Below, one piece after another: positions 1 to 64,000 of a stretch of DNA of 64,000 nt. The position numbers and the translations under genes are program-made. Location: the NCBI GenBank assembly GCA_016342345.1, contig JAEINO010000001.1:124001-188000 (forward strand), written 5' to 3'. Positions within the stretch are counted from its first letter, which is position 1, and every line of letters begins with the position of its first letter. This DNA is from Pseudodesulfovibrio sp. GTDB lineage: Bacteria; Desulfobacterota; Desulfovibrionia; Desulfovibrionales; Desulfovibrionaceae. The notes under the pieces are model-generated. The model had not been told where the DNA came from. It worked only from the letters and a program-made list of their open reading frames with translations, and made no database searches.

Positions 1-1997
1 CCTACACGAGAAAAAACACGATCTGCCAACCCAAGACGGGCTTGCCGGGCAGGAACGAATGAACCAATCTGGGCCATAATGGAAAAGATAGCCACCTGCC
101 TGAGAACTGTAGACTTTCCAGCCATGTTTGGGCCGGTGATAAGCAGAATTCGATGCGTTGCATCCATCTTGAGATCGCCAGGAATATAATTCGATGCACC
201 CATGGCATCTTCGACAACAGGATGCCGTCCTGCTTTGATTATGATTTCCATTCCTTCATGAAGTTCAGGACGATTCCATTCATTGACCCGGGCGGCCTCT
301 GCCAATCCTTGCCAGTAATCCAGATTGGCCACAACGTCAGCCATGAAGAGAAATCGGGGACGAGCAGCAGCAAGGCGTTCCCGCAATTCCTGAAATAACC
401 TGTACTCCAAACTCTTGCGCTCTTCAGAAGCGGATATAATTTTGTCTTCCATTTCTTTCAGATCAGGGGTGATATATCGTTCACTGTTGACCAGAGTTTG
501 ACGACGAATAAAATGGTCTGGAACTTGTCCTCTATATGCCTTTGAAATTTCGAAATAATAACCGAAAACCTTATTGAATCCCAACTTGAGTTTGGGAATA
601 TCATTGGCTGCCAATTCTTTTTGATGAAGTGCGTTGAGAAGATCCTCTCCGTGTTCGTTGAGTTCTATCAACTCGTTCAGATCAGCGTCATATCCTTTTC
701 TGAAAAGACCGCCATCCGTAATCGTTGGGGGAGGGTTATCAACCAACGCTGAACCAAGCAGTGAGGACAAGTCCTCCATATCATCCCATTTGGTGATGAT
801 TTTGCGCAATTCTGGAACGCTCTCCAAAACTTCATTTTCCAAATAGGTGCGAAGCCTTGGCAGCATAGTAAGACTTTGACGTAATGCTGCAAAATCCTTT
901 GGATTCGCTCTTCCTAAGAAAACACGAGTGGAAAGCCGTTCCAAGTCATACACAGAATCCAGTGCCTGCCTGAAATCACTTCTGAGTTGATCGCGTTCAA
1001 ACAAAAAGGAAACGCACTGCAAACTTTTTTCAATAGGTGCAAGGTCCCGCCATGGCTGACGCAAACGAGCTTCCAGTAACCGACCGCCCATGGCGGTCAT
1101 GGTCTTATCAAGAACACGCCACAAGGTGCCTTTGCCAGTCTTTCCGTCAAGCCTTCTGAATATTTCAAGGTTTCTTTCAGTCACCTCATCAAGAAGAAGA
1201 TGCTTTCCCAGATTCAAGGGCTTGAATTCACCAAGGTGGCCAAAGTCGCCTTTTTGCGTGTGTTCAAGATACGTCAAAAGCGCACCACAGGCCCGAACCA
1301 ATTCTCCCTTATCTTTCAAGTCAAGACTATCAAGATTTGCCGTGTTCTGTGTTTCTGTAATTTTATTGGAAGCTGAAGTTACATCAAAATACGCACCAAG
1401 AGGAACCGAAGTAACCTGGGAGGACAATTCACCGTATTGTGGAGGAATTTTAATCCCTTGGGGAAGAAGCAACTCCCGTGGATCTATCTTCATCATCCAT
1501 TGCCACAACTCAGACTCGCGGCGACCATGAAGACCAGACCATTGTCCAGTGGAAAAATCCACCCATGCAATGCCACCTGCATTCTTTACGGAATCCCAAT
1601 ACATTGAGGCAAGATAGTTGTTTGTCTTGGACTTGAGATTCGAATCCTCGACGACCGTCCCTGGTGTCAGGACACGCGTAACATCGCGCTTTACCAGTCC
1701 CTTTGCCTCTTTTGGATCTTCAATCTGATCGCAAATGGCTATCTTGTAGCCCTTGTCTAGAAGTTGACTCAGATAGGGATCGACCGAATGATGCGGCATG
1801 CCGCACATGGGGATGGGATTTTTGTCATTGGGATTTCGACTGGTCAGAGTTATCTGCACAGCCTTTGCCACGATTTCTGCATCTTCAAAAAATAATTCAT
1901 AAAAATCTCCCATGCGGAAAAATAGCAGGCAATCTGGATACGCTTCCTTGAAACCAAGGTATTGCTCAAGCATGGGAGTCAGTTTATTCTTTACCAC
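1..1997 (-). CDS. mutS: DNA mismatch repair ATPase MutS, 3' end cut by the window
   Basis: MutS binds mismatched bases and uses ATP to recruit the repair machinery. Reading the minus strand gives the typical N-terminus (TPMLEQYLGFKEAYPDCLLF, then FRMGDFYELFFEDAE and CGMPHHSVD), which is the mismatch-binding domain I. Near the window edge is the Walker A motif GPNMAGKST (about 50-130 on the plus strand), so only the end of the ATPase domain is missing. The frame opens after a stop at 2010-2012. The best start is GTG at 1997; an ATG at 1973 would cut into the conserved TPM segment. Neither has a clear Shine-Dalgarno sequence. It begins 18 bases after lapB, so it is probably the last gene of the lapA-lapB-mutS transcript. 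Confidence 0.95.
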   Translation of the reverse strand, partial: MVKNKLTPMLEQYLGFKEAYPDCLLFFRMGDFYELFFEDAEIVAKAVQITLTSRNPNDKNPIPMCGMPHHSVDPYLSQLLDKGYKIAICDQIEDPKEAKGLVKRDVTRVLTPGTVVEDSNLKSKTNNYLASMYWDSVKNAGGIAWVDFSTGQWSGLHGRRESELWQWMMKIDPRELLLPQGIKIPPQYGELSSQVTSVPLGAYFDVTSASNKITETQNTANLDSLDLKDKGELVRACGALLTYLEHTQKGDFGHLGEFKPLNLGKHLLLDEVTERNLEIFRRLDGKTGKGTLWRVLDKTMTAMGGRLLEARLRQPWRDLAPIEKSLQCVSFLFERDQLRSDFRQALDSVYDLERLSTRVFLGRANPKDFAALRQSLTMLPRLRTYLENEVLESVPELRKIITKWDDMEDLSSLLGSALVDNPPPTITDGGLFRKGYDADLNELIELNEHGEDLLNALHQKELAANDIPKLKLGFNKVFGYYFEISKAYRGQVPDHFIRRQTLVNSERYITPDLKEMEDKIISASEERKSLEYRLFQELRERLAAARPRFLFMADVVANLDYWQGLAEAARVNEWNRPELHEGMEIIIKAGRHPVVEDAMGASNYIPGDLKMDATHRILLITGPNMAGKSTVLRQVAIFSIMAQIGSFVPARQARLGLADRVFSRV

Positions 1998-2015
1998 GAG
2001 ACTATGAATTTATTC

Positions 2016-3167
2016 TTATTGAGAAAAATCAGTACGAAAAGAAATGGAGTGCCAACTACGACAACGTGGACAATTGAAAAAGATCTGATCACGTTTCAGT
2101 CCGCAGCAGCGACAATAGAAACGATTGATTTTGCGAGCTCGATCAATAAAAAATGAAAGTTGTTCTTTATAGAAGGGAGTCAACGTTTGATCTGCTTGAG
2201 ATAATTCAAAAAGTTCAAGCCTTGCCAGCCAGAAATCGGATTGGAGAACAAGCGTTTTTTCAAACCAAATCTTTGCATTTTCTAGATCATCAATACGAAG
2301 CAATATGATGGCACCATAATAATACAACAGAACATCTGGCTCTTGTGCTTCGATGACGGAAACAATGGCCGCAGCCAATTTGTCGTCAGGGCAGGCCTTG
2401 GACCATTCGGTTTCTTCACCAAATGAATTATCCTTGGCCTTTTGAGCTTTGTTCCAGGTTTGAACGAGGCCTTCAAGAAGAACAAATCGAAGTTCAGGTG
2501 CTACAAATGTAAGAGCTTCTCCAAGAATATCAGTGACACGGTTTGAATTTCCAGTTTTGTATGCCTGAATTAATTGTTCAAGCCATGCTTCAACTGCACC
2601 TGGATAAGCTCGAATAGCATGTCGCAGGGCTCTATTGGCCTGAGAATCGTTACCTTCATCAAAAAGATCCATTGCAAGACGAACAAGATAATGAGCCTGT
2701 GGAAGTGGAAGTTTCAGTTGCCCAAAGAATTCAGCAGCTTTTTCAAAAGTACCACGTTCTGCGGCCAGACGGGCCATTTCTTGATGAATGGCTATTGAAT
2801 CATATCCGAGCGAGCGGGCTTCCTGAAAAGCCCGATCCGCCCGATCCAGAAAACCGCCACGGCGAAAATCCCGTCCAAGTTCAAACCAGGCACGAGACTT
2901 GAATTTCCGCTCAAGGCCCGGCCTGACAATAAGACTGTTTCTGATTTGAATGGCACGTTCAATCTCGCCCTGAGAACGATACAAACTGCCTAGTGCAAGA
3001 TAAATCTCAACCGCTTCAGGATCATTTTTGACAACCTGACTGAGTTCCTCAATGGCTGCACGAGTATCCTGAACAGGCAGAGACTCTCCACCTCCGGCTT
3101 CGCTTGCAGCTTTGATATTCTGATTAAAACCTGTCGGCTTCTTGCGGCTAAAGAAATTCCAAACCAT
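2016..3167 (-). CDS. lapB: LapB-like TPR protein with C-terminal rubredoxin-type zinc domain
   Basis: A 383-residue protein made mostly of tetratricopeptide helices (about residues 35-340), ending in a small metal-binding domain with CRCCG and CPRC pairs (about residues 350-372). This TPR plus rubredoxin-like architecture is that of LapB (YciM), which in Enterobacteria controls lipopolysaccharide synthesis by targeting LpxC for FtsH degradation. The adjoining upstream gene is a LapA-type membrane protein, the same pairing as in E. coli, which supports the assignment. E. coli LapB has its own N-terminal membrane anchor; here the N-terminus (MVWNFFSRKK) is not clearly membrane-spanning. The ribosome binding site AGGA lies just upstream of the ATG. 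The role in this organism is inferred from family and context. Confidence 0.8.
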   Translation of the reverse strand: MVWNFFSRKKPTGFNQNIKAASEAGGGESLPVQDTRAAIEELSQVVKNDPEAVEIYLALGSLYRSQGEIERAIQIRNSLIVRPGLERKFKSRAWFELGRDFRRGGFLDRADRAFQEARSLGYDSIAIHQEMARLAAERGTFEKAAEFFGQLKLPLPQAHYLVRLAMDLFDEGNDSQANRALRHAIRAYPGAVEAWLEQLIQAYKTGNSNRVTDILGEALTFVAPELRFVLLEGLVQTWNKAQKAKDNSFGEETEWSKACPDDKLAAAIVSVIEAQEPDVLLYYYGAIILLRIDDLENAKIWFEKTLVLQSDFWLARLELFELSQADQTLTPFYKEQLSFFIDRARKINRFYCRCCGLKRDQIFFNCPRCRSWHSISFRTDFSQ

Positions 3168-3175
3168 AAGGATTC

Positions 3176-3523
3176 CTATGCGTTCTCTTCTTTCTCAGCG
3201 TAAGGCTGATCTTCGGTAATAGGCATGTTGCGAAGGGAATTGACTTCCTGCTCAAGGCTGGCCATGCGCGTTTTGCATTCCTTAAGCCTGGAAGTGGCAC
3301 GGAATTTATCAACCACGAAATAAAACATGGTCAGGATGGAACCGGCAACAAATGAAGCCAGAATCAGAACGCTCAAGGGCAAGGGGATTGAGTGCAGTGT
3401 TGTTATGGAAAAAATATCAAGCTTCAACGTCAATTCCTGCAACAGGGCATCATCATTTTGAGTAAAGAAGAGGATAGAAAAGACAAAAAGAGCCAACAAT
3501 AAAAGAACTTTAATAAAACGCAT
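3176..3523 (-). CDS. lapA: LapA-domain (DUF1049) inner-membrane protein
   Basis: A 115-residue protein with two hydrophobic segments (about residues 3-22 and 46-72) followed by a soluble coiled-coil-like tail rich in charged residues. This is the usual layout of LapA/YciS proteins (DUF1049), which sit in the inner membrane beside LapB. The start was placed at the ATG at 3523, because AAGGAG lies 6 bases upstream and because an upstream ATG at 3553 would overlap the HIT gene. It lies 8 bases before lapB and 10 bases after the HIT gene, so the three genes are probably cotranscribed. Confidence 0.8.
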   Translation of the reverse strand: MRFIKVLLLLALFVFSILFFTQNDDALLQELTLKLDIFSITTLHSIPLPLSVLILASFVAGSILTMFYFVVDKFRATSRLKECKTRMASLEQEVNSLRNMPITEDQPYAEKEENA

Positions 3524-3533
3524 GAGAATCTCC

Positions 3534-4040
3534 TTAAGATGAAATTTCATCAAACAGGGGCCGAAGCCGTCTGTATGTTGAAGACAAATGCTCGGGGATG
3601 ACAGTTGTCTCCCCGAAAACAGCCATGAAGGAAGCGTCTCCGTTCCAACGGGGCACTATCTGAAAATGCATGTGCTGAGCTATGCCCGCGCCTGCAGCCT
3701 CACCAAGGTTCAATCCCATATTTATCCCTTGGGGACTAAACGCCTTTTCCAATACACTTGTACAACGCCTAAGCCAAAGCATGCAATCATTTGATTCTTC
3801 GTCAGTAAGATCCGTGAGATTACTTACATGTCGATAGGGTGTGACCATGAGATGGCCATTATTGTATGGGAATTTGTTCATTATCACAAAACAATGCTTC
3901 CCTCTCGCCAAAATACAGCGATCCTCATCTTCAGACATGTCTTCAGGTATGCAGAACACACATTCATCAGGCTTGGGTCCAAGTATGTAATTCAGACGCC
4001 AAGGCGCCCATAATACTTCCATTTTTTTTATCCAATCCAT
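3534..4040 (-). CDS. HIT-family nucleotide hydrolase/phosphorylase
   Basis: A 168-residue histidine-triad protein. It has an N-terminal CVFC-type segment (ECVFCIP, about residues 27-33) and the nucleotide-binding motif near residue 125, where the sequence reads AQHMHFQIVPRW. The triad is therefore His-x-His-x-Gln, not three histidines. Gln in the third place is found in the GalT and Ap4A-phosphorylase branch of the superfamily, so dinucleotide polyphosphate cleavage by phosphorolysis is possible but not shown. The GAGIAxH and PRWxGDASFM context matches bacterial HIT proteins often labelled Ap4A phosphorylase. The start is uncertain: ATG at 4040 or the ATG six codons later at 4022; both ribosome binding sites are weak. 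Confidence 0.85.
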   Translation of the reverse strand: MDWIKKMEVLWAPWRLNYILGPKPDECVFCIPEDMSEDEDRCILARGKHCFVIMNKFPYNNGHLMVTPYRHVSNLTDLTDEESNDCMLWLRRCTSVLEKAFSPQGINMGLNLGEAAGAGIAQHMHFQIVPRWNGDASFMAVFGETTVIPEHLSSTYRRLRPLFDEISS

Positions 4041-4162
4041 TTAATCTGATAAAAGAATACGAGCTTCCCTTGTTCAACCATTGGTTCAAGCTGTTGAGAT
4101 AAGGGTATCAACTCCTTGGATTTTCTACACTGCTTATTCTCTGAGAGCAAGCCTGAAACCGA

Positions 4163-6850
4163 CTAGCTCTCTGATTCCTGCTCGTCTTTTGTGCTCATCT
4201 CTCTCGCCAGTCGCTTGACCAACTTCAACTGTGCAGCCCGAGTATCAGCTCGTCCATCGATTTTGGCAACAATGAGCTTGTCCAGTATGATTGTATAAAT
4301 TGGCCCTGGTTCAATTCCCAATCCTTTCAAATCCTTACCGTCAACTTCAATGGTCAGATACCGTAATCCTGTGAGATATTGAGAAATATTCCGACGAATA
4401 TGTTCTTTCCTGCTACGAGCCATAAGAAACAGAATTCCCTCAATAGGAATTGGGTGAAGAATCGAGTAAAGCCTGCTCAATTTTGACTTGTCTTCTCTCC
4501 AGCCCATCAATTTCATGAGAGCGTCACCTATCATGTTGCGAAGTTGGAGAAAATCACGATTTTCTTTATTGGTAAAATGCAGTCTGGTTGTAACTTTGGA
4601 AATCTGATCCCGTTTTATCCCCATGGTCATTCCCAAAAAATACAATTTCCAGGGAATGATTTCAGGTTCAAGATACAGGAGTTTGTACCAACTGTGGACT
4701 TTGATCAATTCAGCAACTATCTGAACACGATCCTTGGAAAGCGTGAGCAAGGGGTGGATTGCTTCCATTATATCAAGTTCCTGCATTCTGTTCAAACAGG
4801 CCAGAGGATCTTCTTCATTCATTATCAACTGAAGTTCATGCATGATTCTGGTGCCGGAAAGTTTGCTGAACAATTCAAGATTCAAGGCGTTCTTGATCAG
4901 TCGCATAGTCTGACCACCAATCTGAAAATCGAAACGACGCTCAAAGCGTATAGCACGTAAAATTCGGGTCGGATCTTCAACAAAACTCAACGAATGCAAG
5001 ACTCTAATTGTACGATTTTTGATATCACGTTCTGCCCCAAAAAAATCAACAAGTTGACCAAATTGACCAGGATTTATTCTTAATGCAAAGGAGTTTATGG
5101 TAAAATCTCGACGATAGAGATCCATTTTGACAGAAGAAAGTTCAACAGTCGGCAGGGCGGCCGGATATTCATAATATTCAAGTCTGGCAGTAGCAACATC
5201 AACACGCTGTCCATCATCAAGAATTATGACAGCTGTTTTGAATTTGGTATGCGCCTGGACACGACCACCCAATTTGTTAGCTAATTCCTTGGCAAATTGT
5301 ATCCCGTCACCTTCTACAACAATATCAAGATCAAAATTCGGTCTGCTAAGAAGAATATCACGGACAAATCCTCCAACCGCATATATTTCCCAACCAAGTT
5401 TTTTGCCAAGTTCTCCGGCTACTTGAAGAAGATCGAGCATTTTTTGAGGCAAACGATTGTTAACCATGGAAGCAATATTGCGCTCTCTACGACGATCCGG
5501 CAGCAAGGACTCCGGTATTCGGGCAGGCTCATCAATGAGCATGTTCATCAAGTCAGTACGAGTGATTACTCCAACCAACTCCTCACCATCTACCACAGGA
5601 AGCATGCGTTGCCGATTGCCCAGAATGATTTCCATGACACGATACAAATCAGTCTCAACCTCAACAGTTTCGAACTTCCGGCTCATGTACTCATTTAATC
5701 CAACATTTCCTAGACCATGGGAAACAGCCTTGTCAGCCGTTTTATGTCCCATGATTCCAACGCATTTCTTGGTATCCTTGGAAACAACGGGAACATCCTT
5801 GAGACCATAGCGTGTCATGAGTTCTACAGCATCCCCCATGAGCTTGTCGTTTTCTATGGTAACTGCTGGCCGGGACATGAGATTTTCTACAACAATCTGA
5901 GGATTGATCTGGGAATAAAAGAGGGCAAACAAGTCATCGCGTACTTCGGCAAGAGTCTTGTCCTTGACCGTTGCCGAAGCGGCTACAGCATGTCCACCGC
6001 CTCCCAAAGACGAACAGATTTGCCCAACATTAACATCTGGATTTTTTGAACGTGCCACCACATGAATCCGATCACTCATTCTACCCAGGGCAAAGATGAT
6101 TTTAATGTTTTCCATATCCATGAGTTTATGGACGAGAAGGGCAAAGTCGGGCACAAACTTGTCCGTGGAAATTTCCGTGATAATTATATCAATACCATGG
6201 ATATCGTAACTTCTCGCATTCTGGAGCAATTCACCAAGATTTGTAACCTGCTCAGCTGAGAGTTCATGAGATAACAGATCGGATATGACCTCGATATCCA
6301 TCCCCTGGCTTTTGAGCCAACCCGCAGCAATGAAATCATGGGGAGTTGTTGTATTGAAACCAAATGAGCCTGTATCCTCATAAATCCCAAGACCAAAGAG
6401 GGTTGCCTCCTCAACAGTCAGAGTCAATCCCCGTTCACGAATTTCCTCGACCAGAATTGCGGTTGAAGATCCCCATTTCTTGACAACGCTTTTTTCCGCT
6501 GGAAGATCATCATCACTGTCAGGATGGTGATCATAAAGGTGTATACGCAAGCCTTCGTTATCAAGAACCGGGCGGACATGCGGAATTCTGGAACGCTGTC
6601 TTGTGTCCACCACCACCAGCAATTCAACCGATTTGGGATCAATTTCCTTGAATGCCTTGAAATTGAAAAGATACGTCGTGCTTTGAATGAAAAAATTCCG
6701 CAAATTCTTTTCCTGACTACCAGGAAAAATGAGCACGGAATCTGGATAAATCTTGCTGGCTGCAACCATGCCTGCGAGCGCATCAAAATCCGCGTTAGCG
6801 TGAGCCGTAATCACGGTTGGAGCTGATATCTTGGTCGGAGGGGTACTCAT
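4163..6850 (-). CDS. DHH phosphoesterase - CBS pair - tRNA nucleotidyltransferase fusion
   Basis: An 895-residue protein with three modules. Residues about 10-310 are a DHH phosphoesterase (NADFDALAG, VVVDTR and DHHPDSDDD motifs; GGGGHAVAAS near the end), the fold of NrnA-type nanoRNases. Residues about 320-440 hold two CBS domains, which usually bind adenine nucleotides. From about residue 475 onward is a class II CCA-adding/poly(A) polymerase head with GGFVRD (near residue 493) and FDLDIVVEGDG carrying the two catalytic aspartates, then an RNA-binding helical tail. This architecture is known from delta-proteobacteria and some deep-branching bacteria. It probably adds A or CCA to tRNA 3' ends, with the DHH module trimming short RNAs. 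It follows xerD by 24 bases. Confidence 0.9.
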   Translation of the reverse strand: MSTPPTKISAPTVITAHANADFDALAGMVAASKIYPDSVLIFPGSQEKNLRNFFIQSTTYLFNFKAFKEIDPKSVELLVVVDTRQRSRIPHVRPVLDNEGLRIHLYDHHPDSDDDLPAEKSVVKKWGSSTAILVEEIRERGLTLTVEEATLFGLGIYEDTGSFGFNTTTPHDFIAAGWLKSQGMDIEVISDLLSHELSAEQVTNLGELLQNARSYDIHGIDIIITEISTDKFVPDFALLVHKLMDMENIKIIFALGRMSDRIHVVARSKNPDVNVGQICSSLGGGGHAVAASATVKDKTLAEVRDDLFALFYSQINPQIVVENLMSRPAVTIENDKLMGDAVELMTRYGLKDVPVVSKDTKKCVGIMGHKTADKAVSHGLGNVGLNEYMSRKFETVEVETDLYRVMEIILGNRQRMLPVVDGEELVGVITRTDLMNMLIDEPARIPESLLPDRRRERNIASMVNNRLPQKMLDLLQVAGELGKKLGWEIYAVGGFVRDILLSRPNFDLDIVVEGDGIQFAKELANKLGGRVQAHTKFKTAVIILDDGQRVDVATARLEYYEYPAALPTVELSSVKMDLYRRDFTINSFALRINPGQFGQLVDFFGAERDIKNRTIRVLHSLSFVEDPTRILRAIRFERRFDFQIGGQTMRLIKNALNLELFSKLSGTRIMHELQLIMNEEDPLACLNRMQELDIMEAIHPLLTLSKDRVQIVAELIKVHSWYKLLYLEPEIIPWKLYFLGMTMGIKRDQISKVTTRLHFTNKENRDFLQLRNMIGDALMKLMGWREDKSKLSRLYSILHPIPIEGILFLMARSRKEHIRRNISQYLTGLRYLTIEVDGKDLKGLGIEPGPIYTIILDKLIVAKIDGRADTRAAQLKLVKRLAREMSTKDEQESES

Positions 6851-6874
6851 AAGTTTTTATTTTTTACTCCGCGT

Positions 6875-7798
6875 TTACATACCGGATCGCGGGTGATATT
6901 TTTGATGCAGAATCTTCAATCTATTCGATTCAACATGTGTATATATTTCAGTCGCACTAATGTCAGCATGCCCCAACAACAATTGCACTGTACGCAAATC
7001 AGCACCACCCTCAAGCAGGTGCGTTGCAAATGAATGCCGAAAGGTATGGGGTGATATACTTCTTTTAATATCAGCAGCTTTAGCAAATTTCTTAATCAAT
7101 TTCCATACCCCCTGGCGCGTGAGGCCTTTACCTGATCGATTAAGAAACATGAAATTTTCAGATGGCTTGAAAGTGGGGCGGGTATATTCAAGGTACTGAT
7201 TCAAGACATCCTGAGCCATGTAATGAATTGGTATCAAACGTTCCTTTGCACCCTTGCCGAAGATTTTCAGTAAACCAACTTGGGCATCATAGTCCAAAAC
7301 CGTCATTTCAACCAATTCCGAAACTCGCAAACCTGCAGCATAGAGCAATTCAAGCATAACCTTGTCCCGCATGCCAAGTTTGGTCGAACTGTCAGGAAGA
7401 GCCAGTAAGCGGGATATTTCATCTCGTGTCAAAAATTCCGGGAGTTTCTTTGGCAACTTGGGATTTTCAAGCAAATGTCCAGGATCTTCCTTATACCAAC
7501 GCTCATCCATGGCATAGGCAAAAAAACCGCGCAAAGAAGAAAGATGCCTGGCAAGTGAGCGACTTTTAAGACCTTTGGCCCGAAGGTAAGTCAGGTACAA
7601 GAAGAGTGTTTTATCCGAAAGATCCTGAAGACGAAACGATTTGGCTTCCAAGAATAAAAGTAATGAATTTAAATCATTTGAATAGCTTGACAGACTGTTC
7701 TCAGAAAGTCCTTTTTCGATAAGAATATACTCCAGATAACGATCTACCCAGGGATGAGCAGGAATGACAGCTTTCCCGGATTGCAAATTCTGATTCAT
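6875..7798 (-). CDS. xerD: Tyrosine site-specific recombinase XerD/XerC-like
   Basis: A recombinase of about 307 residues with the N-terminal SAM-like core-binding domain (residues about 15-105) and the catalytic domain behind it. The catalytic set is visible: Arg in AAGLRVSEL, Lys in FGKGAKER, the HTFRHSFATHLLEGG box, the LLGHADISAT histidine, and the nucleophilic Tyr in TEIYTHV. Length and motifs match chromosomal Xer recombinases that resolve chromosome dimers at dif with FtsK; an ftsK lies at 38683-40896 in this window. The ATG at 7798 is preferred (AGGT upstream); a GTG two codons earlier is possible. XerC versus XerD cannot be settled by eye. Confidence 0.9.
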   Translation of the reverse strand: MNQNLQSGKAVIPAHPWVDRYLEYILIEKGLSENSLSSYSNDLNSLLLFLEAKSFRLQDLSDKTLFLYLTYLRAKGLKSRSLARHLSSLRGFFAYAMDERWYKEDPGHLLENPKLPKKLPEFLTRDEISRLLALPDSSTKLGMRDKVMLELLYAAGLRVSELVEMTVLDYDAQVGLLKIFGKGAKERLIPIHYMAQDVLNQYLEYTRPTFKPSENFMFLNRSGKGLTRQGVWKLIKKFAKAADIKRSISPHTFRHSFATHLLEGGADLRTVQLLLGHADISATEIYTHVESNRLKILHQKYHPRSGM

Positions 7799-7853
7799 GA
7801 TCACGACCTAATCATATTTAATAGTCTTGAATAGTTAAATAAAAACATTAAGA

Positions 7854-7985
7854 ATGACTTTGGTGCTCACTATTGAACTTGTTAAAAATCGTATCAATGA
7901 GCTCAGTGCTAACAAGCGTCTGCACAAAGAGCAATGGTTGACATTGACAGAGGGTCTGCCCGCATTTATTACAGTTCCTTCATAG
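7854..7985 (+). CDS. Possible small protein, 43 residues, no recognised family
   Basis: An open frame from ATG at 7854 to TAG at 7983-7985, ending 22 bases before dapL and on the same strand. The peptide begins MTLVLTIELVKNRINEL and ends LPAFITVPS, with a plausible amphipathic helix in the first half. Codon choice looks like that of neighbouring genes, but there is no clear ribosome binding site. It could be a real short leader protein of the dapL operon or a chance frame. Nothing about function can be said. Confidence 0.3.
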   Translation: MTLVLTIELVKNRINELSANKRLHKEQWLTLTEGLPAFITVPS

Positions 7986-8007
7986 TATATTGAAGGAGAG
8001 CTTATAC

Positions 8008-9174
8008 ATGTCAGATTTCAAACTAGCCGATCGCCTTTCAACGCTTCCTCCGTATCTTTTTGCGGCCATTGACAAAGCCAAAAAAGAAGTTGCAGCAACA
8101 GGCCTTGATATCATCAGCCTGGGTATCGGCGATCCAGATCTTGCCACACCGGAATTCATTATTGACGCCCTCTACAAGGCCGCCAAGAATCCCGTAAACC
8201 ACCAATATCCTTCTTATGTAGGTATGCTAACATACAGACAGGCAGTTGCAGATTGGTACAAACAACGTTTTGATGTCGATCTTGATGCAGCGACTGAAGT
8301 CGTGAGTCTCATCGGTTCCAAGGAAGGTATTGCACACTTTCCACTGGCCTTCGTCAATCCTGGTGACCTTGTGTTAGTGGCCACCCCAAACTATCCGGTC
8401 TATGGAGTAGCAACAGAATTTGCCGGTGGTACGGTAGAGTATTTGCCTCTTTTAGAAGAAAATGATTTCCTTATTGATCTGGACGCTGTGAGCAATGACA
8501 CCTGGGCAAAAGCCAAGATGATTTTTATTTGCTATCCGAATAATCCGACAGCGGCTACAGCTACCAAGGAATTTTATGATCGCCTGATAGAAAAAGCAAA
8601 AGAATTCAATGTTATCGTTGTTTCTGATGCTGCCTATACTGAAATATACTACGATGTGAACAACAAGCCCATTTCAATTCTGGAATGCGAAGGCTCAAAA
8701 GACGTTTGCATAGAATTTCATTCATTGTCCAAAACGTACAACATGACAGGTTGGCGTATTGGAATGGCCGTGGGCAACAGGGATCTCATTGCTGGCCTTG
8801 GAAAAATCAAGGAAAACGTCGATTCCGGCATCTTCCAGGCAGTACAAGAAGCAGGTATTGCCGCCCTCAGAGACGGTGAGCCGTATGCTGAAAAATTCCG
8901 GGGAATCTACAAAGAACGACGCGATGTTGTCAGCACAGCCCTGACCAAGATCGGTATCAAACATCGTGTTCCTGATGCGGCATTTTACATGTGGTGCAAT
9001 ACCCCCGAAGGAAATACATCGTCGGAATTCGTGACCAATGTCCTGAAACAGACAGGTGTTGTGCTCACCCCCGGAAATGGCTTCGGAACACCAGGGGAAG
9101 GGTACTTCCGTATTTCCCTGACCGTAAATAATGATCTGCTCGAGGAGGCCGTATCCAGGATATCGAAACTGTAA
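8008..9174 (+). CDS. dapL: LL-diaminopimelate aminotransferase (class I/II PLP enzyme)
   Basis: A 388-residue fold-type I aminotransferase. The PLP lysine is in the box SLSKTYNMTGWRIG (near residue 240). Other family marks are the substrate-side GIGDPDLATPEFI, NPTAATATKEF (PLP asparagine) and the C-terminal FRISLT arginine. Overall resemblance is to DapL, which converts tetrahydrodipicolinate directly to LL-diaminopimelate for lysine and cell-wall synthesis; many sulphate reducers use this route. ATG at 8008 is chosen because GAAGGAGAG lies about 8 bases upstream; the upstream TTG at 7990 overlaps that site. The stop TAA overlaps the probable folK start by one base. Another aminotransferase specificity is possible but less likely. 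Confidence 0.85.
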   Translation: MSDFKLADRLSTLPPYLFAAIDKAKKEVAATGLDIISLGIGDPDLATPEFIIDALYKAAKNPVNHQYPSYVGMLTYRQAVADWYKQRFDVDLDAATEVVSLIGSKEGIAHFPLAFVNPGDLVLVATPNYPVYGVATEFAGGTVEYLPLLEENDFLIDLDAVSNDTWAKAKMIFICYPNNPTAATATKEFYDRLIEKAKEFNVIVVSDAAYTEIYYDVNNKPISILECEGSKDVCIEFHSLSKTYNMTGWRIGMAVGNRDLIAGLGKIKENVDSGIFQAVQEAGIAALRDGEPYAEKFRGIYKERRDVVSTALTKIGIKHRVPDAAFYMWCNTPEGNTSSEFVTNVLKQTGVVLTPGNGFGTPGEGYFRISLTVNNDLLEEAVSRISKL

Positions 9175-9674
9175 TTTGTTACGTCAGCCTAGGTTCAAAT
9201 ATCGGTGACACCGAAGAAAACCTACACGATGCGCTGATAAAACTAGAGGATTATGGCGACGAGATTACACTCAAAGCCGTATCCGAATATTATCAAACTG
9301 AACCCCAAGGTCAGGTCAAAGATCAGCCCTGGTTCACTAATCAGATAATCAAACTTGAAATTGACGCAGAGATATGGGCTCCATCCGGATTCATGTCCAC
9401 ATGCACGGCAATTGAGGCTCAACTAGGCCGGGAACGGTCCGTACCAGGAGGCCCAAGACCCCTGGATATGGACATTATCGCCTGGGGCGATGTCGTGATG
9501 GAAAGTGAATTTCTGACGCTGCCACATCCAAGAGCCAAGGATAGGGCGTTTGTTCTTGTCCCACTCAAGGAGGTCGGTCCTGATTTCGTTTTCCCTGATG
9601 GCACAACTGTCGATCAGGCCATTGACGCCATTGAATATCGCCAGGAAGGCCTGAAAATCTGGCAAGAGTCTTAA
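9174..9674 (+). CDS. folK: 6-hydroxymethyl-7,8-dihydropterin pyrophosphokinase (HPPK), non-standard start
   Basis: HPPK transfers pyrophosphate from ATP to 6-hydroxymethyl-dihydropterin in folate synthesis. Family marks are CYVSLGSNIGD at the N-terminus, EPQGQVKDQPWFTNQ, LGRERSVPGGPRPLDMDII (the signature with catalytic aspartates) and LPHPRAKDRAFVLVPL. The frame is fully open from 9135 to the stop at 9674, yet the first in-frame ATG (9393) would delete half the enzyme, including the SLGSN motif. No ATG, GTG or TTG exists upstream in frame. ATT at 9174-9176, overlapping the dapL TAA as TAATT, gives a 166-residue protein of normal length. Translational coupling to dapL is therefore likely. The product is secure; the start codon is inferred. 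Confidence 0.85.
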   Translation: MCYVSLGSNIGDTEENLHDALIKLEDYGDEITLKAVSEYYQTEPQGQVKDQPWFTNQIIKLEIDAEIWAPSGFMSTCTAIEAQLGRERSVPGGPRPLDMDIIAWGDVVMESEFLTLPHPRAKDRAFVLVPLKEVGPDFVFPDGTTVDQAIDAIEYRQEGLKIWQES

Positions 9675-9696
9675 TCTCTAGAATTCGGAGTATCTC

Positions 9697-9978
9697 ATGC
9701 TGAAGTTCATTGTCATTGGTGTTGCTCTTTTCCTCGTCTACAAACTCTTCATGGGTGACAAGAAAAAGAAAGAGATGAATGAAAAGAATACCATCAAGGA
9801 CAAAGTAGCTTCCGGCGAAATGGTCAAGGACCCCGCCTGTGGCACGTATGTCGAAAAGAATGGATCAATCCGAGTCCGAGAAGGGGAGAAGGTTCACGTT
9901 TTCTGTTCATATGAATGCCGCGACAAGTTCTTGAAACAACTCCAGTCATCAACAATTGATTCCAAAAAAACAAAATAG
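9697..9978 (+). CDS. Membrane-anchored YHS/TRASH-like metal-binding small protein
   Basis: A 93-residue protein with one N-terminal transmembrane segment (residues 3-18), a charged Lys-rich linker and a C-terminal segment reading VKDPACGTYV and VFCSYECRDKFL. The pattern Cys-Gly-x-Tyr followed by a hydrophobic FCSxECRxKF segment is that of YHS/TRASH domains, which bind metal ions through cysteines. It starts at an ATG with GGAG upstream, 22 bases after folK, and is followed by a strong terminator, so it is the last gene of the dapL-folK unit. A role in metal sensing or delivery is possible; nothing more specific is supported. Confidence 0.7.
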   Translation: MLKFIVIGVALFLVYKLFMGDKKKKEMNEKNTIKDKVASGEMVKDPACGTYVEKNGSIRVREGEKVHVFCSYECRDKFLKQLQSSTIDSKKTK

Positions 9979-9992
9979 ATTTATCTGATCAT

Positions 9993-10033
9993 ACAAAAAG
10001 TAAAAGGCTCTTAACGAGCCTTTTACTTTTTGT
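9993..10033 (+). terminator. Rho-independent terminator of the dapL-folK operon
   Basis: A long perfect hairpin with arms acaaaaagtaaaaggctc and its complement around a 5-base loop, flanked by A and T runs so it can work in both directions. It sits 14 bases after the YHS-like gene. Confidence 0.9.
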
Positions 10034-10426
10034 AGCATTTGAGATTCGTTACAAGGCATTTTCTTGCTCCATGGCGACCCATCTATTCCAATGTCCAATT
10101 TAAATGCCTCAGAATCAAATCTAACCATCTGAAAATGACAGATTCAAACAATTTTACCAAAATTTTAACCTAAACGACACAAAGAAAATATAAATCCAAT
10201 CATTTTAATAAGTTATATATTTGTCTCATAATGTAAATTATGTAAACTTTTAACAAAAATGAACAGATGAACTGCGCTATCTCTGATTATTTCTGCTCAA
10301 CTCTCGGAAATAATGTATTTGAAATTAGTGACGCTCACATATGCCCATTGAGAGTTTTTTATGAGACTGTTAAGGGTCAACATCATGGAACAATAAAAAA
10401 GGCCGTTAATCGGCGACTGAGGAACA
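10034..10426. other. A+T-rich intergenic stretch without a recognised gene
   Basis: About 390 bases between the dapL-operon terminator and the TPR gene. It is clearly more A+T-rich than its neighbours and probably holds the promoter of the TPR gene. I see no convincing coding frame, no RNA gene and no clear sigma-70 or sigma-54 promoter. Confidence 0.5.
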
Positions 10427-12547
10427 ATGACTCGATTTCTTACAATTCTGACAATCCTGACCTGTGTTTTTTCAACCATTGAGATTTCGCCCGTCCAGGC
10501 ATCGTCCGACAAATCTTATGAACAATGGCTTGAGCAATATGGTGCCTGGGATCGTCTGGAAAATGAATACGCCAAGGAAGTTGACAAGGACTCCCCCGAG
10601 TTGATTCTCAAACGAGCCGAAGTTTACCTCAATTTGAATTCTCCGGCAAAAACACTTGAAATAATAGAAATGACACCGACCTTTGCGGACAATGCAACAA
10701 ATGCAGACCGACTGTGGCTTGGCGGACAAGCCCACAGGGCCTTGGGTGATCTTTCAAAAGCAGTCCTTTGGTTCACACAAGCTTCCAAATTTATTACAAA
10801 TAAATCAGAGGCTCAGCATAGGTTCAAGGCTGAACGAGATTTAAAATACGTATGGCATGATGTCTGGTTGAAAATGTATTGGTCTTACGATGCCAATTTT
10901 ACCCTATCAAGAAGCACGCAGAAAATGGCCTTGAATCAAATTCGTGAAGTCGGTCAGAATGTATGGAAAGGTTCATTTTGGGAACAAGCTGAATCAACTG
11001 TTAATCCTGCCGATTCAAACGCCACCCAAACATCAGTAGAATCCAAAAAAAACGAAAGAACGACTTCTGATGGCTTACCCATACCTCCCTTTATTTCCAG
11101 AACTGACACCGAATCTATTACCAAAGCCTTGGCAGCAGCATCACTTGAAAAATTTGAAGAAGCACAGATTCACCTCGCTTCTATTTCTCAAGAACCTGTC
11201 CGCATCTTTTGGACATCAATCATTATTTTTCTGCAAACTGGCACCATACCGTCAAATCTGGATATTTTTATCCAAGGTAATTTTCTTAAAGCACATGCAT
11301 TCTGGGCCGGAAACATGCTGGCACCCTACTCAATATCCAGAGACCAATGGTTATTAGGCAATCCAGACTCAGGACCATGGACAAAATTCAGAAACAATTT
11401 ATTGGCAATGCCGATTGATACAGCAAACAAAGCCATCGACAACGAACTTGGCTCAATGCTCATCTCCGACCAAACCGCAGCGCTTCTAAATAGCTTCAAG
11501 CTTGCATTTTCATTATCAAATGGAGATTTTATTAATACTGCAACTACCTGGAATAAAATAGATAAAACAAAATTGCCCATAACTTTGCAATTAGCTGGCC
11601 TCCTGTTGTTCAAGGATAACTTGAACAATGTCCTGCCACTCAACCCAGCTGAATCATTCAAACTGTACCCCATCTTGACTGCCCTTTCCGGCGCAGCTGG
11701 TCAGGATATGGTTGCCAAGACCGTAGCCCCCTTCTGGATAACAGCACCGTCTAATCAATTAAAAAAGATGTCACAACAGCAATGGCCAATGGACAAACTG
11801 CTTCTGCTTGCATACCACCAACAACAATTTAATAAGCAACCGTCCATTGAACTGGCCAAAAGATCAGCCTTCCTTTTCGATGATTCATCGTTTGGCATCA
11901 AAAGCATTCTATATCTGGCCGATGAGGCCGTACGTGCCAAGAAACTTCAACTTGGCGCATTTTATCTCAATAAAGTTGACGCAAACGCCTTACCAGGACC
12001 ACTCAAAGTAAGTTGGCTCGACACCAAAACACGTTTGGAACTGGATTCATCCAGACAGGAAGCAGCCTTAAAAACATACAAGGAAATGTTGGCCACGGGT
12101 GAACAAATTCCTGTCATGACCAGACTCCGCATGGCCCTCATCTTCCAACAACGAAGAGATTTTGAAGCTGCCAAGGAGCAACTGCTCGCCATGTGGAACA
12201 TGCGAGCCAGTCTGACCACAACCCTTCAGGCAGAGACCCTGTTCTGGCTCGGTGAAGGGGAACAGGCGGTCCTGAACACGGACAAGGCTCTGGATTATTA
12301 TCTGCACCTGGCTTGGCAGTATCCTCAAGAAAGCATATGGGCATTGACAGCCATGTATCGCGCCTCGCTTATTTATGAAAAACGAGGCAAATACGATACC
12401 GCCAAACGGCTGCTGAATACGGTAATAAGACGCGCAGATCGCAAAGAGCAGCGTGAAGCCGCAAAAGCTCGAATCAATGCCATAGACAAGAAAATGGGGA
12501 AACCATCCAAATCAAATCAATCGAGCACACTGGTTTATCCGTTTTAA
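10427..12547 (+). CDS. Exported TPR-repeat protein, function unknown
   Basis: A 706-residue protein with an N-terminal signal peptide (TRFLTILTILTCVFSTIEIS, cleavage probably after PVQA near residue 25). The rest looks helical throughout, with TPR-like units most visible at residues about 60-120 (LILKRAEVYLNLNSPAKTLE, LWLGGQAHRALGDLSKAV) and 560-690 (TLFWLGEGEQAVLNTDKALD, MYRASLIYEKRGKYDTAKR). The middle is poorly conserved in appearance. It is probably periplasmic and may act as a scaffold, as other periplasmic TPR proteins do. It is a single-gene unit: AGGA precedes the ATG and a terminator follows. No specific function can be assigned. Confidence 0.75.
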   Translation: MTRFLTILTILTCVFSTIEISPVQASSDKSYEQWLEQYGAWDRLENEYAKEVDKDSPELILKRAEVYLNLNSPAKTLEIIEMTPTFADNATNADRLWLGGQAHRALGDLSKAVLWFTQASKFITNKSEAQHRFKAERDLKYVWHDVWLKMYWSYDANFTLSRSTQKMALNQIREVGQNVWKGSFWEQAESTVNPADSNATQTSVESKKNERTTSDGLPIPPFISRTDTESITKALAAASLEKFEEAQIHLASISQEPVRIFWTSIIIFLQTGTIPSNLDIFIQGNFLKAHAFWAGNMLAPYSISRDQWLLGNPDSGPWTKFRNNLLAMPIDTANKAIDNELGSMLISDQTAALLNSFKLAFSLSNGDFINTATTWNKIDKTKLPITLQLAGLLLFKDNLNNVLPLNPAESFKLYPILTALSGAAGQDMVAKTVAPFWITAPSNQLKKMSQQQWPMDKLLLLAYHQQQFNKQPSIELAKRSAFLFDDSSFGIKSILYLADEAVRAKKLQLGAFYLNKVDANALPGPLKVSWLDTKTRLELDSSRQEAALKTYKEMLATGEQIPVMTRLRMALIFQQRRDFEAAKEQLLAMWNMRASLTTTLQAETLFWLGEGEQAVLNTDKALDYYLHLAWQYPQESIWALTAMYRASLIYEKRGKYDTAKRLLNTVIRRADRKEQREAAKARINAIDKKMGKPSKSNQSSTLVYPF

Positions 12548-12559
12548 TACAATTACAAA

Positions 12560-12602
12560 AAAAGAAAGCCCCCTGCCTGAGGCAAGGGGGCTTTCTTTTT
12601 TA
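12560..12602. terminator. Bidirectional terminator between convergent genes
   Basis: A hairpin with the core AAAGCCCCCT and its complement AGGGGGCTTT around TGCCTGAGGCA, flanked by A and T runs. It lies between the plus-strand TPR gene and the minus-strand hydrolase and can serve both. Confidence 0.9.
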
Positions 12603-12649
12603 TAAGCAATAAATTTAACTAAATATTCTTCTTCCAATCTACTCTATTC

Positions 12650-13750
12650 TCATTTGGCCTGATCAGTCATATCCCTATACGATGATTTTACGCCACACAT
12701 GGGAATAAAAAGAATCTTCTTGCCATTGAGAGGAAGTTTTTCCAGATGCACCACACGAATATCCTGATTGTAATATGTACGGAAATACACACTTTTACGA
12801 GATAGATCATATACCGTGGCCCACTGGGTATAATCATATCCAAATGCACCCTTCTTGTCCTTTGCTCGCACTGCTCCGATAGGAATTGTTATGTTGCTTA
12901 TCAGGTTCCAGGCCAAATTTATCGCTCCATCTGCATCTTTGGCCGGGTCCACGGCATTGGCAAGGAAAGCAGCCCTCACAAATCTGGAAGGTGGCGTAAA
13001 ATCACCAGGAAGTCCCAGCATTCCAGACCCCTGCCCTATTGGGGCAACCTCAAGATTCCCCAACAGTCCTGGTTCGACATTATCTTTTCCAAGATTCACG
13101 TAATTACGCAGATTGGTAAGATGCCAGTCAAAGGAGGGAGAATTGGTAAAGATACCAATCTGATTCTCGGTAATCTTGATTCCTCCTTCTACCGGCTCAA
13201 TGACCAAAGCTCTCCCTGTTGAATCCATGACATACCAATGGACCGGAGGGACTCTGCCCATTGCTTCAAGAACGACTCCTGCAATCCTGATAGTGGCTGT
13301 TTTTTTCCTGACATCGTCGATGGTTGCACAATTTCCAAGAATCCAGTTACCAAAATCAGCCGGGGAAAGAGTCTTTGAATACTCTGCAGGCGTTACTGTC
13401 TGATATTGGGCTTCGCCGGGGAACCAGAACCCGCCGATATACAGCCCCTTCTCATTCACTCCCTCGATCAATACCTCTTCACCAAAAGCGTTAGGTCCCA
13501 TATACGCATATGTATTTTTCCATTTCATACCGGGCTTGCCATCTGGGGCTGAAGCCTGCCATGCCTGATCTTGTGGAACAAACATGATGCTTGACTGCAT
13601 CTCTGTTGCAAATTCCATTGTCCGTGCAAAAAACACTGAATCGTTCAAAGCCTTGACGCGAATTCCTGTGCACGCCCAGACAGGAACGGACACTATGATG
13701 GTTGCAATGAATGTGATGAGGAAAAAGTAACTGACTTTAGCTTGATACAT
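12650..13750 (-). CDS. Secreted choloylglycine-hydrolase-family amidase (linear amide C-N hydrolase)
   Basis: An Ntn-hydrolase of about 366 residues related to penicillin V acylase and bile salt hydrolase. It has a signal peptide ending VPVWA directly before CTGIRVKALNDSVFFARTMEF; the cysteine would be the N-terminal nucleophile exposed by signal-peptide cleavage, as in exported members of the family. Further family segments are LIEGVNEKGLYIGGFWFPG and YDYTQWATVYDLSRKSVYFRTY. The ATG at 13750 has GGAGG upstream and is preferred over a start 17 codons earlier. Possible substrates are N-acyl-homoserine lactones, penicillin V or other amides; bile salts are unlikely for an environmental bacterium, but the sequence alone does not decide. 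Confidence 0.85.
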   Translation of the reverse strand: MYQAKVSYFFLITFIATIIVSVPVWACTGIRVKALNDSVFFARTMEFATEMQSSIMFVPQDQAWQASAPDGKPGMKWKNTYAYMGPNAFGEEVLIEGVNEKGLYIGGFWFPGEAQYQTVTPAEYSKTLSPADFGNWILGNCATIDDVRKKTATIRIAGVVLEAMGRVPPVHWYVMDSTGRALVIEPVEGGIKITENQIGIFTNSPSFDWHLTNLRNYVNLGKDNVEPGLLGNLEVAPIGQGSGMLGLPGDFTPPSRFVRAAFLANAVDPAKDADGAINLAWNLISNITIPIGAVRAKDKKGAFGYDYTQWATVYDLSRKSVYFRTYYNQDIRVVHLEKLPLNGKKILFIPMCGVKSSYRDMTDQAK

Positions 13751-14008
13751 GTTGCGTCCTCCATGAATACGAATAATTGTCATTAATAACGCATACTGCA
13801 CTACCTGAGAACAAAAAGTCCAGAATCTGTTTTATTGAAAATCATATCCAAATTAGGGAAAAACCAAGGCAAACTGCACGGCAAGTCCAAACAATTTCTG
13901 CTATCGATTTAAGGTGCACTCTCCGCCTTGTTGTCTTTCATCTCCTCCCCCGGGGAAATGATGTCAAAGAAAAATTCACGCCGTTTTTAACTGCTTTGAA
14001 AAATACAA

Positions 14009-14041
14009 AAAAGGTTGCAACTCGTTAGCTGCAACCTTTTT
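14009..14041. terminator. Terminator-like hairpin
   Basis: A hairpin with arms AAAAGGTTGCA and TGCAACCTTTTT around a 10-base loop. The surrounding 13751-14104 has no gene I can support apart from the promoter region of the hydrolase. Transcription arriving from the element side on the minus strand would stop here. Confidence 0.7.
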
Positions 14042-14067
14042 AAGCTCTGGTACCAATAGTAGGGCAA

Positions 14068-14093
14068 GAAAAAAGCCCTGTGAGGACAGGGCT
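14068..14093 (-). terminator. Terminator left behind from the original tRNA-Leu transcript
   Basis: On the minus strand AGCCCTG, a 6-base loop and CAGGGCT are followed by a run of six T. It lies just beyond the left copy of the tRNA-Leu 3' end, where the natural tRNA terminator would have been before the element inserted between gene and terminator. Confidence 0.75.
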
Positions 14094-14104
14094 ATCAATC
14101 TTCG

Positions 14105-14131
14105 AATGGTGCCGAGGGGGGGACTCGAACC
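14105..14131. repeat. Left attachment site (attL) of the integrated element
   Basis: A 27-bp sequence identical to 27843-27869, which is the 3' end of the intact tRNA-Leu gene including CCA. Beyond 14131 similarity to the tRNA is lost, so this is a tRNA fragment and not a gene. Such flanking repeats are the product of integration by a tyrosine recombinase; the matching integrase lies at 26003-27691. Confidence 0.9.
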
Positions 14132-14208
14132 TCCCGAACCCCGCGACATAGTGGCAATGTATTGATTTTACTTACTTATATTCTTTTCAGCATTTTCCTT
14201 TAGCTATA

Positions 14209-14233
14209 TTTTGACCTACCATTTTGACCCACC
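14209..14233 (+). promoter_or_regulatory. Pair of TTTTGACCCACC-like repeats near attL
   Basis: Two 12-bp direct repeats, TTTTGACCTACC (14209-14220) and TTTTGACCCACC (14222-14233), 13 bp apart. The same motif occurs three times just inside attR (27725-27758). Motifs shared by both ends of an element are typical integrase arm-type or excisionase sites; binding has not been shown. Confidence 0.55.
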
Positions 14234-14264
14234 TTCAGCAAACATTTTTTTATAAATATCCCTA

Positions 14265-14361
14265 TCCGATTTGTTGCGCACATAATATCCGACGAGCTAG
14301 CGTTAAGGGTGCTACTCCTTTCAGGGTGGTAATACTTCAACCCAGTAGAAGCGTCTACTGG
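14265..14361 (+). promoter_or_regulatory. Conserved structured leader of polymerase-like gene 1
   Basis: Positions 14265-14329 match the leader of the next gene (15844-15909) at 58 of 66 aligned positions. The block contains two TCCGA elements 23 bp apart, a GAG...CTC pairing and ends CAGGGTGG. Twelve bases later is a perfect hairpin with arms CCAGTAGA (14342-14349) and TCTACTGG (14354-14361) and loop AGCG, ending 5 bases before the GGGAGA ribosome binding site. The corresponding hairpin of leader 2 has a different sequence but the same place. This suggests a structured 5' RNA; a DNA-level operator or replication site is the alternative. Confidence 0.65.
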
Positions 14362-14378
14362 CCCATGGGAGAATAACC

Positions 14379-15719
14379 ATGATCAGACCAAAAAGAGGAA
14401 TCCCTTACAACAAGGATCTGGAATGTTTCAAGGATGAAAATAGCCGTCCGCTGGATGTTCATCTGAATACCAGCCAATGGCAGATACGATCTATTACAAA
14501 GAAGGTGTTGCTTGACCTAATGACCAAGCTGCCTCCACAGAAGACTTACCAGAACAACTACATCGATCATCTGCAGATTTTGGTGTTGAACCTATTTGTC
14601 GCTTACTTAGAAGGGAAGCACATGTGGATCGGATACCCCCGGAATGCGGAAGCACAGTATTCCGAGCGGTTCAAAAGACTTCATATTTCTGGATATTATA
14701 TCGCCAAACTGGTCGACCGCCTAGAAGAACTTGGATATGTGCAAAACGTCATCGGTTATAAAAACCACAGTACTAAAGAAGGAAAGCAATCCCGCATCCA
14801 AGCCACCGACAAGCTCTTCGCGGTCCTTATGGAAAATGATATTAATGCGGACATGATTCATAACAACTTCATGAACCCGGAAGTGATTTTGCTTTCCAAT
14901 AATCCTTGGATGGAATGGGGGGAAAAGAAGGTTGAATGGACCGAATACGTGATGGCGCGAGAAGAAGAAGTGTCCGGCATCAACGAACTGATCAAAAAGG
15001 CCGACATCGAGCTGAACATCTCGCCGGATGAAATGCTTCGCCTGCAGAATCAAATGAAGTGGCGTAATCCAGATTTCCGGCTGGCCTGGTACGGCACACG
15101 CTACCGACGCATCTTCAGCGGCGATTATGAACATGGCGGTCGCTGGCAAGGCCACTGGGTCCTTTGCATCCCCAACGAATACCGTAGGCAGATCAGCATC
15201 AATGGTGAAAAGGTCGTCGAACTGGGCTATGTCAATCTTCACCCCCGTATGACCTATGACCTTGCGGGGGCCCCTATGCCTGAATGTGATTTGTATACCT
15301 ACCCAGAAGTTGATGCCGGGGTAAATGCTCGGAAGGTGCGCAAAGTAATTTTCAATTGTCTTCTAAACGCCGAAACTTTTCGCAAGGGGTACATCAGTGC
15401 CATCTACAATTTTGAAGACGATGAAAATATCAATCTATCGTGGCTAAAAGTACGCGATATTGCAAATAAAATGAAGAAATACCACGCACCAATTGCCGAC
15501 TATTTTGGCACTGGCCTTGGACTGAAGCTTCAGCATATGGACAGTGAAATCGCGCGGGATATCCTGATAGATTTGAAAGATGCCGGGATAATCTGCTTGC
15601 CCGTACATGAGAGTTTCATCGTTGCCCGCCAACATGAAGATAAGCTGCGGCGATTGATGATCTACCATTATCAGAAGAAGATGGGCAATACGCCTGTTGT
15701 TGACCGGAATGAAGGCTAG
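14379..15719 (+). CDS. Family A / T7-type polymerase-like protein, paralogue 1, catalytic sites altered
   Basis: A 446-residue protein paralogous over its whole length to the next gene. The C-terminal half carries three segments in the order and style of single-subunit polymerases. Motif-A-like: VVELGYVNLHPRMTYDLAG (Gly283 where the paralogue has Asp). Motif-B-like: RKVRKVIFNCLLNA, with Arg318 and Lys322 in the R-x3-K spacing. Motif-C-like: LPVHESFIV (Glu411 for Asp). Between them, KLQHMDSEIARDIL resembles the helix before motif C in T7 RNA polymerase. Both positions that would bind catalytic metal are thus changed, so this copy may be inactive or regulatory. ATG at 14379 has GGGAGA upstream. 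The family assignment is from motifs by eye and is moderate. Confidence 0.6.
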   Translation: MIRPKRGIPYNKDLECFKDENSRPLDVHLNTSQWQIRSITKKVLLDLMTKLPPQKTYQNNYIDHLQILVLNLFVAYLEGKHMWIGYPRNAEAQYSERFKRLHISGYYIAKLVDRLEELGYVQNVIGYKNHSTKEGKQSRIQATDKLFAVLMENDINADMIHNNFMNPEVILLSNNPWMEWGEKKVEWTEYVMAREEEVSGINELIKKADIELNISPDEMLRLQNQMKWRNPDFRLAWYGTRYRRIFSGDYEHGGRWQGHWVLCIPNEYRRQISINGEKVVELGYVNLHPRMTYDLAGAPMPECDLYTYPEVDAGVNARKVRKVIFNCLLNAETFRKGYISAIYNFEDDENINLSWLKVRDIANKMKKYHAPIADYFGTGLGLKLQHMDSEIARDILIDLKDAGIICLPVHESFIVARQHEDKLRRLMIYHYQKKMGNTPVVDRNEG

Positions 15720-15740
15720 TCTCTGGACGGATTCAAAAGG

Positions 15741-15766
15741 GGATGGCTTCGGCCATCCTTTTTTTT
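15741..15766 (+). terminator. Rho-independent terminator after polymerase-like gene 1
   Basis: GGATGGC, a TTCG tetraloop and GCCATCC followed by eight T. It separates the two paralogous genes, so each has its own transcription unit and leader. Confidence 0.95.
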
Positions 15767-15843
15767 GAACATCATCTTTCTGAATAGATAGAAGAAGGAG
15801 AATAACGAACCTCTCCTCCAAGTAATTTGTGAAAATACCCGTG

Positions 15844-15945
15844 TCCGATTTGTTGCGCCCAAAATATCCGACGAGCTATCGTTGTGGGTGCTGCTCTGTT
15901 TCAGGGTGGCCCAACCCATAACTGCAGGTGGATGAAATCCCCTGC
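15844..15945 (+). promoter_or_regulatory. Conserved structured leader of polymerase-like gene 2
   Basis: Positions 15844-15909 are the second copy of the conserved leader block. Fourteen bases later is a hairpin with arms GCAGG-T-GGAT (15924-15933, one bulged T) and ATCC-CCTGC (15937-15945) around GAA. It ends 6 bases before AAGGAG. Its sequence is unrelated to the hairpin of leader 1, while position and pairing are kept, as expected for selection on structure. In this copy GGGT (15904-15907) could also pair with ACCC (15914-15917). Confidence 0.65.
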
Positions 15946-15964
15946 TCGCTCAAGGAGATTTTAA

Positions 15965-17302
15965 ATGGCAAAAGTCACACTGGCTGACATTGAAAAACAT
16001 GCAAAACTGCCCTGCTTCAAGGACAAGAATAGCCGCCCATTGGACACTCACCGTAAGTCAGACCATCCAGAGGTGGATGAAGCTGTGGCGCATGTGTTGT
16101 CCAAGATGAATTATACCCCACCCCAACAACAGACTTATCATGATGCTTTCATACGTAACCTGAAAACTTTGGTGTTGGATTTATACGTTGCATACCTCCA
16201 AGGGCCAGATATGTGGATTGGCATCGCGCGGAAACGTGCAAATCAGCATACCACCCGCTTCAAGGCTCTTCAGCTATCAGGACACACAATCGCAAACCAG
16301 GTCGACATCTTCCAGCAGTTGGGATTTGTTGATATGGTTCCCGGCTATTACAATATGAAGACACAGACGGGGAAACAGTCGCGGGTGCAAGCCACAGACC
16401 GCCTGTTTGAAATCTTGCTTGAGTATGACATCAATGATCAGATGCTCGGTCGGAAGAAGCATGACATGATCATCCTTCGAGAAAAGGACGAAGCGGGAAA
16501 GAAGACGGACATTGATATTGCTGACCACCGTCAGGCAGGACGGCCTTGGTTCGATATGTGGCAATACAATAGCACCCTTGCCACTGCTAATGCCACGCTC
16601 GGCATTGACCAAGGGGAACAGCTGCGCTTGATGAAACGAATGCATTGGCGGCCCGGTTTCAGGCTTGAGATGCTCGGCACGGAATACCGCCGCATATTCA
16701 ATCGCTTTAACGGCGAAGACTTCCTCTACGGTGGCCGTCTGTATGGGCACTGGTGTCTGAATATCCCTAGCGAGCTCCGTGAAGATATATACATCAATGG
16801 TGAAAAGACTGTAGAACGCGACTTTAAAGCCCTTCATCCGAGCATGGCGTATGATCTAGCCGGGAAAAACATGCCGGACGGCGATTTGTACACCTGGCCA
16901 AATTGTAAATTTGGTGAAAAAGAACGTAAGATCAGGAAAATCCTGTTCAACACGCTCCTTAACGCCGACACGCCTGATAAAGCTTTTGGCGGTGCTTATG
17001 GATGCTTGCAAGATAAACACGAAATAGATGTGTCATGGGGCTATATTAAATCACTGTACGAACCTTTGGTGAAGCACCATTCTCCTATCGCGGAATTCTT
17101 CGGGTCTGGCTTGGGACGTAAACTTCAGTTCATCGACAGTGAAATCGCCATGGGCGTTCTGCTTGACCTCGCAAGCGAAGGGATCGTGGCCTTGCCTGTT
17201 CATGACAGCTTCATCGTTCAGGAAAGACACGAAGACCGCCTAGTTGAACTAATGAAATGCCATTATCGGGGTCGAATGGGCAGCACACCAGAGATTGACT
17301 AA
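15965..17302 (+). CDS. Family A / T7-type polymerase-like protein, paralogue 2, catalytic residues kept
   Basis: A 445-residue paralogue of the preceding gene. Motif-A-like TVERDFKALHPSMAYDLAG has Asp286. Motif-B-like RKIRKILFNTLLNA has Arg321 and Lys325, then Asn-Ala where polymerases usually have Tyr-Gly. Motif-C-like LPVHDSFIV has Asp414, close to the HDSF box of T7-type RNA polymerases. The segment KLQFIDSEIAMGVLLDLASEGI precedes it as in that family. The first 200 residues have no recognised domain. The protein is much shorter than T7 RNA polymerase or Pol I, so it may be a template-restricted polymerase or the element's replication protein. AAGGAG precedes ATG at 15965. It lies downstream of its own leader and terminator-insulated. 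Confidence 0.65.
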   Translation: MAKVTLADIEKHAKLPCFKDKNSRPLDTHRKSDHPEVDEAVAHVLSKMNYTPPQQQTYHDAFIRNLKTLVLDLYVAYLQGPDMWIGIARKRANQHTTRFKALQLSGHTIANQVDIFQQLGFVDMVPGYYNMKTQTGKQSRVQATDRLFEILLEYDINDQMLGRKKHDMIILREKDEAGKKTDIDIADHRQAGRPWFDMWQYNSTLATANATLGIDQGEQLRLMKRMHWRPGFRLEMLGTEYRRIFNRFNGEDFLYGGRLYGHWCLNIPSELREDIYINGEKTVERDFKALHPSMAYDLAGKNMPDGDLYTWPNCKFGEKERKIRKILFNTLLNADTPDKAFGGAYGCLQDKHEIDVSWGYIKSLYEPLVKHHSPIAEFFGSGLGRKLQFIDSEIAMGVLLDLASEGIVALPVHDSFIVQERHEDRLVELMKCHYRGRMGSTPEID

Positions 17303-17317
17303 AATATGAATAGCATA

Positions 17318-17338
17318 AAGGGGGCTTCGGCCCCTTTT
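17318..17338 (+). terminator. Rho-independent terminator after polymerase-like gene 2
   Basis: GGGGC, a TTCG tetraloop and GCCCC followed by TTTT, 16 bases after the stop codon; the same hairpin design as the terminator of paralogue 1. Confidence 0.9.
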
Positions 17339-17342
17339 GCAT

Positions 17343-17604
17343 GATCTTGTACCCGTAATGGTTAGGGCTGGTGTAATGGGGGAAGGGATACCTAATGTGT
17401 TAAGTATTCTATGAGAAATCAGTGTTGCCATTAACTAATCCAGACTTGAATGAAGCCTTCCATGAGAAATCTGTATTAATGTATTGTGATCCAGAGATGA
17501 CTATTCGAAGAGACGTAAGCAACTTTTTGCATCAAATCAGGCCGAAAATACATCTTGTTCCCGTAATGGGTTGGGCCAGAGAATGTAAGGATGGTTGTTA
17601 TTAG
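17343..17604 (+). pseudogene. Degenerate duplicated coding fragment
   Basis: The 25-bp segment 17344-17368 recurs at 17552-17576 with 3 mismatches. When read in the matching frames both encode LVPVM plus related residues. A 51-bp (17-codon) repeat lies at 17411 and 17462; in the frame ending at 17604 it encodes FYEKSVLP and FHEKSVLM. That frame ends ...GWARECKDGCY at 17604, but an upstream stop at 17401-17403 and another at the end of the first fragment break it. This looks like the decayed, partly duplicated end of a gene. A 60-residue protein from GTG at 17422 is formally possible. No family recognised. Confidence 0.45.
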
Positions 17605-17699
17605 GGAGGATATTACTTGGTTATGATATATGTGGCGGTAATGAAACTATACACAGGAGCAACGCTTGGACAAGATGAACCATTAAAGAGAGGGGGTGT

Positions 17700-18347
17700 C
17701 TAGAAATATAGGCTTCTATTGTCGATGTGAGTGCGCAATTTGTTGAAAGCCCCAGAGTGATTGAGCTCATATTTACGCCAAATGAAGTTTGCCATGAAAT
17801 CTGCGAATTGTAGGTTGCGATTCATATGACTTTCTTGGGGAAGATCAGTAATTTTTGTCTGGGCATTTTCCTTCATCCACAGTTCTGTTTGAAGGTAATC
17901 TGCCAAACTATTCCCACTGGCAACTTTTATGGCGCGTTTGTCCGGTACAAAGTCTACCACTGGATGCATTTTAATATGATCCAAAAGAATAAGGCGAATC
18001 ATGAAATTATATAGCTTGTTCGGATCGTTGCGAATGTGTTCCATCACGTTCTCTTTCTTTACGGTGATGGCGGCGATTTTGATGTCTTGATGCTTCTCAA
18101 GAAGGGTAACGGTTTTCATCGCAAAGTCCGTTCTATCTCTATTTGAAAGATCGGATGCTTTTAGTTCTTTGTCTTTTGCGATCTTAAGTTTCTTCCGGAG
18201 CTTTATGATCATTCGCTTGGGTAAATCTTTTTTTGCCTTTGGGCAGATGGTCATAGCTATAGTCAAATAACGACTAGACCCCCCTTGTCTATAGGGAGCG
18301 TCGAATTTCCAACCCAAGTCACCACTTTCATCGAGATGTACAATCAT
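17700..18347 (-). CDS. DUF3800 domain protein (RNase H-fold nuclease-like)
   Basis: A 215-residue protein opening with VHLDESGDLGW, the DESG signature of DUF3800, and ending with LQFADFMANFIWRKYE, the second conserved segment with an acidic residue. These acidic residues are arranged like the active site of RNase H-fold nucleases, but activity of the family is not established. It stands alone on the minus strand, and immediately upstream (14 bases) is the terminator of a short structured RNA with its own promoter (18357-18521). DUF3800 genes are known to be linked with structured RNA motifs in mobile elements. A toxin or RNA-dependent nuclease role is an inference from that layout. Confidence 0.8.
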   Translation of the reverse strand: MIVHLDESGDLGWKFDAPYRQGGSSRYLTIAMTICPKAKKDLPKRMIIKLRKKLKIAKDKELKASDLSNRDRTDFAMKTVTLLEKHQDIKIAAITVKKENVMEHIRNDPNKLYNFMIRLILLDHIKMHPVVDFVPDKRAIKVASGNSLADYLQTELWMKENAQTKITDLPQESHMNRNLQFADFMANFIWRKYELNHSGAFNKLRTHIDNRSLYF

Positions 18348-18356
18348 AATTTACCT

Positions 18357-18385
18357 AAAAAAAGCCAGAAGGTTTCCCCTCTGGC
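18357..18385 (-). terminator. Terminator of the DUF3800-linked RNA
   Basis: On the minus strand GCCAGAGGG pairs with CCTTCTGGC (one G-T pair) around a GAAA tetraloop, followed by seven T (18357-18363). It lies between the RNA and the DUF3800 start, so readthrough is needed to express the protein from the same promoter. Confidence 0.9.
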
Positions 18386-18487
18386 TTTTGTTTTTACTCA
18401 CGGTCCCTGAGGCCGGTGCACCAGTCAGTACACTTATGATTGCCATTGTGTCGGCATGTTCACGGTGATCTCAGGACTTACCCGCTT
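18357..18487 (-). ncRNA. Putative structured RNA upstream of DUF3800, about 130 nt
   Basis: Defined by a near-consensus promoter (18494-18521) and the terminator at its end. No plausible reading frame fills it. Near the 5' end GTCCTGAG (18477-18470) can pair with CTCAGG(G)AC near the 3' part (18411-18403), enclosing about 58 bases. Inside, TGCC and GGCA, and GTG and CAC, can form smaller hairpins. The arrangement promoter - RNA - terminator - nuclease-like gene matches type III toxin-antitoxin loci, though without the tandem repeats seen in ToxN-type antitoxins. Confidence 0.65.
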
Positions 18488-18493
18488 GAAATA

Positions 18494-18521
18494 AGTATAT
18501 CCTCTCAATGCTAATTGTCAA
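18494..18521 (-). promoter_or_regulatory. Sigma-70-like promoter of the DUF3800-linked RNA
   Basis: On the minus strand TTGACA (18521-18516), 16 bases, TATACT (18499-18494). Transcription should start near 18487, reading into the structured RNA and not into any long frame. Confidence 0.75.
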
Positions 18522-18524
18522 CCC

Positions 18525-18550
18525 GTTTTCCTCCTATGAGGGAGGAAAAC
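18525..18550 (-). repeat. Inverted repeat behind the GNAT gene
   Basis: GTTTTCCTCC (18525-18534) and GGAGGAAAAC (18541-18550) form a perfect 10-bp stem with a 6-base loop, directly upstream of the -35 of the RNA promoter. It may be a terminator lacking a T run, or an operator for that promoter. Confidence 0.55.
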
Positions 18551-18596
18551 GCAATGTTTTCATTTTATCAAAAGTACGCTTGAACCGGATGAACCT

Positions 18597-19169
18597 TTAT
18601 TCTTCCTTCATCGCTTCCGCAAATCTCATAAGGTCAAAGAACATAGAAACGGTTTCGGAGTCTCCATCCTTATCTTTTGGTTGGACAAAGTTGAAGTCGT
18701 TCTTTTCATAAAATTCAATGGCATTTCTGTAAGCATCTACCGTCATAAATCGGCAGCCAGTTCTATTGGCAGTAGTGAAAATATGCTTCAAAACAGTAAC
18801 CAAGTTAGTACCGATACCTGTTTTAGCAAGTCCCTCCATCACTGCAAGCCTTCCAATTTTAACGGCCGGAAATTCGTTGTACCGTTTTGCTTGTGGAAAT
18901 TTTTTCTTCTTCCTACTTGTTGTCAGATGTCTGATAGAATCATTAAGCAAACTGACGTATGCAACGGGTACAGAGATTTCACCGTCTCTCTTTAAATGGA
19001 AGGCGTATGTAACGGCGAGGAGTTTTTCTTTGTGGGGAAGAGCGTCATTCACTATGAAATCATCCAGATCGTCATCACCACAACAAAACCCGTCAAAGAC
19101 ATTGAAGTCTTCAACGGGTTCTAATATACAGTTATCGTCTTGAAAATCAGTTCGCGCAGGCGAAATCAT
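18597..19169 (-). CDS. GNAT acetyltransferase, probable TacT/AtaT-type toxin
   Basis: A 190-residue Gcn5-related N-acetyltransferase. It has the N-terminal FCCGDDDLDDFIVNDA segment typical of toxin-type GNATs, KIGRLAVMEGLAKTGIGTNLV carrying the acetyl-CoA pyrophosphate loop (G-x-G), and the C-terminal NAIEFYEKNDFNFV segment with the conserved Tyr. TacT/AtaT toxins acetylate aminoacyl-tRNA. A small gene overlaps its start by 23 bases on the same strand, the usual antitoxin-first order. The antitoxin here is not a recognised RHH protein, so the pairing is inferred from layout. Confidence 0.75.
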   Translation of the reverse strand: MISPARTDFQDDNCILEPVEDFNVFDGFCCGDDDLDDFIVNDALPHKEKLLAVTYAFHLKRDGEISVPVAYVSLLNDSIRHLTTSRKKKKFPQAKRYNEFPAVKIGRLAVMEGLAKTGIGTNLVTVLKHIFTTANRTGCRFMTVDAYRNAIEFYEKNDFNFVQPKDKDGDSETVSMFFDLMRFAEAMKEE

Positions 19170-19314
19170 TGGAAAACACTAAATCTTTTGCTTTTTCCAA
19201 AGAGGGAGCCTCGGTCACTTTAAGTGGCTTCTTAAGTCGCTTTTCAACTCGAAGGTTGAACTTGCGAGCATCTCTATCCTTCAAGATAGGCGTTGGTTTG
19301 ATTGGTCTTGCCAT
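19147..19314 (-). CDS. Small basic protein, probable antitoxin partner of the GNAT
   Basis: A 55-residue Lys/Arg-rich protein beginning MARPIKPTPILKDRDARKFN and ending NDFACAN. A perfect AGGAGG lies 6 bases before the ATG at 19314. The gene overlaps the GNAT start, implying translational coupling and tight stoichiometry. It lacks an obvious ribbon-helix-helix motif. The AGGAG can pair with CTCCT 6 bases upstream (19324-19340), which could hide the ribosome binding site. Function is inferred only from position. Confidence 0.6.
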   Translation of the reverse strand: MARPIKPTPILKDRDARKFNLRVEKRLKKPLKVTEAPSLEKAKDLVFSNDFACAN

Positions 19315-19342
19315 TTTTTCTTCCTCCTAAATTCAGGAGTTA

Positions 19343-19358
19343 TTTTAGCTAGTTAAAA
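19343..19358. promoter_or_regulatory. Near-palindromic operator candidate upstream of the toxin-antitoxin pair
   Basis: TTTTAGCTAGTTAAAA is palindromic except for the two bases flanking the CTAG core. It lies 30 bases upstream of the antitoxin ATG, where an autoregulatory operator is usually found. Confidence 0.45.
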
Positions 19359-19369
19359 CAGTACGTTTC

Positions 19370-19424
19370 CTTGGTACCGTGTGGTAGCGAACTTGTAACA
19401 AGTTCGCTACCACACGGTACCAAG
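19370..19424. repeat. 55-bp perfect palindrome
   Basis: Two 27-base arms match without error around one central base (19397). The left arm begins CTTGGTACCGTGTGG and the right arm ends with its complement. It lies between the restriction gene and the toxin-antitoxin pair. No T run follows on either strand, so it is not a standard terminator. Confidence 0.9.
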
Positions 19425-19533
19425 CAATGTCAATTTTCAACCTGTCAAATAATACACATAATTTCCTATTTAAATCAATATGCATTTTTAATACCTATAG
19501 CCCTGATCACAGGTTCCCCTTAACCGAGCTCTC

Positions 19534-22500
19534 CTAATTAAGACAATAATCATCACCCTCACCTGCATAAATAAATCCTTGGGCAACAAGAGTATCAAGT
19601 ACTTCCTGAACTCTGGCACGAGGAGCTTGCTTGTAGCACTTGGCAACCTCTTCCATATCGCCGCTTCCACCCATCCGAGCAAGCGCAGAACGAACAGCTT
19701 GGAACTGCTCTGGTAAAGATTTCGGCCATGGCGTAGGTTTAACTTTCGCCTTCTTTATCTTCGTCTTTCGACCCTTTTTAACCGTTACGCCCAAGCTTGC
19801 TTGTTCGACTTCTTGATCTGCGCACTGATATTCAGGACGTAACCACTTAATTTTACCATTTTTTTCTTCTTCTGCACGGGCAAGGTTGAGTTCAACCAAG
19901 TTTGACAAAATATCATCGGCCGATAAAGTCACGTCCCACCCATATGCTTCTAGAACAGCTACATCGAGTCGAGCGTGCGTATCCTTGAGCAGTGAGACCA
20001 ATCCTTTATCATTGATCTTGCGCTCGGAAGTGGACAATTCACGCCCCTCTCGTAATGCTTCCAGCACATTATACATCTGAGTGACAGTTAAATCGGGATA
20101 CAATGCTTGTTGGCGTTTCCGGTGCGTATCGATGTCTTCTCCGATGCTACGTATGGCGGCCTTTTGATCTGGTGTTGCGGCAGGAAAAGGGAATGGCCCA
20201 AAGCAACGGGTATTGTTATAAACGGGACGGTCCTCCAAGGTTCCACCAGCAGCTAACGCCCAAGTTACATGTACACGGCTAGATAAAACCCCAAGAAGAT
20301 ATGCATCATCTGATGCAATTACTCGAATTTTTTGATCAGGGAGAACATTTGCATCAATAAAAATAAACGTTCTGTGTTTCGCAGTTTCAGTTGTGCCAAT
20401 AAACCTTTGCAATGAAGACAATGCTTTCCTCATTGCAGGACGCTTTTCACCAAATTGCAGCCACTCCTTACGATGAGACTCTCGTTTGACCTGAGCCCTT
20501 ATGGGCTTCACTCGATCAAGGATTCGTTGAAATGCGATAGGAAACTGAGTTCTTGCCTCTGCTTCAGTTAATCCAAAAAAGTCAACGACGTAACAACCAC
20601 GTGTTTTTGTGTGATGTCACGGCCATTTAAATATGGTTTAACAACACCAGGCTCCTGCTCTATCAAAGATTCTTCAGCTTCAACAATGAAGCCAGAGCCT
20701 ACGAGTATCACCCCCATAAATGAGAGCCCTTCATTGCTTGAAAGAGGCCCGGCACTCGCAACATCAGCCTTTGCTGTCAGATCTGCATGAATAATTCCCC
20801 GACTAACATCTAACTCAACAGCTGTTCCTTTGCCATTGTCTGCATGCTCAGCAATCACCGAAGCCAATGTCCCCTCAACGCCTTCACTGGCTGGCTTCCC
20901 AACAGTCATTGCTATTCGTACCGCAGCACCATCAGACAAATTCACCCAAGGATGATCGGAGATCGCAAAAGCCAATGACAAAGCAGGACTGCTCTTAAGG
21001 TGCTGCTGTAGCAAGCGACGATTGAACGCCATAGTCAGGCTATTGGTTGTAATGAAACCAAACCTTCGCAGTTCACCATTTCGGGTCATTTCAGCGGCTT
21101 GATGCCACCAGTACATAACAAAATCAGATGTGTCAGGAACATCCTTCCATGTATTTCGCAAGCATTCGGTGTAGCCATCACCAAGGGTCAGCCGCATTCT
21201 CTTGTTGCCGATGAATGGCGGATTTCCCACCACAAAATCAGCATTGGGCCATTGGGCCTTACACGGATTAATGTATTTTAAAATCGGCACCTGCATTTCT
21301 TCATCAGGGACCTGTTCGCCAGTTACGGGGTGTGTTTTTGTCGTCACCCCATCCCACCGAGTCACGGTGTTCCCATCTTCATCTACAACAGGTTCTGTTG
21401 AGTCATATTCAAGAATTGCATCACGACATTCAATATTTCTGTATTTTCTTAAAATTGGTTCTTCGATCGAAAGCTTGCCATGACTCCTTATTTGCCATTG
21501 CCAATGTCCAATCCATAAAACCATTTCAGCGATGTAGGCGGCACGCTCATTCAATTCAATGCCCAAAAACTGCTCAGGCAAAATAGTATGCCCTTTTACC
21601 TCCAAGGGCATTTGGGTTTCCCCATATGACTTTGCTTCATTCAGGACTTCAACTTCAAGGCGTTTAAAGTGTTCCATTGCGACATACAGAAAATTCCCAG
21701 TCCCACAAGCGGGGTCCAGTACATGAATAGAGCATAGCTTGCGGTGAAACTTCAAAATTTCTTTCTGGGCTTCTTTCTGTTTGCCTTGTGCTGAAAGTAG
21801 TTCAGCGGCAGATTGAACATCCTTCCAGTCATCCCGTATAGGCTCAACGACAGCAGGTAAGACCAATCTTTCAACATATTCGCGTGGAGTGTAATGCGCA
21901 CCGAGTTTATGCCTTTCCTTCGGCATTAAAGCTTGTTCAATCATGGTTCCGAAGATTGATGGCTCTACATCTCGCCAATCAGCTTTAGCAGCCTCAAGCA
22001 AGATAGAAATTTGATACTTCGACAGGTCGTATGCTTTGGGCTTTGAAAAGACACTTCCATTAAAGCGGCGCAGCTTTTGGCCCAATGAAACAGATATCGA
22101 ACCGCTATTCATGGCTTTCCACAAATCTTCCGTCATCACCTTAAAAATTTCTGGAGAATCATATGATTTTTCAAGGTGTGACTGAAAGCTTTCCGGTGGA
22201 AGAAGGCCAACATCTTCTGAAAAAAGTGTGAATAAACAACGGATGAGAAACGTGGCAACATCTTCAGAAGAATATTCGTCTTCTTCAAGGCTACGAGCCA
22301 GTTCAGCCAAATGTCTGGCTATCTCCTTCGTAACCTTTTCAGCCTCTTTCGTCGGGTCTAAAGAATGTGGCTCAAGCCAGATACCCTTCAACAGCTCTCT
22401 TGTTTCTTTATCCTTAAGAGCTTCTAATGGGATATGATTTGAATTTCCATCTGGAAATGGAATGTAGTTGCCACCAGTGCATGAAAATTCGGAATAGATT

Positions 22501-22961
22501 TCAAAGCAGTAACCAACGTCACCAACAATGATAAACGGAGGCCGTCCTTCGTCACTAGGCAATGCTTTTACATATGTTTCAGCCTGCCTCTTTGCACGGT
22601 CCATCACGCTACGCCATGCACGTGATCCACGTTTTACCGCACTTGAACGGGCTTGGTCATTCAAGTGGACAGGACGAGGCTCTTCAAATTTATCTTGCCC
22701 CTGTTTTGACTCAAATATGAAGCAGCCCTTTTTATATAAATCGAGCCTCTTCCATGTCTCTTTATCTTTTGCTCCCAGCGGAGGGACTTTCCTTTCAAAG
22801 GAATAGGTGTTTTCACAGTAATCTGGCGTTGATGGGTCTGGCTTCGGCATTCCCAAGATGTCGCAAAGTTCTACCAGAAACAACTGGGAGTTCCCTTGTT
22901 CACTCCCACCGGATTTCGACCATCGGTCAATGAATGCATCAATTGTTACTGGAGCTGCCAT
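19534..22961 (-). pseudogene. MmeI-like restriction endonuclease-methyltransferase, frameshifted
   Basis: A type IIG-like single-chain restriction-modification protein of about 1140 residues, split into two frames. The first frame (22961 to 20568) has an N-terminal PD-(D/E)xK-like site (DLYKKGCFIFESKQG), methyltransferase motif I LDPACGTGNFL, motif IV NPPFIGNKR and LNGRDIT. After LNGRDITQK the frame drifts to a stop. The second frame (to 19534) resumes with YVVDFFGLTEAEARTQFPIAFQRIL and continues through the target-recognition part (RFIGTTETAKHRTF, GPFPFP). Adding one A to the AAAAA run at 20604-20608 (T5 on the plus strand) joins them. It is either a real frameshift, a phase-variable tract or a sequencing error. 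Confidence 0.8.
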
Positions 22962-23134
22962 CTCTATTCATTCCCTTGTAATACGCTGAAAACATTACAC
23001 CTGTAATCGCTTCATTCAATCTGCAATCACGAAGCAAGACGTTAAACTTGTTCCAGAAATAAATCCAGTAATATGCATAATCAAATACAGTCACTTATGA
23101 TCATATGGCTTTCTCACCCCCCCCTGCCAAAGAC

Positions 23135-23830
23135 TCAATCTTCTGGCATCCACCAGTAGTATGGAAATGCGTCATTGGTGATGTAGTATCGCTCAAGAGC
23201 GGCGGCGGCCCGAGCGGTTGTATGCGTGCCTGCAAACGGGTCAAGAATGACATCTCCTTCATCAGTGATAGCTTCAAGGATATATTTCATTACTTCCATA
23301 GGCTTTTGTGTTGGGTGCATACTTTTTCCGTCACTTTTCTTCACACGCTCATTTCCACTACAGATGCCTGTTTTGATATAGTTCTGAATTCCCTCCTCCT
23401 TGTCCAGTTTGAAATATGAATTGGGGTTGGATGCATGAAGCGCAAATTCAACACTTTCTGCAAATCTATTGAGTTTTTTAAACTGCCTCTCCACAGGGTT
23501 GGTCTTGCACCAAACAAACTTTTGAAGCCGTGAGAAATACTTCCCAAGCTCCTGATACCATGCGCCAAACTGAAAATCAGAACAAAAAACGAATACGTTC
23601 CCTTTAGGCTTTGTCACTCTTCCAAACTGGTATGCAAGCCAGTCTATATGAATGTCCCCATCATCCCACGCTTGATTATCAATATTCAGCCCGTAGGGAG
23701 GATCAGTCACAACGGCATCTACACAGTGCGGCCCCATACACTCAAGAAGCACAAAAGCGTCAGCCCTATACTTTCGACCATACTCAGAGTCTTCATAGGG
23801 TGGGTTGCCTTCAATTTCGATTTTCATCAT
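23135..23830 (-). CDS. DNA N4/N6-adenine or cytosine methyltransferase (TDPPYG type)
   Basis: A 231-residue beta-class-like methyltransferase: the catalytic DPPY box comes first (VVTDPPYGLNID, about residue 40) and the SAM-binding segment later (GDVILDPFAGTHTTARAAAAL, near residue 200). HPTQKPMEVMKYIL between them is typical of N6-adenine/N4-cytosine enzymes. The start ATG overlaps the stop of the XRE gene (ATGA), so the two are translated together. No restriction endonuclease partner is seen next to it, so it may be an orphan methylase or protect against an enzyme elsewhere. Confidence 0.85.
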   Translation of the reverse strand: MMKIEIEGNPPYEDSEYGRKYRADAFVLLECMGPHCVDAVVTDPPYGLNIDNQAWDDGDIHIDWLAYQFGRVTKPKGNVFVFCSDFQFGAWYQELGKYFSRLQKFVWCKTNPVERQFKKLNRFAESVEFALHASNPNSYFKLDKEEGIQNYIKTGICSGNERVKKSDGKSMHPTQKPMEVMKYILEAITDEGDVILDPFAGTHTTARAAAALERYYITNDAFPYYWWMPED

Positions 23831-24315
23831 TCGATATCCCCAATAGATGTCAATTCGACGGGGCGGTTTGCCCAGACATCATCAGGAACAAATTCAAAAT
23901 TTTCGCTGATAAAATCCCGCATTTCTATCAAGTCATTATTTTGTATTTCTGCTGCAAGATGATGTCTGCGTTTTTGTCTTAATTTCGGTTTTCCCGTTGT
24001 GTGACAAAGGTTAGCAGCTTTGGCAAAAGCTTCGTCTGTTTGAAGTATCGCTATTAAAGTCTCATATGCTTCTGGGTAAATTCTCGACAATATCAATCTT
24101 CCAAAGGGAGCAACTGGAAGCTTATAGGCTTTGGAAAATTCGCCAATTTTCCCAATTGGTATGACTGCTTTCCCTTTTTCTACTCGTGAAACAAAGTTCG
24201 GTCCTGAATGCCCTAATCTTTTGGCAATCTTTTCTTGAGTTAATCCTTTCCGCCGCCTGACAATGGACAGATAGATCCCAATTTCTTCTTTTATCTTCTG
24301 TTCTGCGCTTAACAT
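23827..24315 (-). CDS. XRE-family helix-turn-helix regulator
   Basis: A 162-residue protein with an N-terminal HTH (residues about 10-70: RRRKGLTQEKIAKRLG, NFVSRVEKGKAVIP). The C-terminal 90 residues are not recognised. It is cotranscribed with the methyltransferase (4-base overlap). Upstream of its start are an inverted and three direct copies of a 23-bp site (24336-24455), so it probably represses its own operon, like controller proteins of restriction-modification systems, though it is longer than classical C proteins. Confidence 0.8.
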   Translation of the reverse strand: MLSAEQKIKEEIGIYLSIVRRRKGLTQEKIAKRLGHSGPNFVSRVEKGKAVIPIGKIGEFSKAYKLPVAPFGRLILSRIYPEAYETLIAILQTDEAFAKAANLCHTTGKPKLRQKRRHHLAAEIQNNDLIEMRDFISENFEFVPDDVWANRPVELTSIGDIE

Positions 24316-24335
24316 GGCTTCCTTTTGGGCTATTT

Positions 24336-24455
24336 ATATAGATTGACTAGATGGTTTATTTTTAAAAAAATAAACCATCTAGTCAATCTATATTGCAATA
24401 AATAAATTATCTAGTAAATTTATTTCGTAAAAAATAAATCACCTAGATTGTCTAT
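24336..24455. promoter_or_regulatory. Operator array: one inverted and three direct 23-bp sites, 32-bp period
   Basis: Direct copies start at 24369, 24401 and 24433, exactly 32 bp apart, all reading AATAAA..., with a central CTAG and ending in TAT. An inverted copy at 24338-24360 forms, with the first direct copy, a perfect 28-bp inverted repeat (24336-24363 and 24366-24393). The array begins 21 bp upstream of the XRE start codon, the expected place for an autoregulatory operator. The even spacing, near three helical turns, would place bound proteins on one face of the DNA. Confidence 0.8.
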
Positions 24456-24459
24456 TTAT

Positions 24460-25004
24460 ATCTTGGTCACCTTGAGAGAAATTGGATTTTTTAATCATTG
24501 TTTATCCAAAGAAAAAAAACAATGAGAAAATTCAGCCAGATACTTGCTTTCTGCTTTTCCGAGAGCATATACTGTACGTGTATATCAATTACATTCAGTA
24601 TCAGTCGGAGGTTTTTAGATCGCGTCATCAGTTTTTTCAAAACTGATGACGCATACCGAACCCCTTACGGTTCAACGCTTCAGCGGTTGTTTCAAAAACA
24701 AACCACTGATTACAATCCCAAACGTAGCTGTATCAGCGCACACCACACCCAGATGGATGATCATTTTGATGGTCATTGTCACCATCCCCTACGGCCATTT
24801 TTCCTTATCAGGAGGTCAGCACTTTGAGGCTGTCCATGGCAATCTATATTAACTGATTTTTCGCCAGGTTCTCTTGGCGTGGGAACGGGCATTTGTCCAT
24901 TCCGTTGTGTTGTTGCGTGTGACGATTATCGTCACGAAGTCGGTCCATTAGACTGACTTGCCTTGGACTTTTTGTCCAAAACCATCTTGCCAAGGAGAAT
25001 ACCA
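24460..25004. other. Hairpin-rich region without a secure gene
   Basis: Between the operator array and the recombinase I see no secure protein gene; two short overlapping frames (24522-24827 and 24646-24852) lack ribosome binding sites and recognisable motifs. Several strong inverted repeats occur: 24622-24652 (14-bp perfect arms GCGTCATCAGTTTT), 24862-24879 (CGCCA/TGGCG), 24918-24934 (GTGACGAT/ATCGTCAC) and 24963-24979 (TTGGAC/GTCCAA). The last sits next to the recombinase ribosome binding site. This may be a structured RNA, an origin-like region or a decayed gene. Confidence 0.5.
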
Positions 25005-25967
25005 GTGGCCGGAAGATCAGACAGTTTGCGTTACGCAGTGGGAAGAGCGTCCCTATCGGGACCACGAACAAAACAAGCACGGATACGTGCAGGAGCAAAT
25101 CGCTTCGCTACCGCCCTTCGCTCTGCGAACATGGGTGTATCGAAATGGGAAAATGTCTCCAATAAACATTACCAGACCGTAGCCGATCAAATGCGAAGTG
25201 AAGGTTTGGAATATGGAAGAATTGCAGAAGTGTTCGCATCAGCGCGACACCTCTGCAAAGCGTACGGAAATGACTGTATATCAAACAGCAACGCCAGTTT
25301 CGGCGTGGCAAGAGGATCAATCTCCAATCAGATTTCAAGGGCGATTGATCCAGATTATATCAACAAGGTGATTTATGACCTTGCACAAAATGATACGTAT
25401 GAACACGCCCCCAGAGCGGCGGCACAAATACGTTTACAGTACGAGTTGGGCCTACGGCGCGAAGAAGCTGCCAAGGTCGATCTTAATAACGATTGGGACC
25501 GTGAGTCCCGGACATTATACATCCAATATGGTCCCAAAGGTGGCCGCCACAGGATGATAGAAGACTTGTCACCAGAACAAGAAAACGCGCTTACAGCAGC
25601 ATTACCTTTTGTCAGCCCATCAAACCGCGAAGGCATCAATAATCTGATGCCCGAAGGAATGGGAGACAGATGGCAAAACTGCCTGAGCTACGCCGCCCGA
25701 AAGCACGGGTTAACAAAGGACCAATGCGGTTTCACACTGCATGGGAATAGACACGAAAGGTTCCGGCAGGTGTACTTGAATGAGGCAGGTTTTGAACCAC
25801 CCAACAAGTTCGCTTCGATTGCGGAATTCCACGAAGCGGCGGTCCAAGTCGCAGGAGAAAACTGGCACGCCAAAGATGCGGAAGCCCGTAATAAAATTGA
25901 GCAGCTTGCAGGACATTCCGCAGGTCGCAGAGACGTAAGCAGTGCCTACTTGGGCAACAGCTTCTAA
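25005..25967 (+). CDS. Second tyrosine recombinase (integrase-domain protein)
   Basis: A 320-residue protein with catalytic-domain marks of tyrosine recombinases in its second half: Arg in YELGLRREEAAKV, TLHGNRHERFRQVY as the H-x-x-R box, IEQLAGHSAGRRDVSSAYLG with the later His and the Tyr. This resembles the integrase-domain group often found in proteobacterial islands. GTG at 25005 is chosen because AAGGAG lies 7 bases upstream and an upstream TTG at 24963 has no such site. AAGG can pair with CCTT in the hairpin just before it, which could limit translation. It may act as the excision partner or belong to an older insertion. Confidence 0.75.
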   Translation: MAGRSDSLRYAVGRASLSGPRTKQARIRAGANRFATALRSANMGVSKWENVSNKHYQTVADQMRSEGLEYGRIAEVFASARHLCKAYGNDCISNSNASFGVARGSISNQISRAIDPDYINKVIYDLAQNDTYEHAPRAAAQIRLQYELGLRREEAAKVDLNNDWDRESRTLYIQYGPKGGRHRMIEDLSPEQENALTAALPFVSPSNREGINNLMPEGMGDRWQNCLSYAARKHGLTKDQCGFTLHGNRHERFRQVYLNEAGFEPPNKFASIAEFHEAAVQVAGENWHAKDAEARNKIEQLAGHSAGRRDVSSAYLGNSF

Positions 25968-25972
25968 AGAAG

Positions 25973-25997
25973 AAACCCCGCCATGAGCGGGGTTTTA
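25973..25997. terminator. Bidirectional terminator between the two recombinases
   Basis: AAACCCCGC, CATGA, GCGGGGTTTT; it lies between convergent genes ending at 25967 and 26003 and has A and T runs on both sides. Confidence 0.9.
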
Positions 25998-26002
25998 TGC
26001 TT

Positions 26003-27691
26003 CTATTTGATGACGAACTTGGACTTGGTCAAGTGTGCCAAGTCAAGTTCATAATCCAGTTTTGATATGACCCGTTCAAAACACAGATCAGGCGGAAAAA
26101 TACCACCATACGTGGATGCCGCCAGCTTCTCCAACTTGTGACCAAACGTCTGTTCGAACGGATCGGTCTGGATTTCCCGTTGTTTGTAGAAATCCGCGAA
26201 CGTGTGCCGGAAGCTATGAAACACCTTTGCGCCTTCGGACTCTTCCAGTTCAATGGTATTCCTGAAATTGCTAAACCGTTCGCCAAACTTGTGGCCGTAG
26301 TTGGTGTTGATACGTACCAGCTCTGGGAAGACTCGGAGGTGCTTCTTTTCCTCTTGGCGCTTGGCGAACTCTGGGAACTTCATCACATCCGCAAGGAACG
26401 GGTGAAGCGGGATAAGCCGTTTCGCGTTTTTGTTTTTGAGCTTCTTGCGATCAAAGCCATTCACGTTGAATTTTTTGTTGATGTCCAGGACCCACACGCC
26501 CCTTTCTTGCCGCACATCCTCGACATGCAACTGGCAGAGTTCTTCACGCCGCGCCCCTGTGTATAGACCCAGGATTGGAACCCAAAAATCAGAAGGACGG
26601 TGAAAGGTATCCTGCATGTACCCCGGGGAGTAAAAGATATTGTGCAAATCTTTGTCAGTGAAAGGAGAACGGTGTTCGATATCGTCCTTTTCTTCTTTGA
26701 TTTTCAGACGCATACACGGATTACGGACGATCAGTTCCTCATCTTCGCACCATGTGAAGAACGTAGAGGCGTTGCCAATATTGTTGTTGACCGTACGTAC
26801 GGAAATGGTCTGGTCCGGTTCTAATGCGACCAATTCTGGGATGGTTTTATTCTTGAAAATATTCGTTGAGTTCCGGCGCAACGGGAGTTGCAGGAGTGTA
26901 TCCCGCACAAGACGGGTCGCGTTTCGATCGATCGTGTCGATAGGAATATGTTCACCCAAAATGTCAGGCAAGCACTTAAGAGTGGACATAGTGTCCCCGG
27001 CACTTTTTGCATTACTCCACTCTTTCTTGGCAGTTTTATCTGCCTCATATCGCTTCAAGGCTTCTTTCAGGGTGAGAACGGGCTTCTGCTTCTTTTCCGG
27101 CTCTGAAGTTGGTGCAGCATAGGTCGGCTGCGAAGGCATTACTGTCTTTTCGAAGTCATAATCACCTTGCGCCCGATGCTTTAGTATTGTGTATAGCTTG
27201 ACATGTGACCGAGCAAATTCATGAGCATAAACCCGCTTTTTACGCATGTCAGCGGGTAAACCAGGGGCACCATCTTTTGCCATTTCTTCCATTATTTTTA
27301 TAAGTTCATCATAATCCTTTCGTGCCAATAAATCTTGGAATAGCTTCAAGAATGCATCGATTTCACTTGATGATTTATAGACAGGAGTCCCATCAAATCC
27401 CCGTTCTTCAGTTTCACGAAGTTCCCACTGAATGTAGTCATCCCATTTTGCTTTTACGTCGTCTTGAAATCCCATATCGATCATCCCCCGGAGTAGCTTG
27501 ATAATTGAACTTACGCCCGATGAAAGGCGGTTTGCATATGGCCGAGCTTTTGCTCTAAAGCCAGTACGCAATGATACCCGTACTTCTGATTGACCGACAT
27601 AAGGCCGAATATCAGCTGGCACCGACTGACGAAAGTAGTAGATGTTACCCTTGAGGTAAAGATGATTGGGGGAGCGTGTGATTTTCGGCAT
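26003..27691 (-). CDS. Tyrosine integrase of the element
   Basis: A 562-residue phage-type integrase. The N-terminus MPKITRSPNHLYLKGNIYYFRQSVP is the DUF6538-like arm-binding start seen in many proteobacterial island integrases. Then come a long core-binding region and the catalytic domain with Arg in LYTGARREELCQL, KNKNAKRLIPLHPFL, HSFRHTFADF and the Tyr in LAASTYGGIFP; the second His lies in EQTFGHKLEK. The ATG at 27691 has GGAG 9 bases upstream. The frame is open further up to 27874, but that part only translates tRNA sequence. It lies inside attR and reads away from tRNA-Leu. Confidence 0.92.
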   Translation of the reverse strand: MPKITRSPNHLYLKGNIYYFRQSVPADIRPYVGQSEVRVSLRTGFRAKARPYANRLSSGVSSIIKLLRGMIDMGFQDDVKAKWDDYIQWELRETEERGFDGTPVYKSSSEIDAFLKLFQDLLARKDYDELIKIMEEMAKDGAPGLPADMRKKRVYAHEFARSHVKLYTILKHRAQGDYDFEKTVMPSQPTYAAPTSEPEKKQKPVLTLKEALKRYEADKTAKKEWSNAKSAGDTMSTLKCLPDILGEHIPIDTIDRNATRLVRDTLLQLPLRRNSTNIFKNKTIPELVALEPDQTISVRTVNNNIGNASTFFTWCEDEELIVRNPCMRLKIKEEKDDIEHRSPFTDKDLHNIFYSPGYMQDTFHRPSDFWVPILGLYTGARREELCQLHVEDVRQERGVWVLDINKKFNVNGFDRKKLKNKNAKRLIPLHPFLADVMKFPEFAKRQEEKKHLRVFPELVRINTNYGHKFGERFSNFRNTIELEESEGAKVFHSFRHTFADFYKQREIQTDPFEQTFGHKLEKLAASTYGGIFPPDLCFERVISKLDYELDLAHLTKSKFVIK

Positions 27692-27724
27692 CAGAGCAAT
27701 CTCCGGCGGTAGACATTTCTGGGT

Positions 27725-27758
27725 TTTTGACCCAGCACTTTGACCCACAGGGTCAAAA
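27725..27758. promoter_or_regulatory. Three TTTGACCCA-type sites upstream of the integrase
   Basis: Direct copies at 27725-27736 (TTTTGACCCAGC) and 27738-27749 (CTTTGACCCACA), and an inverted copy at 27747-27758 (TTTTGACCCTGT on the minus strand). They match the pair near attL (14209-14233), 13 bp apart as there. They lie between the integrase start and attR, so they could be arm sites and could also repress int. Confidence 0.6.
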
Positions 27759-27842
27759 CACGCCAAAAAGAAGATTTGCATGTAAGTTGCCGTAATAAAA
27801 AGAGGAAGGGTTACAGACATTTGCCTGTAACCCTTTAAGTTC

Positions 27843-27869
27843 AATGGTGCCGAGGGGGGGACTCGAACC
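27843..27869. repeat. Right attachment site (attR) within the tRNA-Leu 3' end
   Basis: Identical over 27 bp to 14105-14131. It covers the T-arm, acceptor strand and CCA of tRNA-Leu; the tRNA remains whole on this side. Confidence 0.9.
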
Positions 27870-27931
27870 CCCACGGAATTTCTTCCACTGCCCCCTCAAG
27901 ACAGCGTGTCTACCAATTCCACCACCTCGGC
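27845..27931 (-). tRNA. tRNA-Leu (anticodon GAG)
   Basis: 87 bases. The acceptor stem GCCGAGG pairs with CCTCGGC, with encoded ACCA. The anticodon stem CTGTC/GGCAG encloses TTGAGGG, giving anticodon GAG. The long variable arm typical of tRNA-Leu and the T-arm GTTCGAGTC are present. It follows secG by 14 bases and is the integration target of the neighbouring element. Confidence 0.97.
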
Positions 27932-27945
27932 ATATATGCTTTGAG

Positions 27946-28293
27946 CTATTCGCCCTTGGCGTCTTCTCCGGTGTCCTTAAACTTTACGCCCGGTTTCGGC
28001 TGTTCGACCGGAGCGATAGGTTGGACGACCCCCTCACCTTGAAGCATAATTGAATCCTGGTCGGAAACCCTGTTGCCGGTGAGGACATTGTACGAAAGGG
28101 ATGTAAGCAGGAAAACCGTAGCCAAGCCAGCAGTAATCTTCACTAGAAGCCCGCCTGCGCCGGTGCTACCAAACATGGTGCTGCTACCGCCGCCGAAGAT
28201 GACTCCCATTCCTTCGTGACCGGACTGAAGCATTACTGCGCCGATCAGAAAAATGCAAGCTAAAACATGTATAACCATCACTAAAGTATCCAC
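27946..28293 (-). CDS. secG: Protein translocase subunit SecG
   Basis: A 115-residue protein with two transmembrane helices (about residues 3-22 and 50-70) separated by the typical LMQSGHEGMG...FGGGSSTMFGSTGAGG loop of SecG, and a hydrophilic C-terminal tail. SecG assists SecYE in protein export through the inner membrane. The start is GTG at 28293 with AAGGA upstream. It follows tpiA by 39 bases, an order common in bacteria, and is probably cotranscribed with it and with the tRNA-Leu downstream. Confidence 0.95.
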   Translation of the reverse strand: MDTLVMVIHVLACIFLIGAVMLQSGHEGMGVIFGGGSSTMFGSTGAGGLLVKITAGLATVFLLTSLSYNVLTGNRVSDQDSIMLQGEGVVQPIAPVEQPKPGVKFKDTGEDAKGE

Positions 28294-28332
28294 AATCTCA
28301 TCCTTCTCTTAATACTATTTCCGCTTGCAGAG

Positions 28333-29088
28333 TCAGGCCAATATGATCTGACTAAAGCTTTCGCTGTGCAAGCTCGCGCCTCCTACCAATACTCCATCGA
28401 CATTGTCAAGGGCAATAATCTCACCACAATTGCCTGGCTTGACACTTCCACCGTATAATATCCTCATTTCATTAGCTTTTTCGCCAAAGATAGATAGAAG
28501 AATTTTCCGAGTAAAAGCATGAGCTTTAATAATTTCTTCTGGTCCGGCGACTTCACCTGTACCGATTGCCCAGACAGGTTCATAGGCAATGCTCAGATTT
28601 TTCGGATCAACATCAAGGGAAACATCTTTCAGACCGACACGCAATTGCCGTTCAAGGACTTCTTCGATTTTTCCGCCCTTTCTCTCTTCAAGCTTCTCTC
28701 CAATACAAAGAACAACCTTGAGTCCGGCAGACAAACCATATGACGTCTTATTACCTATATATGTATCGTCTTCGCCAAGGACATGTCGACGCTCAGAATG
28801 ACCAGTGAGCCCATATACTGAACCAACATCCTTAAGCATCTTGGGAGATATTTCGCCGGTAAAGGCTCCCTCCTCCTCAATATAGAAGTCCTGTCCACCA
28901 ACAAAAAAACCCTCTGCCTTTGAAAAGACATCTCCCACTCCTTTCAAAGATGTAAATGGTGGAAAAATCAGAATTTCGCGATCTTCAGGCAACTTTGCCC
29001 CTATCAAATCGACCAATTCCTCAGCTGTAGACCTGGCTTCATCCCAGGTCTTGAACATCTTCCAGTTGGCAGCCATGAGCTTTTTCAT
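28333..29088 (-). CDS. tpiA: Triosephosphate isomerase
   Basis: A 251-residue TIM-barrel enzyme interconverting dihydroxyacetone phosphate and glyceraldehyde 3-phosphate. Key residues: Lys in AANWKM, His in GLTGHSERR, the glutamate in SIAYEPVWAIGTGEVA (catalytic Glu plus the flexible loop), and the C-terminal LYGGSVKPGN and VDGVLVGGASL phosphate-binding segments. The ATG at 29088 overlaps the pgk stop as ATGA, with AGGAG about 11 bases upstream; a later ATG at 29076 also gives a normal N-terminus. Part of the rimI-pgk-tpiA-secG run. Confidence 0.97.
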   Translation of the reverse strand: MKKLMAANWKMFKTWDEARSTAEELVDLIGAKLPEDREILIFPPFTSLKGVGDVFSKAEGFFVGGQDFYIEEEGAFTGEISPKMLKDVGSVYGLTGHSERRHVLGEDDTYIGNKTSYGLSAGLKVVLCIGEKLEERKGGKIEEVLERQLRVGLKDVSLDVDPKNLSIAYEPVWAIGTGEVAGPEEIIKAHAFTRKILLSIFGEKANEMRILYGGSVKPGNCGEIIALDNVDGVLVGGASLHSESFSQIILA

Positions 29089-30284
29089 TTGTTCAAGCAC
29101 TCCTTTAATGCCTTGAAGGCAGGCAGATCCTTGCCTTCGAGAAATTGGAGGAAAGACCCTCCTCCTGTAGAAATAAAGCTAAACTTGTCAGCAAGATGCA
29201 GCAAGTGAACCACGGCATCTGTGTCACCGCCACCAACTATACTGAGCGCATCATCAAGCTCTGCAATAGCTCGACAAACAGCCAATGAACCTTCGGCAAA
29301 AGCAGGCGTTTCAAACATTCCCATCGGACCATTCCAAACAATCGTTTTTGATCTGGCAAGAACGGAAACAAAATTGACGATCGTCTGTGGCCCGATGTCC
29401 AGAACCAATGCATCGGCAGGAATGGAATCGGCATTACAGGTGCCTTCAGATTCCAGCGACTCATGGGAACTGGCGTACTTGAAATCGACTGGCAGATGCA
29501 ATTTCGATCCAAGTTTATCCGCTTTTTCCATTATTGAGATGGCATCGGAAACAAGGCCCTTTTCGACAAGAGACCGACCAACACCAACTCCCTGAGCAAA
29601 AAGGAATGTATTGGCCATGGCTCCGCCAATAATGATATCATCGACTTTCCCAAGCAAATTATTCAATATTCCAAGCTTGGTAGAGACCTTGGCTCCACCG
29701 GATACGCAAACATATGGTCGTTTGGGAGCTTTCAGTGCTTCACCAAGAAATTCATACTCCCTTTTCAAAAGAAAACCGGCGCAACAAGCTTTGGCGTGCT
29801 GCGGTATATCCACAACCGAAGCGTTTTCCCTGTGGGCAACACCAAAGGCATCGTTGACATATATATCGGCCATGGAAGCGAGCATCTTGCCAAAATCCCC
29901 TCTCTCTTGTAGTGTCTTGCCAATTTCTTCTGGGTAAAAACGTAAATTTTCCAACATGATGGCTTGTCCGGGTTTCAAGTCGGCTGCCATTTTCATAGAT
30001 TCTTCTCCAACACAGTCTGGTGCCAAAGGAACATCTATACCCAGAAGCTCTCCTGTCCTCTTGGCTACTGGAGCAAGAGAAAGTTCCGGCACGACTTTGC
30101 CTTTGGGTTTACCAAGATGAGCGCACATAATAATCGCCGCCCCATTATCCAATGCATATTTAAGCGTTGGAAGAGCAGCCTGAATACGATTGTCATCGGT
30201 TATGACTACGCCATCCAGAGGTACGTTGAAATCAACCCTAAACAACAATTTTTTTCCTGCAATGTCCATTTCATCGATAAACAT
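29085..30284 (-). CDS. pgk: Phosphoglycerate kinase
   Basis: A 399-residue two-domain kinase transferring phosphate between 1,3-bisphosphoglycerate and ADP. Seen are FRVDFNVPLDG near the N-terminus, the substrate-binding MCAHLGKPKG, LENLRFYPEE, the FLLKREYEFL hinge and the nucleotide-binding GGAKVSTKLG and the C-terminal SIVGGGDTDAVV and ISTGGGSFLQFLEG. Length is normal. Its ATG overlaps the rimI stop (TAATG) and its stop overlaps tpiA, so translation is coupled through the three genes. Confidence 0.97.
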   Translation of the reverse strand: MFIDEMDIAGKKLLFRVDFNVPLDGVVITDDNRIQAALPTLKYALDNGAAIIMCAHLGKPKGKVVPELSLAPVAKRTGELLGIDVPLAPDCVGEESMKMAADLKPGQAIMLENLRFYPEEIGKTLQERGDFGKMLASMADIYVNDAFGVAHRENASVVDIPQHAKACCAGFLLKREYEFLGEALKAPKRPYVCVSGGAKVSTKLGILNNLLGKVDDIIIGGAMANTFLFAQGVGVGRSLVEKGLVSDAISIMEKADKLGSKLHLPVDFKYASSHESLESEGTCNADSIPADALVLDIGPQTIVNFVSVLARSKTIVWNGPMGMFETPAFAEGSLAVCRAIAELDDALSIVGGGDTDAVVHLLHLADKFSFISTGGGSFLQFLEGKDLPAFKALKECLNK

Positions 30285-30763
30285 TATTTTGCCACCTTCA
30301 AAAGGTTACAGTCATATCCCTGCTCAAAATCATATCTGAAAAGCAGAGCATCCTCCTTGGTGTCAGGATAATAATTTTTTCTGACACCAATCTGCTTGTA
30401 TCCATATTTTTGATACAAATTCAACGCCGCAGTATTGGATTTCTTGACATCAAGAAAACTTTTGGCAATCCCCTTTTTGATACAAATTTCAAATGCTCTA
30501 TCCAGTAGACGAGCTGCTATCCCCTTGCGTCTAAAATCAGGATGCACGGCAATATTAAGTATTTCCATTTCATCTTCAATTAATGAAAAAGTAATATAAC
30601 CAGCAAGTTGTTCACCATTCATGATTCCAAGCGTTCTAAAGACACTTTTCTCCAGTACAAGAATGAATTGCTCTTGAGTCCAATGGTATGCAAAACACAA
30701 TTTCTCAAGATCAATAAGCCCCTGAACGTCTGGCACACCAAGCTGAACAACCCCATTGTTCAT
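30284..30763 (-). CDS. rimI: Ribosomal protein alanine N-acetyltransferase RimI-like (GNAT)
   Basis: A 159-residue GNAT protein with the acetyl-CoA loop motif HPDFRRKGIAARLLDRA and the C-terminal NTAALNLYQKYGYKQIGVRKNYYP typical of RimI, which acetylates the N-terminus of ribosomal protein bS18. GAGGTGG precedes the ATG. It overlaps pgk by one base. Close relatives acetylate other proteins, so the exact substrate is inferred from family resemblance. Confidence 0.8.
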   Translation of the reverse strand: MNNGVVQLGVPDVQGLIDLEKLCFAYHWTQEQFILVLEKSVFRTLGIMNGEQLAGYITFSLIEDEMEILNIAVHPDFRRKGIAARLLDRAFEICIKKGIAKSFLDVKKSNTAALNLYQKYGYKQIGVRKNYYPDTKEDALLFRYDFEQGYDCNLLKVAK

Positions 30764-30861
30764 GATTCCACCTCATCCAGGTCTTTACCACGCTGGAAAA
30801 ATATTAATATTAAGTGTATACGCATCTCGCATCCAAATCAAAGAGTTATGAGACTTGAACA

Positions 30862-31401
30862 ATGATATTTAATAAAAAAAAACCTGCGCATATTGAAGGC
30901 GGACATTTTGTCGAAGTTGTGGACGACAGGAACCACCCATTGGCTGTGCTTTCAAAAGATATTGTTCATCGGCAGCTTCTCAAGCACCGCTCAGTCCAAG
31001 CCCTTGTTTTCAATCCTGAAAAAAAAATCTATCTACAAAAAAGAAACAAGAGCAAACAATTCTTTCCAGGACGTTGGGATGTTTCCGCCAGAACCCATCC
31101 CAAGGTAGGGGAATCGTCATATGATGCAGCCCTACGCGTACTGTATGCAGAACTGCAACTTGAAATTGACCACCCACAATTTGTCAGATTTCTTCCAGCC
31201 TGTCCCGAAACAGGGTTTGAGTACGTCACAATTTATGCAACCTACAGAAATACCCAACCGATAAAACCTAACACTAACGAAGTTTCTGAAGGATATTATT
31301 ACTCCCGCGAAGAATTAACCTGTCTGATCAGGGAATTCAGAGAACTACTCACCCCAAACCTAGTCACTCTCTGGGAAGCTGGCCTTCTTATAGGCAATTA
31401 G
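30862..31401 (+). CDS. Nudix-domain protein, degenerate Nudix box
   Basis: A 179-residue protein resembling the isopentenyl-isomerase/YfcD branch of Nudix proteins: FVEVVDDRNHPLAVLSKDIVHRQLLKHRSVQALVFN, then LQKRNKSKQFFPGRWDVSARTHPKVGESSYDAALRVLYAEL. The box normally reads G-x5-E-x7-R-E-x2-E-E; here the final part is R-V-L-Y-A-E-L, with some metal-binding glutamates replaced. Activity may therefore be altered. It converges with the inositol-phosphatase gene, sharing 4 bases at the stops. No strong ribosome binding site is visible. Confidence 0.8.
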   Translation: MIFNKKKPAHIEGGHFVEVVDDRNHPLAVLSKDIVHRQLLKHRSVQALVFNPEKKIYLQKRNKSKQFFPGRWDVSARTHPKVGESSYDAALRVLYAELQLEIDHPQFVRFLPACPETGFEYVTIYATYRNTQPIKPNTNEVSEGYYYSREELTCLIREFRELLTPNLVTLWEAGLLIGN

Positions 31402-32189
31402 TCACAACAAAGTAACTGACTCAACTCGTCATGAATTATGCCATTGGTTGCCAGGATGCTTGTTGAACCGAATTCATATGGCGTCTCTGCTTCAAACTCA
31501 CTGATACGCCCACCTGCCTCTTTCACAAGCAAGAGACCAGCCGCCGTATCCCAAGGGTTCAATGCACTCTCAAAAAAACCATCATACCGACCGCAAGCTA
31601 CGTAGGCCAAATCCAAGGCAGCAGAACCTGGTCGGCGTATACCCTGTACTAAGGGCAACAGCGTACGAAGATGCTTGAGGATGGTCTCCAAATGATCATC
31701 AATGGCATAAGGAAATCCTGTAGCCAAAAGAGACTTTTCAATTGAACTCTCTTTTGTAGCCGATATTGGCTTGCCATTCATTTGAGCTCCCTGCCCTTCT
31801 ACGGCACTGAACAACTCTCCAAGAAGCGGAAGATTGATCACACCAAGAACAATGCGCCCCCTGTGCCAGAGAGCAATAGAATTGGCCACAAAAGGCAAAC
31901 CGTGAGCAAAATTGGTTGTTCCATCAATAGGATCAACAATCCAGGTCAATTCACCAAGCTTGGTATCCTTAGATGATTCTTCGGCCAAAAAATCAGAATC
32001 GGGCAAAAGCCTTGACAACTCTCCCTTGATCATATTTTCAACAGCAATGTCGGTTTCGGTTACCAGATCGACTCTCCCCTTATGGGTAATCTTCCTTGTT
32101 CTGGTCGCAGCATCTTTTACCATATCACCGGCCCGAAGTACTATTCCCTTCAGACCGACCATGACAGCATGTTCATCAACGGCATTCAC
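31398..32189 (-). CDS. Inositol-1-monophosphatase family phosphatase
   Basis: A protein of about 263 residues with all metal-site motifs: FLAEESS, WIVDPIDGTTNFAHGLPF and the C-terminal NPWDTAAGLLLVKEAGG. The family removes phosphate from inositol 1-phosphate or related sugars, and E. coli SuhB also acts with ribosome-related transcription complexes. The GTG at 32189 is chosen because GGAGG lies 5 bases upstream; an open frame extending to 32225 would start inside a terminator hairpin. Substrate not determined by sequence. Confidence 0.88.
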   Translation of the reverse strand: MNAVDEHAVMVGLKGIVLRAGDMVKDAATRTRKITHKGRVDLVTETDIAVENMIKGELSRLLPDSDFLAEESSKDTKLGELTWIVDPIDGTTNFAHGLPFVANSIALWHRGRIVLGVINLPLLGELFSAVEGQGAQMNGKPISATKESSIEKSLLATGFPYAIDDHLETILKHLRTLLPLVQGIRRPGSAALDLAYVACGRYDGFFESALNPWDTAAGLLLVKEAGGRISEFEAETPYEFGSTSILATNGIIHDELSQLLCCD

Positions 32190-32197
32190 AGCTACCT

Positions 32198-32226
32198 CCA
32201 CAAAAAAGGGGCGGCTAAACACCACC
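32198..32226 (-). terminator. Terminator between the Cys-rich protein and the phosphatase gene
   Basis: On the minus strand GGGGTGG, TGTTTAG and CCGCCCC followed by a run of T. Its T run lies directly before the ribosome binding site of the next gene. Confidence 0.8.
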
Positions 32227-32258
32227 CCTTCTTGAATATTGAAATAATGTCAAAATTT

Positions 32259-32462
32259 CTATGACCGACGCTGAATAAAGAATTCCACAGTCCGATTATA
32301 GGTCTTTTCTTCCTCATCGGTAAAAAAACAAGCTGGAATTTCTCCACGTTGACGGTGATAATGAAGACATTCACAGCAAATGCCATGTTTGTCACAGTCA
32401 TATGTACATGTACAGTACTGCTCATTGATCTTAGCTCGTGGGCATTGATCCTTTTTTTTCAT
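32259..32462 (-). CDS. Small Cys-rich DUF6485-like protein
   Basis: A 67-residue protein with a dense cysteine pattern, [23 protein letters not shown], then GEIPACFFT. The cysteines and histidines suggest a bound zinc or iron-sulphur site. Similar short proteins with the KHGxCCECLxYH pattern occur across anaerobic bacteria (DUF6485 as I recall the family). The ATG at 32462 is preceded by GAGGTGGA; an upstream start nine codons earlier is less likely. It has its own terminator and no obvious functional neighbour. Confidence 0.7.
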
Positions 32463-32749
32463 CGTGTCCACCTCACACACAACAACCATGTTTTGATTAA
32501 GTAGCTCCCCAGAAGGTATAAGACCTTAGCCAAGCATAAGCATAGTGTCAATTATTCAAGACTATTAATCAGAATAAACACCAAGACCCAACATCTCAAT
32601 CATAGGATACAAACTTTTTCCTATATCCCCATGCAAGAAGGAAAATTGCTCCAAATCCGTTGTATTTCGGACAATATGCGTATATAATGTATTGATAAAA
32701 ATTTAGAAAAAAAATTGATCACCACCATCTCATCATGGAAGTACTATAA

Positions 32750-34498
32750 ATGTGGCAAAAAGCGTTTAGCAAAGCACCAGGCTATCGCAAGTATGAAAAA
32801 ATAAAATCCTCGGATTCTCAGTTGAAAACACTTGAGGATCTGAAAGAATTCCTTGATTACAACCACATCAAATACTGCTTGCTCAAACCCTATTTCGAAG
32901 TCGACGACTACCCCATTGTGGAAGCACGAGAGCTTCTCCCCTCGTTTGAAGTTGATCTCTACGAATACAAGGCTCTCCCCGGATTCAGCATGGTGGCTTT
33001 TGAACGCCAACTGAACTCTTTTCAGGAAATATTTCAGTACGATGCGCTCCACGCCCTTTCCGATTGGGAGGAAATGCTGGGCCAAGAAAACTGTTCTCTG
33101 GAAGAGAACATGATTGCCACCAATACCCGTACATATCAAAGCCGCCTTCCAAAACGACATCACGCCGAATTTCTAAAAGAATTCGACAATAAAGACATCT
33201 GTTCCATGGATGCCTACCCTCACATACTTCCATTTCTTCTTGAACTTGAGCGAGCTCATGTCATCGCACATAACACTGCTGGGAATTTCACACTACAAGG
33301 CATTTACGCATCACTTCCTTCGAATCTAGACAGTGAACTCAAGCAATTCGGACTGAAAATTGGTAAATTCAAGCCTGGGAATAGCCTCATGTACGAATGC
33401 AACCGCTTGTTCGTTTACCAATTCATGATGGAGTTACATGGATTCCCCATCGTCTCTGAACGGCGAACGTCATCCGCCATGTTTGCCATCAGGCTCCTCC
33501 GACAGGACGAACGTTTCATTGTTCGAGTACTTGGACAAAGCGATCGGACCATCACCACAATGATGTCTCCACCAGTCGATACTCCCAAGAGATTAAAAAA
33601 ATACCCCAAGATAGAAAAGATCGGCCTTGTGCAGATCAATGAAAATCAAAAGGAACTCATCGAACTTCTTGAGGATCAAGGTTTCTTTGTTGATGAAAAA
33701 AGACGTGTTGTAATCCTGCGCGTAACCTACCAACAACATGAATACAGCCCCAAAAACGTTCGAGAGGACCGCGCCCTGTCCGTTCTCAAACAGGAAGTGA
33801 TTCATCCCATTACCGGACGCATCAACGAGAGCTTGAATATTATCCAGAACGTCCAGAACATGATCCTGCGCCTCAATGATATTGTACGTGGGGAATACCG
33901 CATCACAGTCAACTATAAACGCCGCGAGATCATCAACAACACGGATACTCACGAAAACAGACTGAAAGTCCTCTACATGTGGCTCTCCAAACACATGCAT
34001 CGAATCGTTGATTATTCCGATGAATACTATTCGCAAATAGTTCGAGTTCTGGACAGCTATCTCTTGGCCCCTGATAATTACGATATTTTTAACGATCACT
34101 ACGAACTACACCAGGAAATCTGGTCCCGCTACAGTCAGATTCAACAGGCACGCAAAATACGCATCCTTGAAGATTTACGATATCGCAAATACAAGGGTGA
34201 ACCAATATCATACCATCGCATGCTTGAGTTGATAACGGAAATTCTCGGTGAGCTTAAATTTGAAATAGTAAATTATTTCGACAAGCTTGTTGTTAAAGTC
34301 CTGGTCATTGGTGAAGATGTGGTTTCAGACGCGTATTTGTGCCGCAAGTACGTGAACGTCAAGGATGAAAACCTTTCACCTTATGGCCTTGAAATAAAAA
34401 AGCATTACCAGCGCCTAGTGGCACTGCTCGATGAATTCCGATCCATCAGGAAATCCCGCACCAAAAAAAATCCTGATCCCGGATCATTTCAATCATAA
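32750..34498 (+). CDS. Uncharacterised 582-residue protein upstream of gcvT
   Basis: A soluble-looking protein with no signal peptide, no membrane segment and no motif I recognise. It is rich in Tyr, Arg and Glu; residues about 355-400 (DRALSVLKQEVIHPITGRINESLNIIQ) and 440-500 appear helical, and the last 20 residues are basic. It ends 18 bases before gcvT on the same strand and probably shares its transcript. The preceding 32490-32749 holds no other gene. A lineage-restricted protein is likely. Confidence 0.6.
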   Translation: MWQKAFSKAPGYRKYEKIKSSDSQLKTLEDLKEFLDYNHIKYCLLKPYFEVDDYPIVEARELLPSFEVDLYEYKALPGFSMVAFERQLNSFQEIFQYDALHALSDWEEMLGQENCSLEENMIATNTRTYQSRLPKRHHAEFLKEFDNKDICSMDAYPHILPFLLELERAHVIAHNTAGNFTLQGIYASLPSNLDSELKQFGLKIGKFKPGNSLMYECNRLFVYQFMMELHGFPIVSERRTSSAMFAIRLLRQDERFIVRVLGQSDRTITTMMSPPVDTPKRLKKYPKIEKIGLVQINENQKELIELLEDQGFFVDEKRRVVILRVTYQQHEYSPKNVREDRALSVLKQEVIHPITGRINESLNIIQNVQNMILRLNDIVRGEYRITVNYKRREIINNTDTHENRLKVLYMWLSKHMHRIVDYSDEYYSQIVRVLDSYLLAPDNYDIFNDHYELHQEIWSRYSQIQQARKIRILEDLRYRKYKGEPISYHRMLELITEILGELKFEIVNYFDKLVVKVLVIGEDVVSDAYLCRKYVNVKDENLSPYGLEIKKHYQRLVALLDEFRSIRKSRTKKNPDPGSFQS

Positions 34499-34516
34499 TC
34501 CCCCAAGGAGAATACA

Positions 34517-35602
34517 TTGGATACACTTGCCACAACCCCAATCACAACTTGGCACCATGAAAATGGCGCAAAGATGGCTCCCTTTGCCGGTTTCGACATG
34601 CCTGTTCAATACAAGGGCATCATCGTCGAACACAAACACACACGCAGCAAAGTCGGCATTTTCGACATCTGCCATATGGGCGAATTCAAACTATCCGGCA
34701 CCGGAGCTAGAAATACGCTCAACAAAATAGTCAGTCATGACCTAGAAACCTTGAGTCCCGGAAAATGCCGTTATGGTTTTCTGCTTAATGAATCCGGTGG
34801 AATCAATGACGATCTGATTATCTATTGCCTGGCTGATGATGACTACATGCTCGTCGTCAATGGTGCTTGCCGAACAAAAGATTTCAATCACATCAAGAGT
34901 AATCTGCCAGCTGAGCTCGTCTTTGCCGACATCAGTGACGAAACAGGAAAAATAGACATCCAGGGTCCGGAAAGTCTTGATGTACTGAACGACCTGCTCG
35001 GTTCAAAATGGAATGGCTTGAAATATTTCAATTTTGAAACAACCGACACATGCGGTTTTTCAATGATCGTCAGCCGCACTGGTTACACTGGGGAATTGGG
35101 ATACGAACTGTATTTACCCGCTGACAAGGCTCTGGAAATATGGGAAAAACTCATTGCAGACGACCGGGTCGAACCAATCGGACTCGGCGCACGCGACACT
35201 TTGCGCCTTGAAATTGGCTATCCACTTTACGGACAGGATTTGGATGAAAACCATACTCCCAAAGAGGCCGGAGCCGGATTTTTCCTGAAAAAGGAATCTG
35301 AGTATATCGGCAAATCAGGCCTGAACAAAGTCAAAAAATCCCTGATCGCCCTGACCATTGACGGCCGAAGAACAGCCAGACACAATGATGAAGTTCTGTT
35401 GCCAAATGGCGAAAAAACAGGGGTAGTCACCAGTGGCTCATTTTCTCCGAGTCTCGGTCATTGTCTTGCCCTGGCCTATGTCAAAGCCGAAGATGCGGGA
35501 AATGATACATTTCTCATCAAGACAGCTCGTGTTGAACTTGAGGCCAAAAAAGTCGCCCTTCCTTTCTACAAGGACGGAACGGCTCGCAAAAAAACAGATT
35601 AA
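34517..35602 (+). CDS. gcvT: Aminomethyltransferase, glycine cleavage T-protein
   Basis: A 361-residue T-protein, which transfers the aminomethyl carbon from lipoyl-GcvH to tetrahydrofolate and releases ammonia. Seen are HHENGAKMAPFAGFDMPVQY, VGIFDICHMGEF (with the conserved Asp region), SRTGYTGELGYELY, GLGARDTLRLEIGYPLYGQD and the C-terminal GVVTSGSFSPSLGHCLALAYV. The start is TTG at 34517 with AAGGAG 8 bases upstream. The other glycine cleavage genes are not in the window. A terminator follows. Confidence 0.95.
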   Translation: MDTLATTPITTWHHENGAKMAPFAGFDMPVQYKGIIVEHKHTRSKVGIFDICHMGEFKLSGTGARNTLNKIVSHDLETLSPGKCRYGFLLNESGGINDDLIIYCLADDDYMLVVNGACRTKDFNHIKSNLPAELVFADISDETGKIDIQGPESLDVLNDLLGSKWNGLKYFNFETTDTCGFSMIVSRTGYTGELGYELYLPADKALEIWEKLIADDRVEPIGLGARDTLRLEIGYPLYGQDLDENHTPKEAGAGFFLKKESEYIGKSGLNKVKKSLIALTIDGRRTARHNDEVLLPNGEKTGVVTSGSFSPSLGHCLALAYVKAEDAGNDTFLIKTARVELEAKKVALPFYKDGTARKKTD

Positions 35603-35619
35603 ACAACTTCGCTCATCAA

Positions 35620-35652
35620 TAAAAAAAGGACGTTTTAACGTCCTTTTTTTAT
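35620..35652 (+). terminator. Terminator after gcvT
   Basis: AAAGGACGTT and AACGTCCTTT separated by two bases, flanked by A and T runs; it also suits the convergent acyltransferase gene. Confidence 0.9.
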
Positions 35653-35684
35653 TGAAAAATTTGTTAGAATAGAGCTTCCTGATC

Positions 35685-36335
35685 TTACCCCTTGGTGCCA
35701 AGTGAAAGCATGCGTTCCTCAAGCCTCTTCTTTTCTTTTTCCATCACAGCCTTATCCAATTTTTTTGTTGTCACTGTCATGGGTTCCCCAATGTATATCG
35801 GGCAACGTGTAAAAGGAGTAGGCAACACAAAATGATCCCATGACTTATCAAACACCTTTTTCTTTACTGGAAAGGCTCTTACAGGAATTATTCTGGCGTT
35901 TGCTCTTTGAGCAAGAAAGATAACTCCATCCTTGGCCTTGTGTCTGGGGCCTTTGGGACCATCAATGGTAAAAACAGCCATACGATTTTCCTTTTGCATA
36001 ATCCGTTTTGCCTGCAAAAGTGCCTTAACTCCACCACGGGTACTGGACCCGCGAACCGTCGTATGGCCCAACCGCTCAATAACACGTGAAATAATTTCGC
36101 CGTCCTTGCTTTGACTGACAAATGTGACAAAATGAGAACTCACGGTATACGCAAAGCTCGTCACAGGAAAAATCTCACCATGCCACAACGCAATAACAAG
36201 TGGCTGTCCTGACTTGTTAGCATCAAGAACCGATTGCCAACTTCCATGTGGTTCATATCGAATGGAACGCGCCCACAACTTGAACACACCTGAAATGAGC
36301 GGTGCGAGATTTGCCAGATCAAATTGAATTTTCAT
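35685..36335 (-). CDS. DUF374 lysophospholipid acyltransferase family protein
   Basis: A 216-residue protein of the DUF374 group, related to KDO-lipid A acyltransferases. LVIALWHGEIFPVTSFA holds the HxxxxD/E-type catalytic site (His-Gly-Glu). GSSTRGGVKALLQAKRIM and FTIDGPKGPRHKAKDGVIFLAQR follow as in the family. It probably acylates a lipid A or phospholipid intermediate at the inner membrane. No clear ribosome binding site is visible before the ATG at 36335. Confidence 0.85.
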   Translation of the reverse strand: MKIQFDLANLAPLISGVFKLWARSIRYEPHGSWQSVLDANKSGQPLVIALWHGEIFPVTSFAYTVSSHFVTFVSQSKDGEIISRVIERLGHTTVRGSSTRGGVKALLQAKRIMQKENRMAVFTIDGPKGPRHKAKDGVIFLAQRANARIIPVRAFPVKKKVFDKSWDHFVLPTPFTRCPIYIGEPMTVTTKKLDKAVMEKEKKRLEERMLSLGTKG

Positions 36336-36503
36336 CGTAAATCGCCAAAGTTAGAGTTTTCCAATCCATAAATGCAGAACCTCTCAAGAGCAAGCATTGA
36401 CATCATATTGATATGAACATCAACTGACGGCTTTTTAATAGATTTTATCTATTTGACCGAACGATACACTCCATGCTTGAATTGAATTCAAAGGAGATAA
36501 TTC

Positions 36504-37124
36504 ATGTCGGAAATACAACTCGAATGCCAAGGGCTACCCTGCCCGCAACCTGTTCTCAAATGCAAATATTTAATAGAAAATCAAACACCTGCCTCAATAG
36601 CAGTCAGCGTAGACAATGAAGCCGCCAAAGAAAATGTATCCCGTTTTTTAAACACTCAAGGCTATGAAACAACAATTGAAAACAACGGAAGTGAATTTGT
36701 CATTTCAGGTATCAAATCCATTGCCAACAATGCCGAATGTAAAATCTCTACCGAGTTAAACAATGAGATAATTGCCGACCTGGAAAATCAGAAAATACTG
36801 GTATTCATAGCATCAGACGTCATAGGCTCCGGGGATGACGAATTGGGCAGAAAACTCATGTATAGTTTCCTGCTCACTTTAAGGGAAATGGGTAACGATT
36901 TATGGCGCATTGTCATCCTAAATGGTGGCGTAAAACTTGCTGTTCCTGAAAACCCATGCATGAAAGAATTGCAACACCTTGAAAAACAAGGAATTTCGGT
37001 TCTGGTTTGTGGTACATGCCTTGAACACTTTGGCCTGACCGGTAGACAGAAAATCGGCGAAGTTACAAACATGCTCGACGTTGTCACCAGTTTCCAGCTT
37101 GCCACCAAGACTATTCGGGTCTAA
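36504..37124 (+). CDS. yedF: Selenium-metabolism-associated protein YedF
   Basis: A 206-residue two-domain protein: an N-terminal TusA/SirA-like domain (CQGLPCPQPVLKCKYLI, with the CPxP motif) and a C-terminal DsrE-like domain (KILVFIASDVIGSGDDELGRKLMYSFLLTLREM, then VLVCGTCLEHFG). This fusion is the YedF family that co-occurs with selenium use. AAAGGAGATAATTC precedes the ATG. Whether it handles sulphur or selenium here is not shown, but it supports a selenium-using host. The next gene is on the same strand 99 bases downstream. Confidence 0.9.
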   Translation: MSEIQLECQGLPCPQPVLKCKYLIENQTPASIAVSVDNEAAKENVSRFLNTQGYETTIENNGSEFVISGIKSIANNAECKISTELNNEIIADLENQKILVFIASDVIGSGDDELGRKLMYSFLLTLREMGNDLWRIVILNGGVKLAVPENPCMKELQHLEKQGISVLVCGTCLEHFGLTGRQKIGEVTNMLDVVTSFQLATKTIRV

Positions 37125-37223
37125 AGGAGACATTGCAAACCTGCGGGACTGGATTTTCCTCATCTCGCCAGCCATTACAGTTAAGATAAACACCACACAT
37201 CCGGTACAACGGATAAGGAAATC

Positions 37224-37979
37224 ATGTCCGACACCTCTCTCACTATTCGTTTGAACAAATTTATTGCCCAATGTGGCATATCTTCACGTCGAGGCGCAGA
37301 CGACCTCGTGTTCAGCGGCAAGGTGAAATTGAATGGAATTCTGGCAGAATCCCCCGGTGTTAAAGTCGACCCCACGACGGACACGGTTGAAGTCAACGAT
37401 CAACCCATATCCCTACCCAACAACGGCACGGATATAACCATACTGCTCAACAAACCCGTTGAAACGGTCACGACCGTCAATGACCCACAAGGCCGAAAAA
37501 CTGTGCTGGATCTACTTCCCAAAGATATCAAGAAGTTGCGCCCATTTCCTGTCGGACGTCTCGATTTTTATTCCGAAGGACTGCTTCTGCTGACCACTGA
37601 TGGGGATCTTTGCTATCGACTCACGCATCCCAAATGGCACCTACCAAAAGTCTACAATGTGACCATTCGAGGGTCGGTCTCTGAATCGGCCATAAAGACA
37701 ATGACTTCCGGCATGCGACTCAAGGCGGGAGACAAGCTGGCACCAGCCACTGTGATTCTGAATAAGCCGATTGCTGGTACACAAATGATTGAAATAACGC
37801 TCATACAAGGAATTAATCGTCAGATTCGTCGTATGTGCGATGAATTGGGTTTAACCATTCTTCGCTTGAAACGGGTAAAACAAGGCCCAATATCCATAGA
37901 GAATCTCAAGCCTGGCACATGGCGTGAATTGACCAATGAAGAACTAACCACCTTGAAAAAAGCAGTAAAACTCGCTTAA
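37224..37979 (+). CDS. rRNA pseudouridine synthase, RsuA/RluB family
   Basis: A 251-residue protein with an N-terminal S4 RNA-binding domain (RLNKFIAQCGISSRRGADDLV) and a catalytic domain with the signature GRLDFYSEGLLLLTTDGDL, where the Asp is the nucleophile. RQIRRMCDELGLTILRLKRV near the end is the second family signature. It isomerises uridines in 23S or 16S rRNA; RluB is the closest in form, but RsuA or RluE are not excluded. It overlaps the convergent lolA stop by 4 bases. Confidence 0.88.
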   Translation: MSDTSLTIRLNKFIAQCGISSRRGADDLVFSGKVKLNGILAESPGVKVDPTTDTVEVNDQPISLPNNGTDITILLNKPVETVTTVNDPQGRKTVLDLLPKDIKKLRPFPVGRLDFYSEGLLLLTTDGDLCYRLTHPKWHLPKVYNVTIRGSVSESAIKTMTSGMRLKAGDKLAPATVILNKPIAGTQMIEITLIQGINRQIRRMCDELGLTILRLKRVKQGPISIENLKPGTWRELTNEELTTLKKAVKLA

Positions 37980-38668
37980 TACCCCTGAGTATTATCTTCA
38001 ATCTGTGTTCCCTCTGGCGGCACAAAACTGAACATGTCGGCAGCCAGATCTATATCCAACTTGACGTTTGACAATCGTAATTCATTTCCATTTCCATAAA
38101 AATCAACAATCATCACCTGCCGCAAAAGGCCTGTATCCGGCTCTGCACCGATATATGCCATGACCATCCCTGGTTCCGCTTCCTTTGGAACAAGCTGCAA
38201 AACAGTAAACCCCTTCCCCCATTTAGCTCGAACCTTATCAGCATCACGCCACTCAGATTTGACAACAAAATCTTCTGTTATATTGGCCTGTCCTGAGATG
38301 AAACGCAGAATCGTCTTGGAATCCAATAGGCTGGAAACGCTGTATTTTATTGCAAGCTGCTCGTCCTCAATGTAATCCCAGGCATATTCAGGACCGACAA
38401 CCAGCAACTCCTTTTCCGACTCAATCGTCTCCCAACGCACTTGTGACGGTTGCTTGAACCAGATGCGGCCACTGCGCATTTCCACTTCGCCACTGGCTAC
38501 ATTGGTCAACTCCTGAACAAAATCAGCCTGAAAGGTCTTGAGGGTCTCATATCGCTGTTGAATAAGATCAGGCAATTCTTTCGATGAAACAGGATCTCCA
38601 CAAAAGGAAAACCCTGGCATTGTCAAAATAAACACTGCTACCAGAAAAAAAACATTCAATCTAAACAT
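37976..38668 (-). CDS. lolA: Outer-membrane lipoprotein carrier LolA
   Basis: A 230-residue exported protein with a signal peptide (MFRLNVFFLVAVFILTMPGFSFC) and the LolA domain: ETLKTFQADFVQELTNVASGEVEMRSGRIWFKQPSQVRWE followed by alternating beta-strand segments and FVPPEGTQIEDN. LolA shuttles lipoproteins through the periplasm. The signal peptide ends near a Cys (SFCGD); a lipoprotein reading is possible but unusual for LolA. It lies 15 bases after ftsK, an order found in many proteobacteria. Confidence 0.88.
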   Translation of the reverse strand: MFRLNVFFLVAVFILTMPGFSFCGDPVSSKELPDLIQQRYETLKTFQADFVQELTNVASGEVEMRSGRIWFKQPSQVRWETIESEKELLVVGPEYAWDYIEDEQLAIKYSVSSLLDSKTILRFISGQANITEDFVVKSEWRDADKVRAKWGKGFTVLQLVPKEAEPGMVMAYIGAEPDTGLLRQVMIVDFYGNGNELRLSNVKLDIDLAADMFSFVPPEGTQIEDNTQGY

Positions 38669-38682
38669 CTAATATTCTCCAA

Positions 38683-40896
38683 TTAATCAGACTTGAGAAC
38701 CTTGCGAGGCTTGCTACCTTCTTGGGGGCCAAGAATTCTATCCATTTCCATTTGCTCAATGTACCGGGCTGCACGATTGAATCCAATTCTGAATCGTCGC
38801 TGCAAAAGCGAAATGGAGGCCTTGCCCTGAGTAAGCACGAACTGTACCGCTTCATCATACACAGGATCATCGGATTGGCCGGACATTCCAGAACCGTTGC
38901 CATTGCCTGCATCCTGCTTCCAATCTGAAAAATCGAGTTCAAACTTCTGAGGCACGCAGTTCTTCCAGAAATTCACAACGTGAGCAATTTCCGTCTCATC
39001 CACGTACGCACCGTGCATTCTCTTGAGTTTGCCACCGCTCGGTTTGAAGAGCATGTCACCACGCCCCAACAGGCGCTCAGCACCCACACCATCAAGTATT
39101 GTTCTGGAATCGAACTTGGAAGTTACAAAAAAGGATATGCGTGTGGGGAAATTTGCCTTGATCAATCCCGTGACAACATCCACGCTGGGCCGCTGAGTGG
39201 CAACCACCAAATGGATGCCTGCGGCACGAGCCAGTTGGGCCAGACGAACAATGCACTGCTCAACGTCCTTGGCTGCAGTCATCATCAAATCGGCAAGTTC
39301 ATCGATGATGATAACCAAATAAGGCATGGGCTTCATGTTCTCGAATTCTTCTGGGATATTGCTCCCCATACTGGCCAGTTTCTTATTGTATCCCTCGATG
39401 TTACGAACGCCAAGTTTGGCCATCTTCTCGTAACGGCAATCCATGTCAAAAACAGCCCATTCCAAGGCACTTTTTGCAAGATTCATATCAGTCACAACAG
39501 GATGAACCAAATGGGGAAGCTCGGCATATGGTGCCAATTCAATACGTTTGGGATCTACCAAAAGCAACTTCACTTCCTCGGGCCCAGCTTTGTAAAGCAA
39601 ACTCAGAAGAAAACAATTAATACCGACCGACTTGCCCGCTCCTGTAGCACCGGCAACAAGAAGATGTGGCATCTTGACAAGATCGGCCACTTTTGTGGCA
39701 CCATGAATATCTTTACCAAGAGCCAATGTCAGCAAGGATTTTGAATCAATAAACTCCCTTGATTCAAGGACTTCTCGAAGATAAACAGTCTGCCTTTCCA
39801 TATTTGGAATTTCAATGCCAACACTATCCTTACCTGGAATCGGTGCCTCGATACGCACGGATTCCGCCTTGAGAGCAAGAGCTATATCATCGGTCAATCC
39901 TTCTATCTTGCTTACCTTGATTCCCGGAGCCGGCTTGAATTCGAACATGGTGACAACTGGACCGGGTACGACCCTTTGAATTTCACCCTGCACGTTGAAA
40001 TCATTAAGACATTCCTTGAGTCGATCTGCAAGGGGTTGCAAAACAGCCGAAGTCTGGCTTGTCTTCAACGGTGGAGGTTGCATCAAATAGGCCGTGCTTG
40101 GAAGATCACCATTGGAAGACACGACCACGGAAGGCGCAGGCTTGGCAGCTTTTGTTTTTTTTGGCGTTACAATTGGTTTTGGTTTGGCTTGAACATCATT
40201 TTCCAAATCAACATATTGCAAATCCAACTCATCATCTTCATTGATTTTTTCTGATTTTTTTTCTGCCTTGGCTTCATTTCGTTTGCGCCTGGCCTCGCGT
40301 CTTTCAGCCGCACCTTCAGCATACCTTTGCCACCACTGACAAAGAACATTCCATAGGGAACTCCAACTAAACCCTATAACAGCCTGAAATGAAATAATGG
40401 TAATGAAAAGCCACACCAGAAATGCGCCGACAGGACGCAAATACGGCAATGTATACTTTGAAATTATATCCCGACCAAAGAATCCTCCACCAATCAAGCC
40501 ATAAGCATTCGAAGGAATATCAGAAATCCAAGGGTGCATGGTCCAGGCTTCAAATGCGATAAAAAGGCCAATCAGGCCAAGCCAGCGGGTCTTTGACATT
40601 TGTATGCGCGAAACAAGTCGAGACAGCCCAAGATAAAGAAAATAGAAAGGCCAGACCATTGCCCCGATACCAAAAATCTCTGCAAGAAAACCACTAATAT
40701 ACGACCCGGCAAGCCCCACAATATTTTGCACCACAGGATTGCCGCTGACTGCTTTGTTGAAACTTGGATCAGCAGGATTAAAAGACAAAAGACTCAAGAA
40801 CAGGAAAACTGAAAGGAACAGGAAAAACAGCCCAGCAAATTCTTTGCCATGACGAATCCGTTTGGGCTGAACCGATTTGATCTGTCGTCTAGCCAT
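38683..40896 (-). CDS. ftsK: DNA translocase FtsK/SpoIIIE
   Basis: A 737-residue translocase. Four to five transmembrane helices in the first 190 residues (GLFFLFLSVFLFLSLLSF onward) are followed by a charged, Lys-rich linker (about 200-255) and the motor domain with the Walker A GATGAGKSVG (near residue 415), VDPKRIELAPY and the Walker B LVIIIDELADLMM. The C-terminal gamma winged-helix (about residues 675-737: VLTQGKASISLLQRRFRIGFNRAARYIEQME) reads KOPS sequences and activates XerD; xerD lies at 6875-7798. The linker is short compared with E. coli. Confidence 0.95.
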   Translation of the reverse strand: MARRQIKSVQPKRIRHGKEFAGLFFLFLSVFLFLSLLSFNPADPSFNKAVSGNPVVQNIVGLAGSYISGFLAEIFGIGAMVWPFYFLYLGLSRLVSRIQMSKTRWLGLIGLFIAFEAWTMHPWISDIPSNAYGLIGGGFFGRDIISKYTLPYLRPVGAFLVWLFITIISFQAVIGFSWSSLWNVLCQWWQRYAEGAAERREARRKRNEAKAEKKSEKINEDDELDLQYVDLENDVQAKPKPIVTPKKTKAAKPAPSVVVSSNGDLPSTAYLMQPPPLKTSQTSAVLQPLADRLKECLNDFNVQGEIQRVVPGPVVTMFEFKPAPGIKVSKIEGLTDDIALALKAESVRIEAPIPGKDSVGIEIPNMERQTVYLREVLESREFIDSKSLLTLALGKDIHGATKVADLVKMPHLLVAGATGAGKSVGINCFLLSLLYKAGPEEVKLLLVDPKRIELAPYAELPHLVHPVVTDMNLAKSALEWAVFDMDCRYEKMAKLGVRNIEGYNKKLASMGSNIPEEFENMKPMPYLVIIIDELADLMMTAAKDVEQCIVRLAQLARAAGIHLVVATQRPSVDVVTGLIKANFPTRISFFVTSKFDSRTILDGVGAERLLGRGDMLFKPSGGKLKRMHGAYVDETEIAHVVNFWKNCVPQKFELDFSDWKQDAGNGNGSGMSGQSDDPVYDEAVQFVLTQGKASISLLQRRFRIGFNRAARYIEQMEMDRILGPQEGSKPRKVLKSD

Positions 40897-40910
40897 TGGC
40901 CCCTACTTTG

Positions 40911-40952
40911 TAAAAAAAGGTCCTGGGAAGCAAGCTGCCCACGACCTTTTTA
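40911..40952 (-). terminator. Terminator between efp and ftsK
   Basis: On the minus strand GGTCGTGGG and CCCAGGACC arms (one mismatch) around about 12 bases, then a T run; it lies in the 87-bp gap between efp and ftsK. Confidence 0.75.
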
Positions 40953-40983
40953 CGAAATTATCGAAACACGTTGCAAATCAAGT

Positions 40984-41541
40984 CTACTCGCGACCAAGGT
41001 ACTCGCCACTGCGAGTGTCAACCTTGATAAGATCGCCTTCATTGATAAAAAGCGGAACATTGACTTGAATACCTGTTTCCATGGTGGCAGGCTTGGTCGC
41101 ATTGCTCACCCGATCACCCTGTACCCCAGGATCGGTCTGGGTCACAGTAAGATTTACATTGGCAGGCAAATCCACACCAATAAGCTCGTTATTATACAAA
41201 AGAACTTTTGCGGTGTCGCCTTCCTTGAGATATCCTCCGGCTTTGCCTACGTTGTCACTGGGAACGATCATTTGCTCGTAGGATTCAAGATCCATGAACA
41301 CAAAGTCGGTTCCTTCCTTATAAATGAACTGCATGGCAACAACCGCCATGTCTGGTTTCTTGACTTTTTCACCAGAACGAAACGTCTTGTCCAGAACCTG
41401 GCCCGTCAGCATCTGGCGAAGCTTGGTGCGAATCATAGCTCCTCCCTTCCCTGGCTTGAAATGCTGAAAATCAATGATTTCAAAAGGCTTTCCATCTATT
41501 TCAACCTTCATACCATTCCTGAAATCCTTGGTCGATATCAT
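40984..41541 (-). CDS. efp: Translation elongation factor P
   Basis: A 185-residue EF-P, which relieves ribosome stalling at proline stretches. [40 protein letters not shown] contains the loop Lys (PGKGG) that is post-translationally modified in many bacteria. The C-terminal signature is [34 protein letters not shown] at 41541 is chosen over an upstream start since GGAG lies just before it and the product has family length. It follows aroQ by 53 bases on the same strand, a common pairing. Confidence 0.96.
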
Positions 41542-41594
41542 ATTCGCTCCGAAACGTTTCACCGGCCAAAAGCCGATCATTTTTAAATTTGTAT

Positions 41595-42053
41595 CTAGTT
41601 AACCAATCGTTCATGGAGAACTTGAACAGCAAGGGCATAACTCAGAATGCCAAAACCGGCAATGACGCCAATGCATTGCTCCCCAATAAGACTCTGTTGG
41701 CGCAACGGTTGATCGGTTCGCGCCCAAACATTGCTGATATGGACCTCAATACAGGGAATACCAATCCAGGCGAGACAATCTGCAAGGGCAAGACTTGTAT
41801 GAGTGTATGCACCAGCATTGAAAACAACGCCGTCCACACCATCCTTACGAGCTTTCTCCAGGCGATCAATAAGACCACCTTCAGAATTGGACTGAAAATG
41901 ACTCAAGGTAACAGAATCGGCCTTGGTACCCATGATCTGCCTAAGCATATCCGGCATGTCGTCCATGGTTTGGCAACCATATACTTCCGGTTGACGCTTT
42001 CCTAGATGTCCCAGATTAGGGCCATTGAGAATCAAAATGTCGAATTTGACCAT
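41595..42053 (-). CDS. aroQ: 3-dehydroquinate dehydratase, type II
   Basis: A 152-residue type II dehydroquinase of the shikimate pathway. [20 protein letters not shown] contains the catalytic Tyr, [17 protein letters not shown] the substrate loop, and [13 protein letters not shown] the catalytic His. The ATG at 42053 gives the usual length; the open frame extends 22 codons upstream without a ribosome binding site or family similarity. Confidence 0.95.
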
Positions 42054-42162
42054 ACTAGTTTCTCTTGATATCAGTTTTATCCCTTCGCTCCTTGACTCGC
42101 CACGACAAAAGAAGAACATTAGGGATTATGGAAATATTTAAAAATAAAAATGGTATCTCTTT

Positions 42163-42744
42163 ATGAACCGAACAATAGAGTTAGTTAAAACAATATACGA
42201 AATCAAGCAACTTGAGGACTTCGACGAGCCTCAGATAGCCTTGGCTGGCCGCTCCAATGTTGGCAAATCTTCTTTGGTCAACCGCTTGGCCGGTCGTAAA
42301 AAGCTGGCCAAGATCAGCTCCACACCTGGCAAGACCCGGAGTCTCAACTATTACCGTGTCGAACCAGATGGATTCTTTCTTGTCGATCTGCCCGGGTATG
42401 GCTATGCAAAATGTTCCAAAGTCGAACGCGCCAAATGGGCAAAATTGATTGAAGCTTACATGGTAAACAACAATCGGATCAAAGCCGTGGCCGTGTTGCT
42501 CGACTCACGCCTCACTCCGCAAAAACTTGATCTGGAACTGACTTCCTACTTGAGGGGAATGGGTATACCCATAATCCCCATACTCACAAAATCAGATAAA
42601 CCAAAGCAAAGAGAAAGAGCCAAACTACAAAATCAATGGCAGGATATTCTGCAACTGACCAAAGCTCCCATTCTCTTCTCCAGCAAAACAGGCTTAGGCG
42701 AAGATAAACTCTGGGATACTCTGGCTGAATTCGCAAATTCCTGA
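42163..42744 (+). CDS. engB: Ribosome biogenesis GTPase EngB (YihA/YsxC)
   Basis: A 193-residue small GTPase: G1 [15 protein letters not shown]2 region [13 protein letters not shown]3 [10 protein letters not shown]4 TKSDK, and G5 near SSKTGLG. EngB acts in assembly of the large ribosomal subunit. It ends one base before the convergent lptG stop, so no intergenic DNA separates them. Confidence 0.95.
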
Positions 42745-43884
42745 TCAGGACTGCCTGAGGCGAAGTCCTCCACCCCATTCCCTAAGTGTGGCTTGGAACC
42801 CTGGCATGGCAACCCAGGACAGCCTCAGGAAAGCAAACAGTGCCATAATGATATTCCCCGACCAGGCAGCAAGAAATGGTGGCAAAACACCCTGTTCCCC
42901 GGCCGTAGCTCCCACAACATGCCCCCCATATTGAACAAAGATCAATATCAGGGACAGACCGATATTGGCATAAACGTTCTCTGAAAAAGTCGTCAAGGTA
43001 AGGGCCAAAAGGGCCATGACCGAAATGGAGAATGCATAAGACCATTTACCGTGCCAAGCGGTCTGGAGAATCTCGACATTTGAACCGGATTCCTCAAGCT
43101 TATTAATGGCTTTTGACAACTCCAACAGAGGGAGTTGAGCCTGATCTCCCTTAAGTTCGACAGCGGCATACGCTTTGAGATTTTGCCTGACAGACAAGAA
43201 TTGAGATAATCTATTGACGGATATAAACGTACGGGTGTCGAGTTCGTGCACATCCAGAAGTCCCCATCCATGGTCATCAATAAGAGCCTTCTTGGCTTTG
43301 AGTATGCGAATGAGATCCTGGCTATCCATGGCAAATTCATAGACGGTGATATCGGTTGCACGACTTTTTCCGGGGTAAGCCTCTTCTGCCATAACGATAA
43401 ACGGACCATCTCTGAACCAGAGGTTCTTGATGGAAAGCTCATCCAACTGCTTTTTCCGAACGTCCTCTTTCCAGATTCTGTTGGCCTCGTATTCCCCGAA
43501 TACACCAAGAAATTGTGAAAAGACCAGTTGACCACCGCTCCAGATAATTGCGTAAATCAAAAAAAATCTGATGAACCAGGCAAAGGAAACTCCTCCGGCC
43601 TGCAAGGCCAGCATTTCCCTGCTCCTGGAAAGAATTCCCAACTGAATGACCATTGCAAGCAAGAAGATGGCAGGGAGTAGCTGAGACACAATGAGTGGAA
43701 TTTTAACAACAAAATAAAAAAGAATAATCTCCGCGCCCAATCCGGCACGAATGAAATCGTCAAGACGGTCAAACACATCGGACAAAAGATAAATGCACGT
43801 ACCAACGGCCAAACAAATAGCCATAAGATAAAGATTCTGCCGGATGAGATAGCGACTCAATACGCCAAGCCTCAGTCCCCTCAT
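42745..43884 (-). CDS. lptG: LPS export system permease LptG
   Basis: A 379-residue YjgP/YjgQ-family permease with membrane helices near both ends (about residues 15-130 and 290-365) and a periplasmic beta-jellyroll in the middle. With LptF and the ATPase LptB it extracts lipopolysaccharide from the inner membrane. It overlaps the preceding lptF by 4 bases (ATGA). Order lptF-lptG and the segment GILSRSREMLALQAGGVS in the N-terminal part support LptG. Confidence 0.85.
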   Translation of the reverse strand: MRGLRLGVLSRYLIRQNLYLMAICLAVGTCIYLLSDVFDRLDDFIRAGLGAEIILFYFVVKIPLIVSQLLPAIFLLAMVIQLGILSRSREMLALQAGGVSFAWFIRFFLIYAIIWSGGQLVFSQFLGVFGEYEANRIWKEDVRKKQLDELSIKNLWFRDGPFIVMAEEAYPGKSRATDITVYEFAMDSQDLIRILKAKKALIDDHGWGLLDVHELDTRTFISVNRLSQFLSVRQNLKAYAAVELKGDQAQLPLLELSKAINKLEESGSNVEILQTAWHGKWSYAFSISVMALLALTLTTFSENVYANIGLSLILIFVQYGGHVVGATAGEQGVLPPFLAAWSGNIIMALFAFLRLSWVAMPGFQATLREWGGGLRLRQS

Positions 43885-45047
43885 GCTTCAACCTTCCCGC
43901 GAGACCGCAGATGGATGATCCATTCAACCAAGGGCAAAGTTCTTTCCTCGTTTGCATACTTTGAGCCAATCAAAGCAATGAATATATACAATAAATTTGG
44001 AGCTGCAAGCCCATAAACAGGAGCAATTGTGCCGGCTTCTCCCATACTGACGCCAATGGAAAACATCGTGTAGTAGACAAGGAAAAGCCCCATTGAAAGG
44101 ATCAATCCATATTGCTGCTTGAGCCCCCTGAACACATAGGCGATGGGAATGGCGAACATGCCAAGGATAAGACACCCTAACGGCAATGTAAGACGCTTAA
44201 AATATTCCGTATTAATTTTGCGCATAAAACGAGGTTTTTGTGATGGAGCAAGACTTGGATCATCTCGTATCGCACTCAACCGGGAAAACGGCATATCCTT
44301 GGCTTTTTGTTCGCTGAAGTTAAAACTGCCAAGCAATTTCCCCAGATCAAGTTTAATTGAATATGTTCCGAATTTCAGTACATTGAGCTCTTCACCACTC
44401 TCTCGAAATATCTTGCCTCTTTTAAAAATTATTTTAACCTCAGCCGTTTGTGGCGTAGATACGATTTTTGCTTCAGGTGCGACAACGACAATCGAAGTTC
44501 CCTTGATCGATTCATCGCGTACAAACACAAATTTCATTTCCCCGGTCTCATTGTCAACCTGATGTGCATAGAATGTAACCCCAGGGAATTCCTTGTTGAA
44601 AACCCCAGGCTGAAGTGCAAATTGGGAATGCGTCCTAGCAAAGCTGTAGAGTTTCGACTTGAACATGTCCATTCCCCATGCAAGTCCCCAGAAAGATATA
44701 AAAAGTGAAAACAACGTACAAAGGGTGCAAAACACGATTGGAGCCGGAAGCATACGATATAGGCTGACACCACTCGCCTTGAGAGCCGTCAATTCGTTAT
44801 CAGTACTCATACGCAAAAAGGTAAGAAAAACACTCAACATCGAGGCGATAGGAGTAATGAGAAGCAAAAAGAAAGGCGTTAAAAAAACAAAAAGTTGAAG
44901 GATATTCAAAAAGCCAATGTTTTGAGAAAAAAACAACGTACGAAGCTGCAACATGCGCCCGACAAGAATGAGTCCCAACAGGCAAGACACAGTAAGACCA
45001 AACAACTTGATAAGCTCAAGGAATATCTGACGATGAAGAAGTTTCAC
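43881..45047 (-). CDS. lptF: LPS export system permease LptF
   Basis: A 388-residue paralogue of LptG with the same layout: N-terminal helices, STDNELTALKASGVSLYRML (the coupling-helix-like segment), a periplasmic domain and C-terminal helices with LGCLILGMFAIPIAYVFRG. The 60-residue gene upstream ends 9 bases before its start. No other lpt genes are in the window. Confidence 0.85.
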   Translation of the reverse strand: MKLLHRQIFLELIKLFGLTVSCLLGLILVGRMLQLRTLFFSQNIGFLNILQLFVFLTPFFLLLITPIASMLSVFLTFLRMSTDNELTALKASGVSLYRMLPAPIVFCTLCTLFSLFISFWGLAWGMDMFKSKLYSFARTHSQFALQPGVFNKEFPGVTFYAHQVDNETGEMKFVFVRDESIKGTSIVVVAPEAKIVSTPQTAEVKIIFKRGKIFRESGEELNVLKFGTYSIKLDLGKLLGSFNFSEQKAKDMPFSRLSAIRDDPSLAPSQKPRFMRKINTEYFKRLTLPLGCLILGMFAIPIAYVFRGLKQQYGLILSMGLFLVYYTMFSIGVSMGEAGTIAPVYGLAAPNLLYIFIALIGSKYANEERTLPLVEWIIHLRSRGKVEA

Positions 45048-45056
45048 AGATTGATA

Positions 45057-45239
45057 CTAGTCTTTCTTATCTCTATAAAAACGCTGAAGAAATTCAACAT
45101 CCCTAGGTCCCATATTAAAACGGATCGCAGCGTCTTCAATAAGCGCATCCAAGCTCTTGTCCGTGTCACCTTCCTGCATCTCACATATCCAGAAAATGGC
45201 TTTGCGAGTCAGTTCGCTTTGAGGCATGATTGTTGTCAT
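45057..45239 (-). CDS. Small conserved-looking protein, 60 residues
   Basis: Starts at ATG 45239 with CAGGAG upstream: MTTIMPQSELTRKAIFWICE, then a mostly acidic helical segment ending FLQRFYRDKKD. Nine bases separate it from lptF, so it is in the same transcript. I do not recognise a family. No membrane segment or signal peptide is visible, so it is probably a small cytosolic helical protein. Confidence 0.7.
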   Translation of the reverse strand: MTTIMPQSELTRKAIFWICEMQEGDTDKSLDALIEDAAIRFNMGPRDVEFLQRFYRDKKD

Positions 45240-45368
45240 TGGCAACTCCTGATAAATTTTTATATATACCCAAAATACACCAGCTTTCAAGGCCTTGCAA
45301 GACACTCTTACATGCGCTAGGGGGCTATCAGGATACTAACATCCGCTTAAATCAACCATGAGGCACGT

Positions 45369-46163
45369 ATGGCATCCTGGTATGTTGCAATCATTCTCGG
45401 CGTAGTCGAAGGTTTTACTGAATTCCTCCCGGTTTCCAGCACCGGCCATCTCATAATAACCGGACATCTACTTGGCTTCACCGGGCCAAAAGCTGAAACA
45501 TTTGAAATAGTCATTCAACTCGGAGCCATTCTGGCTGTCGTTGCTCTTTATTGGGATCGATTTTGGGGTCTTCTTCGAACCAATCCCAATCAACGCTTTT
45601 CAGGGCCATATGGACTGTGGCTCCTTTTCCTTACATCCCTCCCCGCTTCTGTCGTGGGACTGCTTGTTCACAAGTACATAAAAATCTATCTGTTCAGCCC
45701 TATAACAGTCTCAATCGCTCTCGCCGTGGGAGCAATTATCATCTTCATAGTTGAAGGAATTGACAAAAAGGAAAAAACAACCTCTCTGGATGAAATTACT
45801 CCGACTCTGGCACTCGGAATAGGCCTATTTCAATGTCTGGCATTATGGCCGGGTTTTTCAAGATCAGCTGCCACTATCATGGGAGGAATGCTTCTGGGAG
45901 CCAAACGTACAGTCGCTGCCGAATACTCCTTTATTGCCGCTGTACCGATCATGTTTGCCGCAACCGGATACGACTTCATGAAAAACCACTCACTTTTCGA
46001 ATCCGGCGACCTTCTCTTTCTGGCCGTGGGTTTTGTGGTCTCATTCGTTTCCGCCTGGATTGCCGTAAAAACTTTCATCTACATGCTTGGAAGGCTCACA
46101 TTAAGACCATTCGCCATATACAGACTGGCACTTGCCCCCTTGGTTTTCATTTTTTTCAATTGA
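45369..46163 (+). CDS. uppP: Undecaprenyl-diphosphatase UppP (BacA)
   Basis: A 264-residue integral membrane phosphatase that recycles the undecaprenyl carrier of cell-wall synthesis. Both active-site segments are present: VEGFTEFLPVSSTGHLI near the N-terminus and LALWPGFSRSAATIMGGMLLG in the second half. About seven to eight membrane helices are visible. GAGG precedes the ATG. Overproduction in other bacteria gives bacitracin resistance. Confidence 0.96.
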   Translation: MASWYVAIILGVVEGFTEFLPVSSTGHLIITGHLLGFTGPKAETFEIVIQLGAILAVVALYWDRFWGLLRTNPNQRFSGPYGLWLLFLTSLPASVVGLLVHKYIKIYLFSPITVSIALAVGAIIIFIVEGIDKKEKTTSLDEITPTLALGIGLFQCLALWPGFSRSAATIMGGMLLGAKRTVAAEYSFIAAVPIMFAATGYDFMKNHSLFESGDLLFLAVGFVVSFVSAWIAVKTFIYMLGRLTLRPFAIYRLALAPLVFIFFN

Positions 46164-46252
46164 TCCAGGAAAAAAACAAATATGCGTGTATTTTCACTTG
46201 CCAAGCTCAGGAAGACGTTCTATACACCAATCCGCTTAGACGAAACAAATGT

Positions 46253-46329
46253 GGCGAGGTAGCTCAGTTGGTTAGAGCATGCGGCTCATATCCGCAGAGT
46301 CGGAGGTTCAAGTCCTCTCCTCGCTACCA
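46253..46329 (+). tRNA. tRNA with CAU anticodon, Met (elongator) or Ile2
   Basis: 77 bases with encoded CCA. The anticodon stem TGCGG/CCGCA encloses CTCATAT. The first acceptor pair is G-U, not the C-A mismatch of initiator tRNA, so it is an elongator. CAU can also belong to tRNA-Ile modified by TilS; I favour Met but cannot decide. Confidence 0.93.
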
Positions 46330-46330
46330 G

Positions 46331-46376
46331 AAATCAAAGCCCCGTATGAAATTTTTCATACGGGGCTTTGATTTAG
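46331..46376. terminator. Terminator of the tRNA(CAU) gene
   Basis: A long hairpin with AAATCAAAGCCCCGTATGAA and its complement around a T-rich loop. It also lies just beyond the stop of the convergent superoxide-reductase-like gene. Confidence 0.9.
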
Positions 46377-46391
46377 TTCATTATAGTGCTG

Positions 46392-46790
46392 TCAAATCGT
46401 AAACTTAGTCACCCAAAAATCGTGCAGATTGCAAAAACTGGTAGCAAAATAACAACCTTTGCCCGGAATCGCATACGACGAAATCGGCTTGCCTTCAGGC
46501 GTGAACACCTTGGATCCGATGACTGTACCATCACCTGCAACCAATGTGTGGCGAACTATATAATGATCGCTGCTCATGCCATGTCGGGTTTCAATGATAA
46601 CCTTATCTCCGTCAACAGACACCTGAGGCAAATGACTGCCCACCTTTTTCTTCCACATTCCGGAATCGGATTCCGTATAAACCACCCCCGAAGGGAATGG
46701 TCCGGTCTCTGCCGATGCCTTGACTCCACCAACAGCAACCCCTGCCGCTGCGGTCAAGGCTATCTTCAAGAACTGTCTTCTGTCACTCAT
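46392..46790 (-). CDS. Tat-exported superoxide-reductase-like (desulfoferrodoxin domain) protein
   Basis: A 132-residue protein with a twin-arginine signal (SDRRQFLKIALTAAAGVAVGG) and a C-terminal domain like the iron centre II of desulfoferrodoxin: ETRHGMSSDHYIVRHTLVAG supplies histidines, and CYFATSFCNLHDFW supplies the Cys and last His. Superoxide reductases of anaerobes reduce superoxide to peroxide; export by Tat implies folding with iron before transport. ATG at 46790 has GGAGGG upstream. The first His motif differs from the canonical KHPM form, so ligation should be treated as probable. Confidence 0.8.
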   Translation of the reverse strand: MSDRRQFLKIALTAAAGVAVGGVKASAETGPFPSGVVYTESDSGMWKKKVGSHLPQVSVDGDKVIIETRHGMSSDHYIVRHTLVAGDGTVIGSKVFTPEGKPISSYAIPGKGCYFATSFCNLHDFWVTKFTI

Positions 46791-47091
46791 CGTGCCCTCC
46801 CTGTGGGTAGTCTCTTTTAGATATGTAAGAATAGCACCAGCCCATTGAAAAGCAATTAATTTGATTTTATTAATTGGATACATTGACCTATTTGACCTTG
46901 ATTTTATCCTGGTCATTCATCCATATTTCTAGAAATGTTCTAACATTTTGCCCGAAAAACACTTAACATATTAATTTACATATAATTTTCTGACAATGAC
47001 GGAATGATCAAATTACATTTTAAAACGATTAAAGAGGTTGCCAAGACACATATTATACCTATATATCTCTTGCCGGATAGATCTTTGACAT

Positions 47092-47475
47092 GGGGGCGCA
47101 CTGGTTTCGACGGGAATAGTTGAAGCCAAGGCTGCAGGTCGAGGTTGGTCGATGGCCTCGTAAAAATCGACCACAAGATAATTGCAAACGACAATTACGA
47201 CTACGCAATGGCTGCTTAATCGCAGAATTGCTACTGACAACTAGCTTGTCACGATTCTACTGCTGACGCCTTATAAGCGGCTAGAATCGACAAATCATAA
47301 GGCTAGCATCACAATTGGGTTTCTTCGGCTGTGACGCGAAATAATAGGAGGACTAGTCTGATGGCCGTTTGGTCCGGTGCAATCCAACAGGCGAAACACT
47401 ATTCCGGACCTATACCTGTAGACGCCTTGAGTTGATCGTTCTCGGACGGGGGTTCGACTCCCCCCGCCTCCACCA
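47092..47475 (+). ncRNA. ssrA: Transfer-messenger RNA (tmRNA)
   Basis: 384 bases. GGGGGCG at the 5' end pairs with CGCCTCC before the encoded ACCA, followed inward by the typical CACTGGTTTCGACGGG and by GGGGGTTCGACTCCCCCC as the T-arm. The tag frame at 47184-47219 reads ANDNYDYAMAA then TAA. tmRNA with SmpB rescues stalled ribosomes and tags the product for proteolysis. Confidence 0.98.
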
Positions 47476-47507
47476 TACAAAGAATCGAAGAGGTCTCAAG
47501 AAGACCT

Positions 47508-47541
47508 GAAAGCCCTTGCCTAGCAAGGGGTTTTTCTTTTT
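47508..47541 (+). terminator. Terminator after ssrA
   Basis: AGCCCTTGC, CTA and GCAAGGGGT followed by a T run. Confidence 0.88.
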
Positions 47542-47655
47542 ATACGGGCAGCACAGTCCGATACAATCCGTTGACATCCTGGATAACTTTTTGAGCACGC
47601 TTTAACTTGGCGCGTTTTCCTGCCGGAGCATATCTGTCTTTTTAAAACCTAAAGA

Positions 47656-48303
47656 CTATTGCTTTTGCTGCCACGCATCCATGTCCTGGGCAATGCCAAG
47701 CGCATCTAGACAATAAACATGTTCAAGATATATTTTTTGTTTTCCGAACTGATTGAGCCACTCCCAAAACTGAGAAGTTTGATCAACGCCTCTCCAATCC
47801 GGTTTCATACGGTCAAGGTCGGCCCAATATGCGCTCCTGCGCTTTTCCCATTCGTTCATGATGTCCACACACATTTGCGCATCACCATCTGCCACAGCTT
47901 CCATATATTTTGCTCTATGCTGAGTACGATCAAGCCAATGAAGAAAATATGTGTTGGAATCGGTCTCTCTCCATCCCGGCTTCAACTTGTCCAGTTTAGT
48001 CCAAAGTTGAGCTCTCCCCTTGGGAGCTTCTTTCCATCCCAACTCCTCCATACATTTCCTGGTTGCCGACTCTGCACTTGCCGCGTTCACCATGCTGGCA
48101 ACCGCAAAAAGGCCAGAAGTTACAGCAACTGTATACGGATCTCCATATGAAACAAACCCAAGGCTCGCCCCACCATCCTTGCACATCGCAAAATCCTGAT
48201 CATAATACGCCTGAATTTTTTCAGCGGGGTATTTCGTATTTAAATATATTTTTTTGGATGAACAACCGACCATCAACATTAAAACAAAAAGAACTCTAAC
48301 CAT
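47656..48303 (-). CDS. Lipoprotein of unknown function
   Basis: A 215-residue protein with a lipobox (VLMLMVGC, modified Cys near residue 14) and a mature part in two similar halves: WTKLDKLKPGWRETDSNTYFLHWLDR and WADLDRMKPDWRGVDQTSQFWEWLNQ are clear internal repeats of about 50 residues. Between them is a Gly/Ala-rich region (SGLFAVASMVNAASAES). Probably anchored to a membrane leaflet. I do not recognise the family. Confidence 0.75.
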   Translation of the reverse strand: MVRVLFVLMLMVGCSSKKIYLNTKYPAEKIQAYYDQDFAMCKDGGASLGFVSYGDPYTVAVTSGLFAVASMVNAASAESATRKCMEELGWKEAPKGRAQLWTKLDKLKPGWRETDSNTYFLHWLDRTQHRAKYMEAVADGDAQMCVDIMNEWEKRRSAYWADLDRMKPDWRGVDQTSQFWEWLNQFGKQKIYLEHVYCLDALGIAQDMDAWQQKQ

Positions 48304-48757
48304 TTAAAGAACCTCGTGTTTTTACACGATTCCAAAGAAGACAATATGCAAATCAATATACCTTTGCCTAATAGAATAAATCAATTATCTAATCAAACGC
48401 AATCAATAGTTTCACCCCCCTTATCAACTGTTACACTAATTGCAGCGATTGGGCACATGCCCCTCCCTGCAACCAACTGCACAACCGTTCAATCATCAGA
48501 TATAAATATAAATTCTGTTCAGTTTCTTTGAGGCATGCTCAATAATTAGGGAAACGCTTGCATTCCCCATATCACATGACTTACAAATACAACAAGAGGC
48601 TCACAGGACAACACATAAAGACAAGAACGTCTTATGACCAATCCTGACGAATCAAAGCATTTGAAGACATGATAGAACAGCAAAACAACTGGATTTTAAT
48701 CCTGAGCGCCTCCTATCAGTCACCATCGCCTCCAATATATCACGGTATTGATTCTTG
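48304..48757. other. Intergenic region without a supported gene
   Basis: About 450 bases. A 71-codon frame (48316-48531) has no ribosome binding site and no recognisable motif; I do not call it. The stretch probably carries the divergent promoters of the lipoprotein and of the FapA gene. Confidence 0.4.
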
Positions 48758-50437
48758 ATGAAAGACGTATCATTAAAAACCATTCGAGTATCGACCACCA
48801 TGACAGAACCAGAACAACCTGCCCTCGAAAAAATTATCACTCCCAACGGAGATCTGAACAAACCAATCCCTCCTGAGTTAGTTTTCGGCACATTGTGCTC
48901 TGAAGAAAAATTCAAAAAAACAGACGGATGTTCGGAACGACCATATCCGCCTATACCTGCGGACAATTCAGGCTACGTCTTTGATCATAATGACGGCAGC
49001 CTGAAAACCACCATATGGGGGAAAGCCTCCTTCTCAAATGATGGCATCATCATCTTGCCCCTCTGGACCATCTCCGAAGACAAGATGTTTGTAGTGGTTG
49101 AAGTGGATTCCGAAGACTTTGCAGGAAAAGCCATTACGGCCAAACGCCTTTTGGAATGCATGCCCCACGATTTGGAAAGCGTTGATCTAAAGTTAAACAT
49201 CGAAGCCATTGATATAGCCCTGCACCAAGCAACCAAAACCAAGCAGACAATCCTCGCCACAGTGCTCCAGGGCACTCCTCCTGTTCAAGGGCAGGATGCA
49301 AGCCTCAAACTATCATTCAACAAGGACCAGACCGCCGGAACATTGAGAAAAGACGGCAGCATGGATTTCAGAGAACGGGCCAGTCTGCACACCGTTGCCG
49401 AAAAAGATCTTCTCGGCGAATTGCTACCGCCAGTGCCCGGCACCACGGGCCAAGATGTCTTTGGTAACCCCATCAAGCCAATGGAGCCACGAAAGGTCAA
49501 CATCAACCTAGGCCAAGGGGTATCTAGTACCACCAAAGAGAACGGCAGCACAATTTACACTGCAACACGCTCCGGAGTAGTTCGATTCAGAAATGGAACA
49601 CTAGAGGTTACCGATCTCCTGAAGATAGAAGGCGATATCGACTTCAAAACAGGAAACATCCGCGCCCTACATGGCTCCATCCACATCACGGGAGATGTCA
49701 AATGCGGCTTTTCTGTTGAATCTTCAAACGATATCATCATTGACGGAGTTGTTGAAGAAGCCAACATTACCGCTGGCGGCCTTGTTGTTGCTGGTGGAGT
49801 GATCATGGATGGCCGCAACAAGATAGAGGCCAAGGAAAGCGTTTCAGCCCACTTCTTCCGCAATGCCACTGTCATTGCAGGTGGAGATGTCAACGCAGAG
49901 GTGGAAATCTCGCATTGTAAAATAACGGCTAACGGACAGATTTCTATCCTAGGTAACAAAGGCACTATCAGCGGCGGTCACATCATCAGCAGCAACGGTA
50001 TTCACGCAAACATCATCGGAAACAAGGCCTGCACTGATACATGTGTCGAAATTCGTACCAACATCCCAAAAATAAAAACGCTAGAGGCCTCGCGGAAACA
50101 ACTCGAAGACGAACTCGACAACCTCAGCAAAGCCATCGGAGAAGGTGACGTCCTCAACTCACTCATGAACTCTCCAGATGAAGACCGCCGAATACTGGCC
50201 GAACTGATTAAAGTCCGAAGTGCAATTCAAACGGATGTTCGCAGCCTGGACGACTCAATCAAAGCAATGCACAAGGAAGCCGACAAACAACTTATCTCAA
50301 AACACATCAAGGCCGAACAAAAAGTCTTTTGTGGCACAACAATAATCATCGGTGGCAAAACCCTCAAGCCCACGGCCGACATGGAAGCCCCCAGATACTA
50401 TCTGGACTTGGATTCCCAGAAAATATCCTTCGACTAA
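48758..50437 (+). CDS. FapA-domain (DUF342) protein, paralogue 1
   Basis: A protein of about 559 residues. The middle (residues about 180-430) has the FapA/DUF342 beta-helical repeat: GTTGQDVFGNPIKPMEP, TRSGVVRFRNGTLEVTDLLKIEGDIDFKTGNIRALHGSIHITGDVKCGFSVESSNDIIIDG, then successive Gly-rich turns. The C-terminal part is a coiled coil (KTLEASRKQLEDELDNLSKAIGEG). FapA proteins are often found near motility and signalling genes; their biochemical role is unsettled. The start may be ATG at 48758 or the one at 48800. It precedes the regulator gene by 13 bases. Confidence 0.85.
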   Translation: MKDVSLKTIRVSTTMTEPEQPALEKIITPNGDLNKPIPPELVFGTLCSEEKFKKTDGCSERPYPPIPADNSGYVFDHNDGSLKTTIWGKASFSNDGIIILPLWTISEDKMFVVVEVDSEDFAGKAITAKRLLECMPHDLESVDLKLNIEAIDIALHQATKTKQTILATVLQGTPPVQGQDASLKLSFNKDQTAGTLRKDGSMDFRERASLHTVAEKDLLGELLPPVPGTTGQDVFGNPIKPMEPRKVNINLGQGVSSTTKENGSTIYTATRSGVVRFRNGTLEVTDLLKIEGDIDFKTGNIRALHGSIHITGDVKCGFSVESSNDIIIDGVVEEANITAGGLVVAGGVIMDGRNKIEAKESVSAHFFRNATVIAGGDVNAEVEISHCKITANGQISILGNKGTISGGHIISSNGIHANIIGNKACTDTCVEIRTNIPKIKTLEASRKQLEDELDNLSKAIGEGDVLNSLMNSPDEDRRILAELIKVRSAIQTDVRSLDDSIKAMHKEADKQLISKHIKAEQKVFCGTTIIIGGKTLKPTADMEAPRYYLDLDSQKISFD

Positions 50438-50450
50438 CAGGTATACCATC

Positions 50451-51572
50451 ATGCCCGCATACATCCTCTTCGTCGATGACAACGACTCCGCAATGACAAA
50501 CTTGCCAAAAAAATTTCACGCTAAATTCAATCTACGATACACCTCTTCATATAAAAAGGCCCTTGCTATCCTTAAATCCGATGAACAATGCGGACTGCTG
50601 ATCTCGGAACTCGGCCTGAACAACGAAGACGGTATCACTTTTCTAAGAACTATTCGCAAATTCTACCCAAAAACTATTCGTATGGTGATGACTGCGAGTA
50701 CCACTTTTTCAGACGCATTTGATGCACTCAACTCTGCACAAGCCTCTCGGTTCATCCAAAAACCATGCCCGGCAGATACCCTGACAAAAATCATCATCCA
50801 CGGCATGCAGTTATACGAAGAAGCACTTCAAAAACAGCAAGCCATGCGCAAAGCGTTACTCGGCAGCGTTAACGCCCTTGTGGACATCCTGGATCTGGTA
50901 AACCCTGAAGCCATGGGGTTTTCCAAACGTATTCGGAACAGAGTCATGAAGACAGGCAAGGCCCTCGGAATCAAACGTCTGTGGCAATTGGAACTGGCCG
51001 TAATGCTTTCACACATTGGCTGCGTTGCCCTGCCTTCAGAAATTATGGAAAAGATGGATCAAGGCAAGAAACTTTCGCCTGAAGAACAGCAGATTTTCGG
51101 AATGCATCCCAGCATTGCATCCAACCTGCTTGCCAATATCGACCAAATGAGCACTGTGGCCGAAATAATCTCGCATCAGCACGACTTCCTGACCCCAGAC
51201 CAACCGCTTGAGTCCAGAATTATCAAGATTGCCCTCGACTTGGACCGTTTAGAACGCAAGGGAAATACACCTCTCGCAATCCTCGATAAAATGCGCACCA
51301 AACCAAAGGCATACGATCCCAAAGTCGTAGAAACCATGGCCAAACTTCTCGCCAATCGCAACACAAAGTCAGTTTATCAACTTAACATCGAGGAATTGAA
51401 AGAAGGCATGATCATGGCAAAGGACATGATCAACAAAGATGGCGTAAAACTCCTTCTACGGGGTCAGCCCATCAGTAAGGCATCATTAATCCGCCTAAAG
51501 GCCTTTCACATCGCACTGGGCATAATAGAACCAATCCACGTCTTGGCAGAAGAACTGGCGGCAACCATTTAA
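50451..51572 (+). CDS. Degenerate response regulator: receiver domain plus HD-GYP-like domain
   Basis: A 373-residue protein. Residues 1-125 are a receiver domain: VDDND acidic pocket, Thr in RMVMTAS and Lys in RFIQKPC are kept, but the phosphoacceptor Asp is Glu (LLISELG, Glu53). Residues about 140-300 have the shape of an HD-GYP domain, yet the HD dyad reads LSHIGCVALP instead of HDIGKIxxP and no HHExxDGxGYP motif is present (ISHQHDFLTP). Thus both phosphorylation and phosphodiesterase activity are probably lost. AGGT precedes the ATG at 50451. It probably acts by protein binding and may partner the FapA protein encoded just upstream. Confidence 0.8.
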   Translation: MPAYILFVDDNDSAMTNLPKKFHAKFNLRYTSSYKKALAILKSDEQCGLLISELGLNNEDGITFLRTIRKFYPKTIRMVMTASTTFSDAFDALNSAQASRFIQKPCPADTLTKIIIHGMQLYEEALQKQQAMRKALLGSVNALVDILDLVNPEAMGFSKRIRNRVMKTGKALGIKRLWQLELAVMLSHIGCVALPSEIMEKMDQGKKLSPEEQQIFGMHPSIASNLLANIDQMSTVAEIISHQHDFLTPDQPLESRIIKIALDLDRLERKGNTPLAILDKMRTKPKAYDPKVVETMAKLLANRNTKSVYQLNIEELKEGMIMAKDMINKDGVKLLLRGQPISKASLIRLKAFHIALGIIEPIHVLAEELAATI

Positions 51573-51605
51573 AAGGCAAGACGTCCTTTCTCTTTATTTT
51601 TTTAC

Positions 51606-51643
51606 AAAGCCCCCTCGTCACAACTCTTGACGGGGGGGCTTTA
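51606..51643. terminator. Bidirectional terminator
   Basis: AAAGCCCCCTCGTCA and its near complement TTGACGGGGGGGCTTT around a short loop, between the convergent regulator and motB genes. Confidence 0.85.
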
Positions 51644-51659
51644 ATTTATGTTGATGATG

Positions 51660-52418
51660 TTACCATTTCGATCGTCCGGGAGGTATATAAAAAAACTCCA
51701 CCCTCCGATTCATTCTTTTATTGGCTTCCGTAGTACTCGGCAGGATTGGTTTTGCACTGGCATACCCAACCGCCTTCATACGTTTGGCCTGTATATCTGA
51801 ATGCTCCAAAATATAGCGCAAGCATGCTGCAGCTCGCGCAGCAGACAATTCCCAATTTGAGGAATACAAAGACGATTCCGTTTTTTCACCATCAGTATGT
51901 CCACGAATTACCAAGTTGAAATTCTTACCTTTCATACCATCTATGACAACCCCAAGACCCTTGACAGCCTCAGGAGTAAGATCAGTCGTGCCTTTGGCAA
52001 ACATTGCTTTATTGCTCAGGCGAAGCATAACGCCAGACTTGTCGCTGCTAACCCGAGCCTTGCTTGATAAATCCCTGGATCGAATAGATTTCTTCAAAAG
52101 AGCCCCGAGTTCAACAATCGCCCTGTTTTCACGGGCACTGCGCCGTTCCTTGAAGCCAGTGTCAGCATATGGCGTATTAAATGCTGCACTATCTTCGTAT
52201 TGAACACCCAAGGCCTCTTGAATGGACCCCATCATTTTTCTGAAATTCGTTACATCCGAGTTGGTAAAAGAAAGAAGCAATACAAAAAAACACAACAACA
52301 ACGTCACCATGTCGGCAAAAGTCGCCATCCATGCTGGTATGCCTTCTTCCTGTGGAGGCGGGCTGGATTTGACTCCACCTGGTTGCTGTTCTACTGCAGA
52401 TTCCTGTTCAGCCATCAA
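51660..52418 (-). CDS. Flagellar motor protein MotB, second copy
   Basis: A 252-residue MotB-type protein: a short cytoplasmic N-terminus, one membrane helix with the proton-binding Asp (MATFADMVTLLLCFFVLLLSF), and a C-terminal OmpA/MotB peptidoglycan-binding domain (LVIRGHTDGE, SNWELSAARAAACLRYIL, VGYASAKPI). It is clearly paralogous to the gene upstream (12 bases away), and both follow one motA. Stators contain two MotB per five MotA, so two different MotB proteins could give mixed or alternative stators. Confidence 0.9.
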   Translation of the reverse strand: MMAEQESAVEQQPGGVKSSPPPQEEGIPAWMATFADMVTLLLCFFVLLLSFTNSDVTNFRKMMGSIQEALGVQYEDSAAFNTPYADTGFKERRSARENRAIVELGALLKKSIRSRDLSSKARVSSDKSGVMLRLSNKAMFAKGTTDLTPEAVKGLGVVIDGMKGKNFNLVIRGHTDGEKTESSLYSSNWELSAARAAACLRYILEHSDIQAKRMKAVGYASAKPILPSTTEANKRMNRRVEFFYIPPGRSKW

Positions 52419-52430
52419 GTATTAGTCCTG

Positions 52431-53195
52431 CTACCACGCGTCACGTTGTGGCATATGAAGATAAAATTCTACGCGTTGATTCTTTATTCGATTTTCATCC
52501 GAATCATTTGGAACAGATGGTCGTGTATCGGCATAACCAACAGCTTTTGCACGATTTATCTCAATTCCGCCATTTCCTATGATATAATTAAGTGCCACGG
52601 CAGCTCTGGCAGCAGACAACTCCCAATTAGACGGGTATTTTTTTGTGGAAACAGGTCTGTCATCAGTATGCCCACGAACTACAAGATGTAATTTGTAATC
52701 CATGAGTACCTTGATCACCTTGTCAAGGATTCTACTTGAATCAGCGGTAAGCTCAGCTGAACCAGATTTGAACAGGGAAGCTGAATTGGCACTGAAAACA
52801 ACACCATCCCTGTCAGCCGTCACACCGGTGCCTTCTTTTAACTCGACATCCTCATCATCCAGCAGGGACTTGATTCGCATAACAACTCCTAGAAGGAGAC
52901 GCTCGTCATGAGAAATCTTTGATGCAAGATCCTTTGCCGCCGAACTCGTATTAAATTGTGCCATGTCCTCGGAAACCGCACGAATTTCCTTGGCACCAAA
53001 TGCCCCTTTCAAGGACCCCAAAGCATCCCTGTATTTTTCTTCACTCTGTTCGGCAAAGGACAGCAATAGAACAAAAAAACACAACAACAACGTCACCATA
53101 TCGGCAAACGTTGCCATCCATGCTGGCAACCCCTCATCTGCCGGAGGCTCTTCGGGCGGTTTTCTCTGAACGAATTCTTCTACTTGCCCAGCCAC
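52431..53195 (-). CDS. motB: Flagellar motor protein MotB, first copy
   Basis: A 254-residue protein with the same layout as its neighbour: MATFADMVTLLLCFFVLLLSF (Asp for ion conduction), a plug-and-linker region, and the OmpA-like domain with LVVRGHTDDRP, NWELSAARAAVALNYII and VGYADTRP. It lies 27 bases after motA and is the likely primary partner. Confidence 0.92.
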   Translation of the reverse strand: MAGQVEEFVQRKPPEEPPADEGLPAWMATFADMVTLLLCFFVLLLSFAEQSEEKYRDALGSLKGAFGAKEIRAVSEDMAQFNTSSAAKDLASKISHDERLLLGVVMRIKSLLDDEDVELKEGTGVTADRDGVVFSANSASLFKSGSAELTADSSRILDKVIKVLMDYKLHLVVRGHTDDRPVSTKKYPSNWELSAARAAVALNYIIGNGGIEINRAKAVGYADTRPSVPNDSDENRIKNQRVEFYLHMPQRDAW

Positions 53196-53222
53196 ATAAT
53201 ACTCCGGAATAGATACGATTGA

Positions 53223-53978
53223 TTAAGAGGTTTTTTCACGCATTGCCGGTGACAAGAATGCCTGCAACTTTTCTTTTACAACAGAGGGATGGTCACCTCT
53301 TTGAAGCGACGAAACTCCTTCAACCATAATTTGCATAAACAAGGCATCTTCGGCTGATCGTTCTGCAAGCTTGGTAGCCATAGGCAAAAAGATGCAGTTG
53401 GCCATGACTGCGCCATAAAAAGTAGTTAGAAGTGCAACGGCCATTGCAGGTCCGATTGAAGCAGGATCTGAAAGATTTGAGAGCATATTGACCAGACCTA
53501 TCAATGTACCAATCATTCCGAATGCTGGAGCCATGTTTCCCATGCCCTTGAATACAGCTTGCCCTTGTCGATGACGTTGTTTCATGAACTCCAGTTCGAT
53601 TTCCATGACGGATCTGACCAAAGCCTCACTCGCCCCATCCACGACAAGCATAACACCTTTCTTCAAGAACTCATCGTCAATATTAACTTTTTCAAGTGCA
53701 ATAAGACTTTCTTTACGAGCTTTATCTGCCAAAGAAGTAATCAAAAGAACAATTTCCTGCGGATCATTTGACTTGAAAAGCAACGTTTTCATGCCAACTT
53801 TAATTGTACCAATGACAACGCCCATGGGAAACATGACAAATGTAACGGCAAATGTTCCGCCAACAACCACAACCATGGAAGGAACATCAACAAAACCCGC
53901 TGCGTTGCCTCCCATGAAAACAGTTGTAACAACAAGTCCCAAAGCACCAGACAAACCGATTAAAGTTGCAATATCCAT
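53223..53978 (-). CDS. motA: Flagellar motor protein MotA
   Basis: A 251-residue MotA/PomA-type stator protein with four membrane helices (about residues 5-22, 35-52, 148-170, 182-200). FKGMGNMAPAFGMIGTLIGLVNMLSNL and ATKLAERSAED are family signatures; the cytoplasmic loop between helices 2 and 3 carries charged residues that contact FliG. It is followed by two motB genes and preceded by a FapA-domain gene 3 bases away, which suggests one operon. Confidence 0.93.
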   Translation of the reverse strand: MDIATLIGLSGALGLVVTTVFMGGNAAGFVDVPSMVVVVGGTFAVTFVMFPMGVVIGTIKVGMKTLLFKSNDPQEIVLLITSLADKARKESLIALEKVNIDDEFLKKGVMLVVDGASEALVRSVMEIELEFMKQRHRQGQAVFKGMGNMAPAFGMIGTLIGLVNMLSNLSDPASIGPAMAVALLTTFYGAVMANCIFLPMATKLAERSAEDALFMQIMVEGVSSLQRGDHPSVVKEKLQAFLSPAMREKTS

Positions 53979-53981
53979 ATA

Positions 53982-55103
53982 TTATCTTTTTATTTTCTTA
54001 GTTGAAGCACCAATTTTGACTTCACCATTTTCATAAAAGAAAAACACATCTTCCATGAAGTCATCCACTTTGAGATAGGCAGATCCAATACTAACCTCCA
54101 CTCCGGGCTTTACCACTCCCGGAACAAGGATCTTGCACTCCTCAAGACATTCAGTTGACTGTATTCCTTCCCAAAGTTTGGACTTAAGCAGCTTGACCAG
54201 GCCCAACTCCCTAAGTGCAGACTCCAATTTAGGCCCATATTCAATTTTGAACTCATTTCCCTTGTTCAATATCTTTTCATACGATGCAATATTTTCATGC
54301 AGCCTCTTGATACGAACATTGTATTCATCATCAGCAAATAACAAAGTAGGATGGTAGCCAAGCACAATCGAGGTGTCCGTGTCCAACCCTCCACCAAGTT
54401 GCTCTCCGACATAAACATATTCATGACAAAATATTCTTCCGCCCGTCAAACGCCCTCCAACAGCCAGACGCCTACCGGCATAGACCTCACTGTGCATCAA
54501 AGAGCCTTTAACCAGAATGTCTTCACCGGATTTAAGGGTCGCATATTCACAAAAAGCCAACTTCATGTTCTTGCCAGACTCAAGAAAAGCTTCCTTGCCA
54601 CCCTTGACACCACCTCGGCAGTTCAGATCATGCAAAGCCTCAATACGAGCACCTTCAATCTGCCCCTGAACAACAACGTCCCTACCCTGCAGAGAAAATC
54701 CCGATCGAACCGAACCACCAATCGTCAAATTACCAATAAAATTAATATTGCCAGTGTGATAATCCACTTCTCCAGGAACAACGAGAGATTCCTCAACAAC
54801 GATCTTCCCGTCTTTGTACCCCACACAGCCATTCACTGCCGCATACAGCTTGTCAGGATTCTTGCGCTTTACGCCAGTCCCATGACCTGCCGGAAAAGTC
54901 ATTCCCTGATAAACAAACCGCGGGTCAGTAGCAACCTCTTTAGATTCGTCTAGAGGAAGCCACTCGGCAATCACAAAACCTGCTTCAACATTTTGAACAA
55001 AATTCAATTCATAATGATCAACACTACCATCCGCCTGCTCTTCCGGTTTCAGATGGGCATGGTCAACATCCGGATCAAAATAATGTTTCAGGAAAAACGA
55101 CAT
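53982..55103 (-). CDS. FapA-domain (DUF342) protein, paralogue 2
   Basis: A 373-residue protein with the DUF342 beta-helix (VNGCVGYKDGKIVVEESLVVPGEVDYHTGNINFIGNLTIGGSVRSGFSLQGRDVVVQGQIEG) and a short coiled coil (about residues 275-305). It is shorter than the paralogue at 48758-50437. AGAGG precedes the ATG at 55103. It is the first gene of the fapA-motA-motB-motB transcript, linking the family to motility in this organism. Confidence 0.85.
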   Translation of the reverse strand: MSFFLKHYFDPDVDHAHLKPEEQADGSVDHYELNFVQNVEAGFVIAEWLPLDESKEVATDPRFVYQGMTFPAGHGTGVKRKNPDKLYAAVNGCVGYKDGKIVVEESLVVPGEVDYHTGNINFIGNLTIGGSVRSGFSLQGRDVVVQGQIEGARIEALHDLNCRGGVKGGKEAFLESGKNMKLAFCEYATLKSGEDILVKGSLMHSEVYAGRRLAVGGRLTGGRIFCHEYVYVGEQLGGGLDTDTSIVLGYHPTLLFADDEYNVRIKRLHENIASYEKILNKGNEFKIEYGPKLESALRELGLVKLLKSKLWEGIQSTECLEECKILVPGVVKPGVEVSIGSAYLKVDDFMEDVFFFYENGEVKIGASTKKIKR

Positions 55104-55292
55104 TATACCTCTGACATAAGCAAACAATTTAACAAAGCCAATACTAAATTAAGACTGCACAACCAGCTGGTTGAACTCACTAAATTATACAATCTTTTAT
55201 TTTTGAATAGTATTAGAAGACAAACTAACCGTCAACGATTTACACGTATTATTCTCTGCCAACAAGGGTATTAGATAAAAAAAAATTAACTC

Positions 55293-55320
55293 TAAAGAAA
55301 TAGACGAAACTGACCGATAA
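55293..55320 (+). promoter_or_regulatory. Sigma-28-like promoter upstream of flaG
   Basis: TAAA at 55293-55296 and ACCGATAA at 55313-55320, with 16 bases between, against the flagellar consensus TAAA-N15-GCCGATAA. It lies about 60 bases upstream of flaG, a late flagellar gene, as expected. Confidence 0.65.
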
Positions 55321-55380
55321 TATGAACGTAAGAGTCAAATGGAATTGGGAGGATTCGTGTAACACCAGGGAGGGAAGACC

Positions 55381-55770
55381 ATGAATATCCTCGAAACAAC
55401 GAATGAAAGAAAAGGGCTGCACTCGGAGAGTGTTGTCAAGACCAATACAGCGGTCTGGCAGTCTGTCAACAGTGAACGCGCAAAGGTTCAGGCCGATGCA
55501 ATTCATAAACAGAATGGAACTCAATCGGACAAAAACAACCATGACTTTTCCAAGGAAAAGCTCACTCAGATGGTTGACGAAGCTCAGGAACATCTGAAAA
55601 AAAACAATATCAAACTGAAATTCAAAATCCTGGAAGAAAAGAATGCGGTTCAAGTCGAGATTGTCGATCCAGATGGAAAAACAATTCGTAAGATTCCGGG
55701 AGATGACTTGCTCAAGCTGTCAAAATCTCTAAAGAACCTTGGTCAAGGATTTCTCGACGAAGTTTCTTAA
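55381..55770 (+). CDS. flaG: FlaG family flagellar protein
   Basis: A 129-residue protein. The C-terminal half has the FlaG pattern: IKLKFKILEEKNAVQVEIVDPDGKTIRKIPGDDLLKLSKSL. The N-terminal half is hydrophilic and variable. FlaG influences flagellar filament length in other bacteria. GGGAGGG lies just before the ATG, and a sigma-28-like promoter precedes it. A long hairpin follows. Confidence 0.85.
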   Translation: MNILETTNERKGLHSESVVKTNTAVWQSVNSERAKVQADAIHKQNGTQSDKNNHDFSKEKLTQMVDEAQEHLKKNNIKLKFKILEEKNAVQVEIVDPDGKTIRKIPGDDLLKLSKSLKNLGQGFLDEVS

Positions 55771-55781
55771 ACCACCAACTT

Positions 55782-55837
55782 CAAACACCAAAGACAACGC
55801 CCCTACTTTTGTAGTCGTGGGCGAATTTGGTGTTTGC
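55782..55837 (+). terminator. Long hairpin after flaG, probable terminator
   Basis: CAAACACCAAA pairs with TTTGGTGTTTG, with inner pairings CGCCC/GGGCG and CTAC/GTAG around TTTT. No long T run follows, so termination is not certain; it may protect the mRNA 3' end. Confidence 0.55.
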
Positions 55838-55922
55838 TAAAAACCTTCTCCCTCTTACTTGCAAACAACAAAATGCTAAGGCATAATCTATAGACAGATA
55901 GTCTTATTCTTTGGAGGCAATC

Positions 55923-56216
55923 ATGTCTGATATCAGCATTTCCACCATGACCATACAATCAATGGCCCTTGATAACCAGATGTCTGGCCCGGAATCCATT
56001 AAGGAAAGCACCACAGAGATTGCATCCGGTTTTATTCGAGGTGGATCTGACTCCTCAGAGCTCGCAGTAGCCGGAGCCGAAATTGCATCTCGAACAAATG
56101 ATTATTTAGGAACAGGACCAGACTTGGGATCAACTGGTACGGATTTCGACATTCAACAGGCAATCAGCTCAAGCATGACGGAAGGTATAGGCACCATTGC
56201 CGACAAAATCATTTAA
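55923..56216 (+). CDS. Small protein of unknown function in the motility region
   Basis: A 97-residue Ser/Gly/Ala-rich protein. GGAGG is 6 bases before the ATG at 55923, and a terminator follows the stop, so it is a good gene. It begins SDISISTMTIQSMALDNQ and ends IGTIADKII; low-complexity flagellar-associated proteins can look like this, but no family is recognised. Confidence 0.65.
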   Translation: MSDISISTMTIQSMALDNQMSGPESIKESTTEIASGFIRGGSDSSELAVAGAEIASRTNDYLGTGPDLGSTGTDFDIQQAISSSMTEGIGTIADKII

Positions 56217-56235
56217 CATCTCGATACAGATAATT

Positions 56236-56269
56236 AAAAAGGGGACAGTCACCAAACTGCCCCCTTTTA
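56236..56269. terminator. Terminator between the small protein and the chemoreceptor gene
   Basis: AAAAGGGGACAG and CTGCCCCCTTTT around TCACCAAA (one mismatch); A and T runs on both sides. Confidence 0.85.
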
Positions 56270-56333
56270 TCCATTTCAACTGCTGCGCACAATTTCCGAA
56301 ATTGAAGCCACTGTTTTCTGGAAAAAAAAGACG

Positions 56334-58037
56334 CTAAAAACGTTCGAAGCCCTCATCATCGCCACCAGCCATGTCCAAAGCGAGTCCGGCTGGCTTTTTC
56401 GTCCTGACTCCTCCACCTTGCCCCAAAGATTTTGACTTGGGAGAATGCGCGACTACTGTTCGGGATGTCCCGGACGAAACATTACCGATATTGAAGAAGC
56501 TGACAGTCCTTTGCAACTCAACGGCCTGGGCCGAAAGTGTTTGCGAGGTGGATGCAACCTCTTCGGATGCAGCTGCATTTTGTTGCACAACCTGATCAAG
56601 CTCTTGCAGTGCCGTATTGATCTGCTCTGCTCCCGAATTCTGCTCGTTGGTGGCTGCAGCAATTTCCTGTACCAATTCAGCAGTCTTCTTGATATCCGGC
56701 ACCATCCGGGTCAACATCTCGCCTGCTTCTTCGGCAATATGGACACTGGAAGCTGACAAATCACTAATTTCTCCCGCAGCAACGGCACTATGTTCAGCCA
56801 ACTTACGAACTTCGGCAGCCACAACGGCAAACCCCTTGCCATGTTCACCAGCGCGGGCCGCTTCGATAGCAGCATTCAAAGCCAACAAATTCGTCTGACG
56901 GGCTATGTCTTCGACGATGGATATCTTTTCAGCAATTTTCTTCATGGACTCGACCGTTCCCAAAACAGCCTTGCCGCCCTTTTCCGCATCATCGGCTGCC
57001 CGGATTGCAATACCCTCGGTCAATTTCGCATTTTCAGCATTCTGACTGATATTGGAAGTCATTTCCTCCATACTGGATGCAACCTCTTCAACCGCGGCAG
57101 CCTGTTGCGTGGCTCCCTGGGACAAGCTGTCAGAGGAGGCAGAAAGTTCTTCGCCTCCCGCAGCAACGTTATCACTACCCGACTGCACGTTGAACACCAC
57201 TTCTCGAAGTTTAGCCAGCATATGATCCATAGCCTTGGAAAGCTTGGATAACTCGTCATTGTGTGTATCATTCAAAGAATGTCGCAAATCACCTTGAGCA
57301 ACAGTTTCAGTAAATTCAACACAATTAAACATGGGCTTGGTTATACTTCCGGCAATAACCCATGCAATGGGCACGACTATCAGGGCCAAAAGAGCTAATA
57401 TGCCAATACTGATCCAAAGCACCAAGGAATTTGTAAACTCATCAAAATCGTTTTCAATGACGACTTTCTTGGTTTCAATATCGTCAACATATACACCAGT
57501 GCCAATCCAATACTCGGTACCTGGAACCATCTGGGCATAGCCGAGCTTTGGAGATGCTTCACTCTCTCCGGGTTTCGGATACCAATAGGTAACAAAACCA
57601 CCGCCATCCTTCGCCATTCTAACAAGCTCCCTGATGTACGAAGTACCTTTGGAGTCCACTGAATCCATACGATCCTGCCCCTGCATTTCAGGCTTGAGGG
57701 GATGAGCGATATTCCGACCGGACATGTCATAGGCAAAATAATAACCGTCATCTCCAAATCTCACTTTCCGCAACTCATCTTGCACTGTCACATCAAGTGG
57801 AGCCCCTATTCACTTGGCTTTTTCAACAGCATCGCCGACCTTGGTAGTCATAGTCTGGACGGAAAACTTGAGCATCCGCTCATAACCATCCTGCATCGCA
57901 ACCACGGCATCGTCAGTTCCCCTACTGGCAAGTTTATGCAAACCACTCACAAACGCACCACTGGCTAACAAGGTTGACAAAACAAGAAGACCCAACAAAA
58001 AAAGAATCCTGATTCGTATCCCGAAATTACGCAGCAT
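56334..58037 (-). pseudogene. Methyl-accepting chemotaxis protein interrupted by an in-frame TGA
   Basis: Read through, it is a chemoreceptor of about 567 residues. The first 75 residues have a membrane helix (ILFLLGLLVLSTLLASGAF) and the start of a single-Cache sensor. TGA at 57812-57810 then interrupts, and the same frame continues with [31 protein letters not shown] (rest of the Cache domain). The second membrane helix, HAMP and the signalling domain with [44 protein letters not shown] follow. There is no frameshift, only the stop. It could be a recent nonsense mutation, a sequencing error or, less likely, selenocysteine; a restart downstream would lack the first membrane helix. The tail GFERF may bind CheR. 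Confidence 0.85.
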
Positions 58038-58260
58038 GGCACATTCTCCTCATAAATAAATTCATCCGAAAACAGTGGGGATTCCCATAGTGCTTTTAAC
58101 CTATTATTCTGTTTTAGTGCAATGCCAGACAGAATTTTATAAAACGAATCATATGAAAAGGCATCAAAACCTCACTGAGGCTGATTCAAATTATTATCTC
58201 CATGTGCGCTCAGACCACAATCGTTAAACTTTCAGGTAACAATTGAAATATATTTAAACA

Positions 58261-58296
58261 ATAAAAAGGCCCTGCTGATCAGCAGGGCCTTTTTAT
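58261..58296. terminator. Terminator after the PEP synthase gene
   Basis: A 36-base perfect palindrome, ATAAAAAGGCCCTGCTGA plus its complement, with A and T runs; it lies downstream of the minus-strand PEP synthase stop at 58314. Confidence 0.92.
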
Positions 58297-58313
58297 TTAT
58301 ATTACTCTAATAT

Positions 58314-61300
58314 CTACCATTTCTTGGAACGTTGCTTCTCAAGAGCCTTTTCCTGTTCTTCGAAGGATGCAAATCCAGCATGGTGCATGGCGTCCTCAAC
58401 AGTACTATTCCAATCCCAACTGGCATAAATAACCGGTTTGTGGAACATGGCACGAAATTGCTCCATTTCCTGACGATAGAATTCTTCCTTGGGAGTGTCC
58501 ATATGTTCACGAAGCTGTTCGCTGAAACGATCCAGTTCACCTTCGTACCACTCCATGAAATCCTCTGGAGACTTGTATTTCTTCAGGATATGCCCGTAAC
58601 TGTTATTTTCAAGCAATTCCTTAAGTTTCTTCATGTGTTGTTTCTTGACCCACGTTCCCAGATCGCAAGTCTTGATATTTTCGGACTCAATGGCAGCCAT
58701 ATCAAACTTGGTCTGACGATAAGTATCAGGAACGACGGAAGCGGACACGATTCCGGCTATGGCAACAAGGCCGCGCAGAATAACGCTGTTACTCACGCCC
58801 TGCCCACAGAAACCAACCTTCTTCTGGACCTTTTGACCGGCAAAGATAGCTGCCAGGATTGCCCAAACAACGGCTGGATCTTCCTCATCATAAATATGCT
58901 GAAGACTGGCATTATCACGATCAGTTGCCAAGACCATCTGGGTCATATCGTTTGAGCCTATGGAGAATCCGTCAACTTCCTTAAGAAATTCCTTGCACAG
59001 AATGGCATTACTGGGAATTTCAGCCATGAGAATAACCTTGAGATCATCCTTACCGGATTCCAGATTATGCACTTGCTTAAGGTAACGCTTCATGCTGCGG
59101 GCTTCTTCCAAGGTACGGACAAACGGGAACATGATACTCAAGTTTGTACCGCCATATATACCACGGGCAAGCTTGAAAGCTTCCAGTTCCCAATCATGAA
59201 TATTACGAGAAACACCACGATAACCAATCATGGGGTTGTCTTCATGAGCCTCAAACAGGAGGCCACCAAGAAGATTACGATATTCGTTGGATTTAAAGTC
59301 TGTAGTCCGGTAAATAATATCCTTGCCATAAAAAGCCATGGCAAACAACGCCAACCCCTGAGACAGGGTTTGGATATAATTTTCCTTACCCGTGGTATAC
59401 CCTCTGGTCTCCAGAAGATGCCGGATACGTTCGGGTAAAGTAGCGACTTCGTCCATCTCCGACTTCAAACCCATCTTAAGAGCAACTTCTTCACGCAAAC
59501 TGGTAAGTTTGTCGAAATACTCGATAATCTCTGGGTTGTCCTTCAATCGCTTCACATATTCAGCAACAATCTGCTCATGTTCCTGACGATTTTTCCAGGC
59601 TTCCCCTCTAACGACAGGCATGACTTCAAACATGTCATGATAACCAAGAATAACCGCCACATGTGCTTCCAGATCAATGGAAGTCTTGAGAACATCCAAT
59701 CGTTCTGTTGCCAAAGTAAGATGCTCATCAAGCTTGTGATCCATCTCCCGAAGGCGACGGTGCATGGCCAGCACTTCATCAGTGCCCCGAGTTCCCTCCT
59801 GCTCGGCCAGAGATTCCATTTCCTTTGTTAGACCAGTAATGAGTCCAACATATTCACGAAGCTTGAGTGGCATTCTGATCAAACCATCAGCAAACTGCTC
59901 TTTCATGACCTTGGTCAAACGATTGTCCATCTGTTCAAGATTCTCCTCAACCAGATCGTTCAGGACATCCTTGTCATAGGCTTCAAGAGCCATGGGATGA
60001 ACACCAATGTTTCCAAGCATGAATTCAGCGCGCAACAATCCGATTTCAAAATCAGGCACCTGGCGCAGGCGGGACAGAAACAAAGACTGGCCCACATCGG
60101 CAAGAATCAGACCGACTTTGGTCTTTGTGGCAGGGAGTTCAGCGACATTGATTTCGCCACCGACTTCCACCAAAGGCAATTCACCCCGATAGACCTTGCC
60201 ACGGGAACCATCGACAGTAACCTGCTGACGATCCAGAGACCTGAGAGCCTCCAGACGCTGGATGCCAATAATCGCCGGGATTCCCAACTCGCGAGAGGTA
60301 ATGGCTGCATGGCTGGTGTCACCACCCACATCGGCCAGAATGGCGGAAGCGATACGCATGCCCGGAACCATATCAGGATCGGTTCGCTCGGCAGCCAGGA
60401 TATCACCCTTGTTAATCTTATTGAGTTCCAAAGCGGAACGCAGGTATTTGACAGTACCCTGCCCTGCACCACGGGATGCTCCGTTGCCTTCAAGAATGAC
60501 TTCAGCAGATTCAATGGCTTTCTTGTCAACTTCGAGACGGCGCATGAAGATCGTATTGGGATGCGACTCAAAGTCTTCATTCCAACGGGTTTCAGGACGA
60601 GCCTGCACGAACCAGAGCCGATCCGATTTGTCAATGCAGAATTCGCTGTCCATGATCATATCACCATATGCCTGGGAAATAGCACGGACGCCTTGGGCAA
60701 CAATTTCTGCCTGGGCAATGGAAAGGGACCAACGAAAGACTTCATTCTCCGGAACTTTCACGACATGAGTGCCGCTACCATCCGTTTTATAAATAATCTT
60801 CTTTTCCTTGCAGCCCATATAACGAATAACGACTTCACGGCCACCATCGCGCTGAAATACATAGAATTTATCAGGAGTGACCATGCCGCCGACAACAGCT
60901 TCCCCAAGTCCGTAACTGGCATCAATGGAGACGAGATCATTGCGATCGGTACCACGACAACCAGTTGCGGTATCTGCACTGAAAGCAGTACCCGAAATGA
61001 CCGGATTGATCATACGCATAATGCAAACCGACAAGGAGGTGTGTTCGATTGACCACTCACTTTTGGCGAGTTCGGCGATGGAATCATTCCCGGTTTTCTC
61101 TGCCTTGGTAATGGCATCAAGAATGGCCTCGCGGCGATAAGTCATTGAACGCAGATTGTAAGCGGAAGAACAGTCCCAATGATATGCTTCGAGACATTCA
61201 TCGGCACCCACAATATTCAAATATGTATCCTGAAGACCTGCAAATGCCTTTTTACGACTATCCTCACCCGCAGCAGAGGAACGCACGGCAACCGGAACAT

Positions 61301-61904
61301 CGTCCGATGCGGCTTCCTTGCAAATGGAGAGATAGGCAGCCTTGACTTCCTTGCCGACTTCTTCGGGAATGTCTACCGAAAGAATAGCCGACTGCACGAG
61401 TACAGAACGCATGCGAAGCTGATCAATTCCTTCAGGAGAAGTAGCAAAACCATCAACAACATTATTAATAAATGTCCGAAGCTTAATGGGTGTACCCGAC
61501 TGCTTCAACGATTGCTCGCGTACCTTCTTTCCAACGTTACGAACAAACTGCTGAAGAAATTCAGAGTCTTCATTCACTGAATCAGAATTCCAGTCAACAT
61601 TATTATATTCTTTGTCAACAGTGGCACGGACAACGGCGGCGTTGACTTTAGTGTCATCCAGGATCGTATGAAATACATGAGAGGAAATGGCTCTGAACTC
61701 AGGTGCTCTGATCCCTGGAACCTGGCTGATTATAGCGGTATTGTAATTTTTACCGCCGACAAGAAGTTCGGCATCTTCACCAATCTCTTTAATATCGGCT
61801 CCATTAAGAACCAACTTTTTTTTGAGACTCTCAGTTTTTGCCCCGGCTTTGTTGACTTTGCTGGTTTCAGCCTGTTCAGCGGGCTTTTTCTGGGTCTTGG
61901 CCAT
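58314..61904 (-). CDS. Long PEP/pyruvate-binding enzyme, phosphoenolpyruvate synthase-like
   Basis: A 1196-residue protein. An N-terminal ATP-grasp domain (DVPVAVRSSAAGEDSRKKAFAGLQDTYLNIVG; DSEFCIDKSDRLWFVQARPETRW) is followed by the mobile phosphohistidine domain (GGDTSHAAITSRELGIPAI, His about residue 532) and the C-terminal PEP-binding barrel with SIGSNDMTQMVLATDRDN and the catalytic Cys in GFCGQGVSN (about residue 1032). PpsA is usually near 800 residues; the extra length is an N-terminal extension and about 200 helical residues between His domain and barrel. It probably makes PEP from pyruvate and ATP. The adjacent carboxyltransferase fits a pyruvate-node role. Confidence 0.88.
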   Translation of the reverse strand: MAKTQKKPAEQAETSKVNKAGAKTESLKKKLVLNGADIKEIGEDAELLVGGKNYNTAIISQVPGIRAPEFRAISSHVFHTILDDTKVNAAVVRATVDKEYNNVDWNSDSVNEDSEFLQQFVRNVGKKVREQSLKQSGTPIKLRTFINNVVDGFATSPEGIDQLRMRSVLVQSAILSVDIPEEVGKEVKAAYLSICKEAASDDVPVAVRSSAAGEDSRKKAFAGLQDTYLNIVGADECLEAYHWDCSSAYNLRSMTYRREAILDAITKAEKTGNDSIAELAKSEWSIEHTSLSVCIMRMINPVISGTAFSADTATGCRGTDRNDLVSIDASYGLGEAVVGGMVTPDKFYVFQRDGGREVVIRYMGCKEKKIIYKTDGSGTHVVKVPENEVFRWSLSIAQAEIVAQGVRAISQAYGDMIMDSEFCIDKSDRLWFVQARPETRWNEDFESHPNTIFMRRLEVDKKAIESAEVILEGNGASRGAGQGTVKYLRSALELNKINKGDILAAERTDPDMVPGMRIASAILADVGGDTSHAAITSRELGIPAIIGIQRLEALRSLDRQQVTVDGSRGKVYRGELPLVEVGGEINVAELPATKTKVGLILADVGQSLFLSRLRQVPDFEIGLLRAEFMLGNIGVHPMALEAYDKDVLNDLVEENLEQMDNRLTKVMKEQFADGLIRMPLKLREYVGLITGLTKEMESLAEQEGTRGTDEVLAMHRRLREMDHKLDEHLTLATERLDVLKTSIDLEAHVAVILGYHDMFEVMPVVRGEAWKNRQEHEQIVAEYVKRLKDNPEIIEYFDKLTSLREEVALKMGLKSEMDEVATLPERIRHLLETRGYTTGKENYIQTLSQGLALFAMAFYGKDIIYRTTDFKSNEYRNLLGGLLFEAHEDNPMIGYRGVSRNIHDWELEAFKLARGIYGGTNLSIMFPFVRTLEEARSMKRYLKQVHNLESGKDDLKVILMAEIPSNAILCKEFLKEVDGFSIGSNDMTQMVLATDRDNASLQHIYDEEDPAVVWAILAAIFAGQKVQKKVGFCGQGVSNSVILRGLVAIAGIVSASVVPDTYRQTKFDMAAIESENIKTCDLGTWVKKQHMKKLKELLENNSYGHILKKYKSPEDFMEWYEGELDRFSEQLREHMDTPKEEFYRQEMEQFRAMFHKPVIYASWDWNSTVEDAMHHAGFASFEEQEKALEKQRSKKW

Positions 61905-62102
61905 TTTATCCTCCTAGAAAGTCCGTGCAGTCCGAAGCGAAATCCCAATTCCCTTCAGTCCGAGGCCCACGACTTCCTAAAATTTTAGAGTAAACAATCC
62001 TGTAGCAATCCCGACTCTGACGTAGACTCTTCGATTACAAGGTAATCATGCAATCCGTCAATCTTACGAAAATATAATAATCGCAATTCCCGAAATCAAC
62101 AA

Positions 62103-62131
62103 AAAAGTCCCCTCGCTTGCGCAAGGGGATT
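62103..62131 (-). terminator. Terminator after the carboxyltransferase gene
   Basis: On the minus strand CCCCTTGC and GCGAGGGG around GCAA (one unpaired position), followed by a T run. It separates the carboxyltransferase from the PEP synthase gene. Confidence 0.85.
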
Positions 62132-62134
62132 CAC

Positions 62135-64000
62135 TTACAATTTTTGACCACACTTGGGACAGAAGTTACTATCTTCATCAAGAACATCATTCTTGCATGT
62201 GGGACAGATGCCCGCAACAGGTCCGAGTTCGACCAACAGTTCACCTTCCACCACCGGAATCATTTTTTTATCTTCAATGTAATTGGCAGCTTTGATCACT
62301 CTACGTACCATTCCGTCAACCGGTGCCAATACGGATTTTTCCTGTTTCATGATGGAAATGTTGAACAGCTCTTCGCCCGCCTTGACCTTGTCACCAGGAC
62401 GCACGTGAGTAACCCACAGATCGCCGTTGCTAGGCGATCCAACGTGATACTCATTCGCCGAATCAGCCATTTCGGTATAATCTTTGCCTCCGGTCTCAGG
62501 TTCGGCGACCTTGACCTGATGACTCATGATCTCGGAGTCAAGAATGTACCGGATAACAGCCATACCATCTTCATCAGGCTCGGAAATATCCAGAATGCGC
62601 ATCCTGTGGGGTTTCTTGCAATTACCCTGGAAATGCAAAACTTCACCTTTCTCTAGGCCCTCAAACCACACATCAACTGGCAAGTTGTTGATATTTCCAT
62701 ATTTTTCGCAAAAATCTATGGTCTTTATGGCATCGCCTGGATGGTTGAGATACATCACGAACTCTTCATCACTCGGTTGACGATGCAGGCGCGTCTGTAA
62801 TGCTTCCCTCTCGGCCTTCAGATCAACGTCAACCAATGTGGTCAACGGAGAATCCTCGGTACGCTCAACAATGGCTGCTTCCCAACCTTTGCCAAATGCG
62901 GATTTATAAACCCAGTTCTCGGGGAAACCAAGAGGCAATTTACCAAATTTACCAAGTAGCAGATTTCTGAATGCATCATTGGAATCACGATACAGATCAA
63001 GTCTGGCTTCACGTTCGAGATTCGTCAAATCCTCGTCCTTACAAAGATTGACAATATCCAGAATATTCAGAAGTCTACGAACCTCTCGAGTTCCACCACG
63101 TTTGTACGCACCGGTTACAGCCAGAAATGCCGTATTCCAGGTGATCTGGGAACCAGGGGTGACATCATGATAACGAACAATTTTCCGTGTCCCCTCAAGG
63201 AATTTAAGCATGTAAGGTAATAACTTGATATACCCCTGTTTCAACGCGCCTTCCTGAGAAGAAGACGTGGCCCCACCAGGCATGCCATGACGAATAACAT
63301 CATGATCAATACCTTGGAAGAACGGTGCAGTATATCGATCATAATATGGCATGATCTGCTTAAGCTGAAAGTTTGCTGCCCGGATCATATCCTTGTCAAG
63401 ATGGGTCTTCAAACCAATCTCATCTTCAATATAAGCAGCCGTGGACAACACCTCGCCCTGACCATACCAACGAACGGATGCACCAACGGCAACATCCACA
63501 ATATGAGCACCAGCTTCGGCTGCAGCACCCATGGTCGGGACAAACAGACCATCAGTATAATGACGATGACTATGAACAACCAATTCAGGATATTTCGCGC
63601 GAATGGAACTGACAAGTTCACGCATGAATCTGGGAGGACAAACTCCCGCCATATCCTTGAGGCCGAGAATAATCAGCTTTTCGACTTTTTTCTTGCTGAC
63701 ACCGGCCACATTGGCACACATGGTGAGAATTTCATCAGTGACTGTCATGTATCGATCAACAGTAAATCCTTTAGCCCAGGACAAGGAAATAGCCGGTTCA
63801 AAGATATTCTTCCTTGAATTCATAGCCACTTCCGCAAACGGACGCATGTTTTCGATATGATTAAGGAAATCAAAGCAACGGATGATTTCGTAATGTTCGT
63901 TGATCATTTCGCCCGTCAGGCGCATGACATTCTTTGGTTGGGGCTTGTAGCCAAGCACATTGGTGGAACGAACAAGAATCTGTTTGAGTGAGGTCGGAGC
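62135..64000 (-). CDS. Pyruvate carboxylase / oxaloacetate decarboxylase-type carboxyltransferase with biotin domain, 5' end cut
   Basis: At least 621 residues are in the window and the frame continues past its edge. The visible part has the end of the HMGL-like carboxyltransferase barrel (YPELVVHSHRHYTDGLFVPTMGAAAEAGAHIVDVAVG with the metal-binding H-x-H; GMPGGATSSSQEG), the conserved PYC_OADA region, and a C-terminal biotinyl domain with the lysine in SIMKQEKSVLAPVDG. The usual motif is AMKM, so IMKQ is a variant. After it is a zinc-ribbon-like tail, CPTC...CPKCGQKL, which is unusual. It forms oxaloacetate from pyruvate or the reverse; the biotin carboxylase part would be upstream or separate. 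Confidence 0.88.
   Translation of the reverse strand, partial: APTSLKQILVRSTNVLGYKPQPKNVMRLTGEMINEHYEIIRCFDFLNHIENMRPFAEVAMNSRKNIFEPAISLSWAKGFTVDRYMTVTDEILTMCANVAGVSKKKVEKLIILGLKDMAGVCPPRFMRELVSSIRAKYPELVVHSHRHYTDGLFVPTMGAAAEAGAHIVDVAVGASVRWYGQGEVLSTAAYIEDEIGLKTHLDKDMIRAANFQLKQIMPYYDRYTAPFFQGIDHDVIRHGMPGGATSSSQEGALKQGYIKLLPYMLKFLEGTRKIVRYHDVTPGSQITWNTAFLAVTGAYKRGGTREVRRLLNILDIVNLCKDEDLTNLEREARLDLYRDSNDAFRNLLLGKFGKLPLGFPENWVYKSAFGKGWEAAIVERTEDSPLTTLVDVDLKAEREALQTRLHRQPSDEEFVMYLNHPGDAIKTIDFCEKYGNINNLPVDVWFEGLEKGEVLHFQGNCKKPHRMRILDISEPDEDGMAVIRYILDSEIMSHQVKVAEPETGGKDYTEMADSANEYHVGSPSNGDLWVTHVRPGDKVKAGEELFNISIMKQEKSVLAPVDGMVRRVIKAANYIEDKKMIPVVEGELLVELGPVAGICPTCKNDVLDEDSNFCPKCGQKL

What the first reader, a model, noticed from the sequence alone, without database searches (positions are those of the whole stretch)
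14265..17302. Tandem single-subunit-polymerase-like genes, each with its own conserved leader and terminator
Two full-length paralogues (446 and 445 residues) sit side by side, but each unit is leader-gene-terminator, so this is a duplicated module and not one operon. The C-terminal half shows segments in the order of polymerase motifs A (VERDFKALHP), B (R-x3-K) and C (LPVHDSFIV), the last close to the HDSF box of T7-type RNA polymerases. The proteins are about half the size of known family A enzymes. A small polymerase with a linked structured RNA in a defence-type island could be a new RNA-templated or RNA-primed system, or a replication protein with a regulatory leader.
Basis: partly seen in the sequence, partly recalled or inferred. 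Interest (0 to 1): 0.9.

Follow-up and report, generated by a model that had tools for sequence, protein, structure and literature searches.

The report
Paired mini-polymerases on a mobile element
Two side-by-side genes on mobile DNA inserted in a bacterial tRNA gene encode small cousins of DNA polymerase I, a family so far described in phages; one looks active, while its neighbour has lost its catalytic residues but is otherwise preserved.

Summary

Three points go beyond what I read in print. (1) The pair lies in a 13.8-kb element inserted in tRNA-Leu, and 18 of 79 relatives in bacterial genomes lie in complete elements bounded by repeats of a tRNA or tmRNA end. (2) The N-terminal domain resembles a winged helix (weak but consistent evidence). 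(3) W1 lacks both catalytic aspartates, alone among the full-length relatives examined, yet its branch is no longer than W2's.

The leader was found only at this pair, so an obligate linked RNA is not supported. My mechanism is inferred: W2 starts or performs DNA synthesis for the excised element, placed by its N-terminal domain, and W1 is a non-catalytic partner or regulator. RNA polymerase remains a live rival.

The parts
14105..14131 (.). attachment repeat, outer end of the element: 27 bp identical to 27843-27869
14239..14378 (+). leader of W1: conserved block 14239-14329, then a hairpin (14342-14361) and the start of W1
   Evidence: hairpin place read from the fold
14379..15719 (+). W1: divPolA2-family protein, 446 aa, both catalytic aspartates absent (Gly, Glu)
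   Evidence: PHROG_4756 E 2.7e-55
15741..15766 (+). intrinsic terminator after W1 (hairpin with TTCG loop, eight T)
   Evidence: direct reading; hairpin listed on the other strand
15819..15964 (+). leader of W2: conserved block 15819-15909, then a hairpin and the start of W2
   Evidence: (z -5.34 for 15862-15967)
15965..17302 (+). W2: divPolA2-family polymerase, 445 aa, catalytic residues intact (D286, R321, K325, D414)
   Evidence: PHROG_4756 E 1.2e-47; model pLDDT 92.5
17321..17338 (+). intrinsic terminator after W2
   Evidence: direct reading; hairpin listed on the other strand
17700..18347 (-). element cargo: DUF3800 protein
   Evidence: PF12686 E 8.1e-9
18597..19169 (-). element cargo: GNAT acetyltransferase
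   Evidence: PF13673 E 1.2e-6
19534..22961 (-). element cargo: MmeI-type restriction-modification gene in two ORFs (20568-22961 and 19534-20511)
   Evidence: PF20473 E 7e-36, PF20466 E 7.6e-10
23135..23830 (-). element cargo: DNA methyltransferase
   Evidence: PF01555 E 2e-28
23827..24315 (-). element helix-turn-helix protein
   Evidence: PF13560 E 1.5e-7
24963..25967 (+). second integrase-like protein
   Evidence: PF12835 E 2.7e-8
26003..27874 (-). tyrosine integrase beside the tRNA end
   Evidence: PF00589 E 6.1e-9, PF20172 E 4.8e-15
27843..27869 (.). attachment repeat at the 3' end of tRNA-Leu
27845..27931 (-). tRNA-Leu (gag), insertion target

Best explanation
Shown by computation: both genes are members of the divPolA2 family of compact family-A-type polymerases, carried by a 13,765-bp integrative element in the 3' end of tRNA-Leu; W2 keeps the polymerase active-site residues and W1 has lost both metal-binding aspartates while keeping 24 of 27 strongly conserved positions. 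Inferred: W2 makes DNA, or a primer, for replication of the excised element. Its N-terminal winged-helix-like domain would place it on element DNA, most simply at the conserved leader, which would act as operator or as part of an origin. W1 would bind the same site or W2 itself without synthesis, as regulator or structural partner. Steps inferred and not shown: DNA rather than RNA as product, binding to the leader, replication of the element, any W1-W2 interaction.
Confidence: 0.42

Rival explanations
1. W2 is a small single-subunit RNA polymerase that transcribes element or phage genes, with the leader as its promoter.
Against: Gate position is His in 100 of 111, with a small residue in 1 of 111, whereas T7 RNA polymerase has Gly there (recalled). 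The leader does not occur before other genes of the window. Profile comparison with the T7-like RNA polymerase of phage KASIA reaches only probability 4%, at motif C.
Confidence: 0.2
2. W2 is a repair or gap-filling DNA polymerase of the element or its helper phage, with no role in starting replication.
For: Proposed for phages in print; the exonuclease domain is absent; phages carry it besides a regular polymerase.
Against: It recurs in small elements in which no other replication protein was recognised and usually lies near the integrase: median distance 1.1 kb in 58 loci.
Confidence: 0.17
3. The pair is part of anti-phage defence or counter-defence cargo: W1 is a dead decoy that poisons a phage divPolA2 or its replication complex.
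For: The family occurs in lytic phages (230 phage records by tblastn) and in elements with restriction-modification genes; W1 keeps the fold-defining positions but not the catalytic ones.
Against: No PADLOC model matches W1 or W2. The closest phage protein found is about 26% identical to W2 over 90% of it, so no matched target is known.
Confidence: 0.1
4. W1 is simply a decaying duplicate without function.
For: Two key residues are lost and no second case was found among relatives; only one genome carries this pair.
Against: The reading frame is full length; the branch is no longer than W2's; leader and terminator are kept; 24 of 27 strongly conserved positions are kept.
Confidence: 0.25

Closest known systems
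divPolA2 of tailed phages (Yutin and colleagues 2024, PMC11348598; section 13 and passages read)
   Same: Same sequence family by PHROG_4756; compact palm and fingers with motifs A, B, C; no exonuclease domain; structural neighbours are Pol I and mitochondrial RNA polymerase; several paralogues per genome.
   Different: Here in a tRNA-integrated bacterial element; one copy of the pair has lost both catalytic aspartates; the N-terminal domain, reported there as without detectable similarity, gives weak winged-helix matches here; gate residues are His and Asn where the exemplar has Glu and Tyr.
Pol I (family A DNA polymerase, PF00476)
   Same: Fold and order of motifs over residues 162-445.
   Different: No PF00476 match; no 5' or 3' exonuclease domain; about half the length; different N-terminal domain.
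T7-type and mitochondrial RNA polymerases
   Different: Bulky residue at the gate position; no clear sequence similarity.
Phage satellites such as PICMI (PMC10803314, passages seen)
   Same: Small integrase-carrying chromosomal element with one replication-type gene.
   Different: PICMI has a primase and AlpA and sits next to fis; here a polymerase in a tRNA gene. Mobilisation by a phage was not tested.
Plasmid pIGRK with two antagonistic Rep proteins (PMC6854812, start of abstract seen in the listing)
   Same: Idea only: a second version of the replication protein opposes the first.
   Different: Overlapping in-frame proteins of a plasmid, and an unrelated protein family as far as I know (recalled).

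Membership tests
divPolA2 | Sequence homology to the published proteins | tested here: met
   PHROG_4756: W1 2.7e-55, W2 1.2e-47, exemplar AUR84708 1.8e-91; W2 against the exemplar 22% over 354 columns, E 1e-10.
divPolA2 | Palm with catalytic residues of motifs A, B and C intact | tested here: met
   W2: D286, R321, K325, D414 present. Not met by W1, which has Gly and Glu at the two Asp positions.
divPolA2 | No 3'-5' exonuclease domain | tested here: met
   Residues 1-161 match no exonuclease in the rows shown; only weak winged-helix-type rows; the polymerase part starts at about residue 162.
divPolA2 | No thumb homologous to other polymerases | tested here: inconclusive
divPolA2 | Encoded by tailed phages beside a regular DNA polymerase (context in the first description) | tested here: not met
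   The window copy lies in a 13.8-kb element without recognised phage genes among 8 proteins scanned. This is context rather than definition; the family itself also occurs in phages.
Family A DNA polymerase (Pol I, PF00476) | Match to the curated Pfam model | tested here: not met
   No PF00476 hit for W1 or W2 at E 1, while host Pol I hits it in 31 of 31 genomes.
Family A DNA polymerase (Pol I, PF00476) | Family-A polymerase fold | tested here: met
T7-type single-subunit RNA polymerase | Small residue (Gly) at the position five after the motif-A Asp | tested here: not met
   His in W1 and W2; G, A or S in 1 of 111. The Gly of T7 RNA polymerase is recalled.
T7-type single-subunit RNA polymerase | Promoter-recognition N-terminal domain of the T7 type | tested here: inconclusive
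   The N-terminal model gives only weak winged-helix-type matches.
T7-type single-subunit RNA polymerase | RNA synthesis | not testable with these tools
   Needs an enzyme assay.
Integrative element in a tRNA gene | Integrase plus direct repeats of the tRNA 3' end | tested here: met
   27-bp repeats 13.7 kb apart, tyrosine integrase beside the tRNA.
Phage satellite (PICI, PICMI) | Induction and packaging by a helper phage | not testable with these tools
   No helper is known; packaging genes were not looked for specifically.

The most novel reading that the evidence does not exclude
An origin-binding family-A polymerase that itself starts replication of small tRNA-integrated elements: the winged-helix-like domain docks on a cis-acting leader, the palm makes the first primer or DNA strand in place of a primase, and in this element a duplicated copy stripped of both catalytic aspartates has become a dedicated partner or copy-number brake acting at the same leader, a 'prozyme' for a polymerase.
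Probability: 0.18. Interest if true: 0.85.

Novelty: new variant of a known kind. Interest (0 to 1): 0.6.

Why it matters
divPolA2 was described as an orphan phage polymerase of unknown role. Finding it beside integrases at tRNA and tmRNA ends in Proteobacteria and Desulfobacterota, in small elements where no other replication protein was recognised, gives the family a context in which its role can be tested genetically. A full-length polymerase paralogue without catalytic aspartates, kept next to its active sister, would be a rare natural case of a pseudo-polymerase and lets partner, brake and decoy models be told apart.

Tried and rejected
Leader as a general RNA of the system: blastn in 60 relatives found it only in the window's own genome; no leader-like motif upstream of 147 homologues (best 8-mer in 12 of 147 against at most 8 in shuffles, RBS-like or AT-rich); covariance model R1 found only the two window copies in 89 sources, and in 288 family genomes only two weak further hits (E 0.0076 and 0.053) whose loci show no polymerase gene; Rfam gave four sub-threshold hits. 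A 15-base leader word matches 43 viral stretches, none of which holds a divPolA2 gene.

Leader as a promoter class for the polymerase: no copies before other window genes. The consensus promoter scan finds fewer sites than shuffles do (5 against 5.8) and none in the leaders.

Dead paralogues as a general habit: 13 of 29 phage records gave two or three matches (G306's two, and two of G322's three, look like pieces of one gene), but all 42 rows that cover both motifs keep both Asp (43 rows, some fetched twice, one fragment). Among 187 distinct ORFs (202 hits) 175 show Asp at both, two are W1 (whole and cut copy), one is a misaligned fragment, nine lack a column. The loci were sought with patterns that require the motif-C Asp, so the motif-C count is biased; the motif-A count is not, nor are the 34 proteins, of which three came from tblastn and the rest of the non-window rows from the PHROG profile.

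Controls: 20 windows of 17 kb at places I picked in genomes of the same order: tyrosine integrase 2 of 20, serine recombinase 0 of 20, tRNA 3 of 20. They come from one order, while the 79 loci come from many groups, and some loci are shorter than 17 kb. Random segments reach a repeat of 14 bp in 1.7% and 16 bp in 1.1% of 360 trials.

Empty site: 11 relatives' loci were looked at; the TPR gene was placed in four, 0.2 kb from the tRNA in one and 1.1-1.3 kb in three; seven gave no answer.

Pfam, NCBIfam and PADLOC gave no family for W1 or W2; PDB sequence searches gave nothing with one protein or profile A2 and five weak N-terminal rows with A4, best E 0.024, to a PadR regulator. Paper searches for the family outside phages; the name divPolA2 is in one paper and its preprint. 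A paper on bacterial DNA polymerases (PMC12926913; abstract, passages and section 15 read) does not describe such a group in the parts I read.

Full report
What is there. Two ORFs lie on the plus strand, 14379-15719 (W1, 446 aa) and 15965-17302 (W2, 445 aa), 45% identical. Their leaders share 75 of 92 columns, more than the coding DNA (54%) or the fourfold sites of identical residues (30 of 85). After each gene stands a GC-rich hairpin with a TTCG loop and a T run. Folded as RNA, the W2 leader is more stable than its shuffles (z -5.34) and the W1 leader only slightly (z -1.59); of 23 consensus pairs one shows a change on both sides, so two sequences cannot establish an RNA structure.

It is a known family. 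A 2024 paper on phage polymerases names a divergent group divPolA2, first seen in 110 barbaviruses, with two or three paralogues in some phages, an active palm, no usual thumb, and an N-terminal domain without detectable similarity (PMC11348598, section 13). Its modelled exemplar AUR84708 hits PHROG_4756 at 1.8e-91 and W2 at 22% identity over 354 columns. So W1 and W2 belong to divPolA2 by sequence. The group is widespread: 230 phage records by tblastn, 35 of 297 genomes of the class (9 of 60 in an overlapping sample of relatives), and 141 confirmed places in genome contigs, of which 79 loci were kept. The window's genome has a third copy on another contig.

Where it sits. A 27-bp repeat of the tRNA-Leu 3' end at 14105 and 27843 bounds a 13,765-bp element with a tyrosine integrase beside the tRNA, an MmeI-type restriction-modification gene, a DNA methyltransferase, a helix-turn-helix protein, a GNAT enzyme and a DUF3800 protein. 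In four of 11 relatives' loci examined, the TPR gene that lies to the left here (10427-12547) sits 0.2 to 1.3 kb from tRNA-Leu, so the insert is absent. The pattern is general: of 79 bacterial loci, 58 have a tyrosine recombinase and 64 a tyrosine or serine recombinase within the fetched DNA, against 2 of 20 control windows; 42 have a tRNA or tmRNA, and the nearest one points its 3' end at the polymerase in 38 of 42 (p 6e-8) (control windows with tRNA 3 of 20). Eighteen of the 79 are complete elements of 6.0-14.5 kb bounded by 17-64-bp repeats, all with a tyrosine integrase. Of their 91 other proteins, Pfam families were fully listed for 82: regulators, nucleases and others, but no primase or replication initiator; the nine longest were scanned only in a run that shows 25 of 51 families, rich in restriction-modification.

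The first gene is catalytically degenerate. In 111 aligned proteins, Asp stands at the motif-A position in 110 and at the motif-C position in 110; the exception in both is W1, with Gly and Glu. The loci were sought with a motif-C pattern, so only the motif-A count is unbiased; in 34 proteins found without that pattern the count is 33 of 34 at each. Second copies in phages keep both. W1 loses 3 of 27 strongly conserved positions, two of them these. In a tree of 44, W1 and W2 are sisters (100/100), branches 0.75 and 0.85. I read this as a retained pseudo-polymerase; decay cannot be excluded from one genome.

DNA or RNA. At the position that in Pol I is the Glu gate against ribonucleotides and in T7 RNA polymerase is Gly (both recalled), the family has His in 100 of 111 and a small residue in one of 111; the exemplar has Glu, and also Tyr where most of the family has Asn. 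A bulky residue favours dNTPs, but the fold fits both enzyme types, so this is an inference.

The leader is local. It was found at no other homologue. It is best seen as a cis element shared by the two copies.

Mechanism. The element carries no other recognised replication protein among 8 scanned. W2 has a probable DNA-binding domain and a compact polymerase core, which in print lacks a usual thumb and would suit short synthesis. I therefore favour W2 as the enzyme that starts or performs synthesis for the excised element, and W1 as a non-catalytic partner or regulator at the shared leader (confidence 0.42). RNA polymerase (0.2), repair polymerase (0.17) and defence or decoy (0.1) remain; decay of W1 (0.25) is a rival for that part only.

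Verdict. Real, and a new variant of a known kind: a divPolA2 pair, one member catalytically degenerate, on a tRNA-integrated element.

Noticed in passing
L301 1-5073 (contig C99 of the window's genome): Third divPolA2 copy (548 aa from its first ATG) on a 5-kb contig that begins with what reads like a tRNA 3' end, followed by an integrase-like and an AlpA-like frame (read by eye), so probably a second integrative element.
   Followed up: partly
L076 1813-11096: A viral-collection contig with three near-identical divPolA2 copies at spacings of 4659 and 3347 bp, with a tyrosine-recombinase-like frame between the first two: looks like a tandem array of a small element.
   Followed up: partly
window 19534-22961: The MmeI-type restriction-modification gene is in two ORFs (797 and 325 aa), with the target-recognition domain at the start of the second: probably interrupted or split.
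   Followed up: no
window 24963-25967: A second integrase-like protein (PF12835) besides the tyrosine integrase at the tRNA.
   Followed up: no
W2 residues 291 and 333 in the family alignment A4: His/Asn pair in 96 of 111 proteins where the published exemplar has Glu/Tyr as in Pol I: a possible coupled change at the nucleotide gate.
   Followed up: partly
L136 7884-15542: Two divPolA2 genes on opposite strands with a tRNA-Leu between them, perhaps two neighbouring elements.
   Followed up: no
L032 1498-2085: A divPolA2 copy broken by two in-frame TGA codons; left as it is.
   Followed up: no
nearest neighbours of the polymerase in loci L112-L190 (alignment A7): One of the 120 neighbours scanned is a defence-type reverse transcriptase (PADLOC RT-Protease_XI, E 5.1e-178).
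   Followed up: no
window 12650-13801: A choloylglycine-hydrolase family gene (PF02275) lies between the element and the TPR gene; no match was found in the 11 relatives' tRNA-Leu loci held.
   Followed up: no
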